A stretch of 64,000 bases of DNA from Amphiplicatus metriothermophilus (lineage in GTDB: Bacteria > Pseudomonadota > Alphaproteobacteria > Caulobacterales > Parvularculaceae). The notes beneath the pieces are model-generated. The model searched no databases and was not told the origin of the DNA. It was given only the letters and a program-made list of their open reading frames with translations. Location of the stretch: the NCBI RefSeq assembly GCF_900199215.1, contig NZ_FZQA01000001.1, positions 620,001-684,000 on the forward strand, given 5' to 3'. The position numbers and the translations under genes were made by a program. This document shows, in pieces, positions 1-64,000 of the stretch; positions within the stretch are counted from its first letter, which is position 1, and each line of letters opens with the position of its first letter.

Positions 1-648
1 CACGGAGGGCCGGTCGTTGAAATTCGTCGACATCGCGCCCATGGCGTCGAAGAGATTGGACATGGTCCAGTCGAGCTCTTCGCCGCCGCCGGCGAACATC
101 ACGTCCTGCTTGCCCCATATGATCTGTTCGGCGGCCGCGCCGATGCAGTGCACCGATGTGGCGCAGGCGGACGATATCGAATAGTTGACGCCGAGAATCT
201 TGAACGGCACGGCGAGCGTCGCGGAATTGGTCGACGACATCGCCTTGGGCACGATGGTGGGGCCGATCTTCCTGGTGCCGCCGGTCTCGCGGGTCTTATC
301 GGCGGCCTCGACGATCGCCCGCGTCGACGGCCCGCCCGAACCCATGATGATGCCCGTGCGCGGATGGCTGATTTCGTCCTCGGCCAGGCGCGCGTCCGCG
401 ATCGCCTCCTGCATGGCGATGTAGTTCCATGCTGCGCCCTCGCCCATGAAGCGCCGGACTCGCCGGTCGAGCGCGGCCTCCACATCCACCTTCGGGCGGG
501 CGTAGACCTGGCAACGGAAGCCGTGCTCGGCGAACTCCTCGGCGAAGGTGACGCCCGAGCGCCCCTCGCGCAGCGCTTCGGTCGTCTCCGCGGCGTTCGC
601 GCCGATGGAGGAGACGACGCCGATGCCAGTGATGACGACGCGACGCAT
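1..648 (-). CDS. fabB: Beta-ketoacyl-ACP synthase I (3' part beyond window)
   Basis: Condensing enzyme that elongates acyl-ACP in type II fatty acid synthesis and is needed for unsaturated chains. The reading frame is open from its ATG to the left edge, so about 216 N-terminal residues are present and the C-terminal half with the two catalytic histidines lies outside. Seen: start MRRVVITGIGVVSSIG, typical of KAS enzymes; the nucleophile Cys162 in SSACATS, at nearly the same position as in E. coli FabB; and the GSGGPSTR loop near residue 104. It starts 17 nt after the fabA stop, so fabA-fabB form one operon. The FabB rather than FabF assignment rests on this pairing and on the sequence. No damage is seen in the visible part. 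Confidence 0.95.
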   Translation of the reverse strand, partial: MRRVVITGIGVVSSIGANAAETTEALREGRSGVTFAEEFAEHGFRCQVYARPKVDVEAALDRRVRRFMGEGAAWNYIAMQEAIADARLAEDEISHPRTGIIMGSGGPSTRAIVEAADKTRETGGTRKIGPTIVPKAMSSTNSATLAVPFKILGVNYSISSACATSVHCIGAAAEQIIWGKQDVMFAGGGEELDWTMSNLFDAMGAMSTNFNDRPSV

Positions 649-665
649 ATGTTCAATCCGGTTCG

Positions 666-1205
666 TCAAGCGCCGGCGCCGACCGCGCCCCCGCGCAGCT
701 GTTCCTCGGAGAACAGGCCGACCCGCAGATCGCGCGCCTCGTAAATCGGGCGGTCGTCGACGAATACCGCGCCGTCGGCGATGCCCAGAATGAGATGCCG
801 GTTCATTACGCGGCGAATGTCAATCGCGTAGCGCACAAGACGCGCGTCGGGCAGCACCATGCCTGAAAACTTGACTTCCTTCGCGCCCAGCGCGCGTCCT
901 TTGCCCGGCAGCCCGGACCAGGTGAGAAAGAATCCCACAAGCTGCCACAGCGCGTCGAGTCCAAGGCAGCCCGGCATCACCGGATCGCCCGGAAAATGAC
1001 ATTCGAAGAACCAGAGGTCCGGGTTGATGTCGAGCTCGGCGACGACCCGCCCCCGGCCGTAAGCGCCGCCGTCGCGCCCGATCTCGGTGATGCGATCGAA
1101 CATCAGCATGGGCGGCGTGGGAAGCTGCGCCGAGCCGGGCCCGCGCAGGCCGCGAAGGCCGCATTCGAGAAGTTCTTCGCGCGTGAAGCTCGATTTATCC
1201 GACAT
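666..1205 (-). CDS. fabA: 3-hydroxydecanoyl-ACP dehydratase/isomerase
   Basis: Cytoplasmic hot-dog-fold enzyme that dehydrates 3-hydroxydecanoyl-ACP and isomerises trans-2- to cis-3-decenoyl-ACP, the entry point to unsaturated fatty acids. The protein has 179 residues, the usual size. The FabA motif [21 protein letters not shown] is present with active-site His70 and Asp84, the same numbering as E. coli FabA. I chose the ATG giving [14 protein letters not shown]; the frame is open for 71 more codons upstream, but that part runs into the SH3 gene and looks like translated antisense. The next gene is fabB, 17 nt away. A plausible promoter lies just upstream, overlapping the stop of the SH3 gene. 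Confidence 0.96.
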
Positions 1206-1232
1206 GAACCGCTCGGTGACTCCTGCCGGCGC

Positions 1233-1261
1233 TTGGTAGTCGCCTGTCGGGCGCCGGTCAA
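1233..1261 (-). promoter_or_regulatory. Candidate promoter of fabA-fabB
   Basis: Read on the minus strand there is TTGACC, a 17-nt spacer and TACCAA. The -35 is strong and the -10 weak (3 of 6 matches). It ends about 28 nt before the fabA start and overlaps the stop codon of the upstream SH3 gene, so fabAB may be transcribed on its own. Pattern match only. Confidence 0.35.
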
Positions 1262-1845
1262 TTGTGCGGAGCAACAGAAAGGTCGGCGCCCCACAGCCCG
1301 CCGCGCTCGGCCCACCCGCGCACCCCGCCGGCGGCGATTCGCAGCCAGCCGTCCTGGCGGCGCTCGATCTTCGCCATGACGCCGGGGGCGAGACGCGCCC
1401 GCGCCGGCGCCTGCGCATCGGGCCGGGCGCGCAATGTGGTTTCCGTCTGCGCGATCACATGAGAGACCTGGCCCAGCATGGTCTTGTGGATCCAGCATTC
1501 GGCGCCTTCGACGTCGCGGATCTTGCGCCAATGGTCGACGGTTTCGGCCACGACCAGCACCGGCGCGCCGGCGCGCACGTAGCGCGCCGTCACGGGATGG
1601 TCGAAGCTGGGGCCCGCGCGGCAGTAGGTCTCATCGCTCTTGAGGCTCACGAAACGCGGCACGGGCTCGCCGGACGGCGTGTTGGTGCGCCGCGCCGGCC
1701 GGGCGGAAAGAGCGTCTGCGGGCCCTGCAGCCATGGCGGGCCCGGCTTGCGCCGCGGCCGGCGCCGCGGTCAAATGAACGATGAGAACCAGCGTTTTCAG
1801 GGACGCGATCGCAAGGCGGCGCATCGTTCGGACTCGACGAAACAT
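1258..1845 (-). CDS. Exported SH3-domain (SH3_4/DUF1058-type) protein
   Basis: Predicted periplasmic protein with two bacterial SH3-like segments. Seen: a basic N-terminus and hydrophobic stretch ending in AAPAAAQA, a good signal peptidase I site. A first SH3 segment follows around the middle ([19 protein letters not shown]...CWIHKTML), then a second C-terminal repeat ending [10 protein letters not shown]. Known: such proteins are widespread in alphaproteobacteria beside the divergent glycerate dehydrogenase gene, as here; their role is thought to be in the cell envelope but is not established. The start is uncertain: the frame allows a TTG at 1863, ATG at 1845 (used) or ATG at 1824, which would give the shortest signal peptide. 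None has a strong ribosome site. Confidence 0.8.
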
Positions 1846-1886
1846 GTCAGGCGCGATTAACAAACCCTTTCCATGGCGCAGGGCCG

Positions 1887-1901
1887 TTAACGTCAGGTTA
1901 A
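1887..1901. promoter_or_regulatory. Candidate CtrA binding box (TTAA-N7-TTAA)
   Basis: The divergent intergenic region holds TTAACGTCAGGTTAA, an exact match to the full CtrA consensus TTAA-N7-TTAA of alphaproteobacteria. It sits inside a pair of GTTAAC hexamers spaced by 5 nt. It lies between the SH3 gene (minus) and the dehydrogenase gene (plus) and could act on either. It is the only such match noticed in the window. Binding is inference. Confidence 0.5.
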
Positions 1902-1950
1902 CCGACGCTCATCGGACCGCGCCCAGCGGAAAAAGGATCGTCGCGCGCGC

Positions 1951-2937
1951 ATGACGCAAGCCCGGCTCAAAGTCGCGGTGACCCGCAAGCTTCCTGATCC
2001 GGTGGAAGCGCGCATGGCCGAACTGTTCGACGCGACGTTCAATTTCTCGGACGAGCCCCTGTCGCCGGCGGCGCTGATCGAGGCCGCGCGCGGCTGCGAC
2101 GTGCTCGCGCCGACTCTGGGCGACCGGCTGGACGCGGCGTTTTTCGACGCCGCAGGAGATCGCCTCAGGCTCGTCGCGAATTTCGGCGCCGGCGTCGATC
2201 ACATCGACGTCGCGGCCGCCGGCGCGCGCGGGATCACGGTCACCAACACGCCCTCGGTGCTCGCCGAGGACGCGGCCGACATGGCGATGGCGCTGATTCT
2301 CGCCGTGCCGCGCCGTCTCGTCGAAGGCGTCAAGGCGCTTGAGGAGGGGCGCTTTCAGGGCTGGTCGCCGACCTGGATGCTGGGCCGGCGGGTGCGCGGC
2401 AAGAAGCTCGGAATCATCGGGCTCGGACGCGTGGGCCAGGCGATCGCGCGCCGGGCGCGCGCCTTCGGGCTGTCGATCCATTATCACAACCGCGCGCCGA
2501 TCAATCCGCATGTGGAGGAAGAGCTCGAGGCGACCTACTGGGAAAGCCTCGACCAGATGCTCGCGCGGATGGACATCGTCTCGGTGAATTGTCCGCATAC
2601 GCCAGCGACCTATCATCTTCTGTCGCGCCGTCGGCTCGAGCTGTTGCAGCCGCACGCTTATGTGGTGAACGTCTCACGCGGCGAGATCATCGACGAGGCC
2701 GCCCTGTCGGACATGATTGCGGACGGACGGCTGGCCGGCGCCGGCCTCGACGTCTTCGAGCGCGAGCCGCAGCCCAATCCGAAGCTCATGGCCGCGCCCA
2801 ACGTCGTGCTGTTGCCGCACATGGCTTCGGCGACGGTCGAAAGCCGCATCGAGATGGGCGAGCGCGTCATCATCAATATACGGATGTTCGCCGACGGCCA
2901 TAAGCCGCCGGACCGGGTGATTCCGGGGCTGGACTGA
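1951..2937 (+). CDS. D-2-hydroxyacid dehydrogenase (D-glycerate/glyoxylate reductase type)
   Basis: NAD(P)-dependent oxidoreductase of the D-isomer 2-hydroxyacid family, most like alphaproteobacterial D-glycerate dehydrogenase/glyoxylate-hydroxypyruvate reductase. Seen in 328 residues: substrate loop NFGAGVDHID near residue 77, Rossmann motif GLGRVG at 157-162, and the catalytic triad Arg243 (NVSRGE), Glu272 (DVFEREP) and His290 (LLPHMASAT). The family length is normal. The gene is divergent from the SH3 gene, an alphaproteobacterial arrangement, and a CtrA-type box lies in the shared upstream region. A short hairpin (TTCGGC/GCCGAA, 2949-2964) follows the stop but has no T-tract. The exact substrate cannot be read from sequence; ghrB or gyaR names would be guesses. 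Confidence 0.88.
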   Translation: MTQARLKVAVTRKLPDPVEARMAELFDATFNFSDEPLSPAALIEAARGCDVLAPTLGDRLDAAFFDAAGDRLRLVANFGAGVDHIDVAAAGARGITVTNTPSVLAEDAADMAMALILAVPRRLVEGVKALEEGRFQGWSPTWMLGRRVRGKKLGIIGLGRVGQAIARRARAFGLSIHYHNRAPINPHVEEELEATYWESLDQMLARMDIVSVNCPHTPATYHLLSRRRLELLQPHAYVVNVSRGEIIDEAALSDMIADGRLAGAGLDVFEREPQPNPKLMAAPNVVLLPHMASATVESRIEMGERVIINIRMFADGHKPPDRVIPGLD

Positions 2938-3051
2938 ACGCCCCGCCGTTCGGCTTCCGCCGAAAGTCAGGCGCCATGCGGGCCGAAAGCAGGACGCGCC
3001 GCTCCGCGGCGGCGATAGGCTTGCGCCCGGTCTATGGAGGAGCGACGCGCG

Positions 3052-3672
3052 ATGGGATTTTACCGGGATCATATCGAGCCGGCGCTGGTGGACTTCGCCT
3101 GCGGGCTCAAGCCGGTCCGGCGCGAGAGAGCGGCGATCGCGCCGCTGGCGCGGGGCCGCGTGCTCGAGGTCGGCTTCGGCTCCGGCCGGAACGCGCCCTA
3201 TTACGACCGAAGCGCGATCACCCGCCTGTTCGCGCTTGAGCCTTCCGAAGCGATGCGGCGCAAGGCGGCGCGGCGGATCGCCGATCTTCCCTTTCCCGTC
3301 GAATGGCTCGATCTGCCGGGCGAGGAAATCCCTCTCGACGACGCAAGCGTCGACACCGTGCTCGTCACCTACACACTGTGCACCATTCCCGATGTCGCCA
3401 GGGCGCTCGCCGGCATGCGCAGGGTGCTGAAGCCGGGCGGGCGGTTGGCGTTTCTGGAGCATGGCCGGGCCCCCGATCCGGGCGTCGCGCGCTGGCAGGA
3501 TCGGCTAAACGGCGTCTGGGGCCGGCTCGCCGGCGGCTGCAATCTCAATCGCGATCCGGTCGCGCTGATCGAGCGCGCAGGCTTCAGGATCGAGCGGGCG
3601 GACCGCCATTACGCGCGCGGCGCGCCGCGCTTCGCCGGCTACATGTCCGCCGGCCTCGCCGTACCCCGCTAA
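3052..3672 (+). CDS. Class I SAM-dependent methyltransferase
   Basis: Soluble methyltransferase of about 206 residues with a Rossmann-like SAM fold. Seen: motif I VLEVGFGSGRN near residues 37-47, an acidic position after strand 2 (ALEPSE), motif post-III VLKPGGRLAFLEHG, and GCNLNRDP followed by AGFRIE near the C-terminus. This last combination is typical of the UbiE-related/METTL7-like phospholipid or small-molecule methyltransferases, but the acceptor is unknown. I start at the ATG preceded by GGAGGAGC with 8-nt spacing; an ATG 18 nt further upstream overlaps that ribosome site and is less likely. It is a monocistronic-looking gene following the dehydrogenase by about 110 nt. Confidence 0.8.
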   Translation: MGFYRDHIEPALVDFACGLKPVRRERAAIAPLARGRVLEVGFGSGRNAPYYDRSAITRLFALEPSEAMRRKAARRIADLPFPVEWLDLPGEEIPLDDASVDTVLVTYTLCTIPDVARALAGMRRVLKPGGRLAFLEHGRAPDPGVARWQDRLNGVWGRLAGGCNLNRDPVALIERAGFRIERADRHYARGAPRFAGYMSAGLAVPR

Positions 3673-3826
3673 GCCGGTTTCTGCGGCGCCTGCGCAACAG
3701 CGGATGGCCTTCGCCGGCGCCTCGCGGGGAAATGAATAATTTTAAGTTGAATGGAACGGTTTTCCCATAGTTTAAGCCGGTCCGACTTCGTCGTCCGCCC
3801 GCGGGCTGTTCACGACAGGAATCGAC

Positions 3827-4288
3827 ATGGCGGCGCGCGCCTTCATGATTGCGATGGCGGCCTGGCCGCTGGCGGCCGGCCCGGTCTCGGCCGACGGCGC
3901 GCCGGGCCTCGAGTCCTTCGCCGAGGCCGAGGCTCTCGTGCGGGCCCTTGGCGCGGACGCGCCGGCCGGCGCGGCTGTCCGCCTCATGGTTTACGACGAT
4001 CCGGGCGCGTTTCTGGAAGAGACGGCGGCGAAATACGAGGCGCGCCTCGACGACGAAGGCGTCGCGCGCCTGTCGCTGGCCGCGCTCGCGCCCGGCCCTT
4101 ACGCCTTCGTGGCTTATCTCGACGAAAACGGCGACGGCCGGCTCAATCGCGGCGGCCTGCTCGGCAGGCCGAAAGAGCCTTACGCCTTCTCCAACGGCGT
4201 AAAGCCGAAACTGCGCCGGCCGCGCTTCGAGGAGGCCAAAATCGATGTCGCGCCCGGCGCGGTGGTCGTCATCACCCTCGAGAACTGA
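3827..4288 (+). CDS. DUF2141 domain protein, exported
   Basis: Small secreted protein of 153 residues. Seen: a signal peptide of about 22 residues ending PVSADG and the DUF2141 signature, namely VRLMVYDDPGAF, then a PGPYAFVAYLDENGDGRLNR loop of EF-hand-like spacing, then GRPKEPYAFSNGV and a C-terminal beta strand. Known: DUF2141 proteins are periplasmic or outer-membrane-associated beta-sandwich proteins of unknown function. About 150 nt of noncoding DNA precedes it, including an AT-rich patch (about 3730-3775) that may hold its promoter, though I could not fit -35/-10 boxes. The next gene is convergent, 8 nt away. Confidence 0.82.
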   Translation: MAARAFMIAMAAWPLAAGPVSADGAPGLESFAEAEALVRALGADAPAGAAVRLMVYDDPGAFLEETAAKYEARLDDEGVARLSLAALAPGPYAFVAYLDENGDGRLNRGGLLGRPKEPYAFSNGVKPKLRRPRFEEAKIDVAPGAVVVITLEN

Positions 4289-4295
4289 CGCCGTT

Positions 4296-6209
4296 TCAGC
4301 CCTGCCGCTGCGCGGCGATCCAGGCCCGCACCCGCCGTTCGAGGACCGGTAAGGGCGTCGAGCCCGCCACCAGAACCTGGTCGTGGAAGGCCCGGATGTC
4401 GAACTTCTCGCCCAGCGCCGTCTCGGCTTCCTGGCGCAGGGCGTTGATGCGGATCATGCCGAGCTTGTAGGAGCACGCCTGCCCCGGCCAGACGGCGTAA
4501 CGCTCGATCTCGCGCGTGACGGAGGCGCGCGTCTCGCCGGTGGTCTCGACCATATAGTCGATCGCCTCTTCGCGGGTCCAGCGCTTGTGGTGAAGGCCGG
4601 AATCGACCACCAGCCGCGCGGCGCGGAAAAGCTCCGACTGCAGACGGCCGAGGTCGCCGACGGGATCGTCCGCATACATCCCCATTTCCGCCGCGAGCTG
4701 CTCGGCGTAAAGCGCCCAGCCTTCGGTGTATTCGGAAAAGCCCATCATGTTGCGGATAAGCGGCATGTCGCTGATCGACCGCTGAAGCGCGATCTGGAAG
4801 TGATGGCCGGGAACCGCTTCGTGATAGGTGAGCGTTTTCAGCGTGTGCTTCGGCCAGTCGGCGGTGTCCTTCAGGTTGATCCAGTAGATCCCGGGGCGCG
4901 TCCCGTCGAGCGACGGGCCGGTGTAATAGCCGCCGGGCGCGGAATCCTGCTCATAGATCGGAATGCGGCGAACCTCGACCGGCTGGGGCGGAATCGTCGC
5001 GAACCATTCCGGCGCGAGCGCCATGATCGCGTTCACTTGCGCGCGCAGCTCGTTGAGCAGCGTTTCACGGCCTGCGTCCGTGTTCGGATAAACCATGCCG
5101 GGCCGGGCGGCGATCTGCCGGAAGCGCTCGGCGACCGTCCCTTCGGCCAGCCCCTGCGCGCGCAGAATGGCGTCCATCTCGGCCGTGATGCGCGCGACCT
5201 CGGCGAGGCCGAGCTGGTGCACGTCTTCGCCGGTCATCGTCCCGGCGCCGTAAGAGGCCAGGGCGAGCTGGTAGAACGCCTCGCCCTCTTCGCCGAGGCG
5301 CCAGACGCCGGCGTCCGAACCCGCCTGCGGAACAAGCGCTTCGAGGGCCGCGGCGAGGCGGGCGTAGGCCGGATAGACGACCGTTTCGACGAGCTCCTCG
5401 GCGCGGGCGCGGTAGCGCGCCCGTTCCTCGTCCGTGAGCGCGTTCAAGGCCTCCATCTTGTCGGCGAGCGCGGTCGTCAGCGGATTGAGCGCCGGCGCCG
5501 GCTTGGTCAGCTCGCGAATCGAGCGAACCGCGCCTTCGAGCGCGAAAGCCGGCGGGACGACGCCGAGCGCCGCGTCCGCGCCGATCGTCTCGATCACTTC
5601 GTCGAACACGCGGCCGAACTCGCCGAGCCGGGACAGATAGGCTTCGACGTTTTCCTTCGAATCGATCGGATGCTGGGTCTGAAGCAGCCGGGGCAGCAAA
5701 AGATGCGGGCCCGAAAGCTGGGTGACGATATAGGGCGAGCCCGCGCCCCAGACGGTCGCGCCGCCGAAATCGAACTGATTGCGCCGCGCGCCAAGCTCGT
5801 AAGCGTTCTTCAGAACGTCATAGGTGACGGCGGCCGTTCCTTTGAGGCCGGCGCGGTCGAAAGACTTCAGCTCCTGCAGAAACTGCTCGTTCAGCGCGCG
5901 CGCGCGCTGATTGGCTTCGAAACCGTAATCGCCCAGCCGCGCGTTGTAGCCTTCGCCGGCGATCTCTTCCGAGACGCCGAGTGAGGTGGCGAATTCCGGC
6001 GATTCGCGCAGCACCAGCGCGGCGTGACGATCGGCCATTTCGAGAAAAGCCGTAGACGGATCGGCCTGCTGCGCGGACGCCGGCGCGCCGCGCGCGGCCT
6101 GCGCCGGCTGCTCTGCGGATCGCTCCCCGCAGCCCGCGAGCGCGAAGGATAAAACGGCTGCGGCCAGAAGGGCGCGTTTCGAAACGGTCGGTGCGATGCG
6201 GTGCGCCAT
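4296..6209 (-). CDS. DUF885 family lipoprotein (putative metallopeptidase-like hydrolase)
   Basis: Predicted lipoprotein of 637 residues. Seen: start MAHRIAPTVSKR, a hydrophobic stretch and a lipobox FALAGC that would be cleaved before Cys; the ATG is preceded by GGGGGTG at good spacing. The DUF885 hallmark YHEAVPGHHFQ lies near residue 460, a HExxxGHH arrangement expected to bind metal, followed by SEYTEGWALYAEQL. Known: DUF885 proteins are large secreted gluzincin-like putative peptidases, common in Caulobacterales-type bacteria; substrates are mostly unknown. The length is normal. It appears monocistronic, convergent with the DUF2141 gene, with the pnp terminator between it and pnp. Confidence 0.85.
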   Translation of the reverse strand: MAHRIAPTVSKRALLAAAVLSFALAGCGERSAEQPAQAARGAPASAQQADPSTAFLEMADRHAALVLRESPEFATSLGVSEEIAGEGYNARLGDYGFEANQRARALNEQFLQELKSFDRAGLKGTAAVTYDVLKNAYELGARRNQFDFGGATVWGAGSPYIVTQLSGPHLLLPRLLQTQHPIDSKENVEAYLSRLGEFGRVFDEVIETIGADAALGVVPPAFALEGAVRSIRELTKPAPALNPLTTALADKMEALNALTDEERARYRARAEELVETVVYPAYARLAAALEALVPQAGSDAGVWRLGEEGEAFYQLALASYGAGTMTGEDVHQLGLAEVARITAEMDAILRAQGLAEGTVAERFRQIAARPGMVYPNTDAGRETLLNELRAQVNAIMALAPEWFATIPPQPVEVRRIPIYEQDSAPGGYYTGPSLDGTRPGIYWINLKDTADWPKHTLKTLTYHEAVPGHHFQIALQRSISDMPLIRNMMGFSEYTEGWALYAEQLAAEMGMYADDPVGDLGRLQSELFRAARLVVDSGLHHKRWTREEAIDYMVETTGETRASVTREIERYAVWPGQACSYKLGMIRINALRQEAETALGEKFDIRAFHDQVLVAGSTPLPVLERRVRAWIAAQRQG

Positions 6210-6405
6210 AGTCACCCCCGATGGCGTGTCTGCTGATTCCCTCAAGAAATCTTACCCCGCCGCGCCGGCGGGACGGAGTCTTTATTGTAAATTCCTTGCG
6301 ATGCGTGGCGTGAAAACCGCAATTCCGCGCCGTCGAGCATTGTTCAGGAAATACAGCCCGTTGCATCGGTCCGGGCGCATGAAGCGCGCCGACGGGCCGG
6401 GCGCG

Positions 6406-6434
6406 AAAAAGGGGCCCGGCGCGGCCGGACCCCT
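6406..6434 (-). terminator. Rho-independent terminator after pnp
   Basis: On the minus strand an 11-bp GC-rich stem (AGGGGTCCGGC paired with GCCGGGCCCCT, one G-U wobble) has a 3-nt loop and runs into TTTT. The wobble pairs only in the minus-strand RNA, which fixes the direction. It ends the long rimP-to-pnp operon 29 nt after the pnp stop. Confidence 0.85.
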
Positions 6435-6462
6435 CTGTTGAAAACGCAAATGGCGCGCCGGC

Positions 6463-8583
6463 TCAGCTCGCGGCCTGCTCGATCTCCTTGCCGGTCTTTT
6501 GGTCCACGACCTTCATCGACAGGCGCACCTTGCCGCGGTCGTCGAAGCCGAGAAGCTTCACATAGACCTCGTCGCCTTCCTTCACGACGTCGGTCGTCTT
6601 CTCGGGCCGGCCGTGGGCGAGCTGCGAGATGTGCACCAGCCCGTCGCGCGAGCCGAAGAAATTCACGAAGGCGCCGAAGTCGACGATCTTGACGACCTTG
6701 CCCTTGTAGACGCGCCCGACCTCGGGCTCGGCCACGATCGACTGGATCCATTCATAGGCCGCCTGGATCTTGGCCTTGTCGGCGGAGGCGATCTTCACCA
6801 GGCCGTCGTCGTTGATGTCGATCTTGGCGCCGGTCTTTTCGACGATCTCGCGGATGACCTTGCCGCCCGTGCCGATGACCTCGCGGATCTTGTCGGTCGG
6901 GATCTGCATGGTCTCGATGCGCGGCGCGTAGGGGCCGAGATCGCCGCGCGCGCGGTCGAGCGCCTTGGCCATCTCGCCGAGGATGTGCATCCGGCCTTCC
7001 TTCGCCTGGGCGAGGGCGACGCGCATGATCTCTTCGGTGATGCCGGCGATCTTGATGTCCATCTGCAGCGAGGTCACGCCGGCCTCGGTGCCGGCGACCT
7101 TGAAGTCCATGTCGCCCAGATGGTCCTCGTCGCCGAGAATATCGGACAGCACCGCATAGCGGTCGCCTTCCAGAATAAGGCCCATGGCGATGCCCGCCAC
7201 GGGCCGCGTCACCGGCACGCCGGCGTCCATCAGCGCGAGCGACGTGCCGCACACCGTGGCCATGGAGGACGAGCCGTTCGACTCGGTGATCTCGGACACC
7301 ACGCGGATCACATAGGGAAACGCTTCCTGCGAGGGGATCACCGCCCGCATCGCCCGCCAGGCGAGCTTGCCGTGGCCGATCTCGCGCCGCCCGGCGCCGC
7401 CGAGCCGGCCCGTCTCCCCGACCGAATAGGGCGGGAAGTTGTAGTGCAGCATGAAGGTTTCCTTGTAGGTGCCGGAAAGGGCGTCGACGAACTGCTCGTC
7501 CTCGCCGGTCCCAAGGGTGGCGACCACCAGGGCCTGAGTCTCGCCGCGGGTGAACAGCGCGCTGCCGTGGGTGCGCGGCAGAACGCCCGCCTCCGCGACG
7601 ATCGGGCGGATGGTTTTCGTGTCCCGCCCGTCGATGCGCCGGCCGGTCTCGAGTATGTCCGTGCGCACGATGTCGGCTTCGATGTCCTTGAACAGCGAGC
7701 CTAGCGTGACGGGGGAGAGCGCGTTCTCGTCGTCCTCGCGGCAGAAGACCTCGGCGGCCTTGGCCTTCGCCTCGGCGATCTTCTGCTGGCGATCCTGCTT
7801 GCGCTGCTCCTTGTAGGCGGCGCGCAGGTCGTCCTCGACGAGCGCGCGGATCTTCTTTTCGTACTCGGAATAATCCGGCGTCTCGAAGCTCCACGGCTCC
7901 TTGGCGCTTTCCTCGGCGAGGTCGATGATGAGATTGATGACGTCCTGCATCTGCCTGTGCCCGAACATCACCGCGCCGAGCATGTCGTCCTCGGAAAGCT
8001 CCTTGGCTTCCGACTCGACCATCATCACGGCGTTCGCCGTGCCGGCGACGACGAGATCGAGCCTTGTGTCCGCCATCTGGTCGAGAGTCGGGTTGAGCAC
8101 GAACTCGCCGTTGATATGGCCGACGCGGGCCGCGCCGACGGGTCCAAGGAACGGAATGCCCGAAAGCGTGAGCGCGGCCGAGGACGCGATCATCGCGACG
8201 ATGTCGGGATCGTTTTCAAGATCGTGGGAGACGACCGTGGCGATGACCTGCACCTCGTTCTTGAAGCCCTTGGCGAAAAGCGGGCGGATCGGCCGATCGA
8301 TGAGGCGCGAGGTGAGGGTTTCTTTCTCGGTGGGCCGGCCCTCGCGCTTGAAATAGCCGCCTGGCACGCGGCCGGCGGCGTAGAATTTCTCCTGGTAATG
8401 GACCGTAAGCGGAAAGAAGTCGAACTTGGGGTCCGGCTCCTTCGCGGCGACGACCGTGGCGAGCACGGTGGTGTCGCCATAGGTGGCGAGCACCGCGCCG
8501 TCCGCCTGGCGCGCGATGCGCCCGGTCTCGAGGGTCAGCGTGCGGCCGCCCCATTCGATGGATTTTCTGACGATTTCAAACAT
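6463..8583 (-). CDS. pnp: Polyribonucleotide nucleotidyltransferase (PNPase)
   Basis: Phosphorolytic 3'-5' exoribonuclease of the RNA degradosome. The protein has 706 residues, normal length. Domains seen in order: first RNase PH domain (residues 1-140), helical linker, second RNase PH core (about 310-540) with [20 protein letters not shown] and [19 protein letters not shown], a KH domain (about 555-610, [15 protein letters not shown]), and an S1 domain (about 620-690, [18 protein letters not shown]). It is the last gene of the rimP-nusA-infB-rpsO series, followed by a clear terminator. Unusually, an SDR gene separates it from rpsO. The long upstream inverted repeat (8644-8716) would fold in its leader. 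Confidence 0.98.
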
Positions 8584-8643
8584 GCGTTTCGTTTCTCTCT
8601 TCGGTCTGGCGCCGCGCGCAAGATACGGCGTCGCGGGATGTTC

Positions 8644-8716
8644 GGGCGAATAGCGAATAGGGAACAGCGGACGGCGCGGCGGGGATCGTTCGCTGTTCGC
8701 TACTCACTATTCGCCC
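8644..8716. repeat. 30-bp imperfect inverted repeat in the pnp upstream region
   Basis: Two arms of 30 nt, at 8644-8673 and 8687-8716, are reverse complements at 26 of 30 positions, with a 13-nt loop. The arms are made of GCGAATAG-like units (GGGCGAATAG, GCGAATAG). The element lies between the SDR stop and the pnp start and would form a long hairpin in the pnp leader if transcribed. It may be a dispersed palindromic repeat, or a processing stem like the RNase III-cut stem of the E. coli pnp leader. Confidence 0.8.
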
Positions 8717-8845
8717 TTGCGACGGGCCTTCCTTGCGACAAGGCCCTGTTGGCGAGCGACGACCCGCGAATGGAGACGGCGAACGGGGCGCGCCTTGTCA
8801 GCAGGCGTCCGTTCGTTCGCAAGCCAGTCGCGGTTCGTCATTCGC

Positions 8846-9607
8846 TCACTTCGGCTGCATGCGGATCGCGCCGTCGAGCCTGATGACGGCGCCGTTCAGC
8901 ATGACGTTTCGGCAAATCTCGACCGCCAGCGAAGCGAACTCCGCCGGCCGCCCGAGCCGCTTTGGAAAGGGAACCATCGCGGCGAGCGCTTCCTGAATCT
9001 TGGGGTCCATGCCCGCCATCATGGGCGTTTCGAAAATCCCCGGCGCGATGGTGTTGCACCGCACGCCGGCGTTCATCAGATCGCGCGCGACCGGCAGGGT
9101 CATCGCCGCCACGGCGCCCTTCGACGCCGAATAGGCGGCCTGCCCGATCTGCCCTTCGAAGGCGGCGACCGAGGCGGTGTTGATGATGACGCCGCGCTCG
9201 CCGTCCTCAAGCGGGTCGAGCTTCTCCATTTCCGCCGCGACGAGACGGATGCAGTTGAAGGCGCCGATCAGGTTGACCTCGATCACCTTCCGGAAGCTGT
9301 CGAGACGGTGGGGGCCGTTCTTGCCGACGGTCTTTTCTCCGATCGCGATTCCGGCGCAGTTGACCAGCACGCGCGGCGTCCCGATCGCGTCCAGGGTGTT
9401 CGCGAGCGCGGCCTGCACGCTTTGTTCGTCGGCGACGTTCGCGGAACAGAAGACGCCGCCGAGCTTTTCGGCCAGCGCCTCGCCCTTATCCGCGTTGAGA
9501 TCCCAGATCGCGACCTTCGCGCCCTCGCGCGCGAGCGCCTCGGCGGTCGCGGCGCCGAGGCCGGAAGCGCCGCCGGTGACGATGGCCGAAGCGGCGGAGA
9601 GTTTCAT
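8846..9607 (-). CDS. SDR family oxidoreductase (HSD17B10-type 3-hydroxyacyl-CoA dehydrogenase)
   Basis: Classical short-chain dehydrogenase of 253 residues. Seen: TGGASGLG (11-18) for NAD binding, acidic Asp36 after strand 2 favouring NAD over NADP, NCAG (83-86), and catalytic Ser146, Tyr159 and Lys163 (YSASK). The sequence around INTASVAAFEGQIGQAAYSASKG is that of type II 3-hydroxyacyl-CoA dehydrogenases, which act in beta-oxidation of fatty or branched acyl-CoA. It starts 39 nt after the rpsO stop and lies in the same direction as rpsO and pnp, so co-transcription is likely, although its function has no link to theirs. Substrate is inferred from family only. Confidence 0.88.
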   Translation of the reverse strand: MKLSAASAIVTGGASGLGAATAEALAREGAKVAIWDLNADKGEALAEKLGGVFCSANVADEQSVQAALANTLDAIGTPRVLVNCAGIAIGEKTVGKNGPHRLDSFRKVIEVNLIGAFNCIRLVAAEMEKLDPLEDGERGVIINTASVAAFEGQIGQAAYSASKGAVAAMTLPVARDLMNAGVRCNTIAPGIFETPMMAGMDPKIQEALAAMVPFPKRLGRPAEFASLAVEICRNVMLNGAVIRLDGAIRMQPK

Positions 9608-9646
9608 CGGGTCTTCTTCCTTTCGCGCTTCCCGGGCCGGGCGCGG

Positions 9647-9916
9647 TCAGCGCCGCAGGCCGAGCCGCTCGATCAGAGTCTTGTAACGCGCTTCGTCGCA
9701 GCGCTTGACGTAATCGAGCAGCCGCCGGCGCTGCGAGACCAGCTTCAGCAGCCCGCGGCGGGAATGGTTGTCCTTCTTGTGGTCCTTGAAGTGCTCGGTG
9801 AGGTTGGCGATTCGCTCCGACAGGATCGCGATCTGCACCTCGGGCGAGCCGGTGTCGCCAGGCTTGGCGGCGAATTCCTTGATGAGCTGGGCCTTGCGCT
9901 CAGGCGTGATCGACAT
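9647..9916 (-). CDS. rpsO: 30S ribosomal protein S15
   Basis: Primary 16S rRNA binding protein of the small subunit platform. The protein has 89 residues, the standard length, starting [15 protein letters not shown] and containing [35 protein letters not shown] and [13 protein letters not shown] longer upstream frame exists but is not S15-like. The leader contains a stable hairpin (9948-9973). S15 controls its own mRNA through leader structure in several bacteria, so this may be the control element, but no S15-type pseudoknot was demonstrated here. Confidence 0.98.
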
Positions 9917-9947
9917 TCTTCGCTCCACGGCGTCGGGACGATGCCGG

Positions 9948-9973
9948 CCCTGCCGGGACGCCGTCCAGCAGGG
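9948..9973 (-). promoter_or_regulatory. Stable hairpin in the rpsO leader
   Basis: CCCTGC (minus) pairs with GCAGGG, with an inner GGAC/GTCC stem. It lies 31-57 nt upstream of the rpsO start codon and has no T-tract, so it is not a terminator. It is a candidate S15 autoregulatory or mRNA-stability element. Confidence 0.4.
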
Positions 9974-9989
9974 TCGAGATATGATCGGG

Positions 9990-10018
9990 CTTATGGCGGA
10001 TCGACGCCGGGAAAGCAA
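9990..10018 (-). promoter_or_regulatory. Possible rpsO promoter
   Basis: On the minus strand TTGCTT, 17 nt, CATAAG. Both boxes are weak matches (3 and 4 of 6) but spacing is ideal and it sits about 75 nt upstream of rpsO, in the 176-nt truB-rpsO gap. An internal rpsO promoter is common in this operon type. Confidence 0.3.
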
Positions 10019-10092
10019 GCCGCGCGGGAGAGGAGGAGAAACAGGCGCGCAGGCGGAACGGCGCCCGCCCACGGCGCCCGGCTTCTTAAGAA

Positions 10093-11025
10093 TTAAGGAT
10101 TGAACACCCGCACCGGCTTGAGCTTGAGCCCGTCGAGTTCGCAGATGGCGACCGCCTCGCCATGCAGCGAGGCGAGCACCGCCGGCACGCGCCCGGCCTC
10201 GCCGGCGCGCACGCCGCGCGCGGTCGCAGGCGAGAGGACCGCCGGCTGGCCGCGCCGCAGCCTTTCGGCTTCGGGCCCGCCGATCGCCGCCTGCGGCAGG
10301 CCGGCGAGGGCGGCTTCGACCGGCAGCAGCGCCGCGTCGCGCGCCTCTGGCCCCTCCATCGTCTCGAGCGCGTCGAGCGTGACCGCCTCCTCGGCGCGGA
10401 ACGGGCCGACCGCCGTCCGCCGCAGGGCGCTGACATGGCCTTCCGTGCCGAGGGCGCGGGCCATGTCGCGCACGAGCGCGCGCACATAGGCGCCCTTGCC
10501 GGTGACGGCTTCGAACACGGCATGGTCGGGATCGGGCGTGTCGATCAGACGCAGCTCGCGAATCTCGACACGGCGCGGCTTAAGCGCGACCGTTTCGCCC
10601 TCGCGGGCGAGGTCGTAGGCGCGCTCGCCGGCGACCTTGACGGCGGAGAACTGCGGGGGAACCTGTTCTATCTCGCCGGTGAAACGCGCGAGGACCGCCT
10701 CGATCGCCGCCGCGTCGGGGCGGCGGTCGGCGCGGGCGATCACCGCGCCTTCGGCGTCGTCGGTCGCCGTCGCCGCGCCCCAGCGGGCGGTGAAGCGATA
10801 GACCTTCGCGGCCTCCATCACATAGGGCGCGGTCTTGGTGGCCTCGCCGAAGGCGATGGGCAGCACGCCCGTCGCCAGCGGGTCGAGCGTGCCGGCGTGG
10901 CCGGCCTTCTGGGCCTGGAACAGCCATTTCGCCTTCGCGACGGCTTCGGTCGAGCCGAGGTCATAAGCCTTGTCGAGCACCAGCCAGCCCGAAACCGGGC
11001 GGCCCTTCTTGCGGCGTCTTCCCAT
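10093..11025 (-). CDS. truB: tRNA pseudouridine(55) synthase
   Basis: Modifies U55 in the T-loop of tRNAs. The protein has 310 residues. Seen: start [19 protein letters not shown], the catalytic motif [14 protein letters not shown] with nucleophile Asp48, and later [13 protein letters not shown] typical of TruB. The C-terminal part after residue 245 is a divergent PUA-like extension. The ATG is preceded by GGAAGG/AGGA ribosome-site sequence; the 29 extra upstream codons look like noncoding. It is part of the rimP-to-pnp operon, but separated from rbfA by a GNAT gene. Confidence 0.97.
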
Positions 11026-11108
11026 TGATCCTGCTTCCTTCCGCGGCGCCGCGCGGATCGAACGGGCGGCGCCGATGGGGCGCGTTGAAACAGCCGCGCA
11101 CGGCGCGG

Positions 11109-11609
11109 TCAAGCCGGACGATCGAAGCGCATGACCAGGCAGTCGTCCTCGCCGAACCGGCGGCGCTCGACCGGGCGAAAGCCGATCCGCTCATAGAAGC
11201 GGATGGCGCGCGCATTGGAGGCCAAAGGGTCGATGATCACCGCCCTGACGGCGGGGTCGGCGAAGGCGCGCGCGAGGGCGAGACGCATCATCTGCGCGCC
11301 GACGCCGCGCCCGCGATCCCGCGCCTCGCCGATCCAGATGTCCAAGGCGCGAAGGCCGCTCTCGCAGTCGCCCCAGTAATGGGTTTCCTCAAGCGCCGGA
11401 TCGATGTCGCAGACGACGCCGACGGGCCGCCCGTCCTCCTCGAAGATCAAAATCTCGCTGAACGGATCATTTCGTTCGATCTCGGCGCGCCAGTCGGTTC
11501 GCCCGACGTCGTTGGGATTCGACGCGATCACGTCGGGGTCTTCGTCCCAGCGTTCGAGGAATCGCGCATCGTCCGGACGCGCCTTGCGCCATGTGATCGA
11601 GCCCGGCAT
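11109..11609 (-). CDS. GNAT family N-acetyltransferase
   Basis: Acetyl-CoA-dependent acetyltransferase of 166 residues. Seen: the GNAT fold with acetyl-CoA loop RDRGRGVGAQMMRLAL (Q/RxxGxG type), the central strand LRALDIWIGEA, and the C-terminal IIDPLASNARAIRFYERIGF signature. The DIWIGE...IDP.SN.RAI.FYE pattern resembles the AAC(6')-type/Acetyltransf_8 branch, but aminoglycoside resistance cannot be concluded. The start codon immediately follows the rbfA stop (0-nt gap), so it is translated from the same mRNA. In most relatives rbfA and truB are adjacent, making this a lineage-specific insertion. Confidence 0.85.
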   Translation of the reverse strand: MPGSITWRKARPDDARFLERWDEDPDVIASNPNDVGRTDWRAEIERNDPFSEILIFEEDGRPVGVVCDIDPALEETHYWGDCESGLRALDIWIGEARDRGRGVGAQMMRLALARAFADPAVRAVIIDPLASNARAIRFYERIGFRPVERRRFGEDDCLVMRFDRPA

Positions 11610-12008
11610 TCAGTCGTCCTTGCCCAGGTCGCGGCGCACTTTCGGGCTCGCCAGCAGCTCGTCGACGCGGCGCGCTTCGGCGAAGCTTTCATCGGCGACG
11701 AAGCGCAGCGCGGGGGTGAATTTCATGTCGATCCTGCGGCCCAAAAGGCCGCGGAGATAGGGCGCGATCCTGTTGAGCGCCGAGACCACTTCTTTTTCAT
11801 GCGCGCCGCCGAGCGGCGTGCAGAAGACGGTCGCCTGTTTGAGGTCGGGGCTCAGGCGCGCCTCGCTCACCGTGATCGACACGCCTTCGAGCGCCGGCTC
11901 GCGCAGATCCTCGCGCTGGAAAATCTCCACGAGCGCGTGGCGGACGAGCTCGCCCGCGCGCAGCTGGCGCTGCGAGGGGCCTTTCGAGGAAGAGAACTTT
12001 CTGCCCAT
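11610..12008 (-). CDS. rbfA: 30S ribosome-binding factor A
   Basis: Late 30S maturation factor with a KH-like fold that acts near helix 1 of 16S rRNA; also linked to cold adaptation. The protein has 132 residues. Seen: SQRQLRAGELVRHALVEIF at the start, then EARLSPDLKQATVFCTPLGG, LNRIAPYLRGLLGRRIDMKFTPALRFVAD, the RbfA core, and a short acidic/basic tail. It lies 122 nt downstream of infB in the conserved order infB-rbfA, with no gene in the gap. Confidence 0.96.
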   Translation of the reverse strand: MGRKFSSSKGPSQRQLRAGELVRHALVEIFQREDLREPALEGVSITVSEARLSPDLKQATVFCTPLGGAHEKEVVSALNRIAPYLRGLLGRRIDMKFTPALRFVADESFAEARRVDELLASPKVRRDLGKDD

Positions 12009-12130
12009 CGGCGTTCACCGTAGCTGGAAGCGGGAAAGAGAAGCCGAAAGCGCGAGAAACGCGGCGCCCGCGCGCGAAATCATCGCGTTCGCTTTTCGCC
12101 GCGCTCGTCTCGCCGCGCGCGTTCGTCCGC

Positions 12131-14749
12131 CTACAGCGTCCGCTTGATCTTCTCGACAGAGAAGCACTCGATCACGTCGCCCTGCTTGAGGTCGTCGTAA
12201 TTGGCGAAGCTCATGCCGCATTCCTGGCCGGCGACGACTTCGTTCACGTCGTCCTTGAAGCGTTTGAGCTGGGACAGCTCGCCTTCGTGGATGACCGTGT
12301 CGTCGCGGATGAGGCGCACCTTCGCGCCGCGGCGCACGACGCCTTCCGTGACCCGGCAGCCGGCGACCTTGCCGACCTTGGAGATGTTGAAGACCTCGAG
12401 AATCTCGGCGTTGCCGAGGAAGGTCTCGCGCAGCTCCGGCTCGAGCATGCCGGTCAGCGCGCCTTTGATGTCGTCGATCAGCTCGTAGATGATCGAATAA
12501 TAGCGGATCTCCACGCCTTCGCGCTGGGCGCGCTCGCGCGCGTCCTTGTTGGCGCGCACATTGAAGCCGATCACCGGCGCGCCCGAGGCGCCGGCGAGAA
12601 TGACGTCGCTTTCCGATACGCCGCCGACGCCGGTGTGCAGAATCCGCACGCGCACCTCGTCCGTCGACAGCTTGTCGAGCGAGCCCACGATGGCTTCGAC
12701 CGAGCCCTGCACGTCGCCCTTGATGACGAGCGGCAGCTCCTTGATCTCGGCGTCGCGAAGCTGCGCCATCATCTGTTCGAGCGAGGCCGCGCCGGCCGTC
12801 TTCGCGCTCGCCTTCTCGCGCTTCTTGCGCTGGCGATACTCGGCGATTTCGCGCGCGCGCGCTTCGGACTCGACGACGGCGAAGCGGTCGCCGGGCTCGG
12901 GCACGCCGTCGAGGCCGAGCACTTCCACCGGCTGGGCGGGCAGGGCTTGCGAAAGCTGCTGGCCGCGCTCGTCGATCAGGGCGCGGATCTTGCCCCATTC
13001 CGAGCCGACGACGACCACGTCGCCGCGCTTCAGCGCGCCGCGCTGGATGAGGAAGGTGGCGACCGGGCCGCGCCCCTTGTCGAGGCGCGCCTCGACGACG
13101 GAACCCTCCGCGGCGCGGTCGGGATTGGCCTTCAGCTCGAGAAGCTCCGCCTGCAGAAGAATCGCTTCGAGCAGCCCGTCGAGATTCTGTTTCTTAAGCG
13201 CCGAGACTTCGACGTCCTGCACGTCGCCGCCGAGGCTTTCGACCTGGATCTCATGTTGCAACAGGTCGGTCCTGACCCGCTGCGGGTCGGCGTCCGGCCT
13301 GTCGATCTTGTTGATGGCGACGATGATCGGCACGCCGGCGGCCCGGGCGTGGCTGATCGCCTCGACCGTCTGCGGCATGATCGAATCGTCGGCGGCCACG
13401 ACGAGCACGACGATGTCGGTCACCTGGGCGCCGCGGGCGCGCATCTGGGTGAAGGCGGCGTGGCCGGGCGTGTCGAGAAAGGTGATCTTGCGCCCGCCTT
13501 CCAGTTCGACCTGATAGGCGCCGATATGCTGGGTGATGCCGCCGGCCTCGCGCGCGACGACGTCGGTCTGGCGCAGGGCGTCGAGCAGCGACGTCTTGCC
13601 GTGATCGACATGGCCCATGACGGTGACCACCGGCGGGCGCGGCTTCATGTCGGCGGGATCGTCGGGCGGGCCGAACAGGCCTTCCTCGATGTCGGCCTCC
13701 GCGACGCGTTTGACGCTGTGGCCGAGCTCGACGGCGATGAGCTCGGCGGTGTCGGCGTCGAGCGTGGCGTTGGCCGTGACCATCTGGCCCTGCTTCATCA
13801 GCTCCTTGACCAGATCGACCGCGCGCATGGCCATGCGCTGGGCGAGCTCCTGCACGGTGATGGTTTCGGGGATGACCACTTCGCGCACCACCGCCTGGCG
13901 TTCGCCGCGCTGCTGGCGGGCGAGCTTCTCGCGCTCGCGCGCGCGGCGCACCGAGGCGAGCGAGCGCTGGCGTTCGTCGTCGTCGAGGGCGTTGGAGATG
14001 GTCAGCTTGCCGGTGCGCCGGCGGGGCTCTTCCTTGGTCTTGGCGGCCTCGCCGCGGCGTTCCTCGACCAGCTTGCGCTTGGTCTTGAGCCGGCCGCCGA
14101 GCTGGGCGAGGGGGTTGTCGGCCTCGGCGACGCGGACGGTCGCCTCCGCGCCGTCGTCGCGGCCCTTGCCGCGCGCCTCGGCCTTGGCTGCGTTGCGTTT
14201 CTTGCGCTCGCGCTCTTCTTCCTCGAGGGCCTGGCGGGCTTCTTCTTCGGCGCGCTGGCGGGCTTCGGCCTCGCGCCGGCGCCGCTCTTCCTCTTCGGCC
14301 TGCCGCTGGCGGTCCTCTTCGAGCCGGCGCCGCTCCTCGGCCTCGCGCGCCTCGCGTTCGGCGCGTTCGGCCTCCTCGCGCTTGCGGCGCTCGGCTTCTT
14401 CCTGGCGCGCCTTGATGAGGGCCGCGGCGCGCGCCTGCTTTTCCTCTTCGGAGAGCGTGCGCAGCACCGCGCCGGCGGGCTTTTTCTCTTCGACGGCCTT
14501 TTCCGGGGCGGCCTTTTCCGCGGCGGCTTTCCTGGCTTTCGGCGCGGCCTTCTGCTCCGGCGCGCCGGCCTCGGCCTTCTTCACGCCGAGCACGCCCCCG
14601 CGCCGGCGCTTGGTCTCGACCACCACGGTCTTGGTGCGCCCGTGCGAAAAGCTCTGCTTGACCGCGCCGCGTTCGGTGCGGCGCAGGGAAAGCGGGCGGC
14701 GGCCGGTCTTCGGCGCGGCTTCGGTTTTCGTATCGACGTCGTCGCTCAT
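12131..14749 (-). CDS. infB: Translation initiation factor IF-2
   Basis: GTPase that places fMet-tRNA on the 30S subunit and promotes subunit joining. The protein has 872 residues. Seen: [22 protein letters not shown] typical of alphaproteobacterial IF-2, then a long charged, Glu/Arg/Ala-rich coiled-coil region (about 60-260), an IF2_N domain (about 295-350), G1 GHVDHGKT near residue 377, G3 DTPGHAAF, G4 NKID, domain II, IF-2 domain 3 and the C-terminal fMet-tRNA-binding domain ending [15 protein letters not shown] use the ATG at MSDD; the longer upstream frame lacks similarity. It is flanked by ylxR and rbfA as usual. Confidence 0.98.
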
Positions 14750-14885
14750 CAAAACTCCGTTTTCGCCGCGGCGCGCGGCGGGCTCTGTCGCGGGCGCGTC
14801 GCGCCCTGATCGAAAGCCGCACTGGACATAACGCCCAAAGCGGCCGGGGTCCACTGCCGCCCGTCGAAACGGGCCCGATCGTCGC

Positions 14886-15524
14886 TCACGGCGCGGGCGC
14901 GTCCTGCGTCGCGACGCAAAGAACCGGCCGAAATCCGTCGAGCCGGCGCGCTTCGCGCAGCACCCGCGCCGCCGCCGGTCCGGAAAGCAGGGCGGCGTAG
15001 ACGACGCCGTCCTTGCCCAGGGCCGCCGACTGCGCCGCCGCGTCGAAGGCGCGCAGCACCGGCAGGCCGCGGGCGAGACGCGCGAGCTTTTCCGCGCCGT
15101 CCTCGCCTGCGTCGGTCGCCGTCGCCAGCGCGGCGGCGCGGCCCTCCTTCAGCGCGGCGCGGGCCTGGTCGAAGCCGACGGCCAGCGCGCCGGCCCGGCG
15201 CGCCAGGCCTAGCGCCGCGAGCAGGCGCGCTTCAAGCCCGGCCTCGATCGCCGCGGCGAAATCCTCCGGACCCTGACCGTCGGGCAGAACGGCCGGCCGC
15301 CTGAAGGCTCTTGCGAAGAGCCCCTTGGCGGCGGCCTTCACGATCGCCTCGCGCCGCGCCGACGTCCAGGCGCCGCGTCCGGGCAGATCGCCGGCGAGGT
15401 CCGGCGTCACGCGCCCCTGCGGGTCGAGGACGAAGCGGATCATCGTCTCGGGCGATCGCGCCTCGCCGGAGGCGATGCATGTGCGCGCGCGTTCCTTCGC
15501 GCGGCCTTCAGGCGGTTTCGTCAG
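14886..15524 (-). CDS. YlxR/DUF448 RNA-binding protein with L7Ae-like C-terminus, probable CTG start
   Basis: Small RNA-binding protein of the nusA-infB operon; YlxR has been linked to RNA-based regulation, and the C-terminal half ([21 protein letters not shown]) resembles the L7Ae/kink-turn fold. The only ATG in the frame (15443) would start at [18 protein letters not shown], but the conserved DUF448 front [14 protein letters not shown] is encoded in frame just upstream, and no ATG, GTG or TTG precedes it. A CTG at 15522-15524, inside the end of nusA, follows AGGAGGAGG at about 6-nt spacing, so I annotate that as the likely start (212 residues, overlapping nusA by 17 nt). The conservative alternative is 14886-15443 (185 residues). 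Confidence 0.8.
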
Positions 15525-17115
15525 CGGCCTCCTCCTGCGCTTCTTCCTCGTCGCGGCGCAGATCCTCCTCGCTGATCCAGCCCGCCGCGACGCGCGCGCG
15601 CATGATCAGATCCTCTGCATCCTCGGGCGCGATCTTGTACGCTTCGAGAATGCCTTCGTAATGCTTGCGCTCGCCGTCGACACGCTCGGTCCAGCCGGTC
15701 AGATCGTCCGTGGCGCAGCCGGCGAGATCCTCGACGGTCTTGACGCCGTTCTCGCCGAGGGCGACGACCATCTTGAGATCGAGGCCGTCCATCTCCGCGA
15801 GCGCGTCCTCGACGCCGAGCTCGATTCGCCGCGCGTCGAGCTTCTTGGCCTCTTCTTCGAGATAGTCGTTGGCGCGGGCCTGAAGCTCCTGCGCGGTCTC
15901 CTCGTCGATGCCGTCGATGTCCATCAGCTCCTCGAGATCGACGAAGGCGATCTCCTCGATCTTGGCGAAGCCTTCGGACACCAGAAGGCCGGCCATCATG
16001 TCGTCCACGTCGAGCGCCTGCATGAACAGCTCCGAGCGCTGACGGAACTCCTCCTGACGCTTCGCGGACTCCTCCTCCTCGGTCATGATGTCGATCTCGA
16101 AGCCGGTGAGCTGCGAGGCGAGGCGCACGTTCTGGCCGCGCCGGCCGATGGCCAGCGAAAGCTGCTCGTCGGGCACCACCACCTCGATGCGCTCAAGCTC
16201 CTCGTCGAGCACGACCTTGGCGACCTCCGCCGGGGCGAGCGCGTTGACCACGAAGGTCGCCGAATCCGGCGCCCAGGGCACGATGTCGATTTTCTCCCCG
16301 GCGAGCTCGTTGACGACCGCCTGCACGCGCGAGCCGCGCATGCCGACGCAGGCGCCGACGGGGTCGATCGAGCTGTCCTTGGACCAGACGGCGATCTTGG
16401 CGCGGCTGCCGGGATCGCGCGCGACGGCCTTGATCTCGATCACGCCGTCATAGACCTCCGGCACTTCCTGTTCGAAGAGCTTGGCCATGAACTGCGGATG
16501 CGAGCGCGAGAGGAAGATCTGCGGCCCGCGCGGTTCGCGGCGCACGTCCATGATATAGGCGCGCACCCGGTCGCCGTTGCGATAGGCCTCGCGGGGAAGC
16601 TGCTGGTCGCGGCGGATGACCGCTTCGGCGCGGCCGAGATCGACGATCACGTGCCCGTACTCGACGCGCTTGACGATGCCGTTGACGATCTCGCCGATCC
16701 GGTCCTTGTAGTCTTCATACTGACGGTCGCGTTCGGCCTCGCGCACCTTCTGGGTGATGACCTGTTTGGCGGCCATGGCGGCGACGCGGCCGAAATCGAT
16801 CGGCGGCAGCGGTTCGGAGATGAAGTCGCCGACATTCGCCGCCGGATTCTTGTGGCGCGCGCTTTCGAGATCGATCTCGGTGGCGTCGTTCTCGACCGCC
16901 TCAACCACTTCGAGCAGCCGCCACAGACGGGTCTCGCCGGTCTTCGGGTTGATCTCGGCCTTGATATTGGTCTCGTGGCCGTAGCGCGAGCGCGCGGCGC
17001 GGGCGAGCGCGTCCTCCATCGCGGCGATCACGAGCGACTTGTCGATGGTCTTCTCGCGCGCGACCGCGTCGGCGATCTGGATCAGCTCAAGCCTGTTCGC
17101 GCTAATCGCGGTCAT
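15508..17115 (-). CDS. nusA: Transcription termination/antitermination factor NusA
   Basis: RNA polymerase-binding factor controlling pausing, termination and antitermination. The protein has 535 residues. Domains seen: N-terminal polymerase-binding domain (1-130, [11 protein letters not shown]), S1 (about 135-200, [22 protein letters not shown]), two KH domains (about 230-345, [24 protein letters not shown] and [17 protein letters not shown]), then two acidic helix-hairpin-helix repeats (about 370-510) and a very acidic tail. The start overlaps the rimP stop by 4 nt (ATGA), implying translational coupling. The last codons overlap the proposed ylxR start. Confidence 0.98.
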
Positions 17116-17660
17116 GGGTGTTCTCCATGCTGTCGTTTCTCATCGGTCGTCTCCGTTGCGGCGGCCTGCTTGGCCGCAGTGAGGCTCTCGCGGATCAGCG
17201 CGTCGGTGAGGACGAGCTTGGCCGCGGAAATCCAGGCGAAAGGAATGAGGGCGGTTTCTTCCTCGCCCTCGATGTCGAGCATGACGTTCTCGCCCTCGAC
17301 CCCGGCGAGCGTTCCGCGAAAGCGCCTGCGGCCCTCGACGACGCGGTCGAGCTCGATCTTCGCTTCGTAGCCCTGCCAGTCCTCGAAATCCTTCAGGCGC
17401 GTGAGCGGCCGGTCGATGCCGGGCGAGGAGACCTCGAGCCGGTAGGCGCCGGCGATCGGATCGGCCTCGTCGAGAACCGGCGAGAGCGCGCGCGAAAGGG
17501 CGGCGCAGTCCTCCGCCGACATGGTCTTGTCGGACCGCTCGGCCATGACCTGCAGCGTCAGCGCCTGCTTGCCGCTCACGCGCACGCGCACCAGCTCGAA
17601 GCCGGCGTCGCGGACGACCGGTTCGATGAGGGCGGCGATCTTTTCCTCGATCGGCTGCAC
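17112..17660 (-). CDS. rimP: Ribosome maturation factor RimP
   Basis: 30S assembly factor needed for S12 incorporation. The protein has 182 residues. Seen: the N-terminal domain IAALIEPVVRDAGFELVRVRVSG, LSRALSPVLDEADPIAGAYRLEVSSPGIDRPL (the RimP signature) and a C-terminal SH3-like domain (FRGTLAGVEGENVMLDIEG). The start is GTG at the VQPIEEK position; the much longer ATG-started frame upstream crosses the terminator hairpin and is not conserved. It is the first gene of the nusA operon, with its own promoter and an attenuator-like hairpin in the leader. Confidence 0.95.
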   Translation of the reverse strand: MQPIEEKIAALIEPVVRDAGFELVRVRVSGKQALTLQVMAERSDKTMSAEDCAALSRALSPVLDEADPIAGAYRLEVSSPGIDRPLTRLKDFEDWQGYEAKIELDRVVEGRRRFRGTLAGVEGENVMLDIEGEEETALIPFAWISAAKLVLTDALIRESLTAAKQAAATETTDEKRQHGEHP

Positions 17661-17687
17661 GCGTGTCTCCGGGGCGGGCCTGGAACG

Positions 17688-17712
17688 AAAAAGCGGGCCC
17701 CGCGGGGCCCGC
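17688..17712 (-). terminator. Intrinsic terminator/attenuator in the rimP leader
   Basis: On the minus strand a perfect 9-bp stem GCGGGCCCC/GGGGCCCGC is followed directly by TTTTT. It lies between the predicted promoter (17743-17771) and the rimP GTG, so every rimP-nusA-infB transcript from that promoter must read through it. E. coli has terminators in the corresponding leader, and NusA controls its own operon there; the same logic here is inference. Confidence 0.75.
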
Positions 17713-17742
17713 TTTCGAAAAGCTTCGATAGCGTTTGACGGG

Positions 17743-17771
17743 AATATAGGGCGCCGGCGGCGGCTTGTCAG
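17743..17771 (-). promoter_or_regulatory. Promoter of the rimP-nusA-infB operon
   Basis: Minus strand: CTGACA, exactly 17 nt, TATATT, close to the sigma-70 consensus (5 of 6 in each box). Transcription would start near 17736 and give a leader of about 75 nt containing the terminator hairpin. Confidence 0.65.
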
Positions 17772-17879
17772 CCCCCCATGCGCCGCGCGTCGGCAGGAGC
17801 GTCGATTGGTTAACAAACTCTGAATTTCTGGCGCGAAAGTTGAAACGGGCCTCAGGCGCAACCGCAAGAGGCCGCTCCC

Positions 17880-18512
17880 GTGTCGCGTCGCAGGCTTTAT
17901 GCAGCGCTGGCCGTGTTTCTTTTCGCAACGCTGGTCGTCGCGCCGACGGCGTGGTTTCTCGGCGTGTTCCATAGCGGGCGGGAGAAGGCTGAGGCGCCGC
18001 CGGCCTATGTCGGGCCGCCTTACGTCGTCGAGATGAGCGAGAGCGTGTGGGACTGCCATCCCTTCCGCGGCTTTTCGGGCCTGCGCGCCAATATGAACGA
18101 ACGCGCCTGCGGGCCGGGCGGACGCGGCATGCGGCTTCACGCAGGCCGGGACGGGCCGCGGCTCGCCGGGGCGCGCCGGCGCGGCGGCCCCCTGCAGCAG
18201 GCGGCCGTGCGGTCGGTCGCCGGCGACCTTCTGGACGGGCCGCATGCGGGCCCGGACGGGTTCGTCGCCGGGGCGCCGACGGCGCCGTTGGGCGAGCCGC
18301 TGAGCTTCGCCCTTGCGCCGGGCGGGGGACTTCTGGGGCCCGGCGCGGCGCCGGGCGGGCCGGGTCTGCCCCGCGTGCTGGCGCCCTTCGGGCCGTTCCA
18401 GCCCGACGAGCCGCCGCCGGAACTGCCTCCCGTGCCGGTTCCGGGCGCGCTGCCGCTGTTCCTCACCGGCCTCGCCGGCTTTCTCGCCTTCGCCCGTCGC
18501 CGCCGGCGTTAA
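17880..18512 (+). CDS. VPLPA/PEP-CTERM-like surface protein, unknown function
   Basis: Protein of 210 residues starting at GTG (AGAGG upstream). Seen: a hydrophobic N-terminal helix (residues 5-29, signal or anchor), a middle region with SVWDCHPF and NERACGPGG (two cysteines), a long Gly/Pro/Ala-rich low-complexity stretch, then a C-terminal sorting-type tail PVPVPGALPLFLTGLAGF followed by a basic cluster RRRRR. Motif-helix-basic tail is the PEP-CTERM layout and the VPxPGALPLFLTGLAGF wording matches the VPLPA-CTERM class. Known: such tails direct envelope sorting by exosortase-like enzymes; none is encoded in this window. The rest of the protein resembles nothing I recognise. It is divergent from rimP. 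Confidence 0.7.
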   Translation: MSRRRLYAALAVFLFATLVVAPTAWFLGVFHSGREKAEAPPAYVGPPYVVEMSESVWDCHPFRGFSGLRANMNERACGPGGRGMRLHAGRDGPRLAGARRRGGPLQQAAVRSVAGDLLDGPHAGPDGFVAGAPTAPLGEPLSFALAPGGGLLGPGAAPGGPGLPRVLAPFGPFQPDEPPPELPPVPVPGALPLFLTGLAGFLAFARRRRR

Positions 18513-18580
18513 GGCTGGATTCCCGCCTGACGATCGGCGAGCATGCGCGCCGTCGGGATCGGGAGAAGACGGGGGCTTTC

Positions 18581-19078
18581 ATGTTTGCACGGCTGATCGC
18601 GATTCTTTTCGGACTCGCCGCCGGCGCGGCCGGCTCGCAGGCGCCGGGCTTTACGTTGCAATACATGCAGAACCTGACGGGCCGCGTGGAAGAGCTGCGC
18701 GCGGTCGTCGCGCGTTACGACGCGGTCGCGGCCGAGGCCGGGCTTTCCCGCGAGGGCTATGTCGCGGATCTGCGCGCGACCGGAAGGACGTCTGCGGACA
18801 AAACCGCCGACGCCGTCGAAGAGACCTACGCGCGGCATGAAAAGCTCGCGGCCCATCTTGCGGCGCTGAAGGCCGCGGGCGATTACGCGCGCCCGCTCGT
18901 GCTGGCGCGCCGTTTCGAGCCCGACATCGCGCGTTCGGCCTACGCCGAATACCGCCCGGCGATCCCGGCGACGCTCGACGGCGCGGCCTACGCCGGCGGC
19001 GCCTTCGCCGTCGTCTGGGGCGGGCTTTCCTTCCTGTTCGGGCTTTTCGGGACGGCCGGCGGGCGGCGCTACGCCTGA
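18581..19078 (+). CDS. DUF2937 family membrane protein
   Basis: Protein of 165 residues with hydrophobic segments at both ends ([20 protein letters not shown] at the N-terminus and [15 protein letters not shown] near the C-terminus) and a charged helical middle ([29 protein letters not shown]), presumably periplasmic. This is the DUF2937 pattern, known in proteobacteria without an assigned function. The ATG follows GGGGGC about 5 nt upstream. It lies 68 nt after the CTERM-like gene and may share its transcript. The end overlaps the convergent ttcA stop by 10 nt. Confidence 0.8.
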
Positions 19079-19941
19079 TCGGCTTCGTCCGCGCCGGCGT
19101 CGAGGGCGGCGAAGTCCCACAGCGACGGATCGGCGAGCTGGCCGGGGCGCACGTTCTGCAGCGCCCGGAACATGGTCTCGCGCCGGCCGGGATGCGCTTT
19201 CTCCCATTGATCGAGCAGGCGCTTCATCGCCTGACGCCTGAGCCCGTCCTGCGAGCCGCACAGGTCGCAGGGGATGACGGGGAAACGCATCGCCGCGGCG
19301 AATTTCGCCAGATCGTCCTCCGCGCACAGAATGAGGGGGCGCAGCACGAACAGGTCGCCCGCGTCGTTTCTGAGCTTCGGCGCCATGGCGGCGAGCCGGC
19401 CGCCATGGAAGAGGTTGAGCAGGAACGTCTCGAGCGCGTCGTCGCGGTGGTGGCCGAGCACGACGGCCGAGCAGCCCTCCTCCCGCGCGATGCGGTAAAG
19501 ATGGCCGCGCCGCAGGCGCGAGCACAGCGCGCAATAGGTCTTGCCCGCCGGCGTGTTCCCGGCGACGACGGAATAGGTGTCTTTCCTCTCGATGCGGAAG
19601 GGAACGCCGAGCCGCGCGAGATAGTCGGGCAGCGCGCGCTCCGGAAAGCCCGGCTGGCCCTGGTCGAGATTGCAGGCGAGAAGATCGGCCTTGAGCGCGC
19701 CCTGCCATTTGAGATCGAGCAGAAGCGCAAGCAGCCCGTGGCTGTCCTTGCCGCCCGAAAGGCAGACAAGCCACCGCTCGCCGGCGGCCGGCGTCATGGC
19801 GTAGCGGGCGATCGCCTCCTGCGTCCGGCGGAGCAGGCGCTTGCGCAGCTTCCGGAACGACACTGACGCCGGCGCGGCGGCGTAAAGCCGGGCGAGGGCG
19901 CCGTCGAGATCGAAGCGCCCGGTCTTCGCGTCGTCGAACAT
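19069..19941 (-). CDS. ttcA: tRNA 2-thiocytidine(32) synthetase TtcA
   Basis: ATP-dependent, iron-sulfur-dependent enzyme that thiolates C32 in tRNA anticodon loops. The protein has 290 residues. Seen: PP-loop SGGKDS at 62-67, [10 protein letters not shown], a cysteine pair in [27 protein letters not shown], and a third cysteine region [14 protein letters not shown], matching the TtcA cluster ligands. I start at MFDDAK; an ATG three codons upstream is equally possible. The CE15-like gene upstream ends 10 nt before, so they may form one transcript, although they are not functionally related. Confidence 0.93.
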
Positions 19942-19951
19942 GGCGCGCATC

Positions 19952-21253
19952 CTATGGGCCGCGGCGCGCGCCCGCCACGGTCTTTCGTTCGTCTTTCGCA
20001 CCGAAATGCGCGTCGAGAAAGTCGAGAAAGGCCGGCCAGTCCTCCTTGACGATCCCATGCGTGCCGGGACGGATCCAGAAGGCGATGTCGGCGTCGGGTC
20101 TGTAGGGAACGAGTCGGTCCTGATCGAGCCCGCGCGCGCCGTAAAGGGCGTATGCCGGGCTCGCGCCCTTCGCCGCGCGGAACGTTCCGCCCGGATCGGA
20201 CCATACGTCGCGGCGCGCGTTCCCCAGAAAGACCGGGCGCGGGGCGATCAGCGCCAGAAGGTGATGCTGGTCGACCGGCATTTCGTCTTCGCGTCCGGCG
20301 TAGGCGGCGTAAGCGGGCGCGAACCAGTGCGGATACCGGTCGGCGATCTCGCGCACGGTTTCGCCCATCTTGCCGCGATTGAGCGCCGCCCCGCCGGTTC
20401 CCGATTGATGGGCGATCACGGCGTCGATGCGCGGATCGAAGGCCGCGGCGACGAGCGCGGCCTTGGCGTAGCGCGAATGGCCCCAGGCGACGAGCCCGTC
20501 GCGGTCGATGCGTTCGTCCGCCTCGAGAATGTCGGCGACCCGCGAATACATCCACGCCCAGGCGGCGATCGCGCCCCAGCGCGTCGCCGGCGCGTCATGG
20601 CCGGCGGCGAGCGCTTCGAGCGCGGCGATTCCAGGCGCGCGCGAATCCGGGATCGCCTCGCCGGGATAGATCGCGGCGACGGCGTAGCCGCGCGCCAGAA
20701 TTTCGTCGATCGGCGGCGTCGCGATATAGCGCCCGAACACATAGGTCATGGCGCCGGCGAAAAGGCTCCCGTCGCCGCAGGCCCCGGCGCCGTCGGGGCG
20801 CGCCAGGCCCGGATGGGGAATCGTGTCCCAGCGCGGGCAGAAGGTCTCCATGACGATCGCCGGAACCGGCCCGTCGGCGCCGGCCGGCAGAAGCACGTCG
20901 ACGTAAAAGGGCGCGCTGTCGCGCGTCTCGCCGCCGAAGGTCGCCGATGCGACGACCTCGTACTCTTCGAGAACGCCCGCGCCGTCGAACGCCGCCGGAT
21001 CGACGATCCGGCGGCTGACGAGCCTCGCGGCGGACTTCTCCGGCATGAAGCCGTAGATATGGGCCTGGAGCAGCGCGCGCAGGCGCGGGGCTTCTTCGCT
21101 CTCCCAGCGCTCGATGTCGGGCGGCGCGCCGTCGAACAGGGCGGGCCGCGCCGGCGGGCCGCGCCCGTCGAGATCGGCCCAGGCGAGCGTCAGCTTCGCG
21201 CAGCCCGCCGCCAGCGCCGCCAGTCCGGCGAGAAACAAAAGCCTCAAACGCAT
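19952..21253 (-). CDS. Alpha/beta hydrolase lipoprotein, CE15 glucuronoyl-esterase-like
   Basis: Predicted lipoprotein of 433 residues: [18 protein letters not shown] gives a lipobox with Cys18. Seen: an alpha/beta hydrolase with nucleophile Ser near residue 260 in [11 protein letters not shown], then [31 protein letters not shown] and [15 protein letters not shown], the order found in carbohydrate esterase family 15 (glucuronoyl esterases) and related proteins. Known CE15 members have GCSRxGK at the nucleophile; here it is GHSRYAK, so substrate may differ. I start at the ATG that gives the lipoprotein signal. Its role might be cleavage of ester-linked plant or algal polysaccharide, but no other carbohydrate-active genes are near. 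Confidence 0.7.
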
Positions 21254-21312
21254 CGCGTCGTCATCCCGTCGCGCCTGGGCGCATCTAAAACGCGCATGGC
21301 CCCCTCGCCAAC

Positions 21313-22020
21313 TTACATGCGCGACAGCGCCCAACGCCTGCGGCGAAAGATCAGATAGGCGGGCGCGCGCCCCTCGCGCACGGCCTTGGCCTCATAGCGC
21401 GTCTGCGGCCAGTCGTCGGGGCGCTCCGTCCAGTCGCGCGCGCGCTCGGCGGCCCATTCGAACGCCGGCGCGCCGCGCGCATGCATCAGGGTCCAGCGCA
21501 CATAGTCCGGGATGTCGGACGCGACGCGCAGCTCGCCCCCGCCCTTGAGCAGGCGCGCGGCTTCGGCGAAGAACCACGGGCTTATCATGCGCCGCTTGAA
21601 GTGGCGCCGCTTCGGCCACGGGTCGGGATGCAGCACGTAGATGCGCGACAGGCTGGCGTCCGGCAGCGCCTCCATGAGCGGGCGCGCGTCGCCGTGATGG
21701 ATGCGGACGTTCTCAAGCCCCTCGTCCGCGATGCGCGCAAGCAGCTTGGCGACGCCGTTGACGAAAGGCTCGGCGCCGACGAAGCCCGTGCGCGGCCGGC
21801 GCGCGGCGTGCCAGGCGAGATGCTCGCCGCCGCCGAAGCCCGCTTCGAACTCGAAAGCCTCCGCCTGCGGAAAAAGCGCCGCAAGGTCGATCGGTCCGGC
21901 GGCCGGGTCGGGCATGGCCAGGCGCGGCAGCAACGTCTCCATCAGCCGCGCCTGGCGCGGCTTCAGAGGCTTGTCCTGGCGCCGGCCGTAGATCTTCGGG
22001 ATGTAGGCTCGATCTGACAT
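21313..22020 (-). CDS. trmB: tRNA (guanine(46)-N7)-methyltransferase
   Basis: SAM-dependent methylation of G46 in the tRNA variable loop. The protein has 235 residues. Seen: YGRRQDKPLKPRQARLM at the start, motif I FEAGFGGGEHLAWHA, GAEPFVNGVAKLL, and the family signature LHPDPWPKRRHFKRRMI. The alphaproteobacterial N-terminus lacks extra domains. It lies 59 nt upstream of the esterase gene on the same strand. The rimP operon lies more than 3 kb away, so it is not part of it. Confidence 0.96.
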   Translation of the reverse strand: MSDRAYIPKIYGRRQDKPLKPRQARLMETLLPRLAMPDPAAGPIDLAALFPQAEAFEFEAGFGGGEHLAWHAARRPRTGFVGAEPFVNGVAKLLARIADEGLENVRIHHGDARPLMEALPDASLSRIYVLHPDPWPKRRHFKRRMISPWFFAEAARLLKGGGELRVASDIPDYVRWTLMHARGAPAFEWAAERARDWTERPDDWPQTRYEAKAVREGRAPAYLIFRRRRWALSRM

Positions 22021-22086
22021 GAAACCGCGCGCGTCGCCGAAAAGCAGTAAACCGGACAGACCGCTTTGCGGATTTCGGCTTCCGAA

Positions 22087-23031
22087 TCAACCGAGCCTTT
22101 CTTTAAGGAACGCGATCGTGCGCGACCAGGCGAGATCGGCCGCCGCCCTGTCATAGCGCGCGGCGTTCGTGTCGTTGTTGAAGGCGTGCTGGGCGCCTTC
22201 ATACATGTACAGCCGATAATCGACGCCGGCCGCCTTCAGCGCCGCTTCATAGTCGGGGACGCCGGCGTTGATGCGCGCGTCCTCGCCGGCGTAATGCAGA
22301 AGCAGCGCGGCCTTGATCCGCGCCGCTTCTTCCGCGCTCGCCGGACGGCCATAATAGGCCACGCCGGCGTCGAGCGCGGGCTGCGCCGCGGCGAGCGCGT
22401 TGACCATGCCGCCGCCCCAGCAGAAGCCGACCGCGCCGACCTTGCCGCCGTGCGCTTTGTCGCGCTCGACCCGCCCGGCGATCTCGGCGAGCTTAGCGAC
22501 CGTCTTGTCGCGGTCGAGCTTGCCGATCATCGCGCGCGCCCTGTCTTCGTCGTCGGGCGTCCCGCCGAAGGGCGAGAGCATGTCCACGGCGTAGGCGTGG
22601 AAGCCCTCGAGCGCGATGCGCCGCGCCACATCCTTGATATGCGGATTAAGGCCGCGGTTCTCATGGATGACGATCACGGCGGGCCGGCGCGGGGCGTTTT
22701 TCGGGCGTGCGCCGTAGGCCGTGACGAAAGGCAGATGTCTGGTCGGGACGACGCCGGCGTTGGGCGCGCCGTCCGCGACGAGCTCCTCCGGTTCGATCAG
22801 ATCGACGACGTCGACGTCGAACCGCGCCGTGAAGATGTCGAGCCGTGGATCGTCCTCCGGAACGATCGCCGCGCGGGCGTAATCATTGGTCAGCATGGGG
22901 AGCAGCGCGCTCGCCGCGGCGGCCCCGCCGGCGAGCCCTGCAAGGCGCTCCAGAAACGCGCGCCGGTCGAGCGCCCCGTGGGTGAAGGCGTCGTACAGGT
23001 CGATGATCGCTTGCGGGATCTTCGCGGCCAT
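22087..23031 (-). CDS. Dienelactone hydrolase family protein
   Basis: Alpha/beta hydrolase of 314 residues. Seen: an N-terminal region with LDRRAFLERLAGLAGGAAAASALLP, likely an export or anchor segment, then a DLH domain with IHENRGLNPHIKDVARRIA (oxyanion region), nucleophile Cys in GFCWGGG, an Asp in HYAGEDARIN and His in GAQHAFNN, the Cys-Asp-His triad of dienelactone hydrolases. Known substrates range from dienelactones to other carboxyl esters; the true one here is unknown. The ATG at MAAKIPQ is used because the 27 codons upstream are basic and unlike the family. It is divergent from the MmcQ gene. Confidence 0.86.
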   Translation of the reverse strand: MAAKIPQAIIDLYDAFTHGALDRRAFLERLAGLAGGAAAASALLPMLTNDYARAAIVPEDDPRLDIFTARFDVDVVDLIEPEELVADGAPNAGVVPTRHLPFVTAYGARPKNAPRRPAVIVIHENRGLNPHIKDVARRIALEGFHAYAVDMLSPFGGTPDDEDRARAMIGKLDRDKTVAKLAEIAGRVERDKAHGGKVGAVGFCWGGGMVNALAAAQPALDAGVAYYGRPASAEEAARIKAALLLHYAGEDARINAGVPDYEAALKAAGVDYRLYMYEGAQHAFNNDTNAARYDRAAADLAWSRTIAFLKERLG

Positions 23032-23105
23032 GAGGCGCCTCCTTTTCCGGTTCCGGCGCGGGCATGTTAGGCTGCGCGTCCGCCGCCCGGCAAGAAAGGC
23101 CGCGC

Positions 23106-23606
23106 ATGACAAAGAAGCTGTTCGACCTGCAGGAGAGGCTGCGCGCTTATGCGCTCGCCTTTCCCGAAGCCCATGAGGACCATCCCTGGGATCACATCGC
23201 TATCAAGGTGCGCAAGAAGGCTTTCGTGTTTCTCTCCGGCGCGCAGCTTTACGAAGGCAAGCTGTCGATGACGGCGAAGCTGCCGGTATCGGCGGAGATG
23301 GCGACGACCCTGCCCTATGTCGAGCCGGCCGGCTACGGCCTCGGCAGATCCGGCTGGGTGACCGCGCGGCTCGGGCCGAAAGACCCGGTCGATCTCGACC
23401 TGTTGAAAGGCTGGATCGCGCAAAGCTACCGCGCGGTCGCGCCCAAGACGCTCGCGCGCCGGCTCGACGATGCGCCCGAAGACGCGGCTACACCGTCGGC
23501 TCGCGCGGCGCGAGGAAGTGAAAACCGATATAGGCCGCGCCGATCAGCCCCGGGAACAGCGCGATCGCCAGCCAGGAAAAGCCGTAATCTTCCGCCGGCG
23601 CGATGA
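23106..23606 (+). CDS. MmcQ/YjbR family protein
   Basis: Small protein of 166 residues of the MmcQ/YjbR fold (double-stranded-DNA-binding-like, CyaY-like topology; in vivo role not established). Seen: ALAFPEAHEDHPWDHIAIKVRKKAFVFLSG and PYVEPAGYGLGRSGWVTARL, then DLLKGWIAQSYRAVAPKTLARRL, the typical end of the domain at about residue 125. The remaining 40 residues are Arg/Pro/Ser-rich and lie entirely opposite the DUF6249 gene, so they look like read-through of lost-stop sequence rather than a domain. The convergent overlap is 119 nt. Confidence 0.83.
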   Translation: MTKKLFDLQERLRAYALAFPEAHEDHPWDHIAIKVRKKAFVFLSGAQLYEGKLSMTAKLPVSAEMATTLPYVEPAGYGLGRSGWVTARLGPKDPVDLDLLKGWIAQSYRAVAPKTLARRLDDAPEDAATPSARAARGSENRYRPRRSAPGTARSPARKSRNLPPAR

Positions 23607-23856
23607 AATGCGCCGCGGCGAAGGCCGCCGCCAGGCACAACAGCAGGATTCCCCGACGCAGGTCGCCATTGGGTCCGATGCGGTCATGGGTGATGGCGTC
23701 GATGAGCTTCGGATCGGCGCTGCCGGTCTTCTCGACGCTGATCTTTATCGCCTCGTAGATGACCTTGCGGTTGCGGTAGCGGAAATAGAACGGCGTCGCG
23801 ATCACGAGCACGAGGCTCGCGAACACGATCAGCGGCACGATGATGGCGACTTCCAT
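23488..23856 (-). CDS. DUF6249 family membrane protein
   Basis: Protein of 122 residues. Seen: an N-terminal membrane helix (MEVAIIVPLIVFASLVLVIA), a short cytoplasmic region FRYRNRKVIYEAIKISVEKTG with the Arg/Lys-rich pattern of DUF6249, DPKLIDAITHD, then two further membrane helices and a short tail. Function unknown. It lies just 23 nt downstream of the coaBC stop on the same strand and may be its operon partner. The C-terminal 119 nt overlap the convergent MmcQ gene. The ATG at MEVAII is the only good start, since the longer frame above it is antisense-like. Confidence 0.75.
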   Translation of the reverse strand: MEVAIIVPLIVFASLVLVIATPFYFRYRNRKVIYEAIKISVEKTGSADPKLIDAITHDRIGPNGDLRRGILLLCLAAAFAAAHFIAPAEDYGFSWLAIALFPGLIGAAYIGFHFLAPREPTV

Positions 23857-23879
23857 GGGGCGGGCTCTCCTCTTCGGGA

Positions 23880-25109
23880 CTATTCGGCGGCCTGCGCGGG
23901 GCGCGGCGCGGCGAGGGCGTCGGCGATCTTTCGCGCGAGCCGGCGCGCGACCTCCGCCTTGGGCATTTCCGGCCAGGACTCCTCCCCGTCGTCGGACAGG
24001 ATCGTCACCGCGTTGAAGTCGCGGCCCATGGCGCAATGAGCCCCCATCGACACGTCGTTGGCGACGATCCAGTCGCAGCCCTTGCGCCGGCGCTTGGCCT
24101 CGGCGTGGCCGATGATGTCGTCGGTCTCGGCGGCGAAGCCGACGACGAGGGCCGGCCTGCCCGTCTTCATCTGCGCGACGGTCCTGAGGATGTCGGGATT
24201 CTCCGCCAGCGGAATGTTCGTCAGTCCGCCGCGCTCCTTCTTGATCTTGTGCTCGGTCTCGATTTCGGGCCGGTAATCGGCGACCGCCGCGCACATGACG
24301 GCGCAGTCGACGGGCAGCTCCTTCTCGACGGCGGCCATCATCTGCCGGGCCGTCTCCACGCGGACGGCCTTGACGCCCGCCGGCGCGGGGATGCCCGTCG
24401 GGCCGGTCACCATCACGACTTCCGCGCCGAGATTCCTCAGCGCGGCGGCGATGGCGTAGCCCTGCTTGCCGGAGGAGCGGTTGGCGATGTAGCGCACCGG
24501 GTCGATGGGCTCCATCGTCGGCCCGGCGGTGACGAGAACGCGCCTGCCCTTTAGCGGGCCGTCGGCGGCGGCGGCGAACCAGGCCTCGATCGCGTCGGCG
24601 AGGACGAGCGGCTCGGCCATGCGCCCCGGCCCGTACTCGCCGCAGGCCATATCGCCTTCCTCCGGCCCGACCATCAGAACGCCGCGATCCTTCAGTATGT
24701 GGATATTCTCCTGCGTCGCCGGGTGCTTCCACATGCGCACGTTCATCGCCGGCGCCATCATCACCGGCTTGTCGGTGGCCAGAAGCGCCGTCGAGGCGAG
24801 ATCGTCGGCGAGGCCGTTCGCGGCCTTGGCCGTCAGATCGGCGGTCGCGGGCGCGACGACCACGAGGTCGGCCGAGCGCGACAGCTCGATATGGCCCATT
24901 TCCGCCTCGTCGGTCAGGCTGAAAAGATCCGTGTAGCATTTTTCGCCGGAAAGGCTGGCGACGGACAGGGGCGTGATGAACGCGGCGCCGCCGCGCGTCA
25001 GGATCGCGCGCGTCCTGATCTCGCGGCGCGACAGTTCGCGGATCAGCTCCAGCGATTTGTAGGCGGCGATCCCGCCGCCGATGACGAGAAGGATCGAGCG
25101 TTCGCTCAT
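23880..25109 (-). CDS. coaBC: Phosphopantothenoylcysteine decarboxylase / phosphopantothenate-cysteine ligase
   Basis: Bifunctional coenzyme A biosynthesis enzyme. The protein has 409 residues. Seen: the flavin-binding CoaC half (1-180) with VIGGGIAAYKSLELIR, VAPATADLTAKAANGLADDL, PAMNVRMWKHPATQENI and the catalytic Cys region DMACGEYGPGRMAEP; then the CoaB half with VTAGPTMEPIDPVRYIANRS, SGKQGYAIA and AVADYRPE. The start codon overlaps the vapC stop (ATGA). In many alphaproteobacteria coaBC directly follows ubiB; here vapBC is interposed, so coaBC is translated from the vapBC transcript or from read-through from ubiB. Confidence 0.96.
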   Translation of the reverse strand: MSERSILLVIGGGIAAYKSLELIRELSRREIRTRAILTRGGAAFITPLSVASLSGEKCYTDLFSLTDEAEMGHIELSRSADLVVVAPATADLTAKAANGLADDLASTALLATDKPVMMAPAMNVRMWKHPATQENIHILKDRGVLMVGPEEGDMACGEYGPGRMAEPLVLADAIEAWFAAAADGPLKGRRVLVTAGPTMEPIDPVRYIANRSSGKQGYAIAAALRNLGAEVVMVTGPTGIPAPAGVKAVRVETARQMMAAVEKELPVDCAVMCAAVADYRPEIETEHKIKKERGGLTNIPLAENPDILRTVAQMKTGRPALVVGFAAETDDIIGHAEAKRRRKGCDWIVANDVSMGAHCAMGRDFNAVTILSDDGEESWPEMPKAEVARRLARKIADALAAPRPAQAAE

Positions 25110-25534
25110 GATTTCAGCTCCGGCAGCGCCGCAAGATCAATGACGTCGAAACCGGCGCCGGCCGCGGCCCGTTCAAGACGCTTGTCGGCGGTGATCAGCG
25201 GCGCTCCTGCGGCGCGCGACAAAGCCAGATAATAACAATCATGAAGCGGATGGGCGATGTCCGCGGCGATTTCAAGCGCGGCCGTCGTCAGCTTTTCATC
25301 AATCGGCGTCGATAGAAAGTACATGGCCTCGATGCCGGCCATGGCCGCTCGCAATTTCTCGCGGCTCGCCTGTCCCGCCTCGTGATACTTCCACAGAGCG
25401 TTTCCGATCTCGACAAGGATCAGGCTTGGCGCGATCAGCTCATACCGCTCAAGGGCCAGATAGGCTTCCTCCGACAGGTTCTGCCTGACAAGCCATTTCA
25501 CCGCGACGCTGGCGTCGACGACGGCGCTCGTCAT
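25106..25534 (-). CDS. vapC: VapC-type PIN-domain ribonuclease toxin
   Basis: Toxin of a type II toxin-antitoxin pair; PIN-domain Mg-dependent RNase, whose relatives cut tRNA or rRNA. The protein has 142 residues. Seen: the four acidic residues of the PIN site, Asp7 (VVDASVAVKWL), Glu42 (VEIGNALWKY), Asp99 (HPLHDCYYLAL) and Asp117 (ITADKRL), all intact, so activity is expected. The start overlaps the vapB stop by 4 nt (ATGA) and its own stop overlaps the coaBC start by 4 nt, so antitoxin, toxin and CoaBC are translationally chained. The ATG choice is fixed by the conserved N-terminal Asp strand. Confidence 0.9.
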   Translation of the reverse strand: MTSAVVDASVAVKWLVRQNLSEEAYLALERYELIAPSLILVEIGNALWKYHEAGQASREKLRAAMAGIEAMYFLSTPIDEKLTTAALEIAADIAHPLHDCYYLALSRAAGAPLITADKRLERAAAGAGFDVIDLAALPELKS

Positions 25535-25758
25535 CGATCCCGGTCTTCCCGAATAAGGTCGACGGCGTCGATGGCGGCGGCCGGCCCCATGGCGCTGATC
25601 TGCCGGAGGCGGGCGATGGCGGACTGTTTGTCGGCGCGGGCCGCTTCGGTGAGGATCTCGCGCAAGGTTTGCTCCAAAGGCTTGTTGAGGCGCTCCGCGC
25701 GGGTTTTCAGGCGCGCGAGAACATTGTCGTCGAGATTGCGAACGATCGCCTGTCCCAC
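25531..25758 (-). CDS. vapB: FitA/VapB-type ribbon-helix-helix antitoxin
   Basis: Antitoxin and autorepressor of 75 residues with a GTG start. Seen: an N-terminal ribbon-helix-helix IVRNLDDNVLARLKTRAERL, LEQTLREILTEAAR typical of FitA-like antitoxins, and a flexible C-terminal tail expected to wrap the toxin. It is followed by vapC with a 4-nt overlap. Upstream there is a good sigma-70 promoter whose -10 is overlapped by a doubled TGATATCA palindrome, resembling the published FitA operator half-site TGCTATCA. Autorepression is therefore likely. Confidence 0.88.
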   Translation of the reverse strand: MGQAIVRNLDDNVLARLKTRAERLNKPLEQTLREILTEAARADKQSAIARLRQISAMGPAAAIDAVDLIREDRDR

Positions 25759-25771
25759 GGGGAACTCCGAC

Positions 25772-25790
25772 TGATATCACAATGATATCA
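25772..25790. promoter_or_regulatory. Candidate VapB/FitA operator (two TGATATCA palindromes)
   Basis: Two identical self-complementary TGATATCA octamers lie at 25772-25779 and 25783-25790, spaced by 3 nt. One overlaps the -10 box and the other covers the likely transcription start of vapBC, a position that would block polymerase. Confidence 0.6.
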
Positions 25791-25815
25791 TACTGTCTCC
25801 GCGGGCGCGGTTCAA
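25787..25815 (-). promoter_or_regulatory. Promoter of vapBC(-coaBC)
   Basis: Minus strand: TTGAAC, exactly 17 nt, TATGAT. Each box matches at least 4 of 6 consensus positions. It lies immediately after the ubiB stop and about 30 nt before the vapB GTG. It also supplies coaBC. Confidence 0.7.
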
Positions 25816-25837
25816 GCATCGAAATCTCGCAGCCGCG

Positions 25838-27412
25838 TCACGAAAGCCAGACCGCCGCGGCGAGGATGAGCGCGGCGAGGCCCGCGAAGACGAGCGCGCC
25901 GCGCGCGCGCCGCCGCTCGCGCGAAAGCGCGCGGGCGAGCGCGTCGACGGTCTCCGGCGCGAGCTCGACGCGTCCCGCGGCGACGCGCTCGGCCGCCGCG
26001 CCGAGCCGTTCGGCGTAATGGGGAAGCCGAGGAGCGAGTTCGAGCGCGCGCGCCGCCGCCGCGCGCAGCCGGCGCGCCTGCTGCGGCAGGCCGACCGCGC
26101 CCTCCACATAGCTTTTGACGACCGGCCGGGCCGCCGCCCACATGTCGATTCCGGGATCGAGCGCGCGCGCCACGCCCTCGACCGTAACCATGGTCCGCTG
26201 CAGCAGCACGAGTTCAGGCCGCAAGCGCATGTCGAACAGGGCGGTCACGTCGAAAAGCTGCTGCAGCACCCGGCTCATGTCGACCTTGTCCGCCGTCTTG
26301 CCGAACAGCGGCTCGCCCACCGCGCGCAGGGCCTGGGCGAAGGCGTCGACCGAATGGCCCGCCGGCACGTAGCCGGCCTCGAAATGGACTTCCGCCGTAC
26401 GCTGATAATTGCGGGTGATGAAGCCGTGAATGATCTCGGCGAAGACGCGCCGGGTCTTTTCGTCGAGCCGGCCCATGATGCCGAAATCGACGAGCACCAG
26501 CCGGCCTTCAGCGTCGACCATCATGTTTCCCTGATGCATGTCGGCGTGAAAAAAGCCCTTGTGCAGGGCTTGGGTCAGGAACATGCGAATGACCGTGACG
26601 GCGAGCGCCTTGCGGTCCACGCCCGCCGCGTCGAGGCCGGCGAGATCGCTCACCGGAATCCCGCCCGCCCATTCGAGCGTAAGCACCCGCCGGGCGGTGA
26701 GGGGCCAGACGACCTGCGGCACGCGGATTCCCGCTGCGTCCTTCAGGTCCTCGGCGAGGATCGAGGCCGCGCCGGCCTCCATCCTGAGATCGAGCTCGAT
26801 CGCCGCCGTCGCCTTGAGGGTTTCGACGAATTTCACCGGCTCGAGCCGGCGCGCCGACTGCGAGACGGCCTCGAGCAGGCGCGCGGCGCGGGCGAAGGCG
26901 CGAAACTCGCGCGCCGCGATGCGCTCGATCCGGGGACGGAGCACCTTCACGGCGACGGTCTCGCCGGTCTTCAGGCGCGCGCGGTGGACCTGCGCGATGG
27001 ACGCGGCGGCGATGGAGTCGGAGAATTCCGCGAACAGGGACTCCAAAGGCGCGCCGAAGGCGGCCTCGATCTCGCGCGCGGCGGCGTCGCGCGAAAAGGG
27101 CGGCATCCGGTCCTGCAGCCGGCCGAGGTCGTCGGCGAGTTCGAAGCCGATGATGTCGGGGCGGGTCGCGAGAAACTGGCCGAGTTTCACATAGGCCGGG
27201 CCGAGCCGTTCGAAGGCGGCGGCGAGGCGCTCGCCGGGGCGCAGGGCCCGTCCGTTCGCGCGCCGTCGCGCGCCGACGCGCATGAGCGCGCCGGCGAGCC
27301 GGACCGGCGCCGGCGCGAGATGGGCGAACTCGGCCGGCAGAAGCGCGTCATGGCGCGCCAGCACGTAGCCGGCCCGGGCGAGGCGCAGGAAGTCGGCGAT
27401 CGCGCTGAACAT
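25838..27412 (-). CDS. ubiB: UbiB ubiquinone biosynthesis atypical kinase
   Basis: Membrane-associated ABC1/ADCK-type protein required for ubiquinone synthesis. The protein has 524 residues. Seen: the KxGQ region (LGPAYVKLGQFLATRPDIIG) that covers the active site in this family, the lysine in TVAVKVLRP, FHADMHQGNMMVDAEGRLVLVDFGIMGRL with the catalytic Asp and DFG-like motif, and C-terminal membrane helix(es) GALVFAGLAALILAAAVWLS. The length is normal. It lies 16 nt after ubiE, the usual operon order; the conserved next gene coaBC is displaced by vapBC. Confidence 0.95.
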   Translation of the reverse strand: MFSAIADFLRLARAGYVLARHDALLPAEFAHLAPAPVRLAGALMRVGARRRANGRALRPGERLAAAFERLGPAYVKLGQFLATRPDIIGFELADDLGRLQDRMPPFSRDAAAREIEAAFGAPLESLFAEFSDSIAAASIAQVHRARLKTGETVAVKVLRPRIERIAAREFRAFARAARLLEAVSQSARRLEPVKFVETLKATAAIELDLRMEAGAASILAEDLKDAAGIRVPQVVWPLTARRVLTLEWAGGIPVSDLAGLDAAGVDRKALAVTVIRMFLTQALHKGFFHADMHQGNMMVDAEGRLVLVDFGIMGRLDEKTRRVFAEIIHGFITRNYQRTAEVHFEAGYVPAGHSVDAFAQALRAVGEPLFGKTADKVDMSRVLQQLFDVTALFDMRLRPELVLLQRTMVTVEGVARALDPGIDMWAAARPVVKSYVEGAVGLPQQARRLRAAAARALELAPRLPHYAERLGAAAERVAAGRVELAPETVDALARALSRERRRARGALVFAGLAALILAAAVWLS

Positions 27413-27428
27413 CGCTCCTCGCTCGGAT

Positions 27429-28208
27429 TCAAATGCGCCAGGCGCGGTGGATCGCGGCGACGCCGCCGGTCAGGTTCTCGTAAGACACGCGCGAAAAGCC
27501 GGCGCGGGCGATCCGCTCGGCGAACTGGTCCTGCGTCGGGAAGCGCCGGATCGACTCCACGAGATACTGGTAGCTTTCCCTGTCGCCTGCGATGATCTCG
27601 CCGAGGCGCGGGATGACGTTGAAGGAATAGGCGTCGTAGACCCGCTGCAGGCCTTCCGTAATCGGACGGGAGAACTCAAGGCAGGCGAAGCGACCGCCAA
27701 TTTTCAGCACACGGAATGCTTCGCGGAGGGCCGCGTCCATGTCCGTTACGTTGCGGATGCCGAAAGCGATCGCATAGGCGTCGACCGAACGGTCCGGGAA
27801 TGGAAGACGCTCCGCGTCGCCGCATACGCGCCGAAGGCGCGCGCCGAAACGGGCGGCCTCGCGCCGCGCCGCGCCGGCCTTGAGCATCTCGAGATTGATG
27901 TCGCAGATGACGGCGCGCGCCGGCGGACGGGCCTCGGCGCGCGGGGCGGCGTCGGCGCGTTTCAGGAAGCCGATCGCGACGTCGCCGGTCCCGCCGGCCG
28001 CGTCGAGCAGCGTCTCGCCGGGCTGCGGGGCGAGACGGTCGAGCAGCGCCGCCTTCCACAGGCGGTGGACGCCGGCCGACATCACGTCGTTCATCGCGTC
28101 GTAGCGCCGGGCGACGGAATCGAAGACGCCCCGCACCAGCCGGGTCTTCTCCCCGACCGGGACGGCGCGGAAGCCGAAATCCGTTTTGTCCTCGCGCGCG
28201 CCGCTCAT
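27429..28208 (-). CDS. ubiE: Demethylmenaquinone/2-methoxy-6-polyprenyl-1,4-benzoquinol methylase
   Basis: C-methyltransferase of ubiquinone (and menaquinone) biosynthesis. The protein has 259 residues. Seen: [35 protein letters not shown], the UbiE/COQ5 N-terminal signature, motif [37 protein letters not shown], and the C-terminal [17 protein letters not shown]. The start could also be an ATG four codons upstream (28220). ubiE-ubiB form an operon. The region upstream is divergent with ihfB. mutM, often next to ubiE in this class, is absent. Confidence 0.95.
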
Positions 28209-28250
28209 GGCGGCCAGCATTATCCTTCGGCAAGGCGATAAAGAAGCGCC

Positions 28251-28279
28251 TTGACGCCGCACGCCGGCTTTGCCAGCAT
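28251..28279 (+). promoter_or_regulatory. Possible ihfB promoter
   Basis: TTGACG, 17 nt, CAGCAT. The -35 is strong (part of CTTGAC, common in alphaproteobacteria), the -10 weak. It sits about 80 nt upstream of ihfB in the divergent gap with ubiE. Confidence 0.35.
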
Positions 28280-28361
28280 TAACCCGCTGAAATTGCGGGG
28301 GATTTCCGCCAGGCTGCGTTTCGCCGTTACGGGAAGCGCGTCTGCGCCGCCGGGGACCATC

Positions 28362-28658
28362 ATGATCAAGTCCGAACTCGTTCAGAAGCTGGCCGATGAG
28401 AACCCGAATCTGTTCCATCGCGACATCGAGCGCATCGTGTCGATCGTCTTTCAGGAGATCGAAAACGCACTGGCGCGCGGCGAACGCGTCGAGCTGAGAG
28501 GCTTCGGCGCTTTTTCGGTCAAGCGCCGTCCCGCCCGGATCGGCCGCAATCCGCGCTCGGGCGAGCCGGTGCATATCGCGGAGAAGTACGCGCCCTTCTT
28601 CAAGGCCGGCAAGGAGCTGCGCGACCGGCTGAACCGGCGCGCCCCCGCCGCTTCGTAA
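28362..28658 (+). CDS. ihfB: Integration host factor beta subunit
   Basis: Nucleoid protein that bends DNA as a heterodimer with IhfA. The protein has 98 residues, starting [17 protein letters not shown]. Seen: [28 protein letters not shown], including the conserved DNA-intercalating Pro in the RNPRSGEP loop, and the C-terminal helix [12 protein letters not shown]. The long frame upstream contributes no conserved residues. Order ihfB-lapA-trpF is typical of alphaproteobacteria. Confidence 0.95.
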
Positions 28659-28703
28659 GGGGCCGATTGCGCGCAGGCGCGAAACCATGTCAATTCCTCT
28701 CTC

Positions 28704-29069
28704 ATGAAAAAGCTGCTGGGCCGTGTCGTCTGGGTCTGCCTGGGCGTGGCGCTGGTCGTGTTCCTGGTCGCCAACCGCCAGCCCGTGCCGGTCAGCCTCG
28801 ATCCGTTCTCCGTCGAAAATCCGGCGATCGCGACGCCGCCCCTGCCGCTCTGGTTCTGGCTGATCGCGGCGCTGCTGGCAGGCTTCTTCGCCGGCGCAGG
28901 GGGGATGTGGATGTCGGGGCGCGAAGGCCGGCGCGCAGCGCGCCAGGCCCGGCGCGAACTCGAGGCCGTGAAACGCGAACTCGCGCCGGCCCGCCAGGCC
29001 GCGGGCGGGCCGCCCCCCACGCTGGAGGCGTCCGATCCGCCCGCGCACTCTTCTCCTCCCCAGTCCTAG
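28704..29069 (+). CDS. LapA/DUF1049 domain inner-membrane protein
   Basis: Small membrane protein of 121 residues related to LapA (YciS). Seen: a first membrane helix [21 protein letters not shown] with the typical NRQPV turn, a second helix [20 protein letters not shown], then a cytoplasmic coiled-coil-like Arg-rich segment and a Pro/Ser-rich tail. Known: in E. coli the LapAB pair controls lipopolysaccharide synthesis; whether this short alphaproteobacterial relative has that role is not established. It lies 45 nt after ihfB and 12 nt before trpF. Confidence 0.82.
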
Positions 29070-29081
29070 GACCTTCTTTCC

Positions 29082-29756
29082 ATGCCCGGCTTCATCAAAA
29101 TCTGCGGGATCCGCGATGCGGAGACGGCGGTCGCCGCCGCCGCGGCAGGCGCGAGCCATCTCGGCTTCGTGTTCTTCCCGAAAAGCCCGCGCTTTATCGA
29201 TGCGGCGGCCGCCGAAGACATCGTGACGGAGGTGAAACGGGCCGCTTTCGATCAGGGCTTTGACGCGCCGGGCTTCGTCGGCCTGTTCGTGGACGCGGGC
29301 GAGCGGGCGCTCGCCGAGGCCGCGCCCTTTCTCACCCATTTCCAGTTTCACGGCCGCGAAAGCCCCGAGCGCTGCGCGGCGATGGGCCGGCAGTTCGGCC
29401 TCGGCGTCATCAAGGCCGTGCCGGTCGGCGCGGCGGAGGACGCGGCCGGGGCCGCGGCGTTCGCCGACGCGGCCGACATGATCCTGTTCGACGCCCGCCC
29501 GCCCCGGAGCGCCGACAGGCCGGGCGGGCACGGCGCGGCGTTCGACTGGGCGCTGCTTCGGGCCTATGAGGGCGAGACTCCCTTCGCGCTCGCGGGCGGG
29601 CTCGCGCCCGATACGGTCGCCGCCGCCGTCGCCGCCGTGAAAGGGCTCGCGGGCTTCGAGGGGGTCGACGTCTCCTCCGGCGTCGAGTCGGCGCCGGGCG
29701 TGAAGGACGCGCGGCTGATCGCCGCTTTCGTCGCGGCCGCGAAAGCGGCCTTCTGA
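29082..29756 (+). CDS. trpF: Phosphoribosylanthranilate isomerase
   Basis: Amadori rearrangement step of tryptophan biosynthesis, N-(5-phosphoribosyl)anthranilate to CdRP. The protein has 224 residues, a TIM barrel. Seen: [12 protein letters not shown] with the catalytic Cys, [30 protein letters not shown] with the catalytic Asp, [15 protein letters not shown] and [10 protein letters not shown]. It lies 12 nt after lapA and is followed by trpB after 63 nt containing a GC-rich hairpin without a T-tract. Confidence 0.96.
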
Positions 29757-29819
29757 GGGCCCTTTATCCCGCCCCGCCGGCGCGGTAGGACCGGCGGGCC
29801 GCCGCAACGGATCGAGACC

Positions 29820-31061
29820 TTGGAGAAACCCAACAGCTATCGCGCGGGACCGGACCGGGACGGCCGCTTCGGAAAATTCGGCGGGCGCTTCGTCGCCGAG
29901 ACGCTGACCCCGCTCGTCCTCGCGCTCGCCGAGGAGTATGACCGGGCGAAAAAAGACCCGGATTTTCACCGGGAGCTTGAGTACTACCTCAAGCATTACG
30001 TGGGCAGACCGTCGCCGCTCTACTACGCCGAAAGGCTGACCGAGCATGTTCGCGCGACGGCGGCGACGGGCAAGGGCGCGAAGATTTACTTCAAGCGCGA
30101 CGAGCTCAATCACACCGGCGCGCACAAGATCAACAACTGCATGGGCCAGATCCTGCTCGCCCGGCGCATGGGCAAGACGCGCATCATCGCCGAGACGGGC
30201 GCCGGCCAGCACGGCGTGGCGACGGCGACGGTCGCGGCGCGCTTCGGGCTTCCCTGCGTCGTCTATATGGGCGCGACCGACGTCGAGCGGCAAAAGCCAA
30301 ACGTCTTCCGCATGAAGCTTCTGGGCGCCGAGGTGCGCCCCGTCGCGTCGGGCCGCGCGACCCTCAAGGACGCCATGAACGAGGCGCTGCGCGACTGGGT
30401 GACCAATGTCGCCGACACGTTCTACATCATCGGCACGGCCGCGGGCCCGCATCCCTATCCGATGATGGTGCGCGATTTCCAGTCGGTGATCGGGCGCGAG
30501 GCGAAGGCGCAGATGCGCGAGGCCGAAGGCCGGCTTCCCGACGCGATCATGGCCTGCATCGGCGGGGGCTCCAACGCGATCGGGCTTTTTCATCCGTTCC
30601 TCGATGATCCCGGCGTGGAAATCATCGGCGTGGAGGCTGCGGGTCTGGGGCTGGACACGGGCGAACATGCGGCCTCGCTCTCGGGCGGCCGGCCGGGCGT
30701 GCTGCACGGCAACCGGACCTATCTGCTTCAAGACGAGGACGGACAGATCAAGGAGGCCCATTCGATCTCGGCGGGCCTCGACTATCCCGGCGTCGGACCC
30801 GAGCACGCCTGGCTGCACGAGACCGGCCGGGTGAAATACGTCTCCGCGACCGACAGGGAGGCGCTCGAAGCGTTTCAGCTCTGCGCCGCGCTCGAAGGCA
30901 TCATTCCCGCCCTCGAGCCGGCCCATGCGTTGGCCCGGGCGGTGGAGAAGGCCGCCGAGATGGACGCCGACCAGATCCTGCTCATGAACATGTGCGGGCG
31001 CGGCGACAAGGATATCTTCACGGTGATGGATCTGTTGGGCGATGACGACGCACCTCGCTGA
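29820..31061 (+). CDS. trpB: Tryptophan synthase beta chain
   Basis: PLP enzyme that joins indole and serine to give tryptophan. The protein has 413 residues with a TTG start (the frame reads [20 protein letters not shown] directly after). Seen: [15 protein letters not shown] with the PLP lysine, [24 protein letters not shown] phosphate loop, and [16 protein letters not shown]. The catalytic set is intact. Its usual partner trpA is not next door but 4 kb downstream, after three unrelated genes. Confidence 0.97.
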
Positions 31062-31147
31062 TTTTACTGTCGTTTACCGCTAGCAGGCCGGCCGCGTTCA
31101 GACTTCGTTAGGCAAGACTTCCAATGATGTCCTAAACGGTTCGCTGC

Positions 31148-31492
31148 ATGGCTTTCGGAAAGAAGCTCGATTCTCGGCTGAGCGCCCTGACGCGCGCCTC
31201 GCGCGCGCAGCCCGCCGACGCGCCCCCGCCGACGGCCCTGTCGCGCAAGCGGGTCAAACGCGCCGAGGAGCGGCGGAGCACCTACAAGTTCGGCCGGGTG
31301 CGCTGGCATGGCGGCGGCGATCTCGCCTGCATCGTTCAGGACATGAGCCGCGGCGGCGCCCGGGTGAAGCTGCAGGGCGCCTATGTGCTGCCGCCGACCG
31401 TGGTTCTGTCCATCGCCGAGATGGCCTTCCGCCGCGAATGCCAGGTGCGCTGGCAGGACAATGACGAGGCGGGCCTCGCCTTCCAGCAGTAG
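31148..31492 (+). CDS. PilZ-domain protein (probable c-di-GMP receptor)
   Basis: Single-domain protein of 114 residues. Seen: a positively charged linker, then ERRSTYKFGRVRWH (RxxxR-like half of the PilZ motif) and DMSRGGARV (the DxSxxG half), then the beta-barrel end ECQVRWQDNDEAGLAF. Both ligand motifs are present so c-di-GMP binding is plausible, although the RRSTYK spacing is slightly unusual. No c-di-GMP enzymes are nearby. It lies between trpB and an S9 peptidase and was probably inserted into the trp gene string. Confidence 0.83.
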   Translation: MAFGKKLDSRLSALTRASRAQPADAPPPTALSRKRVKRAEERRSTYKFGRVRWHGGGDLACIVQDMSRGGARVKLQGAYVLPPTVVLSIAEMAFRRECQVRWQDNDEAGLAFQQ

Positions 31493-31564
31493 CCGCGCCT
31501 GCGCGATCTGGCTAAGGTCGCTGCGCGATTCGCGAACCAGCAAGCGGACAATCAAGAGGGCGAC

Positions 31565-33634
31565 ATGACGAGACGCGCGCCGGCGGCGCTCAATTCTTTC
31601 CGATTCGGACTTGCAGGACTGGCGATGCTGGCGGGCGCGCTCGCGCCTGCTTTCGCGCAGGAGCGCGGACGGGCGATGACGCTCGACGATCTGTTCTCCA
31701 TCCGCCAGGTCGGCGCGCCTGCGTTCTCGCCCGACGGCGCGGCGCTCGCCTATGCGGTCTCCGACCCGCGCGACGTGCTGAACGGCGAGAAAAACGGGCC
31801 GGCCGACGTTCACCTGCATGTCGCGACCGGGCCGGGCGCGCACCGCGCCTATGTCGCCGGCGAGATCAGCGTCGCCAGCCCCGCCTGGACGCCGGACGGG
31901 GAGAAGATCGCCTTTCTCGCCAAGCGCGACGGCGACAAGACGCGCGCGCTGTACGCCATCCCCGTCGACGGCGGCGAGGCGGAGAAACTCTTCTCCTTCG
32001 ATACGGACATCGCCGACTACGTCTTCACGCCGGACGGCGCGGCGATCTTCTTCATCGCGGCGGAAAAACAGCCCGATACGGAAAAAAACCTGAAGGAGAA
32101 GGGCTTCGACGCCAACGTCTATGAGGAATCCCTGCGCTTCGCGCGCGTCTGGCGCGCGCCGCTCGACGGCGGCGAGGCTGAAAAGCTCGATCTTGAAGGC
32201 CACGCCTCCGCGCTCGCCCTGTCGGCCGACGGCGCGCGCCTCGCCGTCGCGCTCGCGCCGACGCCGACCATCGACGACAGCTTCATGGCGCGGCGCATCC
32301 ATATCGTCGATCCTGCGCGCGGGCGCGCGACGGCCGTCGTCGAAACGCCCGGCAAGATCGGCGCGTTCGAATTCTCGCCGGACGGGGCGAAGCTCGCCTT
32401 CCTCGCCGCCGCCGACCGGTCCGACCCGACGGCCGGAACGCTCGCGGTCGCCGACGCGGCGAGCGGGGATTACGTTCTCCTCGATCGCGGGGCCGAGCAG
32501 CATGTCATGGACTTCGCCTGGGCGGGGGACGATTCCATCCGGGCGCTCGTCCATCGCGGAACCGCTTCGGCGCTCGTCGAATACGGCGCGGACGGGCAAA
32601 AGCGCGGCGAGACGGCGCATGACGGCTTCGTCGCCTACGACATCGAGGTCGATCCGGCTACGGACAGAGTCGCCTATGTCGCCGACAGCCCGCGCCATCC
32701 GCGCGAGCTCTATGTCGGCGCCGGCCTCGCCGTCCCGGCGAAATGGACCGATCACAACGAATGGCTCGAAGGGATCGCCCTCGCCGGGCAGCGCGTCTAT
32801 CGCTGGGCGGCGCGCGACGGGGTGGAGGTCGAAGGCGTGCTCGTCACGCCGAACGGGCGCAAGCCGCGCGCCGGCTGGCCGCTGATCGTCCATGTCCACG
32901 GCGGGCCCGAAGCGCACGACTCGAACGGCTGGAAGACGAGCTATGGCGGGCTCGGCCAGATCGCGGCCGGAGAAGGCTTCGCGGTTCTTTACCCCAACTA
33001 TCGCGGCTCGACGGGGCGCGGCGAGGCCTTCGCCAAGCTCGACCATAAGGACCCGCCGGGGGCGGAGTTCTGGGACATCGTCGACGGCGTCGGCGCGCTC
33101 GCGGAAGAGGGGCTCGTGAACAGGGCGAAGGTCGGGATCAACGGCGGCTCCTATGGCGGCTTCGCTTCGGCCTGGGGCGCGACGATCGCCTCGGAGCATT
33201 TCGCCGCCGCCGCGCCTTTCGTCGCGCTCACCGATCTCATCTCCTTTACGGGGGGCACGGACATTCCGGTCGAGATGCGCGACGTGCATTTCATGAAATA
33301 TCCGTGGGAGGACTGGGACCTGTTCGTCGAGCATTCGCCCGTGCGCCATGCCGGCAAGTCGAAGACGCCGACGCTCATCCTGCACGGCGAGGCCGACCCG
33401 CGCGTGCACCCGGCTCAGTCCTATGAGCTTTACCGCTTCCTCAAGCTCAACGGGAGCGCGCCCGTGCGCCTCGTCACCTATCCCGGCGAAGGCCACGGCA
33501 ACCGCAAGGCCGCCGCGCAATACGACTACGCTGCGCGCGTGCTGCGCTGGATGAAGCATTATCTCAAGGGGCCGGGCGGCGCGCCGCCGCCCTATGACTG
33601 GGGCGCGGCGGAAAAGCTGGGCCTTGAGGAATGA
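31565..33634 (+). CDS. S9 family (prolyl oligopeptidase) peptidase, exported
   Basis: Serine peptidase of 689 residues. Seen: a signal sequence ending ALAPAFAQE, an N-terminal beta-propeller made of repeated SPDG/TPDG WD40-like units (for example PAFSPDGAALAYAV, PAWTPDGEKIAFLA, FEFSPDGAKLAFLA), and a C-terminal alpha/beta hydrolase with Ser near residue 528 in NGGSYGGFASAWG, Asp in LHGEADPRVHPAQS and His in GEGHGNRK. Typical of dipeptidyl- or acylaminoacyl-peptidases. It sits before an M20 amidohydrolase that is also exported, suggesting joint peptide or acyl-amino-acid breakdown in the periplasm. Confidence 0.9.
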   Translation: MTRRAPAALNSFRFGLAGLAMLAGALAPAFAQERGRAMTLDDLFSIRQVGAPAFSPDGAALAYAVSDPRDVLNGEKNGPADVHLHVATGPGAHRAYVAGEISVASPAWTPDGEKIAFLAKRDGDKTRALYAIPVDGGEAEKLFSFDTDIADYVFTPDGAAIFFIAAEKQPDTEKNLKEKGFDANVYEESLRFARVWRAPLDGGEAEKLDLEGHASALALSADGARLAVALAPTPTIDDSFMARRIHIVDPARGRATAVVETPGKIGAFEFSPDGAKLAFLAAADRSDPTAGTLAVADAASGDYVLLDRGAEQHVMDFAWAGDDSIRALVHRGTASALVEYGADGQKRGETAHDGFVAYDIEVDPATDRVAYVADSPRHPRELYVGAGLAVPAKWTDHNEWLEGIALAGQRVYRWAARDGVEVEGVLVTPNGRKPRAGWPLIVHVHGGPEAHDSNGWKTSYGGLGQIAAGEGFAVLYPNYRGSTGRGEAFAKLDHKDPPGAEFWDIVDGVGALAEEGLVNRAKVGINGGSYGGFASAWGATIASEHFAAAAPFVALTDLISFTGGTDIPVEMRDVHFMKYPWEDWDLFVEHSPVRHAGKSKTPTLILHGEADPRVHPAQSYELYRFLKLNGSAPVRLVTYPGEGHGNRKAAAQYDYAARVLRWMKHYLKGPGGAPPPYDWGAAEKLGLEE

Positions 33635-33673
33635 CGGCGGCGGCCGGGGATCGATGCAGACTGAGAGGGCTTC

Positions 33674-34993
33674 ATGAAAACGCGACGTTCGTTTCGATTC
33701 GCGCTTTTGCTTACGACGGCGGCGATGCTCGCCGGCGGCGCGTCGGCGCAGGACTCCCTGCGCGCGGCGATCAAGGCCGACTATAAGGCCAATCTCGCCG
33801 ACCTGTTCGTCCATTTCCATCAGAACCCGGAGCTTTCGCATCGCGAGTTCAAGACCGCCGAACGTCTCGCCGCCGAGCTTGAAGCGCTCGGCTATCGCGT
33901 GACGACGGGGGTCGGCGGCACGGGGGTCGTCGCGACGATGGAGAACGGCGACGGGCCGACGGTGATGCTGCGCGCTGACATGGACGGCCTGCCGGTGGAG
34001 GAGCGCTCGGGCCTTCCCTACGCCTCGAAGGCGCGCCAGGTCGACATCAACGGCGTCGAGCAGCCGGTGATGCACGCTTGCGGGCATGACGTGCATGTGA
34101 CGGCGCTCGTCGGCGCGGCGCGCCAGCTCGCGGCGAGAAGGGACGAATGGAGCGGGACGCTCGTACTCATCGGCCAGCCGGCCGAGGAGCGCATTTCCGG
34201 CGCGCGCGACATGCTCGCCGACGGACTTTACGAGCGCTTTCCCAAGCCCGACTACGCGCTCGCCTTCCATGTCGCGGCCGGCAAGCCCGCCGGCAGGATC
34301 GAGGTGCCGCAGGGCATCGCCTATTCGAGCTCGGACAGCGTCGACATCATCGTGCGCGGCGTCGGCGCGCACGGCGCCTCGCCGCATCAGGGGGTCGATC
34401 CCGTCCTGATCGCCGCGCAGATCGTGGTCTCGCTGCAGACCTTGGTGAGCCGCACGATCCCGCCGCTCCAGCCCGGCGTCGTCACGGTGGGGGCGATTCA
34501 CGGCGGGACCAAGCACAACATCATCGGCGAGCGCGTCGAGATGCAGCTCACCGTGCGCTCGGACGATCCGGAGACCCGCGAGCAGCTGCTCGACGGCATC
34601 GACCGGGTGGCGAAAGGCGTGGCGCTCGCGCTCGGCGCGCCCGAGGACAAGCTGCCCGAGGTGATCCGCTCGAAGACCGAAACGACGCCGCCGACCATCA
34701 ACGACGCGGAGACGGCTGCCCGAATCAAGGCGGCCTTCCTCGATCATTTCGGCGAAGACATGATCTTCGAAGAGCCGCGCGAAGGCATGGGCGCGGAGGA
34801 TTTCGCCTATTTCGTCGCGCCGGAGACGGGCGTGAAGGGCGTCTATTTCATGGTGGGCGGCACGAAGGAGAAGGAGCTCGACGCCGCGGCCTCCCATCAT
34901 TCGCCGCTCTTTCGTATCGAGCCCGAGCCGTCGATCATGTCCGGCGTCGAGGCGATGGTCGTCGGCGCCATGACCCTGATGGCGAAGGAGTGA
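33674..34993 (+). CDS. M20 family amidohydrolase, exported
   Basis: Metal-dependent amidohydrolase of 439 residues, of the hippurate/IAA-amino-acid hydrolase type. Seen: a signal peptide ending AGGASAQD, RADMDGLPVEE, the metal ligands HACGHDVHVTALVGAA and PAEERISGARDM with an Asp/Glu pair, a lid domain with GAHGASPHQGVDPV, and the C-terminal ligand region HSPLFRIEPE. All expected ligand residues are present. It follows the S9 peptidase by 39 nt on the same strand, so a two-gene transcript is likely. The substrate is unknown. Confidence 0.9.
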   Translation: MKTRRSFRFALLLTTAAMLAGGASAQDSLRAAIKADYKANLADLFVHFHQNPELSHREFKTAERLAAELEALGYRVTTGVGGTGVVATMENGDGPTVMLRADMDGLPVEERSGLPYASKARQVDINGVEQPVMHACGHDVHVTALVGAARQLAARRDEWSGTLVLIGQPAEERISGARDMLADGLYERFPKPDYALAFHVAAGKPAGRIEVPQGIAYSSSDSVDIIVRGVGAHGASPHQGVDPVLIAAQIVVSLQTLVSRTIPPLQPGVVTVGAIHGGTKHNIIGERVEMQLTVRSDDPETREQLLDGIDRVAKGVALALGAPEDKLPEVIRSKTETTPPTINDAETAARIKAAFLDHFGEDMIFEEPREGMGAEDFAYFVAPETGVKGVYFMVGGTKEKELDAAASHHSPLFRIEPEPSIMSGVEAMVVGAMTLMAKE

Positions 34994-35074
34994 CCATTTC
35001 GCCTTTGCCAAGAGGGCGAAGAAGAGGTTAGGGAAGGCGCCCGGCCGCCTCGGCGCCGTTTTGCGTTGTTTCGA

Positions 35075-35911
35075 ATGAAGCCTGTCTCCCGCCTCGCCGC
35101 CCGGTTCGACGCGCTCGCCCGCGAGGGCCGGGCCGGCTTCGTTCCGTTCGTGATGGCCGGCGATCCGGACTACGAGACTTCGCTGGCGCTGTTGAAGGCG
35201 CTGCCGGCGGCCGGCGCGGACGCGATCGAGCTCGGCGTGTGCTTCACCGATCCCATGGCCGACGGACCGGCGATTCAGGCCGCGGGCCTGCGCGCGCTCA
35301 AGGCCGGCCAGACCCTGCGCCGGACCCTGGCGCTCGTCAGGTCGTTTCGGGAAGAAGACGATCAAACGCCCATCGTGCTGATGGGCTATTACAACCCGTT
35401 CCACGCCTATGGGGTCGAGGCGTTCGTAAAGGACGCGCGCGCGGCCGGGGTCGACGGGCTTATCGTCGTCGATCTGCCGCCGGAGGAGGACGCCGAGCTC
35501 CGCCTGCCGGCGCGCGCGGCCGGGCTCGACTTCATCCGGCTCGCGACGCCGACCACGGACGCGGCGCGCATGCCCGCGGTTTTGAAAAACGCCTCCGGAT
35601 TCGTCTATTATGTCTCGGTGGCGGGCGTGACCGGGGCGAAAACGGGAGAAGCCGGCGCCGTCGCCGAGGCCGCCGCGCGGCTCAAGGCCGCATCGGGCTT
35701 GCCTGTGGCGGTTGGTTTCGGAATCAAAACGGCTGAAAAGGCGGCCGAATTCGCCCGCGTCGTGGACGCCGTGGTGGTCGGCTCGGCGCTCGTCGAGCGG
35801 CTCGCGGCGGCGCTGGACGCCGATCCGGGCCGGCCGGATAATGCGATTAACCCTGTATTGAGCCTGGCGCGCGACCTTGGGGGAGCCGTCCGCGCCGCGC
35901 GAGGAGCATAG
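35075..35911 (+). CDS. trpA: Tryptophan synthase alpha chain
   Basis: Cleaves indole-3-glycerol phosphate to indole for TrpB. The protein has 278 residues, a TIM barrel. Seen: the catalytic Glu in [21 protein letters not shown] and Asp region [30 protein letters not shown], and [14 protein letters not shown]. The usual Pro in the LG.PF.DP loop is Cys here (GVCFTDP). ATG at 35075 is used; a TTG three codons earlier is possible. It is followed 3 nt later by accD, the conserved alphaproteobacterial order. Confidence 0.95.
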
Positions 35912-35914
35912 AGG

Positions 35915-36868
35915 ATGAGCTGGCTCTCGAATCTGACGCCGCCGGGAATCAAGAACATGTTCAAACGCCAGGACTCCGGCGACAGCCTGTGGGTCAAATG
36001 CGGCGGCTGCGGCGAGATGATCTTCCGCCGCGACCTCGAGGCGAGCCTGCAGGTCTGCCCCTCGTGCAATCATCACATGAAGATTTCCGTCGCCGAGCGG
36101 CTGAAGCATCTCTTCGACGGCGGGATCTATGAGACGATCGCGCTGCCCGAGCCGGTCATGGACCCGCTCAGGTTCCGCGACGAGAAGAAATATGTCGATC
36201 GGCTGAAGGAGAACCGGAAGAAAACCGGCCGCAACGACGCGATGGAGGTCGCGGCCGGTTCCATCGAGGGCCTGCCCGTCATCGTCGCCGTGCAGGATTT
36301 CGACTTCATGGGCGGCTCGATGGGCATGGCGCTGGGCGAAGCGCTCATCAAGGCCGCTGAAGAAGCGGTCGCGCGCCGCCGGCCGCTCGTCGTCTTCACC
36401 GCCTCGGGCGGGGCGCGGATGCAGGAAGGCATTCTCTCGCTGATGCAGATGCCGCGCACGACGATCGCGGTCGAGATGCTGCGCGAGGCGCGCCTTCCCT
36501 ATGTCGTCGTCCACGCCCATCCGACGACCGGCGGGGTGACCGCCTCCTTCGCCATGCTGGGCGACGTGCATTTCGCCGAGCCCGGCGCGCTCATCGGCTT
36601 CGCCGGCCCGCGCGTGATCGAGCAGACCATCCGCGAGACGCTGCCCGAGGGCTTTCAGCGCGCGGAGTTTCTGCTCGAAAAGGGCATGATCGATCAGGTC
36701 GTTCACCGCAAGGACATGCGCCAGGCGCTCTCGCGCCTGCTCCGCGTCCTGACGAAGACGGGCGCCGTGGCGACGCCGGCGCGCCCGGCGATCGAGATGG
36801 AGCGCCCGAAAGCGGCCGGCGGCGGCGAAAGGGCCGCGCCCGTTCCCCTCGACAAGGCGGCCGAATAA
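35915..36868 (+). CDS. accD: Acetyl-CoA carboxylase carboxyltransferase beta subunit
   Basis: With AccA forms the carboxyltransferase of fatty acid synthesis. The protein has 317 residues. Seen: an N-terminal zinc ribbon with Cys29, Cys32, Cys48 and Cys51, then the crotonase-like domain with [25 protein letters not shown] and [16 protein letters not shown]. It lies between trpA and folC, 12 nt before folC; its ATG is 3 nt after trpA. The C-terminal tail is Ala/Pro-rich and variable. Confidence 0.97.
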
Positions 36869-36880
36869 GGCGCGACTCAC

Positions 36881-38179
36881 GTGAAAGATCCCGCTGCGGT
36901 TCTCGCGCGCCTCGCCGAACGGCGGCCGGCGCTGATCGATCTCGGCCTCGACCGGATGAAAGACGCGCTCGCCCGCCTCGGCGATCCGCACCGGCGCCTG
37001 CCGCCTGTGATCCACGTCGCCGGCACAAACGGCAAGGGCTCGACGGTCGCCTATATCCGCGCAATCCTCGAAGCGGCCGGGAACTCCGTACACGTCTACA
37101 CCTCGCCGCATCTGGTGCGCTTCAACGAGCGCATCGTGCTCGCGGGGCGCGAGATCGACGACGCGCATCTGTGCGACGCGCTCGAACGCTGCGACCGCGA
37201 CGTGGGGCCGAAAGCGCTCACCTTCTTCGAGGCGACGACCTGCGCGGCCTTTCTGGCCTTCGCCGAGACGCCGGCGGACTATCTCGTGCTCGAGGTGGGC
37301 CTCGGCGGCCGGCTCGACGCCACGAACGTGATCGACGCGCCGCTTGCGACGGCGGTCGCCCCGGTCGCGCTCGACCATCAGCAATTTCTGGGCGACACCC
37401 TTGCGGCCATCGCGGGCGAAAAGGCGGGCATCTTCCGCGCCGGCGCGCCGGCGGTGGTCGGCCCGCAGACGCCCGAGGCCATGCAGGTCTTCGAAGCGCG
37501 CGCGAACGCCGTCGGCGCGCCGTTCTTCGCCTATGGTCTGGGGTGGAACGCGTTTCTCGAGCACGGCCGGCTCGTCTATCAGGACGATGACGGCCTCAGC
37601 GATCTCGATCCGCCGCGCCTTCCCGGCGTTCACCAGATCGCCAACGCCGGCCTGGCGGTCGCGACGGTCAAGGCGGCGGGACTCGGGTTCGACGACAACA
37701 TTTTGTCCGCAGGCGTCGTATCGGCGCGCTGGCCCGCCCGCCTGCAGCGCCTCAGGCGCGGGCCGATCGTCGATTTCGCGCGCGCGCGCTTCGGCGACGA
37801 GGCGGAGATCTGGCTCGACGGCGGGCACAATCCGCATGCGGCGCGCGCGGTCGCCGCGGCCATGGCCGACATGGAGGAGAAGGCGCCGCGCCCGCTCGTG
37901 CTGATCGCCGGCATGCAGGCGAACAAGGACCAGGAAGGCTTTTTCGCCGCTTTCGCCGGCGTCGCCTCGGCCGTCTTTACGGTGCGGGCCGATCACGACG
38001 GCGCCGCGCCGCCCGAGGACGTCGCGGCCGCGGCCGAGCGCGCGGGGCTGCCGGCCAGGCCCTGCGCCTCGATCGAGGAGGCGCTCCGCCTCGCCGTCGG
38101 CGAGAGCCGCGCGCCCGCGCGGCTGCTCATCTGCGGCTCGCTCTATCTCGCGGGCGAGGTGCTGCGCGAAAACGGCTGA
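36881..38179 (+). CDS. folC: Bifunctional folylpolyglutamate/dihydrofolate synthase
   Basis: Mur-ligase-type enzyme that adds glutamate to folates. The protein has 432 residues with a GTG start giving MKDPAAVLARLAERRP. Seen: P-loop HVAGTNGKGSTVAYIRAIL, YTSPHLVRFNERI, LEVGLGGRLDATN and DGGHNPHAARAVAAAM. The length is normal. Last gene of the trp-acc-fol string. It faces trxA across a 415-nt gap. Confidence 0.95.
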   Translation: MKDPAAVLARLAERRPALIDLGLDRMKDALARLGDPHRRLPPVIHVAGTNGKGSTVAYIRAILEAAGNSVHVYTSPHLVRFNERIVLAGREIDDAHLCDALERCDRDVGPKALTFFEATTCAAFLAFAETPADYLVLEVGLGGRLDATNVIDAPLATAVAPVALDHQQFLGDTLAAIAGEKAGIFRAGAPAVVGPQTPEAMQVFEARANAVGAPFFAYGLGWNAFLEHGRLVYQDDDGLSDLDPPRLPGVHQIANAGLAVATVKAAGLGFDDNILSAGVVSARWPARLQRLRRGPIVDFARARFGDEAEIWLDGGHNPHAARAVAAAMADMEEKAPRPLVLIAGMQANKDQEGFFAAFAGVASAVFTVRADHDGAAPPEDVAAAAERAGLPARPCASIEEALRLAVGESRAPARLLICGSLYLAGEVLRENG

Positions 38180-38247
38180 CGGCGCGGCGTCTCCGGCGCG
38201 GCGGCCTTTCCCGGAAGGCGAGCGGGCGGGGCCGAAGCGCGCGATCC

Positions 38248-38320
38248 GCAAAAGCGGCGAATCGATTCGACTCAGCTTGTCCGCGCTCCGCAGGCGGATT
38301 TCGAACGATTCGCCTTTGCG
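38248..38320. repeat. Bulged inverted repeat (GGCGAATCG arms)
   Basis: Arms CGCAAA(AGC)GGCGAATCG and CGATTCGCCTTTGCG pair over 15 bp with a 3-nt bulge; another 5 bp (TTCGA/TCGAA) can stack inside. The unit resembles the GGCGAATAG arms of the repeat near pnp, hinting at a dispersed palindromic element. Confidence 0.55.
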
Positions 38321-38428
38321 CGAATCGCGCGGTTTCGCCTCGAAGGGCCTCGCGCGCGCGGCGCGCGGCGAGAGCGACAGGACAGATGCGGTCGTCGTCA
38401 TGCGCCCAGCATGGGGCCGGGCGGAGAG

Positions 38429-38454
38429 GCGGGGATAACTATCCCCGCTTTTTT
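38429..38454 (+). terminator. Rho-independent terminator downstream of folC
   Basis: GCGGGGATA pairs perfectly with TATCCCCGC across a 2-nt turn and is followed by TTTTTT on the plus strand. It is 250 nt past folC and the only T-tracted hairpin on this side, so it probably ends the trp-accD-folC transcript. Confidence 0.8.
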
Positions 38455-38539
38455 GCTAAGTCTTTGTTTTTCCGAAGGGCGACTTCCGCATAAAGGTGGA
38501 AGAATTCGCCGCTGGGCGATCGGCGGCCCTCATGAGGCG

Positions 38540-38566
38540 CGCCGCCGGTCAGGGCGACCGGCGGCG
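38540..38566 (-). terminator. Hairpin after trxA, no T-tract
   Basis: A perfect 11-bp stem CGCCGCCGGTC/GACCGGCGGCG with a 5-nt loop begins 29 nt past the trxA stop. There is no T-run on either strand, so it may be a transcript-end stabiliser or a weak terminator. Confidence 0.4.
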
Positions 38567-38594
38567 GCTCAGCATACGGATCAATGATCGCGGC

Positions 38595-38918
38595 TCAGGC
38601 GATCTCGCCCTTGATCCAGGCGGCGATGGCCGATTTCGGCGCGGCGCCGACCTTGGTGGCGGCGAGTTCGCCGTCCTTGAAGATCATCAGCGTCGGAATG
38701 CCGCGCACGCCGTAACGGCCCGGCGTTTCCGGGTTTTCGTCGATATTGATCTTGGCGATGGCGAGCTTGCCGTCGAATTCCTGCGAAAGCTCTTCGAGCG
38801 CCGGGGCGATCTGGCGGCACGGTCCGCACCATTCGGCCCAGAAATCGACGAGCACCGGCTCGCCCGCCTGCAAAACGTCCGCGTCGAACGAGGCGTCGGT
38901 GACGTTCTTGATGCCCAT
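38595..38918 (-). CDS. trxA: Thioredoxin
   Basis: General disulfide reductase of the cytoplasm. The protein has 107 residues. Seen: the active site WCGPC with Cys31 and Cys34, the conserved [12 protein letters not shown] strand-helix, [21 protein letters not shown] with cis-Pro, and [13 protein letters not shown]. The ATG follows AGAGGAG by a good distance. Downstream of addA in the conserved alphaproteobacterial order, with a promoter overlapping the end of addA. Confidence 0.97.
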
Positions 38919-39007
38919 GCCGGAATACTCCTCTTACGCCCGGCGCGCCCGGGCCCTGCTGTCGTGCGACGGTTTGACCTGACGCCGATTCGGCGCGGCG
39001 GACCGCC

Positions 39008-39035
39008 AACATAAGGGGCCGGCGCCGGAGTTCAA
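39008..39035 (-). promoter_or_regulatory. Promoter of trxA
   Basis: Minus strand: TTGAAC, 16 nt, TATGTT (4 of 6 in each box). It abuts the addA stop and gives a leader of about 80 nt, so trxA can be expressed apart from addAB. Confidence 0.5.
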
Positions 39036-39039
39036 GGCG

Positions 39040-42000
39040 TCAGACGAGCGCGGTCTCAAGGGCGTGATCGAGCAGCGCCGGGGGAACCGTCATCAGCCGC
39101 GCGTCATAGGTCCACAGAAGGGCGCAGGAAATCTCCCTGTCTGGATAGATTTCCTGAAGCAACGCCCGATAGGCGGCGAGCTGGGCGACATAGGCGGCCG
39201 GCGCGTCCTCGACGCGCGCAGGCGGCGGGCGGTTGGTCTTGTAATCGACGATCAGTACGCGGCCTTCCGTCACGGCGATTCGGTCGATGACGCCGGAGAC
39301 GGCCGCCCGCGCGCCCCTCGGCGTTCCCGCGACGGGAACCTCGGCGCGGCTCGTCGGGGCGAAGACCGGCGCGAAGGCGGGATCGTCCAGCACCCGCAGG
39401 ACCTCCGCCCGCCAGCGGGCCCTTTCGTCCGCGGCGACGGCCGGGGCGAGTCGGGCGAGCAGCCGGTCCGCGGCGGCGGGCCGCTCGCCGGGAGCGGCCT
39501 GCGGCAGCAGCTCGAGCAGGCGATGCAGCGTCCGCCCGCGGAGGAACCGGTCGGCGGGGCGCAGCGGCGAATAGGCGCCCGTCTCGGCGCGGGTTTCAGC
39601 CTCGCCGGCGAGCCGCGAGGGCGCAAGGCGCGCCGGCGATGCTTCGGGCGCGGCCGGCCGGGCGAGCCAGCCGGGCGCTGGCGGCGCGGACGGCGCCGTC
39701 CGGGCCGCTTCGCTCTCCGGCGGCGCGGTCTGCGGCGCGGAAAGGATCAGGGTTTCGCCCCAGCCTTCCGGATGCTGAACGCGCTCGACCGCGCCTTCGA
39801 GGCGCGCCATCGCGTCCTGCGCCAGCGCATGCCAGCTTTTCTCCGTCATCGGACGGGCCGACGGATCCTTGTCGCGGCGATCCGCGACGCCGCAGACATA
39901 CAGCCGGTCGCGCGCGCGCGTCGCCGCCACGTAAAGCAGGCGGCGGTATTCCTCATACTGAAGGCGCTTCTCTTCCGCGCGCGCGGCGGTCAGCGCGGCG
40001 CAGTCTTCGTCCTTCGTTCCGGCGAGCGCGAACAGCCCGCGCGGGCGCGGCGCGCCCGCCGGCGCCGGCAGACGCAGCAACGGCCCGATCTTGCCTGCAT
40101 CGGGCCGGCGATGGGCGTCGATGAGAAACACGATCGGCGCTTCGAGGCCCTTCGCGCCGTGCGCGGTCATGACGCGCACGGCGCCCGAGGCCTGGTCCAT
40201 CTCGCGCTTGATCTCGCCGGCGCGCGCTTCGATCCAGGCGAGAAAGCCTTGCAGGCTGCGCGGATGGGAAAGCTCGTAATCGAGCGCCTGGCGCAGAAGC
40301 TCGTCCACGGTCTCGCGGCTCGCCGCGCCGAGCCGCGCGTAAAGACGCCTGCGCCCGGAAGGCGCGCCGGTCTCCAGGACGTGACAGAAGAAGGCGTAGC
40401 CGCCCTCGCGCAGCGCGATCCGGCGCGCCGCGGCGATCTCCCGCACGGCGCGCGCCCAGCTTTCGCGCTCGTCGGCGCGCGCGCGCAGCGCCGCCCAGAG
40501 CGAAGAGCGGGGCTCGCGCGTCAGCGCGAACAGGTCTTCGTCGTCAAGGCCGAAAAAGGGGCTTTTCAGCGTTTCGGCGAGCGACAGGTCATCCGTATCG
40601 AGAAGAACGCAGCGCGCATAAGAAAGCAGGTCCTCGACCGCCGCGTCCTCGAGCAGCTTCAGCCGGTCGGCGCCGGCGACAGGCACGCCGCATTCGTTCA
40701 GCGCCCGGATCGTCTCGTGGAAAAGCGCGGCGCGGCTCTGCACGAGGATCATCACGTCGCCCGGCGCGATCGGCCGGCCGGCGGAGGCAAGCGGCTCGCC
40801 CGCGTCGAGCCAGCGCCGGATGGTCGCGGCCACGCAGCGCGCCAGGGCGCGCGCCGGATGCCGGGCGGGGGCCGCGTCGAGCGGCGCGTCCCAGGGCTCG
40901 TTCTCGGGCGCTTCGGGATGGGGCGTCAGCGGCCAGACCTCGACGCGCCCGCCCGCGCCCTTGCGATAGACGCCGTGGCGCAGCGGCCCGTCCTCGCCCA
41001 GTCCCGCGCGCGCTTCCGGCTCGGCGAACAGCGTGTCGACGAAGGACAGAACCGGCGCGGCGGTGCGGAACGACAGGGTCAGCGGCCGGTCGACGAACGG
41101 CGCGACCGCCGCGATCTTCTTGGCGAGATCGGCGCGCTTTTCCTGAAACAGACCGGCGTCGGCGCCCTGGAAGGAGTAGATCGACTGCTTCTGGTCGCCG
41201 ACGGCGAAAAAGGTGCGCCGCTCGGCGCGCGCGCCCGCGCCGGCGAAGAACTCCTCCAGCGGCGCCTCGACCACGGACCACTGCGCGGGGCTCGTGTCCT
41301 GCGCCTCGTCGAGCAGGATGTGGTCGAGTCCCTGATCGAGCTTCCACAGAACCCAGGCCGCCCCGGCGCGGTCGGCGAACAGCCGGCGCGCATGAAAGAT
41401 GAGGTCGTCATAGTCGAGACCCGCCCGCGCCGTCTTCATCGCTTCGTAGACGGATAACGCCTCGCGCAGGACGAGATGCAGCGCGCGCGTGTCGGCGAAG
41501 GCGCGCGCCGCCCTCGCCCGATCGAGGGCTTCGAAGAGCGTGGCCTGCTTCGCGGCGAGGTAGCCCTCAATCCAGGGATCCGAATTGATCGAAGCGCGGT
41601 CCGCCAGCCTCTGGCGCGGCTCGCCCTTCTGGGTGAGGAAAATCGGCTTGAGCGCTTCAAGCCGCTCGGACGGCGAGTCGGCGGCGAAAAAGCGTTCGAT
41701 GTCGTTCTCCGCGAAACGGTTGACGGTCTTGCCGCCGAGGCGAAAGGCGGCCTGCATGCGGCGAATGTCGGCCGGCGCGAAGTCGGCCGCCGCGGCGGCG
41801 ATGATCGCCTCTTCGTCCTCCTCGGGATCGACGCCGAGCGCCCGGGCCGTTTCCGCCAGCAGCGTCTCCCAGCCGCCGACGGCGCGAAGCGCGCCTTCGA
41901 GCGCCTGCCGGCCGGCGATCGCGCCGGCGAGAAGCGCGCGCAGATCACGCCCGCCCAGCCGGGCCGCAAGCCGGGCGAACGCCGCGCCGAGCGTCCCGCC

Positions 42001-42510
42001 CGCGGCCCGTTCCGCGACCTGGTCGACCGCCGCGCCGGCGAGCGCGGCGGCCTCGGCCTCTTCGATCACCGAAAAGCCGGGCGGCGCGCCGGCTTCGAGC
42101 GGAAAGCGCTTCAGCACGCTTTCGCAGAAGGCGTGGATGGTCTGGATCTTCAGTCCGCCGGGCGTCTCCAGCGCGCGGGCGAAGAGCCGGCGCGCCTTGG
42201 CGAGGTCGTCCGCATCGCGCGTCCGCGCGGCGCCTTCGAGATCGTCGAGCGCTTTCGCGAGCGCGCCGTCCTCGGCGAGCGCCCAATCGCCCAGCAGTCT
42301 GAACAGCCGGTCCGCCATTTCCGCGGCGGCGGCCTTGGTGAAGGTGATGCAGAGAATCTTCGACGGCGCCGCGCCGGCGAGGAGGAGCCGCGCGACGCGG
42401 TCGGTCAGCACCCGCGTCTTTCCGGCGCCGGCGTTGGCCGCCACGAAGGCGGAGGCGTGCGGCGCGGCGGCGGCGCGCTGGGCCGCGAGGGTTTGGTCGA
42501 GCGCGCTCAC
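39040..42510 (-). CDS. addA: Double-strand break repair helicase-nuclease AddA
   Basis: Helicase subunit of AddAB, the alphaproteobacterial functional equivalent of RecBCD. The protein has 1156 residues. Seen: UvrD-type Walker A AANAGAGKTRVLTDR (24-38), LCITFTKAAAAEMADR (motif Ia), DEAQDTSPAQW (motif II), GDQKQSIYSFQGAD (motif III), VMTAHGAKGLEAPIVF (motif V), LYVAATRARDRLYV (motif VI), and a C-terminal PD-(D/E)XK nuclease with VLIVDYKTNRPP. The GTG start overlaps the addB stop by 3 nt. The longer ATG frame above it is antisense-like. Confidence 0.95.
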   Translation of the reverse strand: MSALDQTLAAQRAAAAPHASAFVAANAGAGKTRVLTDRVARLLLAGAAPSKILCITFTKAAAAEMADRLFRLLGDWALAEDGALAKALDDLEGAARTRDADDLAKARRLFARALETPGGLKIQTIHAFCESVLKRFPLEAGAPPGFSVIEEAEAAALAGAAVDQVAERAAGGTLGAAFARLAARLGGRDLRALLAGAIAGRQALEGALRAVGGWETLLAETARALGVDPEEDEEAIIAAAAADFAPADIRRMQAAFRLGGKTVNRFAENDIERFFAADSPSERLEALKPIFLTQKGEPRQRLADRASINSDPWIEGYLAAKQATLFEALDRARAARAFADTRALHLVLREALSVYEAMKTARAGLDYDDLIFHARRLFADRAGAAWVLWKLDQGLDHILLDEAQDTSPAQWSVVEAPLEEFFAGAGARAERRTFFAVGDQKQSIYSFQGADAGLFQEKRADLAKKIAAVAPFVDRPLTLSFRTAAPVLSFVDTLFAEPEARAGLGEDGPLRHGVYRKGAGGRVEVWPLTPHPEAPENEPWDAPLDAAPARHPARALARCVAATIRRWLDAGEPLASAGRPIAPGDVMILVQSRAALFHETIRALNECGVPVAGADRLKLLEDAAVEDLLSYARCVLLDTDDLSLAETLKSPFFGLDDEDLFALTREPRSSLWAALRARADERESWARAVREIAAARRIALREGGYAFFCHVLETGAPSGRRRLYARLGAASRETVDELLRQALDYELSHPRSLQGFLAWIEARAGEIKREMDQASGAVRVMTAHGAKGLEAPIVFLIDAHRRPDAGKIGPLLRLPAPAGAPRPRGLFALAGTKDEDCAALTAARAEEKRLQYEEYRRLLYVAATRARDRLYVCGVADRRDKDPSARPMTEKSWHALAQDAMARLEGAVERVQHPEGWGETLILSAPQTAPPESEAARTAPSAPPAPGWLARPAAPEASPARLAPSRLAGEAETRAETGAYSPLRPADRFLRGRTLHRLLELLPQAAPGERPAAADRLLARLAPAVAADERARWRAEVLRVLDDPAFAPVFAPTSRAEVPVAGTPRGARAAVSGVIDRIAVTEGRVLIVDYKTNRPPPARVEDAPAAYVAQLAAYRALLQEIYPDREISCALLWTYDARLMTVPPALLDHALETALV

Positions 42511-45506
42511 GGAGCTTCTCCCTCGCCCTGCGCGCCCCATTCGCGCCGCCGCGCGAGACGGTCGTAGTCGCCGTAATCGTCGACGAACTCGGCGCGCGGC
42601 TGCGACAGATAGGGCGTGTCCGGATCGTCGAAGGCCGCGATCCAGCGAGCGATCCCCTCCTTGGCCGCGCTGACAATCTCCGCCGCGTCCGCGCCCGCCG
42701 CGCCGCGCGTCTCGCCCGCGCCCTTGCGGTCGACGGTCTTGAGATAGAGAAAGCCCGCGACCGGCCGCGCGCCCAGTTCCGCAAAGCCGCCGGCCTCGAC
42801 GATCAGCGCCGTCAAGGGAAGCTGCATCCGGAACAGCTTCATCTGCCTGGCCGTCGGCAGAGTCGACTTGTAGTCGTAGACGAAAGCGGCCCCGTCTTTC
42901 AGAAGATCGATGCGGTCGGCGCGCGCACGCAGGATGAACGGTCCGCCGACAGATGGAATCGCCGTCTCGCCTTCGGCTTCGAGCGCGGCCGGCGCGCCTT
43001 CGGCGAGGCGCTCGGCGTGAAAGCGCGCAAACCAGTCGAGGGAATCGGCGACGAGCGGGCCCCACAGCGCCGCCTCGACGGGGCCGTATCCGTAAGCAGG
43101 CGCGTGCGCGGCGAAGATGTCCGCAATCGGGCGCGAATCATATTCGCGCGCGTAGTCCTCGAACGTCTTGTGCAGCAGCGAGCCAAGATGCTTCGCGCCG
43201 AACGTCTCGCCGACCGGATCGAGCTTGCGCAGGCCCAGCACGTAGCGGGCGTAGATCGCATAAGGGTCGCGCAGCCAGGTCTCGATCCGCGTGACGGAAA
43301 GCGCGCGCGGGCGCGCCGCAAGCGGCGGTCTCGGCGCGGGCGGGGGAACGGGCCGGGCAGGGCCCGCTTCGTCGAGCGCGCGCGCCCAGGCGGCGAAGCG
43401 CGCGCTCCGGTCGACGGCGTCGAGCACCCCGGCGCCAGCGAGAATATTCTTTAAACGGACGATCCAGCGCGACGGCTTGGCCGGCGCGCCGCCCGCCCGC
43501 GCCGCGCGCAGAAGCGCGACTTCGGGCGCGGCGGCGAGCTGCGCGAAATCGTGCGCGGAAAGGCCGATGCGCCGCTCCGGCGAAGGCAGGCCCAGCGCGC
43601 GCCGCATCGGCCGCGACAGGAAAGGGTCGGCCTCGGCCTCGCCCGGCCACACGCCTTCGTTGAGCCCGCCGAGAATGACCACGTCGGCCGACTGAAGGCG
43701 CGCCTCCAGCGGGCCGAGAATGGACAGGCGCGGATGGGTCGGGACGCGCCGGCGCACGCTCGCCCCGGCCAGAAGCTGCGAAAAGGCGGGCGGGTAGTCG
43801 CTCGCGGCGATCTCGCCGAGCGCCTCGGCGCTGTCGCGCAGCTCGGCGAGCAGGGCGGCGCCCGCCTCCCCGTCCTCGCCGCGCCACAGGCGCTCCGCGC
43901 CCGGCTCGTCCGCGCGCGCGGCGAGCGCCTCGGCGGCGGCCAGATGGGCGAGCAGAAAATCCGTAAACGGCGCTTTCGCGCGGTCAGGCCAGCCGGCCGC
44001 GGCGGACTCGAGCGCGGCGAGAAGCGGCGCGGCTGCTTCGGCCCGGCGCGCGTCTTCGTCGAGCCGGGCGCGCAGGCCCGCGACGCCGGGTCCGGGCGCG
44101 AGGCCCCGCAGGCCCCGGTCCAGCGCCCTGACGGCTCTGCGGCGGGCGGGCGCGTCCAGGCCGAAGCCGGCGAGCGGATGGCGCGCCAGGGCGAGCGTCG
44201 CATGGGGGTCTGACGGCGCGGCGAGCCAGGCCGCGGCGAGCCGCAGATAAGTCCCGCACGGACTGTTCGTGAACGGAACGCCGGCGGAATCGTCGACCGC
44301 GACGCCCCAGCGGCGCATGCGGGCCGCGACCCGGCGGGCGAGATTGCGGTCGGGCGTGACCAGCATCGCCGTTTCGCCCGGCGTCTCCAGCGTCTCGCGG
44401 AAGATCAGCGCCGCCGCGGCCGCTTCGGCCTCCTCGTCGGCGGCCTCGACGAGGGAAAGGCCCGCGCAGGCCCGCGCAAGGCCGGGATCGGCCTGCGCCG
44501 CCGCGTTCACCAGCCGGAGCCAGTCGTCGGTCGCCTCCGCCGGGCGCAGGGCGAGCGAGACGAGCCGCCCGCGCGGCGATCCGTCCGCAGGCTGATCGGC
44601 GCTCCCCGGCCAGGGCCGGACCGCGCCCGGGGCGACGGCGAGCTTTTCGACGAGCGCCTTGAGTCCCGCCTGCGGGTGCGGGTCGTCGATCGCGCCCCAG
44701 GCCTTTTCGTCGCGCGCCAGCGCCCGGTCGAGGCCGGGCAGGACGACCGCGCCGCGGGGCAGGCCGGCGACCACGCCCATCAGCGCCGCGACGGCGGGCG
44801 CGCTTCCGGTCGTGCCGGCGACGACGATCGGATGGCCGGGCTTCAGGCGCGCCAGGCGTTCGGCCTGCCGCCGGATCAGCCGCGCGCGCCGCTCGGCCGG
44901 GTCCATCGCGCCGCGGGCGGCGAGCCAGTCCGGCCAGGCTTCGGCGACGATTTCGAGAAACTTCGCCGAGCGCGCCCAGTGGGCCGCGTGTTCGGCGGGG
45001 ACGAGCCCTTCGAGCTTCGCGAAACCGATTTCCTCCGTATAAAAAGAATCGAGAAGGCCGGCGAGCGCCTGCGCGGCGGCGATCGCCGCCGGCCAGTTCT
45101 CCTGGCCGGCGAACGCCCTGTCGGCGGCCGCGACCATGCGCGCCAGGACGAGCCGGCGCTCAAGCGGCGAGACGGCGGGCGGCAGGTCGAGGTCGTCCTC
45201 GCTCGCGGCCGCGTCGAGCGCGATTTCGTCCTCGTCCGCGTCGCCGAGCGGGCGAAGGCGCGGCAGAAGGCTCGCCCGCCCGCCCGGCGCGGCGGCGACG
45301 AACGCATCGATGAGCGCGCGCGCGGCGCGCCGGGTCGGCAGCAGGATTTCGACGTCGGCGAGGGCGAGCGGGTCGGCGGGCAGGCTGGCGAGAAGGCCGC
45401 GCGCGAGATCTGCGAGGAAAGGCCGGCCCGCGTCGATCGAATAGACCCTCGGCGCCGGCGCGGCGAAAACGTCCGCAGGCGGCGCGTCCTGCCCGCGCGC
45501 GGTCAT
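42507..45506 (-). CDS. addB: Double-strand break repair protein AddB
   Basis: Partner nuclease of AddA. The protein has 999 residues, normal for alphaproteobacteria. Seen: an inactivated helicase-like N-terminal half without a Walker A lysine motif, LSILGPLEARLQSADVVILGGLNEGVWP, and a C-terminal PD-(D/E)XK nuclease beginning SVTRIETWLRDPYAIYARYVL and containing FVYDYKSTLPT. Iron-sulfur-type cysteines were not assigned. The ATG overlaps the murU stop (ATGA), and its own end overlaps the addA GTG, so expression is chained. Confidence 0.94.
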   Translation of the reverse strand: MTARGQDAPPADVFAAPAPRVYSIDAGRPFLADLARGLLASLPADPLALADVEILLPTRRAARALIDAFVAAAPGGRASLLPRLRPLGDADEDEIALDAAASEDDLDLPPAVSPLERRLVLARMVAAADRAFAGQENWPAAIAAAQALAGLLDSFYTEEIGFAKLEGLVPAEHAAHWARSAKFLEIVAEAWPDWLAARGAMDPAERRARLIRRQAERLARLKPGHPIVVAGTTGSAPAVAALMGVVAGLPRGAVVLPGLDRALARDEKAWGAIDDPHPQAGLKALVEKLAVAPGAVRPWPGSADQPADGSPRGRLVSLALRPAEATDDWLRLVNAAAQADPGLARACAGLSLVEAADEEAEAAAAALIFRETLETPGETAMLVTPDRNLARRVAARMRRWGVAVDDSAGVPFTNSPCGTYLRLAAAWLAAPSDPHATLALARHPLAGFGLDAPARRRAVRALDRGLRGLAPGPGVAGLRARLDEDARRAEAAAPLLAALESAAAGWPDRAKAPFTDFLLAHLAAAEALAARADEPGAERLWRGEDGEAGAALLAELRDSAEALGEIAASDYPPAFSQLLAGASVRRRVPTHPRLSILGPLEARLQSADVVILGGLNEGVWPGEAEADPFLSRPMRRALGLPSPERRIGLSAHDFAQLAAAPEVALLRAARAGGAPAKPSRWIVRLKNILAGAGVLDAVDRSARFAAWARALDEAGPARPVPPPAPRPPLAARPRALSVTRIETWLRDPYAIYARYVLGLRKLDPVGETFGAKHLGSLLHKTFEDYAREYDSRPIADIFAAHAPAYGYGPVEAALWGPLVADSLDWFARFHAERLAEGAPAALEAEGETAIPSVGGPFILRARADRIDLLKDGAAFVYDYKSTLPTARQMKLFRMQLPLTALIVEAGGFAELGARPVAGFLYLKTVDRKGAGETRGAAGADAAEIVSAAKEGIARWIAAFDDPDTPYLSQPRAEFVDDYGDYDRLARRREWGAQGEGEAP

Positions 45507-46234
45507 GGCGCGGCGGCCCCTATTGCGGCGAGCCGGCGCTCGGCGGCCGCAAGCCCGGCCGGGTCGCCCACATGCATCCACGCCCCGCGATGGACGACGC
45601 CGCGCAGGCGCCCCGCCGCGGCCGCCTTCTCCCACAACGCGCGCATGGAGAAGGGCCCCTCCGGCGCGCTGTCGAGAAGATTGAGCGAAATGATCTGCAG
45701 ACCCGTATAGACGTAAGGCGCGCGCGGGCCCGACCGCCAGGCGAGCCCGCCGTCTGCGCCGAGATCGAAGTCGCCGGCCCCGTCATAGCCGCTCGCGGCC
45801 TCGATGGGCGCGAGCAGCAGAAGCGCGTCCATGCGCGCCGGGTCCCACGCGTCGGCGAGGCGCGCGCAGGCCTCCGATCCGGGCGCGTCGATCAGGATCG
45901 CGTCGGTGTTCGTGCAGAAAACCGGCCCCTCGCCGAGCAGCGCGCGCGCCTGCATCAGCCCGCCGCCGGTCTCCATCAGCCGCGCGCGCTCGTCGGAGAC
46001 GACGATGCGCGGGGCGCGCCGGTCGGCGAGATGCGCCTCCAGCATGTCGGCGAAGTGATGCGCGTTGACGACGGCGGTCTCGACGCCGGCGCCCGCGAAG
46101 CGGTCGAGCGCATAGTCGATGAGCGCCTTGCCGGCGACGGGGACGAGCGGCTTCGGCATTTCGTCCGTAAGCGGACGCATCCGCACGCCCAGCCCCGCGG
46201 CCAGCACCATCGCGCGCTTCGGCGTCCGGCTCAT
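45503..46234 (-). CDS. murU: N-acetylmuramate alpha-1-phosphate uridylyltransferase-type nucleotidyltransferase
   Basis: Sugar-phosphate nucleotidyltransferase of 243 residues. Seen: MVLAAGLGVRMRPLTDEMPK with the GxGxRMxPLT and PKPLVPV motifs, VNAHHFADMLEAHL, ETGGGLMQARALLG and NTDAIL with a metal-binding Asp. It directly follows the AmgK-type kinase with a 4-nt overlap. Known: AmgK and MurU form a cell-wall recycling route that rebuilds UDP-MurNAc in Pseudomonas and Caulobacter and bypasses the fosfomycin-sensitive step. Substrate assignment here is by neighbourhood plus family. Confidence 0.82.
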   Translation of the reverse strand: MSRTPKRAMVLAAGLGVRMRPLTDEMPKPLVPVAGKALIDYALDRFAGAGVETAVVNAHHFADMLEAHLADRRAPRIVVSDERARLMETGGGLMQARALLGEGPVFCTNTDAILIDAPGSEACARLADAWDPARMDALLLLAPIEAASGYDGAGDFDLGADGGLAWRSGPRAPYVYTGLQIISLNLLDSAPEGPFSMRALWEKAAAAGRLRGVVHRGAWMHVGDPAGLAAAERRLAAIGAAAP

Positions 46235-47334
46235 GGGGCGAGCTCCGGGAAACGCCGCTCGATCATGGCGCGCACGGGCGCGAGCGGGGGCCGCGCCAGA
46301 TCGCGGCGGAAAAGGGCCTCGACCCGCGGCAGCAGCGCGGCGTAGCGCGTCTTGCCGTCGCGCAGCACGAGCCGCGCGAAGATGCCGAGAATCTTGGCGT
46401 TGCGCTGCGCGGCGAGGATCGCGTAATCGCGGCGGAAGGCCTCCTCGTCGAAGCGCCCCGCGTCGCGCGCGCGCGCGCAGTAGCGCGCGATCATCGCCTC
46501 GGCGAGGTCTTCCCCGACATCCCGGCGCGCGTCTTCGAGCAGCGAGACGAGATCGTAGGCCGGCTGGCCCACGAGCGCGTCCTGAAAGTCGATGATCCCG
46601 ACCCGCGCCGGGCCTTCGCGCCAGGGCAGCCAGAGAAGGTTGTCCGCGTGGTAATCCCGCAGCGCCATGAGCGACGGCGCCGACAGGGCGTCGAGCAGGC
46701 CGGCCCAGGCGGCGAAATAGTCCGCCGTCAGGCTCGCCGGAGCGGGCGCGCCGGCGCGCAGCCGGCGCCACCATTCAGGCAGCAGGCCGATCTCGGCCTC
46801 CATCGCGATGCGATCATAGTCGAGCATCGCATAGCCCGCCGTTGTCGGCGGCGGCGGAGCCGCCTCGGCCAGCGCAAGCAGCGCGTCGATGGCGGCCTCG
46901 TACAGCGCGCGTTCGTCCGCGCCCGCCGCGATCGCGCGGGAGTAGAGGTCGTCGCCCAGATCCTCGATCAGCGCGAAGCCCGTCGCGGCGTCGGCGGCGT
47001 AGACCGCCGGCGCGGAAAGCCCGGCCGCGCGCAGCGTCTCGGCGACGGCGAGGAAGGCGTTGAGATTGGGCCCGGCCAGGCGCGCCATCGCGTTGTAGCC
47101 GAGCCGGCGGCGCTCGTCCGCGCTCGCGCCGGGCGGGCAGGGCGCGCTTTCCGCCGCGGGCGGGGCGTTCATCAAAAGCGCCGTGCGCCCGCCGAGGGAC
47201 AGGCGCTCATAGCTGCGCGTCGAGGCGTCGCCGGCGAGCGGGCGCGCTTCGGCTTCGGCCCAGCCGGCGGCGGCGAGAAAGGCCGCGCGCGCGGCCTGGC
47301 GATCTTCGGAAAGGCTGCTTGCGGCGAGGGTCAT
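46231..47334 (-). CDS. amgK: Anomeric N-acetylmuramate/N-acetylglucosamine kinase-type phosphotransferase
   Basis: APH-fold sugar kinase of 367 residues that would phosphorylate recycled MurNAc/GlcNAc at C1. Seen: DASTRSYERL near the N-terminus, LIEDLGDDLYSR, the catalytic loop RDYHADNLLWL, and GIIDFQDALVGQPAYDLVSL with the metal-binding Asp, followed by LEDARRDV. These agree with AmgK rather than with aminoglycoside kinases. The gene is between tsaE (24-nt gap) and murU (4-nt overlap). Confidence 0.84.
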   Translation of the reverse strand: MTLAASSLSEDRQAARAAFLAAAGWAEAEARPLAGDASTRSYERLSLGGRTALLMNAPPAAESAPCPPGASADERRRLGYNAMARLAGPNLNAFLAVAETLRAAGLSAPAVYAADAATGFALIEDLGDDLYSRAIAAGADERALYEAAIDALLALAEAAPPPPTTAGYAMLDYDRIAMEAEIGLLPEWWRRLRAGAPAPASLTADYFAAWAGLLDALSAPSLMALRDYHADNLLWLPWREGPARVGIIDFQDALVGQPAYDLVSLLEDARRDVGEDLAEAMIARYCARARDAGRFDEEAFRRDYAILAAQRNAKILGIFARLVLRDGKTRYAALLPRVEALFRRDLARPPLAPVRAMIERRFPELAP

Positions 47335-47358
47335 GGACAGCGTTGTAAACGATTCCCG

Positions 47359-47832
47359 TTACGCGGCGACGCCCGCGCGGGCGAGCCGGTCCGGCCAGTC
47401 GCCGCCGCCGGCGAAGCGGACGCGCCGGCCCGCGCCTTCGGGCTCAAGGCGCAGGACGAGCGCGCGCGCGGGCAAGAGCGCGGCGACGCGCTCGGGCCAT
47501 TCGATGAGCGCGGCGCCGGTCTCCAGCGCCTCCTCCCAGCCGAGCTCCCACACGTCTTCGGCCTTCTCCAGCCGATAGAGGTCGAAATGCCACAGGGTGA
47601 AGCCGTCCGGCGCGCCGGGCCTGACCTCATAGGGCTCGACGAGGGCGAAAGTGGGGCTCGGCGTCTCGCGCGCGCCCGTCAGCGCCCCGATGAGCCCGCG
47701 CGCAAGGGTGGTCTTGCCCGCGCCGAGCGGGCCCGAAAGCCCGATCGCGTCGCCCGCGCGCGCCAGCGGGGCGAGCCGCGCGCCCAGCGCGGCCGTGGCG
47801 GCCTCGTGGGGAAGAAACAGTCCGTCGTCCAT
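47359..47832 (-). CDS. tsaE: tRNA threonylcarbamoyladenosine biosynthesis ATPase TsaE
   Basis: P-loop ATPase that supports the TsaBD complex in t6A37 formation. The protein has 157 residues. Seen: Walker A GPLGAGKTTLARGLIGAL (residues 34-51), TGARETPSPTFALVEPY, WHFDLYRLEKAEDVWELGW and LIEWPERV. The ATG giving MDDGLFLPHEAA is used; the extra 47 codons upstream are unlike the family. First gene of the tsaE-amgK-murU-addB-addA chain. Confidence 0.94.
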   Translation of the reverse strand: MDDGLFLPHEAATAALGARLAPLARAGDAIGLSGPLGAGKTTLARGLIGALTGARETPSPTFALVEPYEVRPGAPDGFTLWHFDLYRLEKAEDVWELGWEEALETGAALIEWPERVAALLPARALVLRLEPEGAGRRVRFAGGGDWPDRLARAGVAA

Positions 47833-48019
47833 GCGCGATCCTCGCAGGCGGGGCGGCAAGATAGGCCGGATCGGGCGAAGCGCAATGGGCGGATGGGGCG
47901 CGCGACCGGCGGTAACCCTACCGTCCTCCGTAAAACCGCGCGGGGCGCGATAACCTGCCCTTTCCACGTTCAAGCCGAGACTCTCCGGCGTTGAGAGAAG
48001 AAAAAGAGAGGGCCTCGCG

Positions 48020-48328
48020 ATGAAAGTTCAAGCGACGCTCGCCCTCGTCGGCGCGGCAGTGGCGTTATTCGCCGGCAGCCTCGCCGCCCATCCGGGAGGT
48101 CTTGACCGCAACGGCTGTCATGCCGGCTCGCAGCCCTATCACTGTCATCGCGGCCCGCAGCCGACGCCGACGCGGTCCGCCGCGCCGTCGCCCCGCGGCG
48201 CGGATATGGATTGCGGCGACTTTCCGTCCTGGGAAGCGGCGCAGAGCTTCTTCCGCGCAAGCGGGCCGGGCGACCCGCACCGCCTTGACGCCGACAATGA
48301 CGGCGTCGCCTGCGAGTCACTGCGATAG
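48020..48328 (+). CDS. Secreted excalibur-domain protein
   Basis: Small exported protein of 102 residues. Seen: a signal peptide (about 1-23, ending SLAAH), an HPGGLDRNGCHAGSQPYHCHRG segment rich in His and Cys, a Pro/Ser linker, then an excalibur domain (DCGDFPSWEAAQSFFR... LDADNDGVACESL) with a DxDxDGxxCE calcium-binding-like loop and two cysteines. Known: excalibur domains occur in extracellular proteins of many bacteria; the His-rich segment resembles that of YHYH-type proteins. Function unknown. It is the last normal-composition gene before the AT-richer island. Confidence 0.82.
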   Translation: MKVQATLALVGAAVALFAGSLAAHPGGLDRNGCHAGSQPYHCHRGPQPTPTRSAAPSPRGADMDCGDFPSWEAAQSFFRASGPGDPHRLDADNDGVACESLR

Positions 48329-49868
48329 AAGGGCGATGGGCGTGTGCGGGCAGCGCACGTTACTTCGACGAACTGCGTCTGACAGCGTTGGTCAGGTAAT
48401 ACCGCAATCTGCCCATCAGGCGATCGACATGGCTGTCCGGGCTCATCGCACTTTGCTTGATAACTGCTAGTAGCTTACTACATTAACGCAGGGATAGACA
48501 TGCAGCGCTAGAGACCTAATCATGTCAAAGTTGGGCGATCCCAGAACGCTTAAAAGAAGTGATTCGCTCCAACTGGTTGAGCAGACGAACGTGAGGCTTC
48601 AAGTTGTTAACGGATATTTTCGCAAAGCGATACGCGAACCGTCCGATTTGGAATAATTATACGCGCACGGAAAAGGAACTCCTTGTGCAGGCTTTCAGTA
48701 TTATTAGTGAAAATATCGCGCCTTATTATGATGCAGATGGAAAAGTGAACCCGAACGGAAAGGCCTTTTGGGAGGATATTCATAACCGACTGTCTGTTGA
48801 GTTGGGCCTGAAAAGTCTCTCTCAAATGGCCTATTCCTATCAAACGGCCTTCGCAGGAAAGCAGACTACTGTTTCGGGCGCGTGGCCGATCATAACGGTT
48901 TGCGAGAATTGGATGCACGCTGATCCAGTAGGAGTTCAAGATGTCGATGCTTTCATTAAGGAACGCTTGAGCTTGGTGGAGATTGCTTTCAGAAAGAAGG
49001 AGGCGGCTGTTGCGAAAGCAAACGCCGAACTGCCGCAGCAGATTTTGAAAGCAAAGCTGCGGCCAGCCGGCGGCTTGCGAATCCCAAGCGATCCAGCGCC
49101 CGGCTTGAAAGCATGGAATAAGAATCTTAACGAGGCTTTCCAAGCCAGTGTTGATGAACTGAACACCCGATTCAGGCAGGCAGGATGCGGGCTGCACTAT
49201 CACAACGGGTTCATTCAAATCTCCGAGGATCCGCTGTTCCTCAAGGAAGCTGAACAGCCGTTTTGGCAGTTGGTTTCAGATCCGCTCTGGAAGAACGTCG
49301 ATATTGACATGAAAGAAGCCATTGACCGGCGCGACAATGGCGACCGCGATCCGGCTTGGTATGCGGTCCGCGCGCTCGAAAGCGCCATAAAGATCATATC
49401 AGACAAAAAGGAATGGACGCGCGGCGGAGAGCGAGGAGCCCACAATTACATTGATAATCTTGCCAAGCGAGATGCCCAGTATATCGAGAGTTGGGAAGCC
49501 GAGGCACTGAAGGCGATTTTCACCAAGCTGCGGAATCCGCTTGGTCACGGACCTGGAAGCGCAGAAATGCCGTCTTTTACACCCCAGCAAACTGACCTTG
49601 CCATCGAGCTTTGCATCTCATGGATCAAGAGCCTGATCAAACGGTTCTGAACGAGTTCTTGGCTGGATAATTTTTTCTCTAAAGGTTCGCAAAGACTTTA
49701 ATAAAGCTGGTTGTCCAGTTCTTGCCCAGGTCGGCCTCTAGCAGCATAAGAGATAAAATCATCGGGGTCACGCCACTCCGGTCTGCCGGCGAACCCCGCG
49801 CCCGCCGCGCGCGGGCGTTGACGGGCCGGCGGGCGAGCCGCTAACGACGCCCGATCCCGGAGGAGCTC
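48329..49868. other. AT-richer acquired segment holding one gene
   Basis: From just after the excalibur gene to about 49770 the base composition falls visibly (about 45-50% G+C in sampled 60-nt blocks, against well above 60% on both sides). The single gene is at 48604-49650. The left flank (48329-48603) and the right flank (49651-49868) contain no gene, integrase, tRNA end or direct repeat that I could find; the left flank has a small TAGTA-GCT-TACTA palindrome near 48470. No terminator with T-tract was clear after the gene. Confidence 0.65.
48604..49650 (+). CDS. AbiJ-like HEPN-domain protein (putative abortive-infection defence)
   Basis: Protein of 348 residues starting at TTG (GTGAGG about 7 nt upstream). 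Seen: an N-terminal region (1-100) MLTDIFAKRYANRPIWNNYT with LLVQAFSIISENIAPYYD and KAFWEDIHNRLSVELGL, which I recall from AbiJ-type N-terminal domains; a middle segment with FQASVDELNTRFRQAGCGLHYHNG; and a C-terminal helical domain with KLRNPLGHGPGS, giving Arg310 and His315, an Rx4H motif of HEPN ribonucleases. Codon use and G+C differ sharply from neighbours. Known HEPN/Abi proteins cut host RNA during phage infection. The defence role is inference; alternative: an orphan HEPN protein of other function. No partner antitoxin or sensor gene is next to it. Confidence 0.7.
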   Translation: MLTDIFAKRYANRPIWNNYTRTEKELLVQAFSIISENIAPYYDADGKVNPNGKAFWEDIHNRLSVELGLKSLSQMAYSYQTAFAGKQTTVSGAWPIITVCENWMHADPVGVQDVDAFIKERLSLVEIAFRKKEAAVAKANAELPQQILKAKLRPAGGLRIPSDPAPGLKAWNKNLNEAFQASVDELNTRFRQAGCGLHYHNGFIQISEDPLFLKEAEQPFWQLVSDPLWKNVDIDMKEAIDRRDNGDRDPAWYAVRALESAIKIISDKKEWTRGGERGAHNYIDNLAKRDAQYIESWEAEALKAIFTKLRNPLGHGPGSAEMPSFTPQQTDLAIELCISWIKSLIKRF

Positions 49869-51424
<1,556 letters not shown>

Positions 51425-51487
51425 CGGCGCGCCCGGCGGCCATAGCGGCGGCTTGACGCGGCGCGTTCGCCGCGCTTCCATGAACAA

Positions 51488-52015
51488 ATGCGGAACCTCG
51501 AGGCTGGGCCCCTTCGCGAGAGGCTGCGCGCGCGCTTGCGCGAACCCGCGCCGGACGGCGCGCCCGGCGCGGCGCGTCCGGACGTGACCGCGGCGCTGAC
51601 GCGCGGCGTGGCGCGGCTGTTCGCCGAGCTCGGCCTCGCCCCGCTGGCCGAGTTCCGCCTGCCCAACGGCCGGCGCGCCGACCTCGCCGGCCTCGACCGG
51701 GCCGGCCGGCTCGTCTTCGCCGAGATCAAGTCCTGCCAGGCGGATTTCGAGGCCGATGCGAAGTGGACGGATTATCTCGGCTATTGCGACGCGTTCTACT
51801 TCGCGGTGGGGCGGGACTTTCCGGCCGGGCTCCTGCCGGCGGGCGAGGGGCTCATTCTGGCGGACGCCTTCGGCGGGGCGATCATGCGCGCCGCGCCCGA
51901 GCGCCCGCTCGCGCCCGCCCGGCGCCGGGCGCTCACTCTGCGCTTCGCGCGCCAGGCCGCCGCGCGCGCCCTCGGCGCCGGGGCGGACGGCGATGTCGGC
52001 GGCGGCCTTCTGTGA
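51488..52015 (+). CDS. mmcB: MmcB family DNA repair protein
   Basis: Alphaproteobacterial protein of 175 residues with a PD-(D/E)XK-like fold. Seen: DVTAALTRGVARLFAELG, FRLPNGRRADLAGLD, AEIKSCQADFEADAKWTDYL with the ExK core, YCDAFYFAV and LTLRFARQAAARAL, matching Caulobacter MmcB, reported to act in damage repair as part of the SOS response. It lies 63 nt after the ferredoxin gene. The ATG gives MRNLEAG; earlier residues are not conserved. Confidence 0.88.
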   Translation: MRNLEAGPLRERLRARLREPAPDGAPGAARPDVTAALTRGVARLFAELGLAPLAEFRLPNGRRADLAGLDRAGRLVFAEIKSCQADFEADAKWTDYLGYCDAFYFAVGRDFPAGLLPAGEGLILADAFGGAIMRAAPERPLAPARRRALTLRFARQAAARALGAGADGDVGGGLL

Positions 52016-52039
52016 CGGCGCCGCCGGCGGGGCGCCGCC

Positions 52040-52068
52040 TTGCCTCGCCGCCCCGGGCGGGCTATGGA
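52040..52068 (+). promoter_or_regulatory. Candidate promoter of tRNA-Thr
   Basis: TTGCCT, exactly 17 nt, TATGGA, with a GC-rich discriminator, lying 40 nt upstream of the mature tRNA and just after mmcB. The -10 is a partial match. Confidence 0.4.
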
Positions 52069-52108
52069 ACCGGCCTCTGCCACGCGCCCCGCGCAAGCGG
52101 GCCCGGTC

Positions 52109-52184
52109 GCCGCATTAGCTCAGCTGGTAGAGCAACGCATTCGTAATGCGTGGGTCGCTGGTTCGAGTCCGGCATGCGGCACCA
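52109..52184 (+). tRNA. tRNA-Thr (anticodon CGU)
   Basis: Cloverleaf assembled by eye: acceptor GCCGCAT/ATGCGGC, D-arm with AGCTCAGCTGGTAGAGC, anticodon stem ACGCA/TGCGT with loop TTCGTAA (anticodon CGT), T-arm around GGTTCGAGTCC, and encoded 3' CCA. Reads ACG codons. No attachment-site duplication or integrase was found next to it. Confidence 0.97.
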
Positions 52185-52285
52185 GTTTTCGGCCTTTCCG
52201 TCAGTCGGCGCGGGTTCCGTTCGGCCGGTCCGCGCGCTAAGCCTGACGGCCTTGCACGCCTTCTCACCTCGCCAGGAACAACGCC

Positions 52286-55069
52286 GTGGCAGACAAACCG
52301 AACAAGCCGTCCATCCGCCTCTATCTCGTCGACGGCTCGTCCTACATCTTCCGCGCCTATCACGCGCTGCCGCCCTTGACGCGCAAGTCCGACGGGCTGC
52401 CGGTGGGCGCGGTCTCCGGCTACTGCAACATGCTCTACAAGCTGCTCGCCGACATGAACGACGGGCACGACCCGACCCATCTCGCCGTCATCTTCGACTT
52501 TTCTGCGAAAACCTTCCGCAACGATCTGTATCCGGAATACAAGGCCAACCGCCCTGAGCCGCCGGAGGATCTCGTGCCGCAATTCCCGCTGGTGCGCGAG
52601 GCGACGCGCGCCTTCAACGTGCCCTGCATCGAGACGGAGGGCTATGAGGCCGACGACATCATCGCCGCCTATGCGCGCCTGGTCGAACGCGCGGGCGGCG
52701 AGGTCGTCATCGTCTCCTCCGACAAGGATCTGATGCAGCTCGTCTCGGACCGCGTCACGCTGTTCGACACCATGAAGAACCGGCGCATCGGCCGCGTCGA
52801 GGTGATCGAGAAGTTCGGCGTTCCGCCGGAAAAGGTCGTCGACGTGCAGGCGCTCGCCGGCGACAGCTCGGACAACGTGCCCGGCGTGCCGGGGATCGGC
52901 GTGAAGACCGCCGCCCAGCTCATCCAGGAATATGGCGACCTCGAAACGCTGCTCGCGCGCGCCGGCGAGATAAAGCAGAACAAGCGGCGCGAGAGCCTCA
53001 TCGAACACGCCGACAAGGCGCGCATCTCCAAGCAGCTCGTGACGCTCAGGGACGACGCGCCGCTCGAATTTTCGCTCGACGACATCCGCATGCCGAAGAT
53101 CGAGCCGGACAAGCTGATCGCATTTCTCGACGAGATGGAGTTCGCTGCGCTGAAGCGCCGCGTGCTCGCCGACTTCGGCGCCGGCGCGAAGGACGGGGCC
53201 GGCGACGCGCCTGCCCCCGCGGCGCCCGCCGAGACCGCCTATGAGACGGTCTTCGACGAGCAGGCGCTCGCGCGCTGGATCGACGAGGCGCGCGAACGGG
53301 GAATCGTCGCCTTCGATACGGAGACGGACAGTCTCGACGCGATGCGCGCGCGGCTCGTCGGGTTCTCGCTGGCGACGGCGCCGGGGCGGGCCTGCTACGT
53401 TCCGCTCGGCCATGGCGGGGAAGGGCTCGCCCTCGACGACGCCGACATCGAAAAGCAGATGCCGCTGGAGGCCGCGCTTGAAGTTCTCAAGCCGCTGCTC
53501 GAAGACCCGTCCGTGCTGAAGGTCGGGCAGAACGTCAAATATGACGCGCTCGTCATGGCGCGGCATGGAATCGCCGTCGCCCCCTTCGACGACACCATGC
53601 TGATCTCCTACGCGCTGGACAGCGGGCGCGGCGGGCACGGCATGGACGAGCTCGCCAAGCGCCATCTCGGCCTCGACACGATCAAGTTCGCGCAGGTCGC
53701 CGGCAGCGGCAAGAAACAGAAGACCTTCAACGAGGTCGCGATCGCCAAGGCGACGGAGTACGCCGCCGAGGACGCGGACATGACGCTGCGGCTCTTTCAC
53801 GTTCTCAAGCCGCGGCTCGCCGACGAAAAGAAATGCGTCGTGTACGAAACGCTTGAGCGCCCGCTCGTTCCTGTCGTCATGGAGATGGAGCGCGCCGGCG
53901 TGAAGGTCGATCCCGACTCGCTCTCGCGCCTGTCCGCCGATTTCGCCCAGCGGATGGCGGCCTACGAGGCCGAAGCGATGGAGCTGGCGGGCGAAGAGTT
54001 CAATATCGGCTCGCCCAAGCAGATTTCGGAGATCCTGTTCGGCAAGCTCGGCCTGCCGGGCGGGCGCAAGACGGCGGGCGGGGCCTGGTCGACCAAGGCC
54101 GACGTGCTTGAGGAGCTCGCCGCCGCGGGCCATCCGCTGCCGCGCGCGATCCTCAACTGGCGGGGGCTTTCAAAGCTCAAGAGCACCTATACGGACGCGC
54201 TGCCGCAGGCGATCAACCCCGAAACGGGGCGCATACACACCTCCTATTCGCTCGCGGCGACGACGACGGGCCGGCTCGCCTCGACCGACCCCAATCTACA
54301 GAACATCCCGATACGGACGGACGACGGGCGGAAGATCCGCGAAGCGTTCATCGCCGAGAAAGGGAACGTCCTCATCTCGGCCGACTACAGCCAGATCGAG
54401 CTGCGCCTGCTCGCCCATATCGCCGACATCAAGGCGATGAAACAGGCTTTCGAGGACGGCCTCGACATTCACGCCATGACGGCGTCGGAGATGTTCGGCA
54501 TGCCGATCAAGGGCATGGACCCCATGGTGCGCCGGCGCGCCAAGGCGATCAATTTCGGCATCATCTACGGCATTTCGGCTTACGGTCTGGCCAACCAGCT
54601 CGGCATCGCGCGCGGCGAGGCGAAGGAGTACATCGAACGCTATTTCAGGAAGTTTCCCGGCATCAGGCGGTATATGGACGAAACCATCCGCCGGGCGCGC
54701 GCCGAAGGCCATGTGGAGACCGTCTTCGGCCGTCGCATCCATGTCGGCGCCATCAACGACAAGAATCAGGCGATGCGCAATTACGCCGAAAGGCAGGCCA
54801 TCAACGCGCCGATTCAGGGCTCGGCCGCCGACGTCATCCGCCGGGCGATGATCCGCATGCCCGCCGCGCTCGCGAGAGCGAAGCTGCAGGCGAGGATGCT
54901 CCTGCAGGTGCATGACGAGCTCATTTTCGAAGCGCCCAAGGGCGAGGCCGCCGAGACCCGCCGGCTCGTCGCGGCGGTGATGGAAAAGGCGCCCTCGCCG
55001 GCGGTCGCGCTTTCCGTCCCGCTGGTCGTCGACACGGGCGAGGGCCGAAGCTGGTCGGAGGCGCATTGA
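52286..55069 (+). CDS. polA: DNA polymerase I
   Basis: Repair and Okazaki-fragment polymerase. The protein has 927 residues with a GTG start and CAGGAA upstream. Seen: the 5'-3' exonuclease domain (1-290, with YLVDGSSYIFRAYHALPP, SSDKDLMQLV and a helix-hairpin-helix GVPGIGVKTAAQL), the proofreading domain (about 315-500) intact in FDTETDSLD, NVKYDALVMA and YAAEDADMTL, and the polymerase domain with TGRLASTDPNLQNIPIR, SADYSQIELRLLAHI, RRRAKAINFGIIYGIS and LLQVHDELIFE. Full length, apparently monocistronic. Confidence 0.98.
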   Translation: MADKPNKPSIRLYLVDGSSYIFRAYHALPPLTRKSDGLPVGAVSGYCNMLYKLLADMNDGHDPTHLAVIFDFSAKTFRNDLYPEYKANRPEPPEDLVPQFPLVREATRAFNVPCIETEGYEADDIIAAYARLVERAGGEVVIVSSDKDLMQLVSDRVTLFDTMKNRRIGRVEVIEKFGVPPEKVVDVQALAGDSSDNVPGVPGIGVKTAAQLIQEYGDLETLLARAGEIKQNKRRESLIEHADKARISKQLVTLRDDAPLEFSLDDIRMPKIEPDKLIAFLDEMEFAALKRRVLADFGAGAKDGAGDAPAPAAPAETAYETVFDEQALARWIDEARERGIVAFDTETDSLDAMRARLVGFSLATAPGRACYVPLGHGGEGLALDDADIEKQMPLEAALEVLKPLLEDPSVLKVGQNVKYDALVMARHGIAVAPFDDTMLISYALDSGRGGHGMDELAKRHLGLDTIKFAQVAGSGKKQKTFNEVAIAKATEYAAEDADMTLRLFHVLKPRLADEKKCVVYETLERPLVPVVMEMERAGVKVDPDSLSRLSADFAQRMAAYEAEAMELAGEEFNIGSPKQISEILFGKLGLPGGRKTAGGAWSTKADVLEELAAAGHPLPRAILNWRGLSKLKSTYTDALPQAINPETGRIHTSYSLAATTTGRLASTDPNLQNIPIRTDDGRKIREAFIAEKGNVLISADYSQIELRLLAHIADIKAMKQAFEDGLDIHAMTASEMFGMPIKGMDPMVRRRAKAINFGIIYGISAYGLANQLGIARGEAKEYIERYFRKFPGIRRYMDETIRRARAEGHVETVFGRRIHVGAINDKNQAMRNYAERQAINAPIQGSAADVIRRAMIRMPAALARAKLQARMLLQVHDELIFEAPKGEAAETRRLVAAVMEKAPSPAVALSVPLVVDTGEGRSWSEAH

Positions 55070-55122
55070 AGCGCGCCGCCTACGGATTTAATCTGCGCCC
55101 CGCAGGAAAGGCTGCCGCCGCA

Positions 55123-56010
55123 TCAGCCCCACGGGCCGGCGGGCGCGGCGGGCTGCGCGACGCCCATGCGCCGCGCCATGTCCATCAACCGGTCGATGCG
55201 GTTCTGCGTCGAGGGATGGGTCGAGAACAGATTGTCCGCGCCCTGACCGGACAGCGGGTTGACGATCATGAGCTGGCCCGTTTCGGGATGACGCTCCGCG
55301 ATCTCGTTGGGGATGCGCGCGGCGCCGCGCGCGATCTTCGCCAGCGCCGAGGCGAGCCATTCGGGATGACCGCAGATCTCCGCCCCGAGGCGATCGGCCG
55401 CGTATTCGCGTCCGCGCGAGATGGCGAACTGCACCAGCGCGGCGGCGAGCGGCGCGAGGATCATGATCGCGAGCGCGCCGATGAGCCCGCCGTTGTTGCG
55501 GTTGCCGCCGAAGAACATGGCGAAGTTCGCCAGCGTCGTGATCGCGCCGGCGAGGGTGGCCGTCACCGTCATGGTCAGCGTGTCGCGGTTCTTCACATGG
55601 GCCAGCTCGTGCGCCATCACGCCGGCGATCTCTTCGTCGTTCAGCATGCGCAGCAGGCCGGCGGTCGCGGCGACGGCGGCGTTCTCGGGGTTGCGCCCGG
55701 TGGCGAAGGCGTTGGGCTGCTCGGAGTTGATGAGATAGATCTTCGGTTGCGGCAGGCCGGCCCGCGCGGCGAGGGCGCGGGTGATCTCCACGAAGCGGCG
55801 CACCGCGCCGGAGGCGTGGGACTCGTCGACCTCCTCGGCGCGATACATGCGCAGCACGATCTTGTCGGCGTTCCAGTAGGCGAAGAAGTTGGCGACGCCC
55901 GCGAAGCCGAGCGCCAGGACCATCCCGCCGGTCCCGCCGAGGAGCCAGCCGACCACGCCGAACAGCGCGGTCAGCGCGGCGAGCAGCATGCCGGTGCGCA
56001 GAAAGTTCAT
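55123..56010 (-). CDS. htpX: Membrane zinc protease HtpX
   Basis: M48 metalloprotease of the inner membrane that degrades misfolded membrane proteins. The protein has 295 residues. Seen: N-terminal membrane helices, [25 protein letters not shown] (His134, Glu135, His138), [20 protein letters not shown] with a further membrane helix, and the third ligand Glu in [15 protein letters not shown]. The C-terminal [13 protein letters not shown] is typical. It is convergent with polA and divergent from the DUF1674 gene. Confidence 0.95.
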
Positions 56011-56088
56011 CGCGATGTTTCTCCTTTGCGCCCCCTTCGCCTTTCGGGGACCGGCGGTTATATGTGTCGGGAAGGATCGGGCTTCAAT

Positions 56089-56301
56089 ATGACCGCCGAC
56101 GCGACCAACCCGCCGAAACCCGCGCGCGACCTGCCGCCGGCGGCGCGGCGCGCCCTCGCCGAGGCCGAAGCCCGCCGCAGGGCCGCCGCCGAGTCCGAGG
56201 CGCGCGCGGGGCGCCGTCCGGCCGAGAAAGGCGGGCCGGCCGGGCCGGAGCCGACGCGCTACGGCGACTGGGAGCGCGCCGGCCGCGCGGTGGATTTCTG
56301 A
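56089..56301 (+). CDS. DUF1674 (SdhAF4-like) protein
   Basis: Small protein of 70 residues. Seen: an Ala/Arg-rich N-terminal region (helix-prone) and a C-terminal signature [19 protein letters not shown], which is the DUF1674 hallmark. Known: the mitochondrial family member SDHAF4 protects SdhA during complex II assembly; the bacterial role is inferred. The start is ATG in the short gap after htpX. Succinate dehydrogenase genes are not in the window. Confidence 0.85.
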
Positions 56302-56308
56302 CGGCGCC

Positions 56309-57634
56309 TCACCGGTAGAACGTCGTCTCAGCGCCGGTGAACGACCACGGCGCGGGCAGCGCGTCGCAGGAAAGCGCGTCGCCGCGCGCTTCGAGCTTCA
56401 TGAGCCGGGCGCCGTCGGCCGCCCGCGAAAGCTGGAGAAGCAGCACGGCGTTGATCCGCGGGCCAACGAAATTGGCGCGCAGGCCCTGATAGCAATAGAT
56501 CTGGTTCTCGCGCACCGCGTCGAAGGGCGGATTGACGAGGCCTGCGCCTTTCTCGAAAGACAGAAAGTCGCGCGTCGCGCCCGCGCGCCGGTCTTCGAGC
56601 GCCGGCGGCAGGGCGACCATCTCCGGCTTGAGCGAGCGCAGCCGGCCGTGCAGGGCGAAGACGAGCCGCTCGGGGTCGATCGCGTCGGGCGCCAGGGCGA
56701 TCGCGCTCACCCGGCTCGTCAGCGCGTTGTGCGAAGCGTCGGTGAACCAGACGCCCTGCGCCGCGCCCGGCGCGTCGATGAGCGCGGTCCGGCAGGCGTT
56801 CTCGCCCTTCGCCCGGCGCACGCCCCAGGCGTCGCCGAGCTTCGCCGTCCACGCTTCGCGCAGGTCGCGGGGCAGATAGTCGAGCGCGCAGCGCGCCCGG
56901 GCGAGATCGGGCCGGATGGCGTCGAGCAGGGACGGCGGCGCGTCGAGGACTTCGGCGCGCGCGAAGGCGTCGTAGCGATAGCGCTCGGGCCGGGCGAACG
57001 GCGCCGGCGGCACGGCGAGATCGTAAAGCCCCACGTCGAATCCGTCCGCGCGCCCCAGAAACTCGCCCTCGCGCACGCGGATGCGCGTCTCGACGGCGAT
57101 ATGGTCCGGCCCGCCCAGTTCGACGAAGGCGGAAAGCCCGCCCGCCCGCCGGATGAGAGACTCCGCCACGCTGTCGAGCCGGTCGTAATAGACCGATACG
57201 CTCGCGCAGGGCTTCAGCCGCAACGTCCAGGACGTCGCCGCCGCGCGTCCCGTTTCGTCGCGCTCGATCCGCCGCTCGATGGCGACGATGTCGGCGCGCG
57301 CCGGGGCGAGAACGTCGACGCTTCGGCGCTCGAAGACGGTCTCGCCCCGGCGGGTGTTGACGCGGATGTGCGGCGCGGGCAGCGGCTCGCCCGGCGCGGT
57401 CGCCGCCCCGAGCGGCGAGACGCTGAGCACGTCCTCCAATGGCGCGAAGGGATGGGTCAGCGCCGGCTGGCCGGCGGGGCAGGCCCGGTCGGCGAGCGCG
57501 GCGCGCGGCGGGGCGAGATCGCTCGCGCGCTCGACCGCCAGCCGGCCGGCCTCGGGCCGCGCGATCGCCAGCCCCAGCAACGCAGCGGCCGCGAGGACCC
57601 CTGCGAGGCGGGCGAAATAGTCGGAACCTGACAT
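56309..57634 (-). CDS. Exported/anchored protein of unknown function
   Basis: Protein of 441 residues that I do not recognise as any named family. Seen: an N-terminal hydrophobic segment [20 protein letters not shown] (signal or anchor), a region [39 protein letters not shown] and [18 protein letters not shown] that reads like a degenerate peptidase-M23 (LytM) domain but without the HxH zinc residues, then a second domain with paired cysteines ([22 protein letters not shown]) and [20 protein letters not shown]. Oriented as the last gene of an apaG-trkH-this cluster, 78 nt after trkH, and convergent with the DUF1674 gene. Confidence 0.75.
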
Positions 57635-57712
57635 CCCCGCTCCCCGCGTTTTTCCGCCAGTATAGGCGCCCGGCCGGGCGGAGGCGAGTCGCCCGCCGGC
57701 GGCGCGCCGGGC

Positions 57713-59185
57713 TCAGCGCCGCCAGAAATCGGGCATCAGCAACACCAGCACGGTGAAGAATTCGAGCCGGCCGAGCAGCATCCCCGCCGCCATCAGCCAT
57801 TTGGCCGCGTCGGGCAGCGAAGCGAAATTGCCGGCCGGCCCGACCACGGGGCCGAGGCCGGGACCGACATTGGCGATCGCGGTCCCGGCCGCCGACAGCG
57901 CCGTGATCGCGTCGAGGCCGAAGCCCGACAGCGCCGCGGCCAGAGTGGCGAAGGAAGCGAAGTAGATGAAGAAGAAGCTCAGCACCGAGACGAAAACCTC
58001 GTCGGATATCGGCCGCCCGTTATAGTGCTCGACGAAGACCCCGTGCGGATGGGCGAGCCGGCGCGCATAAAGCCGGATCGCGGCGAGCGCCACCTGAAAG
58101 CGGAATATCTTCAGCCCGCAGGAGGTCGAGCCGGCGCAGCCGCCGACGAACATGATGCAGAAGAAGAAGCCGACGGCGAACGCGCCCCACGCGCCATAGT
58201 CGGTCGTGGCGTAGCCCGTGCCGGTGAACACCGACACGACATTGAACGCGGAAAGCCGGAACGCGGTGAAGGCGTCCACGTCGAAGCGGGCGTAGACGTA
58301 GACGGCCATCGTCGCCGTCGCGGCGGCGATCGTAAACAGAAAGAACCGGATCTGGCTGTCGGCCGCGAGGCGGCGCCATTCGCCGCGCAACACCGCGATC
58401 AGCAATATGCCGAAAGGCAGGCTGCCGATGATCATGAACGCCGTCACGATGAGGTCGAGCGGCGCCCGCCCGACGGTCAGAAACGCGCCGACGGAGGCGT
58501 CGCGCGTGGAATAGCCGCCGGTGGACAGCGTCGTCAGCGCATGGTTAAGCGCGTCGAAGGACGGCATGCCGAACGCCCACAGCAGGACGAAGCACAGCGC
58601 GGTGAGGAAGATGTAGATGAGCGACAGGCCCAGCGAATATTGCGCGGCGCTGGCGATGAATTTCTCCGACGTGTCCCACGCCTCCATCTTGAAAAGCTGC
58701 ATGCCGCCGATCTTCAGCGCCGGCAGCACCGCGAAGGCCATGATGATGACGCCGACGCCCCCCAGCCATTGCAGCATGGAGCGCCACAGAAGAAAGCCGG
58801 GCGGGGCGTCGTCGAGGCCGGAGACCACCGTCGAGCCGGTCGTCGTCAGGCCAGACATCGCCTCGAAGAAAGCGTCCGTATAGGTCATGTCGAACGCGCC
58901 GAGGACGAAGGGAATCGCGCCGAAGGCGACCAGGGCGAGCCAGCTCGCGGCGGTCAGAAGAAATCCCTGGCGCACGTCGAGCGCGCGGATCGGACCCCAG
59001 GCGGCGGCGGCCGCCGCGCCGCCTGAAAAGATCGAGAGGATCGCCGCCGTGGCGAAGGCCGTCCAGTCGGCGCGGTGCGCCGGATCGCGCGCCAGAAGGT
59101 CGGCCGTCATCGGGACCAGCATGGCGACGCCGAGCGCGGCCACGAGAACGCCGGTCACGAGCAGAACGGGGCGCAGATTCGGCAT
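57713..59185 (-). CDS. trkH: TrkH-family potassium uptake protein
   Basis: Membrane component of the Trk/Ktr potassium system with four M1-P-M2 repeats. The protein has 490 residues. Seen: many membrane helices, selectivity-filter-like segments SGLTTTGSTVVSG, ALTTLSTGGYSTRD, FNVVSVFTGTGYATTDY and TALSAAGTAIANVGPG, a conserved FIFVGGCAGSTSCGLKIFRF-like loop, and normal length. The TrkA regulatory partner is not in the window. It lies 41 nt downstream of apaG. Confidence 0.94.
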   Translation of the reverse strand: MPNLRPVLLVTGVLVAALGVAMLVPMTADLLARDPAHRADWTAFATAAILSIFSGGAAAAAAWGPIRALDVRQGFLLTAASWLALVAFGAIPFVLGAFDMTYTDAFFEAMSGLTTTGSTVVSGLDDAPPGFLLWRSMLQWLGGVGVIIMAFAVLPALKIGGMQLFKMEAWDTSEKFIASAAQYSLGLSLIYIFLTALCFVLLWAFGMPSFDALNHALTTLSTGGYSTRDASVGAFLTVGRAPLDLIVTAFMIIGSLPFGILLIAVLRGEWRRLAADSQIRFFLFTIAAATATMAVYVYARFDVDAFTAFRLSAFNVVSVFTGTGYATTDYGAWGAFAVGFFFCIMFVGGCAGSTSCGLKIFRFQVALAAIRLYARRLAHPHGVFVEHYNGRPISDEVFVSVLSFFFIYFASFATLAAALSGFGLDAITALSAAGTAIANVGPGLGPVVGPAGNFASLPDAAKWLMAAGMLLGRLEFFTVLVLLMPDFWRR

Positions 59186-59226
59186 GTTTCTCCGGGCGCG
59201 GCCGGCTTCATCCGGCGACCCTGACG

Positions 59227-59619
59227 TCAGTGCACTTGACGGGATTCGTGGGGGCTATCGAGCGAAAAGGCGGGAATGTCGACTTCGAAACGCTCCCCGG
59301 CCGCGGTCTCCATGCCGTAGCGGCCGACCATCATGCCGGACGGGGTGCGCAGCGGCGCGCCCGAGGTGTATTCGAACGCCTCGCCGGGGCGCAGCACGGG
59401 CTGCTCGCCGACCACGCCTTCGCCCGCCACCTCTTCGGTGAGGCCAAGCGCGTCGGTGATGAGCCAGCGCCGGGTGCGCAGACGGACGATCTCGTCCGAA
59501 TCATTGGCGATCCGGATCGTATAGGCCCACACATAGAGGCCTTCCTCCGGATCGGACTGGGACTCCAGATAGCAGGGATCGACGCTGACGCGGATGCCGC
59601 GGGTGACGCGCTCGTACAT
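59227..59619 (-). CDS. apaG: ApaG protein
   Basis: Small FnIII/immunoglobulin-like protein of 130 residues; function unresolved, historically linked to Co/Mg resistance. Seen: [77 protein letters not shown] and [15 protein letters not shown], the complete ApaG sequence signature. A near-consensus TATAAT box lies about 40 nt upstream. It leads the apaG-trkH-unknown gene group. Confidence 0.95.
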
Positions 59620-59660
59620 GATAGGCTCCTTCCGCCGCCGGCCGGTCGGCGCAGAGTTCC

Positions 59661-59688
59661 ATTATAAGCCCGCGACGGCGCCCGCCAA
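59661..59688 (-). promoter_or_regulatory. Promoter of the apaG-trkH group
   Basis: Minus strand: TTGGCG, 16 nt, TATAAT. The -10 is perfect. Distance to the apaG start is about 40 nt. Confidence 0.65.
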
Positions 59689-59796
59689 GCGCGGCGACGC
59701 TTGCAGCCGGCGCGCGCCCTCGCTTGACCTCGCCGCAGGGGCGGGCGAGGAACGGGCCTTGCGGGCCGCAGCCGGCTTCGTGCGAGGCGAGGGTTC

Positions 59797-60924
59797 ATGG
59801 GCGAGTCCAGGGGCGAATTCGGGACGGGCGAGACGGGCGTGCTTCCGGCGGAGGCGATCGCGCGGCTGATCGAGGCCGGCGCCGCGCGCCTCGCCGGCCC
59901 GCCCGGCGCGCGCCAGATCCAGCCGGCGAGCCTCGATCTCACCCTCGGCGCGCGCGCCTTCCGCGTGCGCGCCTCGTTTCTGCCCTCGCGCGCGCGGCGC
60001 GTGGACGAACGCCTCGCGGGCGGCCTCTTCATGCACGAGATCGGCCTCGAGCAGGGCGCGGTGCTCGAGCGCGGCTGCGTCTATCTCGTCGAGCTCAACG
60101 AGCGCCTGGCGCTGCCGCCCGACATCTGCGGCGCGGCCAATCCCAAAAGCTCGACGGGACGCATCGATGTTTTCGTCCGTCTGGTGACGGATCATGGCGC
60201 GGCCTTCGACGAGGTTCCGGCGGGCTATGAAGGCCCGCTTTACGCCGAGATCAGTCCGCGCACCTTCTCCATCGTCGTGCGGCGCGGCTCGAGCCTCAAT
60301 CAGCTTCGCTTCAAGCGCGGCGACTGCCGGCTGGACGACGCCGCGCTCGCGGCGCTGCACGCCGAAGCGCCGCTGGTCGACGGACCGGCGGACATCGAGG
60401 GCGGCCTGGGGCTCAGGGTGCGGCTCGCCGGCGCCCCGGGCGAGATCGTCGGCTGGCGCGCGCGCCGGCACGCCGCGCTCATCGACGTCGACGCCGTCGG
60501 CGCGCTGAACGCCGAGGACTATTTCGAGCCGATCGCGGCCCCGCGCGCCGGCTTCATCATTCTCGACCCGGACGAATTCTACATTCTCGCCTCGCGCGAG
60601 GCGCTCGCCGCCCCCCCGGACTACGCCGCGGAGATGACGCCGATCAATCCGGGCCTCGGCGAGTTCCGGGTGCATTATGCGGGCTTTTTCGATCCCGGCT
60701 TCGGCTGGTCGCCGGACGGCGCCGGGCTCAGCCGCGCGGTGCTCGAAGTGCGCAGCCACGACGCGCCCTTCGTGCTCGAGGACGGCCAGATCGTCGCCCG
60801 GCTCGCCTATGAGCGCATGGCCGCCCGGCCGGGCCGTCTTTACGGGGCGGACCTGGCGTCCAACTATCAGGGGCAGGGATTGAGGCTGTCCAAACATTTC
60901 AGGCAGACGGAGCCGCATTCATGA
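59797..60924 (+). CDS. Double-length dCTP deaminase-type protein
   Basis: 2'-deoxycytidine 5'-triphosphate deaminase of 375 residues, about twice the size of E. coli Dcd, with two dUTPase-like domains (1-185 and about 200-375). Seen in the first: IQPASLDLTLGARAFRVRASF, ANPKSSTGRIDVFVRLVTDHG (catalytic/nucleotide motif) and SPRTFSIVVRRGSSLNQLRF; the second, less conserved copy ends LYGADLASNYQGQG. Known in alphaproteobacteria; should supply dUTP for thymidylate synthesis. Its stop overlaps the next start (ATGA). Confidence 0.88.
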   Translation: MGESRGEFGTGETGVLPAEAIARLIEAGAARLAGPPGARQIQPASLDLTLGARAFRVRASFLPSRARRVDERLAGGLFMHEIGLEQGAVLERGCVYLVELNERLALPPDICGAANPKSSTGRIDVFVRLVTDHGAAFDEVPAGYEGPLYAEISPRTFSIVVRRGSSLNQLRFKRGDCRLDDAALAALHAEAPLVDGPADIEGGLGLRVRLAGAPGEIVGWRARRHAALIDVDAVGALNAEDYFEPIAAPRAGFIILDPDEFYILASREALAAPPDYAAEMTPINPGLGEFRVHYAGFFDPGFGWSPDGAGLSRAVLEVRSHDAPFVLEDGQIVARLAYERMAARPGRLYGADLASNYQGQGLRLSKHFRQTEPHS

Positions 60925-61331
60925 CGTCGTTCTTCGCGATTTGTCTCGCCGCCGCCCAGGCGGGCTCCCTCGGCGACCTCGCCGCGCCGCCGCCCCTGCC
61001 GAACCGGCCCGAGCCGGCGATCCGCTGCGCATGCCCGCAGGATGCGCCGGAGGAGAAGATCGTCTTTACCGGAATCGTGGTCGACGCGGAGCTGCGGGTC
61101 GATGCAAGCGGGCGCGCCGTCCAGCCCCGCCAGGCGACGGTGTTCCGGCTGATCCGGGCCGACGATCCGGCGCTCAAAACGCCGGTGAAGGTCTGGCATC
61201 CGATCGAGTCGGAACGCTGCGGCCTTTCCTTCGATTACGGCCGCCAGTATACGCTCGCCGCGCGCCGAACGGAGAAGGGCGCGCTCGAGACCGACCAGTG
61301 CCTCTTGCGCGCGGCGCCCGCGGACGAATAG
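60921..61331 (+). CDS. Small secreted NTR/TIMP-like protein, unknown function
   Basis: Protein of 136 residues with a signal peptide (MTSFFAICLAAAQA). Seen: CACPQDAPEEKIVFTGIVVD, TVFRLIRADDP, VWHPIESERCGLSFDYGRQYTLAA and LETDQCLL, four cysteines in the order found in NTR/TIMP-type OB-fold domains (Cys-x-Cys near the mature N-terminus, then CG..F..G..Y). This is a structural guess from pattern. It overlaps the dCTP deaminase stop by 4 nt, implying translational coupling to a cytoplasmic nucleotide enzyme, which is odd for a secreted protein. Confidence 0.7.
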   Translation: MTSFFAICLAAAQAGSLGDLAAPPPLPNRPEPAIRCACPQDAPEEKIVFTGIVVDAELRVDASGRAVQPRQATVFRLIRADDPALKTPVKVWHPIESERCGLSFDYGRQYTLAARRTEKGALETDQCLLRAAPADE

Positions 61332-61375
61332 GCGGGCGCCGGCCTTCCGCGCCGGCTCGGCGCAAACTCGGCGTC

Positions 61376-61420
61376 ATCCCGGGCGCGCTGCGGCGCGCAG
61401 CGATGCGGCGCAGCCGGGGT
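61376..61420. repeat. REP-like intergenic palindrome
   Basis: ATCCCGG near the start pairs with CCGGGGT near the end (one wobble), with internal CTGCG/CGCAG-type stems. It lies in the convergent gap between the NTR-like gene and the DUF938 gene. The TCATCCCGG...GCAGCCGGGGT form is like dispersed palindromic repeats of alphaproteobacteria. No second copy was found in the window. Confidence 0.5.
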
Positions 61421-61447
61421 CGGGTTCAATCAGCTGCGGCGCGGGCG

Positions 61448-62137
61448 TCAGGATCTCACGAAGATCGCCGAAAAATTGTTCGCCGGCATGGGGATCGCGG
61501 CCTCAAGCGCGAGTCCGGCCGCCTGCGCGAGCGGCAGGATTTCCCGTTCGAGGTCGCGCACGCCCCAGCGCTGATCGCGCTCCCTGAGGGTCGCGTCGAA
61601 CTCCGCGTTGGACGGCGCCGCATGCGCCCCGTCGCGGGCGAATGGGCCGTACAGGAACAGTTTTCCGCCGGACCCGAGCAGCGCGCCGGCGCCGGCGATC
61701 AGCCCTTCGGCCGCCTCGAACGGGGCGATATGGATCATGTTGATCGACATGACGCCGACGATCGCCCCGCCGCCCGTCTTTTCGCACAGCCGCGCGGCGC
61801 GGCGCGGCCAGTCCGGCGCCGTCACGTCGATGGCATGGGGCGGCGCGACGTTGGAAAGGCCTGCATGAGCTGTCCAGGCCGCGATCGAGGCGCGCGACGG
61901 CTCGTCGGGATCGCCCGGCAGAAACCGGACCTCGGGCAGCGCCGCGGCGAGATGGGCGACATGCTCGCCGGTTCCCGATCCGATCTCCACGATCACGCCC
62001 GCGCGCGGCATGCGTTCGAGAAAGACGTCGCGGATCGGATCCTTGTTGCGCGCCGCAGAGGGCGAGAACATCCGCCCGCCTGTCGCCCCGCGCGCTTCCA
62101 GCGCGACCTCGCGGCCGCTTCCCCCATTTCGCGTCAT
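61448..62137 (-). CDS. DUF938 family methyltransferase-like protein
   Basis: Protein of 229 residues with a SAM-methyltransferase-like fold. Seen: FSPSAARNKDPIRDVFLERM, motif I VIVEIGSGTGEHVAHLA, FLPGDPDEPSRASIAAW, MSINMIHIAPFEAAEGLIAG and YGPFARDGAHAAPSNAEFD, the DUF938 signature. An ATG at residue 23 (62071) is a possible shorter start. Biochemical role unknown. It is the last gene of a minus-strand run radical SAM-DUF938, 16 nt apart. Confidence 0.85.
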   Translation of the reverse strand: MTRNGGSGREVALEARGATGGRMFSPSAARNKDPIRDVFLERMPRAGVIVEIGSGTGEHVAHLAAALPEVRFLPGDPDEPSRASIAAWTAHAGLSNVAPPHAIDVTAPDWPRRAARLCEKTGGGAIVGVMSINMIHIAPFEAAEGLIAGAGALLGSGGKLFLYGPFARDGAHAAPSNAEFDATLRERDQRWGVRDLEREILPLAQAAGLALEAAIPMPANNFSAIFVRS

Positions 62138-62153
62138 CGTCGGTCCTGAATAG

Positions 62154-63092
62154 TCACCCGGAGCAGCCGGCGCCGCCGAGAACGCAGAACCGGGCGCAGT
62201 GCGGATGATTGAGCGGCACCGATATTAGCGATTCGGCGAGGGTGCGGCCAAGCTCGAATGCAGGCGAATACGGTATAAGCGTGCACGCGAGAACGCTCGG
62301 CGCCGGCGCGCCCCGGCGCTTCACGATCATGCGCGAGGAGGCGCACATCACCGAATCGGGACGGCGCCCGAGAATGTCCCAGCACGCTTCCGATATTTCC
62401 GGAACCTCGGCGCGCTCGTCCATTTCCGGAAACAGGACGAGCGCGGACGGATCGTCGGCGTCGATGGGGATCTGCCGCTCGGCGAAGAGGCGGCGATAGC
62501 CGGCGCGGGTCTCCTCTTCGGATTCGCCCCACAGGGTGCGCCCGGCCGCAGCGATCGCAAAACCGCGCTCGGCGAGCCAGGAAAGCCCTCGCATGGCCTC
62601 CTCGAAAGCGCCGGGTCCGCGCTCGGCGTCGTGCCGGTCCGCCGCATAGTGATCGAGGCTGACGCGCAGGACGAGGCGCTCGCCATATTCGACGCGCAGC
62701 GCCGCGAGGGCGGCCTGCACGCGCGGGCGCATCATCGGCCGCATGGCGTTGGTCAGCACGAGCGCGCGAAAGCCGGCGGCCAGCGCGTCGCACAGCATCG
62801 CCGGCATGTCGGGATTCATGAAGGGCTCGCCGCCGGTGAAGCCGATTTCATGAGCGCCGAGACGCTTCGCCTCGTCTAGATAGGGGCGCAGCTCTTGCGC
62901 GGACAGATAGGCGAGCCGGTCGTTGCGCGGGCTCGATTCGATATAGCAATGCGCGCATTCGATGTTGCACAGCGTGCCGGTGTTCGCCCAGAGCGTCTTG
63001 AGACGAACGAACGGCGCGCGCGCGCGCGGCTTTCCGTCCGCGGTCACGTCAGGATGCTGAAATTTCGCCGGCGTCGGCGCGCCGTAAGCCAT
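62154..63092 (-). CDS. Radical SAM protein with extra C-terminal cysteines
   Basis: Radical SAM enzyme of 312 residues. Seen: the cluster motif CNIECAHC (Cys42, Cys46, Cys49), FTGGEPFMNPD (GGE motif), LVLTNAMRP and LRVSLDHY. The C-terminus carries additional cysteines: MCASSRM, LACTLIP and HCARFCVLGGAGC, giving C-x10-G-x8-C and C-x3-C-x6-C spacings that suggest an auxiliary iron-sulfur cluster of the SPASM/Twitch type. Substrate unknown; no small peptide substrate gene is next to it. The ATG at MAYGAPT is used, since the longer frame is Arg-rich. Confidence 0.85.
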   Translation of the reverse strand: MAYGAPTPAKFQHPDVTADGKPRARAPFVRLKTLWANTGTLCNIECAHCYIESSPRNDRLAYLSAQELRPYLDEAKRLGAHEIGFTGGEPFMNPDMPAMLCDALAAGFRALVLTNAMRPMMRPRVQAALAALRVEYGERLVLRVSLDHYAADRHDAERGPGAFEEAMRGLSWLAERGFAIAAAGRTLWGESEEETRAGYRRLFAERQIPIDADDPSALVLFPEMDERAEVPEISEACWDILGRRPDSVMCASSRMIVKRRGAPAPSVLACTLIPYSPAFELGRTLAESLISVPLNHPHCARFCVLGGAGCSG

Positions 63093-63227
63093 GAAGAGCC
63101 CGTCCTCGCCCGTTTTCCGCGCGCCACGTTGCCGCGCGCGCCGTAGCGGGATCAAGCGCCCCGACACGCGCACGCGATCAAAATTCCATGAGGAGGCGCG
63201 CGAAACCTGTCGTGGGAGAACGGAAAG

Positions 63228-64000
63228 TCATGCGCCGCGCAGGATGTCGAGCGCGGCGGCGTGCAGCGCCGGCGTCGCCGCCGCAACGATGGAGCCGCGC
63301 GCGTCCGAGCCGAGCGCCTCTCCGGACCAGGCCGTCACGACGCCGCCCGCGCCCTCGATGACGGGAATGAGCGCCGCGTAGTCATGACGTTTCAGGCTGG
63401 TCTCGACCACGAGGTCGAGCGCGCCGAGGGCGAGAAGGCCGTAGGCGTAGGCGTCGAAGCTGTAGCGCGCGACGCGCGCGCGCGCGGCCAGCGTCGCAAA
63501 GGCGTCGGCCTCGCGGACGGTGAAATAGCCGGCGGGCAGGGGGTCCGTCGTCGACAGGCGCGCCTCGGCGAGGGCGGCGACGCCGCTCGACCGGCAGACC
63601 GTCTCGGCGCCGCCCCGGCGCCAGACGGCTCGGCCGTTCGCGCCGATCCAGCGTTCATCCGTAAACGGCTGATCGATGACGCCGAGGACGGGCCGGCCGC
63701 CGCGCTCGAGGGCGATCAGCGTCGCCCAGCTCGCCGCGCCGCAGATGAAGGCGCGCGTGCCGTCCACGGGATCGAGCACCCAGCGCCACTCGGCGTCTTC
63801 GCGCTCGGCGCCGAACTCCTCGCCGATGACGCCGTGGTCGGGCCAGGCCTCGCGGATCATCGCGCGCAGGACCCGTTCGGCCTCGCGGTCGGCGTCAGTG
63901 ACGGGATCGAAAAAGTCGCCGTTCTTGCTTTCCACGGCGCCGTCGCGGCGGAAGCGCGGCAGGGTCTCGCGGCGCGCGGCGTCGGCCAGGCGCGCCGCGA
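63228..64000 (-). CDS. hisN: Histidinol-phosphatase/inositol monophosphatase-family protein (N-terminus beyond window)
   Basis: Mg-dependent phosphatase of the inositol monophosphatase fold, most like alphaproteobacterial HisN. Seen: DPVTDADREAE (metal-binding region), GEEFG, the catalytic metal site VLDPVDGTRAFICG, a loop VIDQPFTDERWIG and AYGLLALGALDLVVETSLKRHD with the C-terminal GAGGVVTAWSG. The frame is open to the right edge, with LADAARRETLPRF upstream of the first internal ATG, so the real start is outside. The assignment to histidine synthesis is by similarity; no other his genes are seen. Confidence 0.82.
   Translation of the reverse strand, partial: AARLADAARRETLPRFRRDGAVESKNGDFFDPVTDADREAERVLRAMIREAWPDHGVIGEEFGAEREDAEWRWVLDPVDGTRAFICGAASWATLIALERGGRPVLGVIDQPFTDERWIGANGRAVWRRGGAETVCRSSGVAALAEARLSTTDPLPAGYFTVREADAFATLAARARVARYSFDAYAYGLLALGALDLVVETSLKRHDYAALIPVIEGAGGVVTAWSGEALGSDARGSIVAAATPALHAAALDILRGA

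Follow-up and report, generated by a model that had tools for sequence, protein, structure and literature searches.

A probable self-contained abortive-infection gene of AbiJ-NTD4/HEPN type in Amphiplicatus metriothermophilus

Introduction

Within the 64,000-nucleotide stretch of Amphiplicatus metriothermophilus DNA analysed here (contig NZ_FZQA01000001.1, positions 620,001 to 684,000, forward strand; hereafter the window), one gene of unusual composition raises the question of what it encodes, how it came to its present site and whether it acts alone. An original prediction, made from the letters and reading frames, described an orphan AbiJ-type HEPN protein that might provide abortive infection without a partner. 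The AbiJ-NTD4 domain was defined in 2013 with CBY_0614 as its prototype, in a paper whose relevant passages propose that such N-terminal domains sense viral parts and restrain the toxin, with HEPN as a suicide RNase (Anantharaman et al., PMC3710099).

Results

An intact gene under protein-level constraint

48604..49650, plus strand: abiJ-like gene, 348 aa, TTG start, stop included

The predicted 348-codon reading frame is unbroken, and its TTG start call is supported by the homologue at locus L033, which begins with MLTDIF from an ATG and aligns with the window protein from residue 1. Upstream lies a 275-bp stretch without a recognised gene. A 44-codon ATG reading frame at 48522-48655 overlaps the gene start out of frame; it is probably a chance ORF, and nothing of significant similarity was seen upstream of the fetched homologues. 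A 31-residue minus-strand peptide on the 3' side of the gene matched nothing.

Could the gene be a decaying immigrant, functionless in its present genome? Copies elsewhere do decay, since several homologues appear split or frame-broken: the one on a Bradyrhizobium sp. 195 plasmid (L042, 8001-9036) is split into three annotated ORFs, those at L104 and L110 are broken, and those at L121 and L126 read across frames. In the window, by contrast, the frame is intact and the protein carries every residue that is invariant in A5, a set made up of the window protein and 38 full-length homologues chosen from 80 loci (copies that were broken or truncated, and a few more full-length ones, do not belong to it). 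Relative to the gene at L117, differences fall on 95, 62 and 216 of 348 first, second and third codon positions, and therefore point to constraint at the protein level, which may have acted mostly before the gene arrived in its present genome; no estimate of Ks was obtainable for this pair. With these observations, we consider loss of function here very improbable.

An AbiJ-type N-terminal domain joined to a HEPN domain

48604..49224, plus strand: N-terminal domain, AbiJ_NTD4-like (residues 1-207; PF18863); predicted alone, pLDDT 94.3, pTM 0.88
49279..49647, plus strand: C-terminal HEPN domain (residues 226-348), whose model can be superposed on 17 HEPN-type structures
49531..49548, plus strand: Rx4H motif RNPLGH (residues 310-315; Arg310, His315)

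The sole Pfam match of the window protein is AbiJ_NTD4 (PF18863), at 92.1 bits (cut-off 34; E=6.5e-26), which agrees with the AbiJ-like N terminus originally proposed. The alignment takes in the whole profile (positions 1-152) but spreads it over 219 residues (residues 4-222), and all 39 rows of A5 match the same profile at E<=1. The only NCBIfam match is NF046078 (STM4504/CBY_0614), at 39.8 bits against a cut-off of 150 and across residues 176-290; judged by its sequence score, the window protein appears as a relative of that family and not a member. Used as a query, it found nothing in PADLOC-DB 2.0.0 at E<=10. A housekeeping identity was rejected: neither Pfam, PADLOC nor NCBIfam gave a match to such a profile, and in none of the three was the best match a housekeeping family lacking HEPN. 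For the N-terminal domain, Foldseek returned no fold relative at E<=0.001 and VIA-align reached at best Z 6.1, with scattered unrelated proteins; because neither was convincing, we state only that a fold relative was not found.

The C-terminal half was identified through structure. In an AF2 model built from 39 sequences (pLDDT 89.3, pTM 0.77), the top 17 VIA-align rows are all HEPN-type (Z 12.4-7.0, 110-121 residues aligned, rmsd 2.4-4.0), and all of these superpositions lie inside residues 223-348. The rows comprise archaeal, Thermus and Thermotoga proteins, sacsin HEPN, HepT and Csm6; seven of the 17 titles say HEPN, and the remaining ten (1ufb, 2q00, four HepT-MNT entries and four Csm6) we take to be HEPN as well. 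The best non-HEPN row for the whole model is a receptor at Z 6.1. VIA-align itself warns that middling Z values come easily to helical bundles; we assign the HEPN fold because the HEPN entries form one top block and because the motif occupies the position that the fold requires, where helix 296-314 ends and ahead of the last helix.

Foldseek, run with the whole model against solved structures, returned nothing at E<=0.001, with 1ufb third at probability 1.00. When PDB chains were searched by sequence with set A2, the five matches at E<=10 included four alphaRep proteins and no HEPN protein. In profile searches the expectation held for AbiJ_NTD4 but not for the HEPN (PF05168) and Abi_C (PF14355) models, which the window protein did not match at E<=10; a wider 15-member set gave three weak Abi_C matches (best 0.0048) and three weak HEPN matches (best 0.00027), and the 39 rows of A5 a single weak match to HEPN_Cthe2314 (E=0.038). 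At the level of predicted structure and conservation, residues 226-348 are confirmed as a HEPN domain.

The conservation centres on the motif. Arg310, Asn311, His315 and Gly316 are invariant in all 39 rows of A5, among homologues at 37-66% identity, and the Arg/His pair is also invariant in 15/15 rows of the wider set; this agrees with the Rx4-6H motif conserved in the HEPN superfamily and, together with the HEPN fold, upholds the proposal that a C-terminal Rx4H motif marks the protein as HEPN. Rx4H is readable in 72 of the 80 loci. It is present at L110, L116 and L123 in a frame other than the one picked by our script, while L106 is cut off ahead of the motif. At L105, at a contig end, Phe replaces the motif Arg, as Trp does in the frame-broken copy at L121. 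The spacing is Rx5H at L125, an Rx5H-type motif is broken across two frames at L126, and seven far relatives in A2 likewise have one more residue between Arg and His. What is new is a subfamily that carries Rx4H and not the Rx5H of its far relatives, that falls below the NCBIfam cut-off, and whose representative in the window is unmatched in PADLOC-DB.

A foreign island at a site that is empty in five relatives

47833..49868, no strand: likely tsaE start to reductase start; tsaE start inferred from alignments
48020..48328, plus strand: excalibur-domain ORF (PF05901, E=2.8e-7), host-like G+C, within the tsaE-reductase gap
48400..49770, no strand: A+T-richer island from a 100-bp G+C table, edges approximate, slightly wider than the ORF

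The gene is as foreign in composition as first noted. Its G+C is 50.8%, against 69.5% in the window outside 46-52 kb. At third codon positions the gene has 56% G+C, compared with 88% in polA and 91% in the reductase gene. When 1047-bp stretches were taken every 50 bp, all those starting outside 46.5-50.7 kb had at least 63.4% G+C. The same bias accompanies the gene elsewhere: in 54 of 58 testable copies at homologue loci its G+C lies below that of the flanks, by 9.5 points on average, versus 13 of 57 for a control of one random like-sized ORF per locus.

The flanking genes are those originally described, an excalibur-domain ORF on one side and, on the other, what we take by inspection to be an FAD-dependent reductase with a ferredoxin ORF after it. 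The neighbours look like core or housekeeping genes, and none of those next to the abiJ-like gene in the window was recognised as a known defence gene. The excalibur ORF has matches in 5 of 37 genomes of the family, its own included, and no sign of a functional link between it and the abiJ-like gene was seen. From tsaE to the reductase gene the window spans about 2.0 kb, which holds both of these genes. In five relatives (G004, G006, G007, G008 and G013) tsaE is the direct neighbour of the reductase gene, and the aligned ends of the two lie 71-158 nt apart; in two others (G011 and G022), whose regions are not syntenic, tsaE was not found in the piece around the reductase gene. The abiJ-like gene is absent from all seven relatives whose reductase regions were fetched and compared, and the insertion site is empty in five of these seven regions (the eighth region that was fetched holds the Caulobacter-type copy of G050).

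The wide vertical conservation and host-like composition of a resident gene were not found. One of the 37 genomes of its own family holds the gene, as do 2 of 61 relatives overall, its own genome included in both counts. Across the class, 10 of 385 genomes match at E<=0.001, in six cases only distantly (E 1.5e-9 to 6e-4), and the Pfam family AbiJ_NTD4 occurs in 17 of 299 genomes of the phylum, with one copy in the gene's own genome. The homologous loci are spread over alpha-, beta- and gammaproteobacteria, Nitrospira, Nitrospinota and desulfobacteria, and a few other phylum names are represented by one locus each. In a tree of 39 rows, Chromatiales joined with Nitrospira (99/97), Burkholderiales with Pseudomonas (99/93), and the window protein with Maritimibacter (98/91) and a Parvularcula bin (100/98). 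Along this tree the phylum label changes five times versus a shuffled mean of 4.9, a clustering no better than that of shuffles. Pseudomonadota make up 33 of the 39 rows, however, 11 of the 36 inner branches are left open, and some contigs may be misplaced in their bins; label changes alone, the tree tool warns, do not prove transfer.

We infer horizontal transfer because the gene is sparsely present, its site is empty in five of seven regions, the tree joins different phyla with strong support, and G+C falls below the flanks far more often than in control ORFs; purely vertical inheritance is rejected by this sparse presence, empty site, foreign G+C and cross-phylum join. Bacteria seem to swap genes of this AbiJ/HEPN type widely. 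The same observations bear on whether the protein might instead be a regulatory or RNA-processing HEPN protein without a role in phage conflict. Many HEPN proteins do have other roles, according to the parts of PMC3710099 drawn on here, and the neighbours in the window have a housekeeping look. Patchy presence, foreign G+C, an empty site and a cross-phylum join speak against such a role, as does an N-terminal domain that the same source knows from AbiJ-type proteins, and we regard it as distinctly unlikely.

A search for the vehicle of transfer found little. A search of viral contigs with this one protein, sensitive to close relatives only, yielded none; a phage collection gave one distant match, in a Zymomonas record titled plasmid, and PHROG one family of unassigned function (E=2.5e-8). 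On these results a phage home was rejected. Flanking DNA common to the homologue loci, or a visible carrier element, was likewise sought and rejected, as only short repeats and chance-level matches were found.

No recurrent partner across 80 loci

The protein had been predicted to lack a partner, and this is true of its own locus and of the homologues. Among 1342 neighbouring ORFs at 80 loci (called by our own script, with errors to be expected), only two families recur within three ORFs of the gene in at least three loci. The most recurrent is found at four loci (L071, L076, L095 and L098), and the second, whose members have the look of chemoreceptors, at three. The members of the four-locus family are uncharacterised, lie on the same strand just upstream, and have 218-241 aa in three loci and 129 aa, as called, in L071. 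Among 57 full-length loci with both neighbours, a same-strand gene lies within 60 nt upstream in 9 and downstream in 13. A conserved operon partner, or a two-gene toxin-antitoxin system, was rejected, as nothing recurs beyond 4 of the 80 loci.

A looser arrangement has the protein as a toxin that is paired with a small RNA, an unlinked gene or a short ORF as its antitoxin and has been selected because it maintains itself, with no part in phage defence. Antitoxins do restrain HEPN toxins such as HepT, HepT-MNT complexes are among the fold matches, and just upstream lie the 275 bp lacking a recognised gene and the short out-of-frame ORF. However, recurrent neighbours are almost wanting in the 80 loci, and neither DNA nor tblastx comparison of the upstream region with the fetched homologue loci showed significant similarity. 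Promoter-like sites number 2 versus a shuffle mean of 1.0, about equally frequent. No Rfam match came near its gathering score: there were two, both far below, and a known structured RNA nearby was rejected. The large conserved N-terminal domain could itself serve as a built-in inhibitor. We consider this reading unlikely.

Whether homologues occur in defence islands had been put forward as a check. Some do stand beside defence genes: a Mesorhizobium plasmid copy adjoins SAVED, Mov34, ThiF, nucleotidyltransferase, SIR2 and UvrD genes, and the second ORF upstream of a Caulobacter RHG1 copy is a CBASS cyclase (E=3.4e-186). A type I restriction gene lies near L087, and near L056 an AriA/PtuA-like ATPase whose match may be generic. 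Divergent homologues were seen near CBASS genes (L109, L113/L043) or HipA-type genes (L110, L044), and this divergent clade might be tied to such systems. However, near neighbours compared with far ones revealed no clear enrichment. Of the 80 loci, 38 have a full-length copy with sufficient flanking sequence; at 37 of these, picked randomly, 90 PADLOC models were matched by 148 near neighbours and 120 by 148 far neighbours; these totals are not protein counts, because one protein often matches many models. Among 25 listed of the 90 near families, PD-Lambda-1 was matched by 2 of the 148 near neighbours; the models for far neighbours include, among 25 listed of 120, type I specificity, AbiD and PDC-S06. 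When 20 near neighbours, picked mostly for size, were scanned singly, 16 had no PADLOC match. Pfam families of the near neighbours are mostly metabolic among the matches listed, with phage integrase in 2 of 148.

Discussion

Taken together, these data make it likely that the gene is a horizontally acquired, self-contained abortive-infection gene of AbiJ-NTD4/HEPN type, and it very probably encodes an RNA-cutting self-sacrifice protein of the AbiJ/HEPN anti-virus type. The original reading is supported in substance by the PF18863 match, the HEPN fold, the invariant Arg/His pair and the lack of a partner. In such a system, the N-terminal domain would hold the C-terminal HEPN domain inactive and would sense something made during phage infection. 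Once activated, HEPN domains may pair and so unite two Arg310/His315 sites, the paired domains would cut RNA, and the cell would presumably be arrested before phage release.

The architecture and role of proteins that combine AbiJ-NTD4 with an AbiJ HEPN domain are already known as a proposal of 2013, and the present gene is a further case of a barely tested kind. With the prototype CBY_0614 it shares the N-terminal domain family, a C-terminal HEPN domain with an Arg/His pair, and a single polypeptide; it differs in its score against that family, in having Rx4H and not Rx5H, and in the spread of the 152-position N-domain profile over 219 residues. A precedent is Tha, which we take as an analogue in its working only: this 301-aa HEPN protein of a Staphylococcus aureus prophage has a C-terminal HEPN domain with the motif RNSIMH and an N-terminal part without a discernible domain, and is an RNase that is triggered in infection and needs the motif histidine (PMC11087260, in the parts consulted). 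Unlike the gene in the window, Tha is encoded by a prophage in Staphylococcus and activated by a tail protein. The HEPN-MNT toxin HepT shares the HEPN fold (Z 8.4-10.4), and in two of its entry titles Arg and His are the mutated residues (R102A, H107A); it has an MNT antitoxin, whereas none was seen beside the window gene. A profile comparison with HepT-type ORFs of relatives was not significant (probability 0.2); it is a weak test, because the regular expression that picked these ORFs chose wrongly at L141 and missed L146 altogether.

We found no laboratory test of the Rx4H subfamily in the open-licence literature. A system named AbiJ in Streptococcus thermophilus is reported with "no activity" in the relevant passage of PMC12322248, and may be another AbiJ type. 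The portions of PMC13092281 available to us report four validated HEPN-domain systems among 31, describe a single CBS-HEPN protein (DS-11), and do not name AbiJ; neither HEPN nor AbiJ occurs in PMC12724215. Excerpts of PMC9600348 count AbiJ_NTD4 on plasmids as phage immunity by annotation, and STM4504 is named once in the excerpted text of an effector-prediction paper (PMC3240867).

A more far-reaching proposal, which we offer tentatively as possible though doubtful, is that these genes form a distinct and widespread single-gene defence subfamily outside PADLOC-DB 2.0.0. Its HEPN RNase would be governed in cis by an N-terminal domain for which no fold relative was found. It would move alone into ordinary chromosomal sites without a visible mobile element, and lie about 10 points below the surrounding G+C in almost all hosts, a difference that might let silencers of the host quiet a dangerous gene. 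Defence catalogues may miss single genes that travel outside defence islands. The locus described here also makes the 2013 prediction, that the N-terminal domain senses and the HEPN domain kills, open to test on a single gene. Its product is small, with two candidate catalytic residues and an N-terminal domain predicted to fold alone, and dozens of homologues are at hand.
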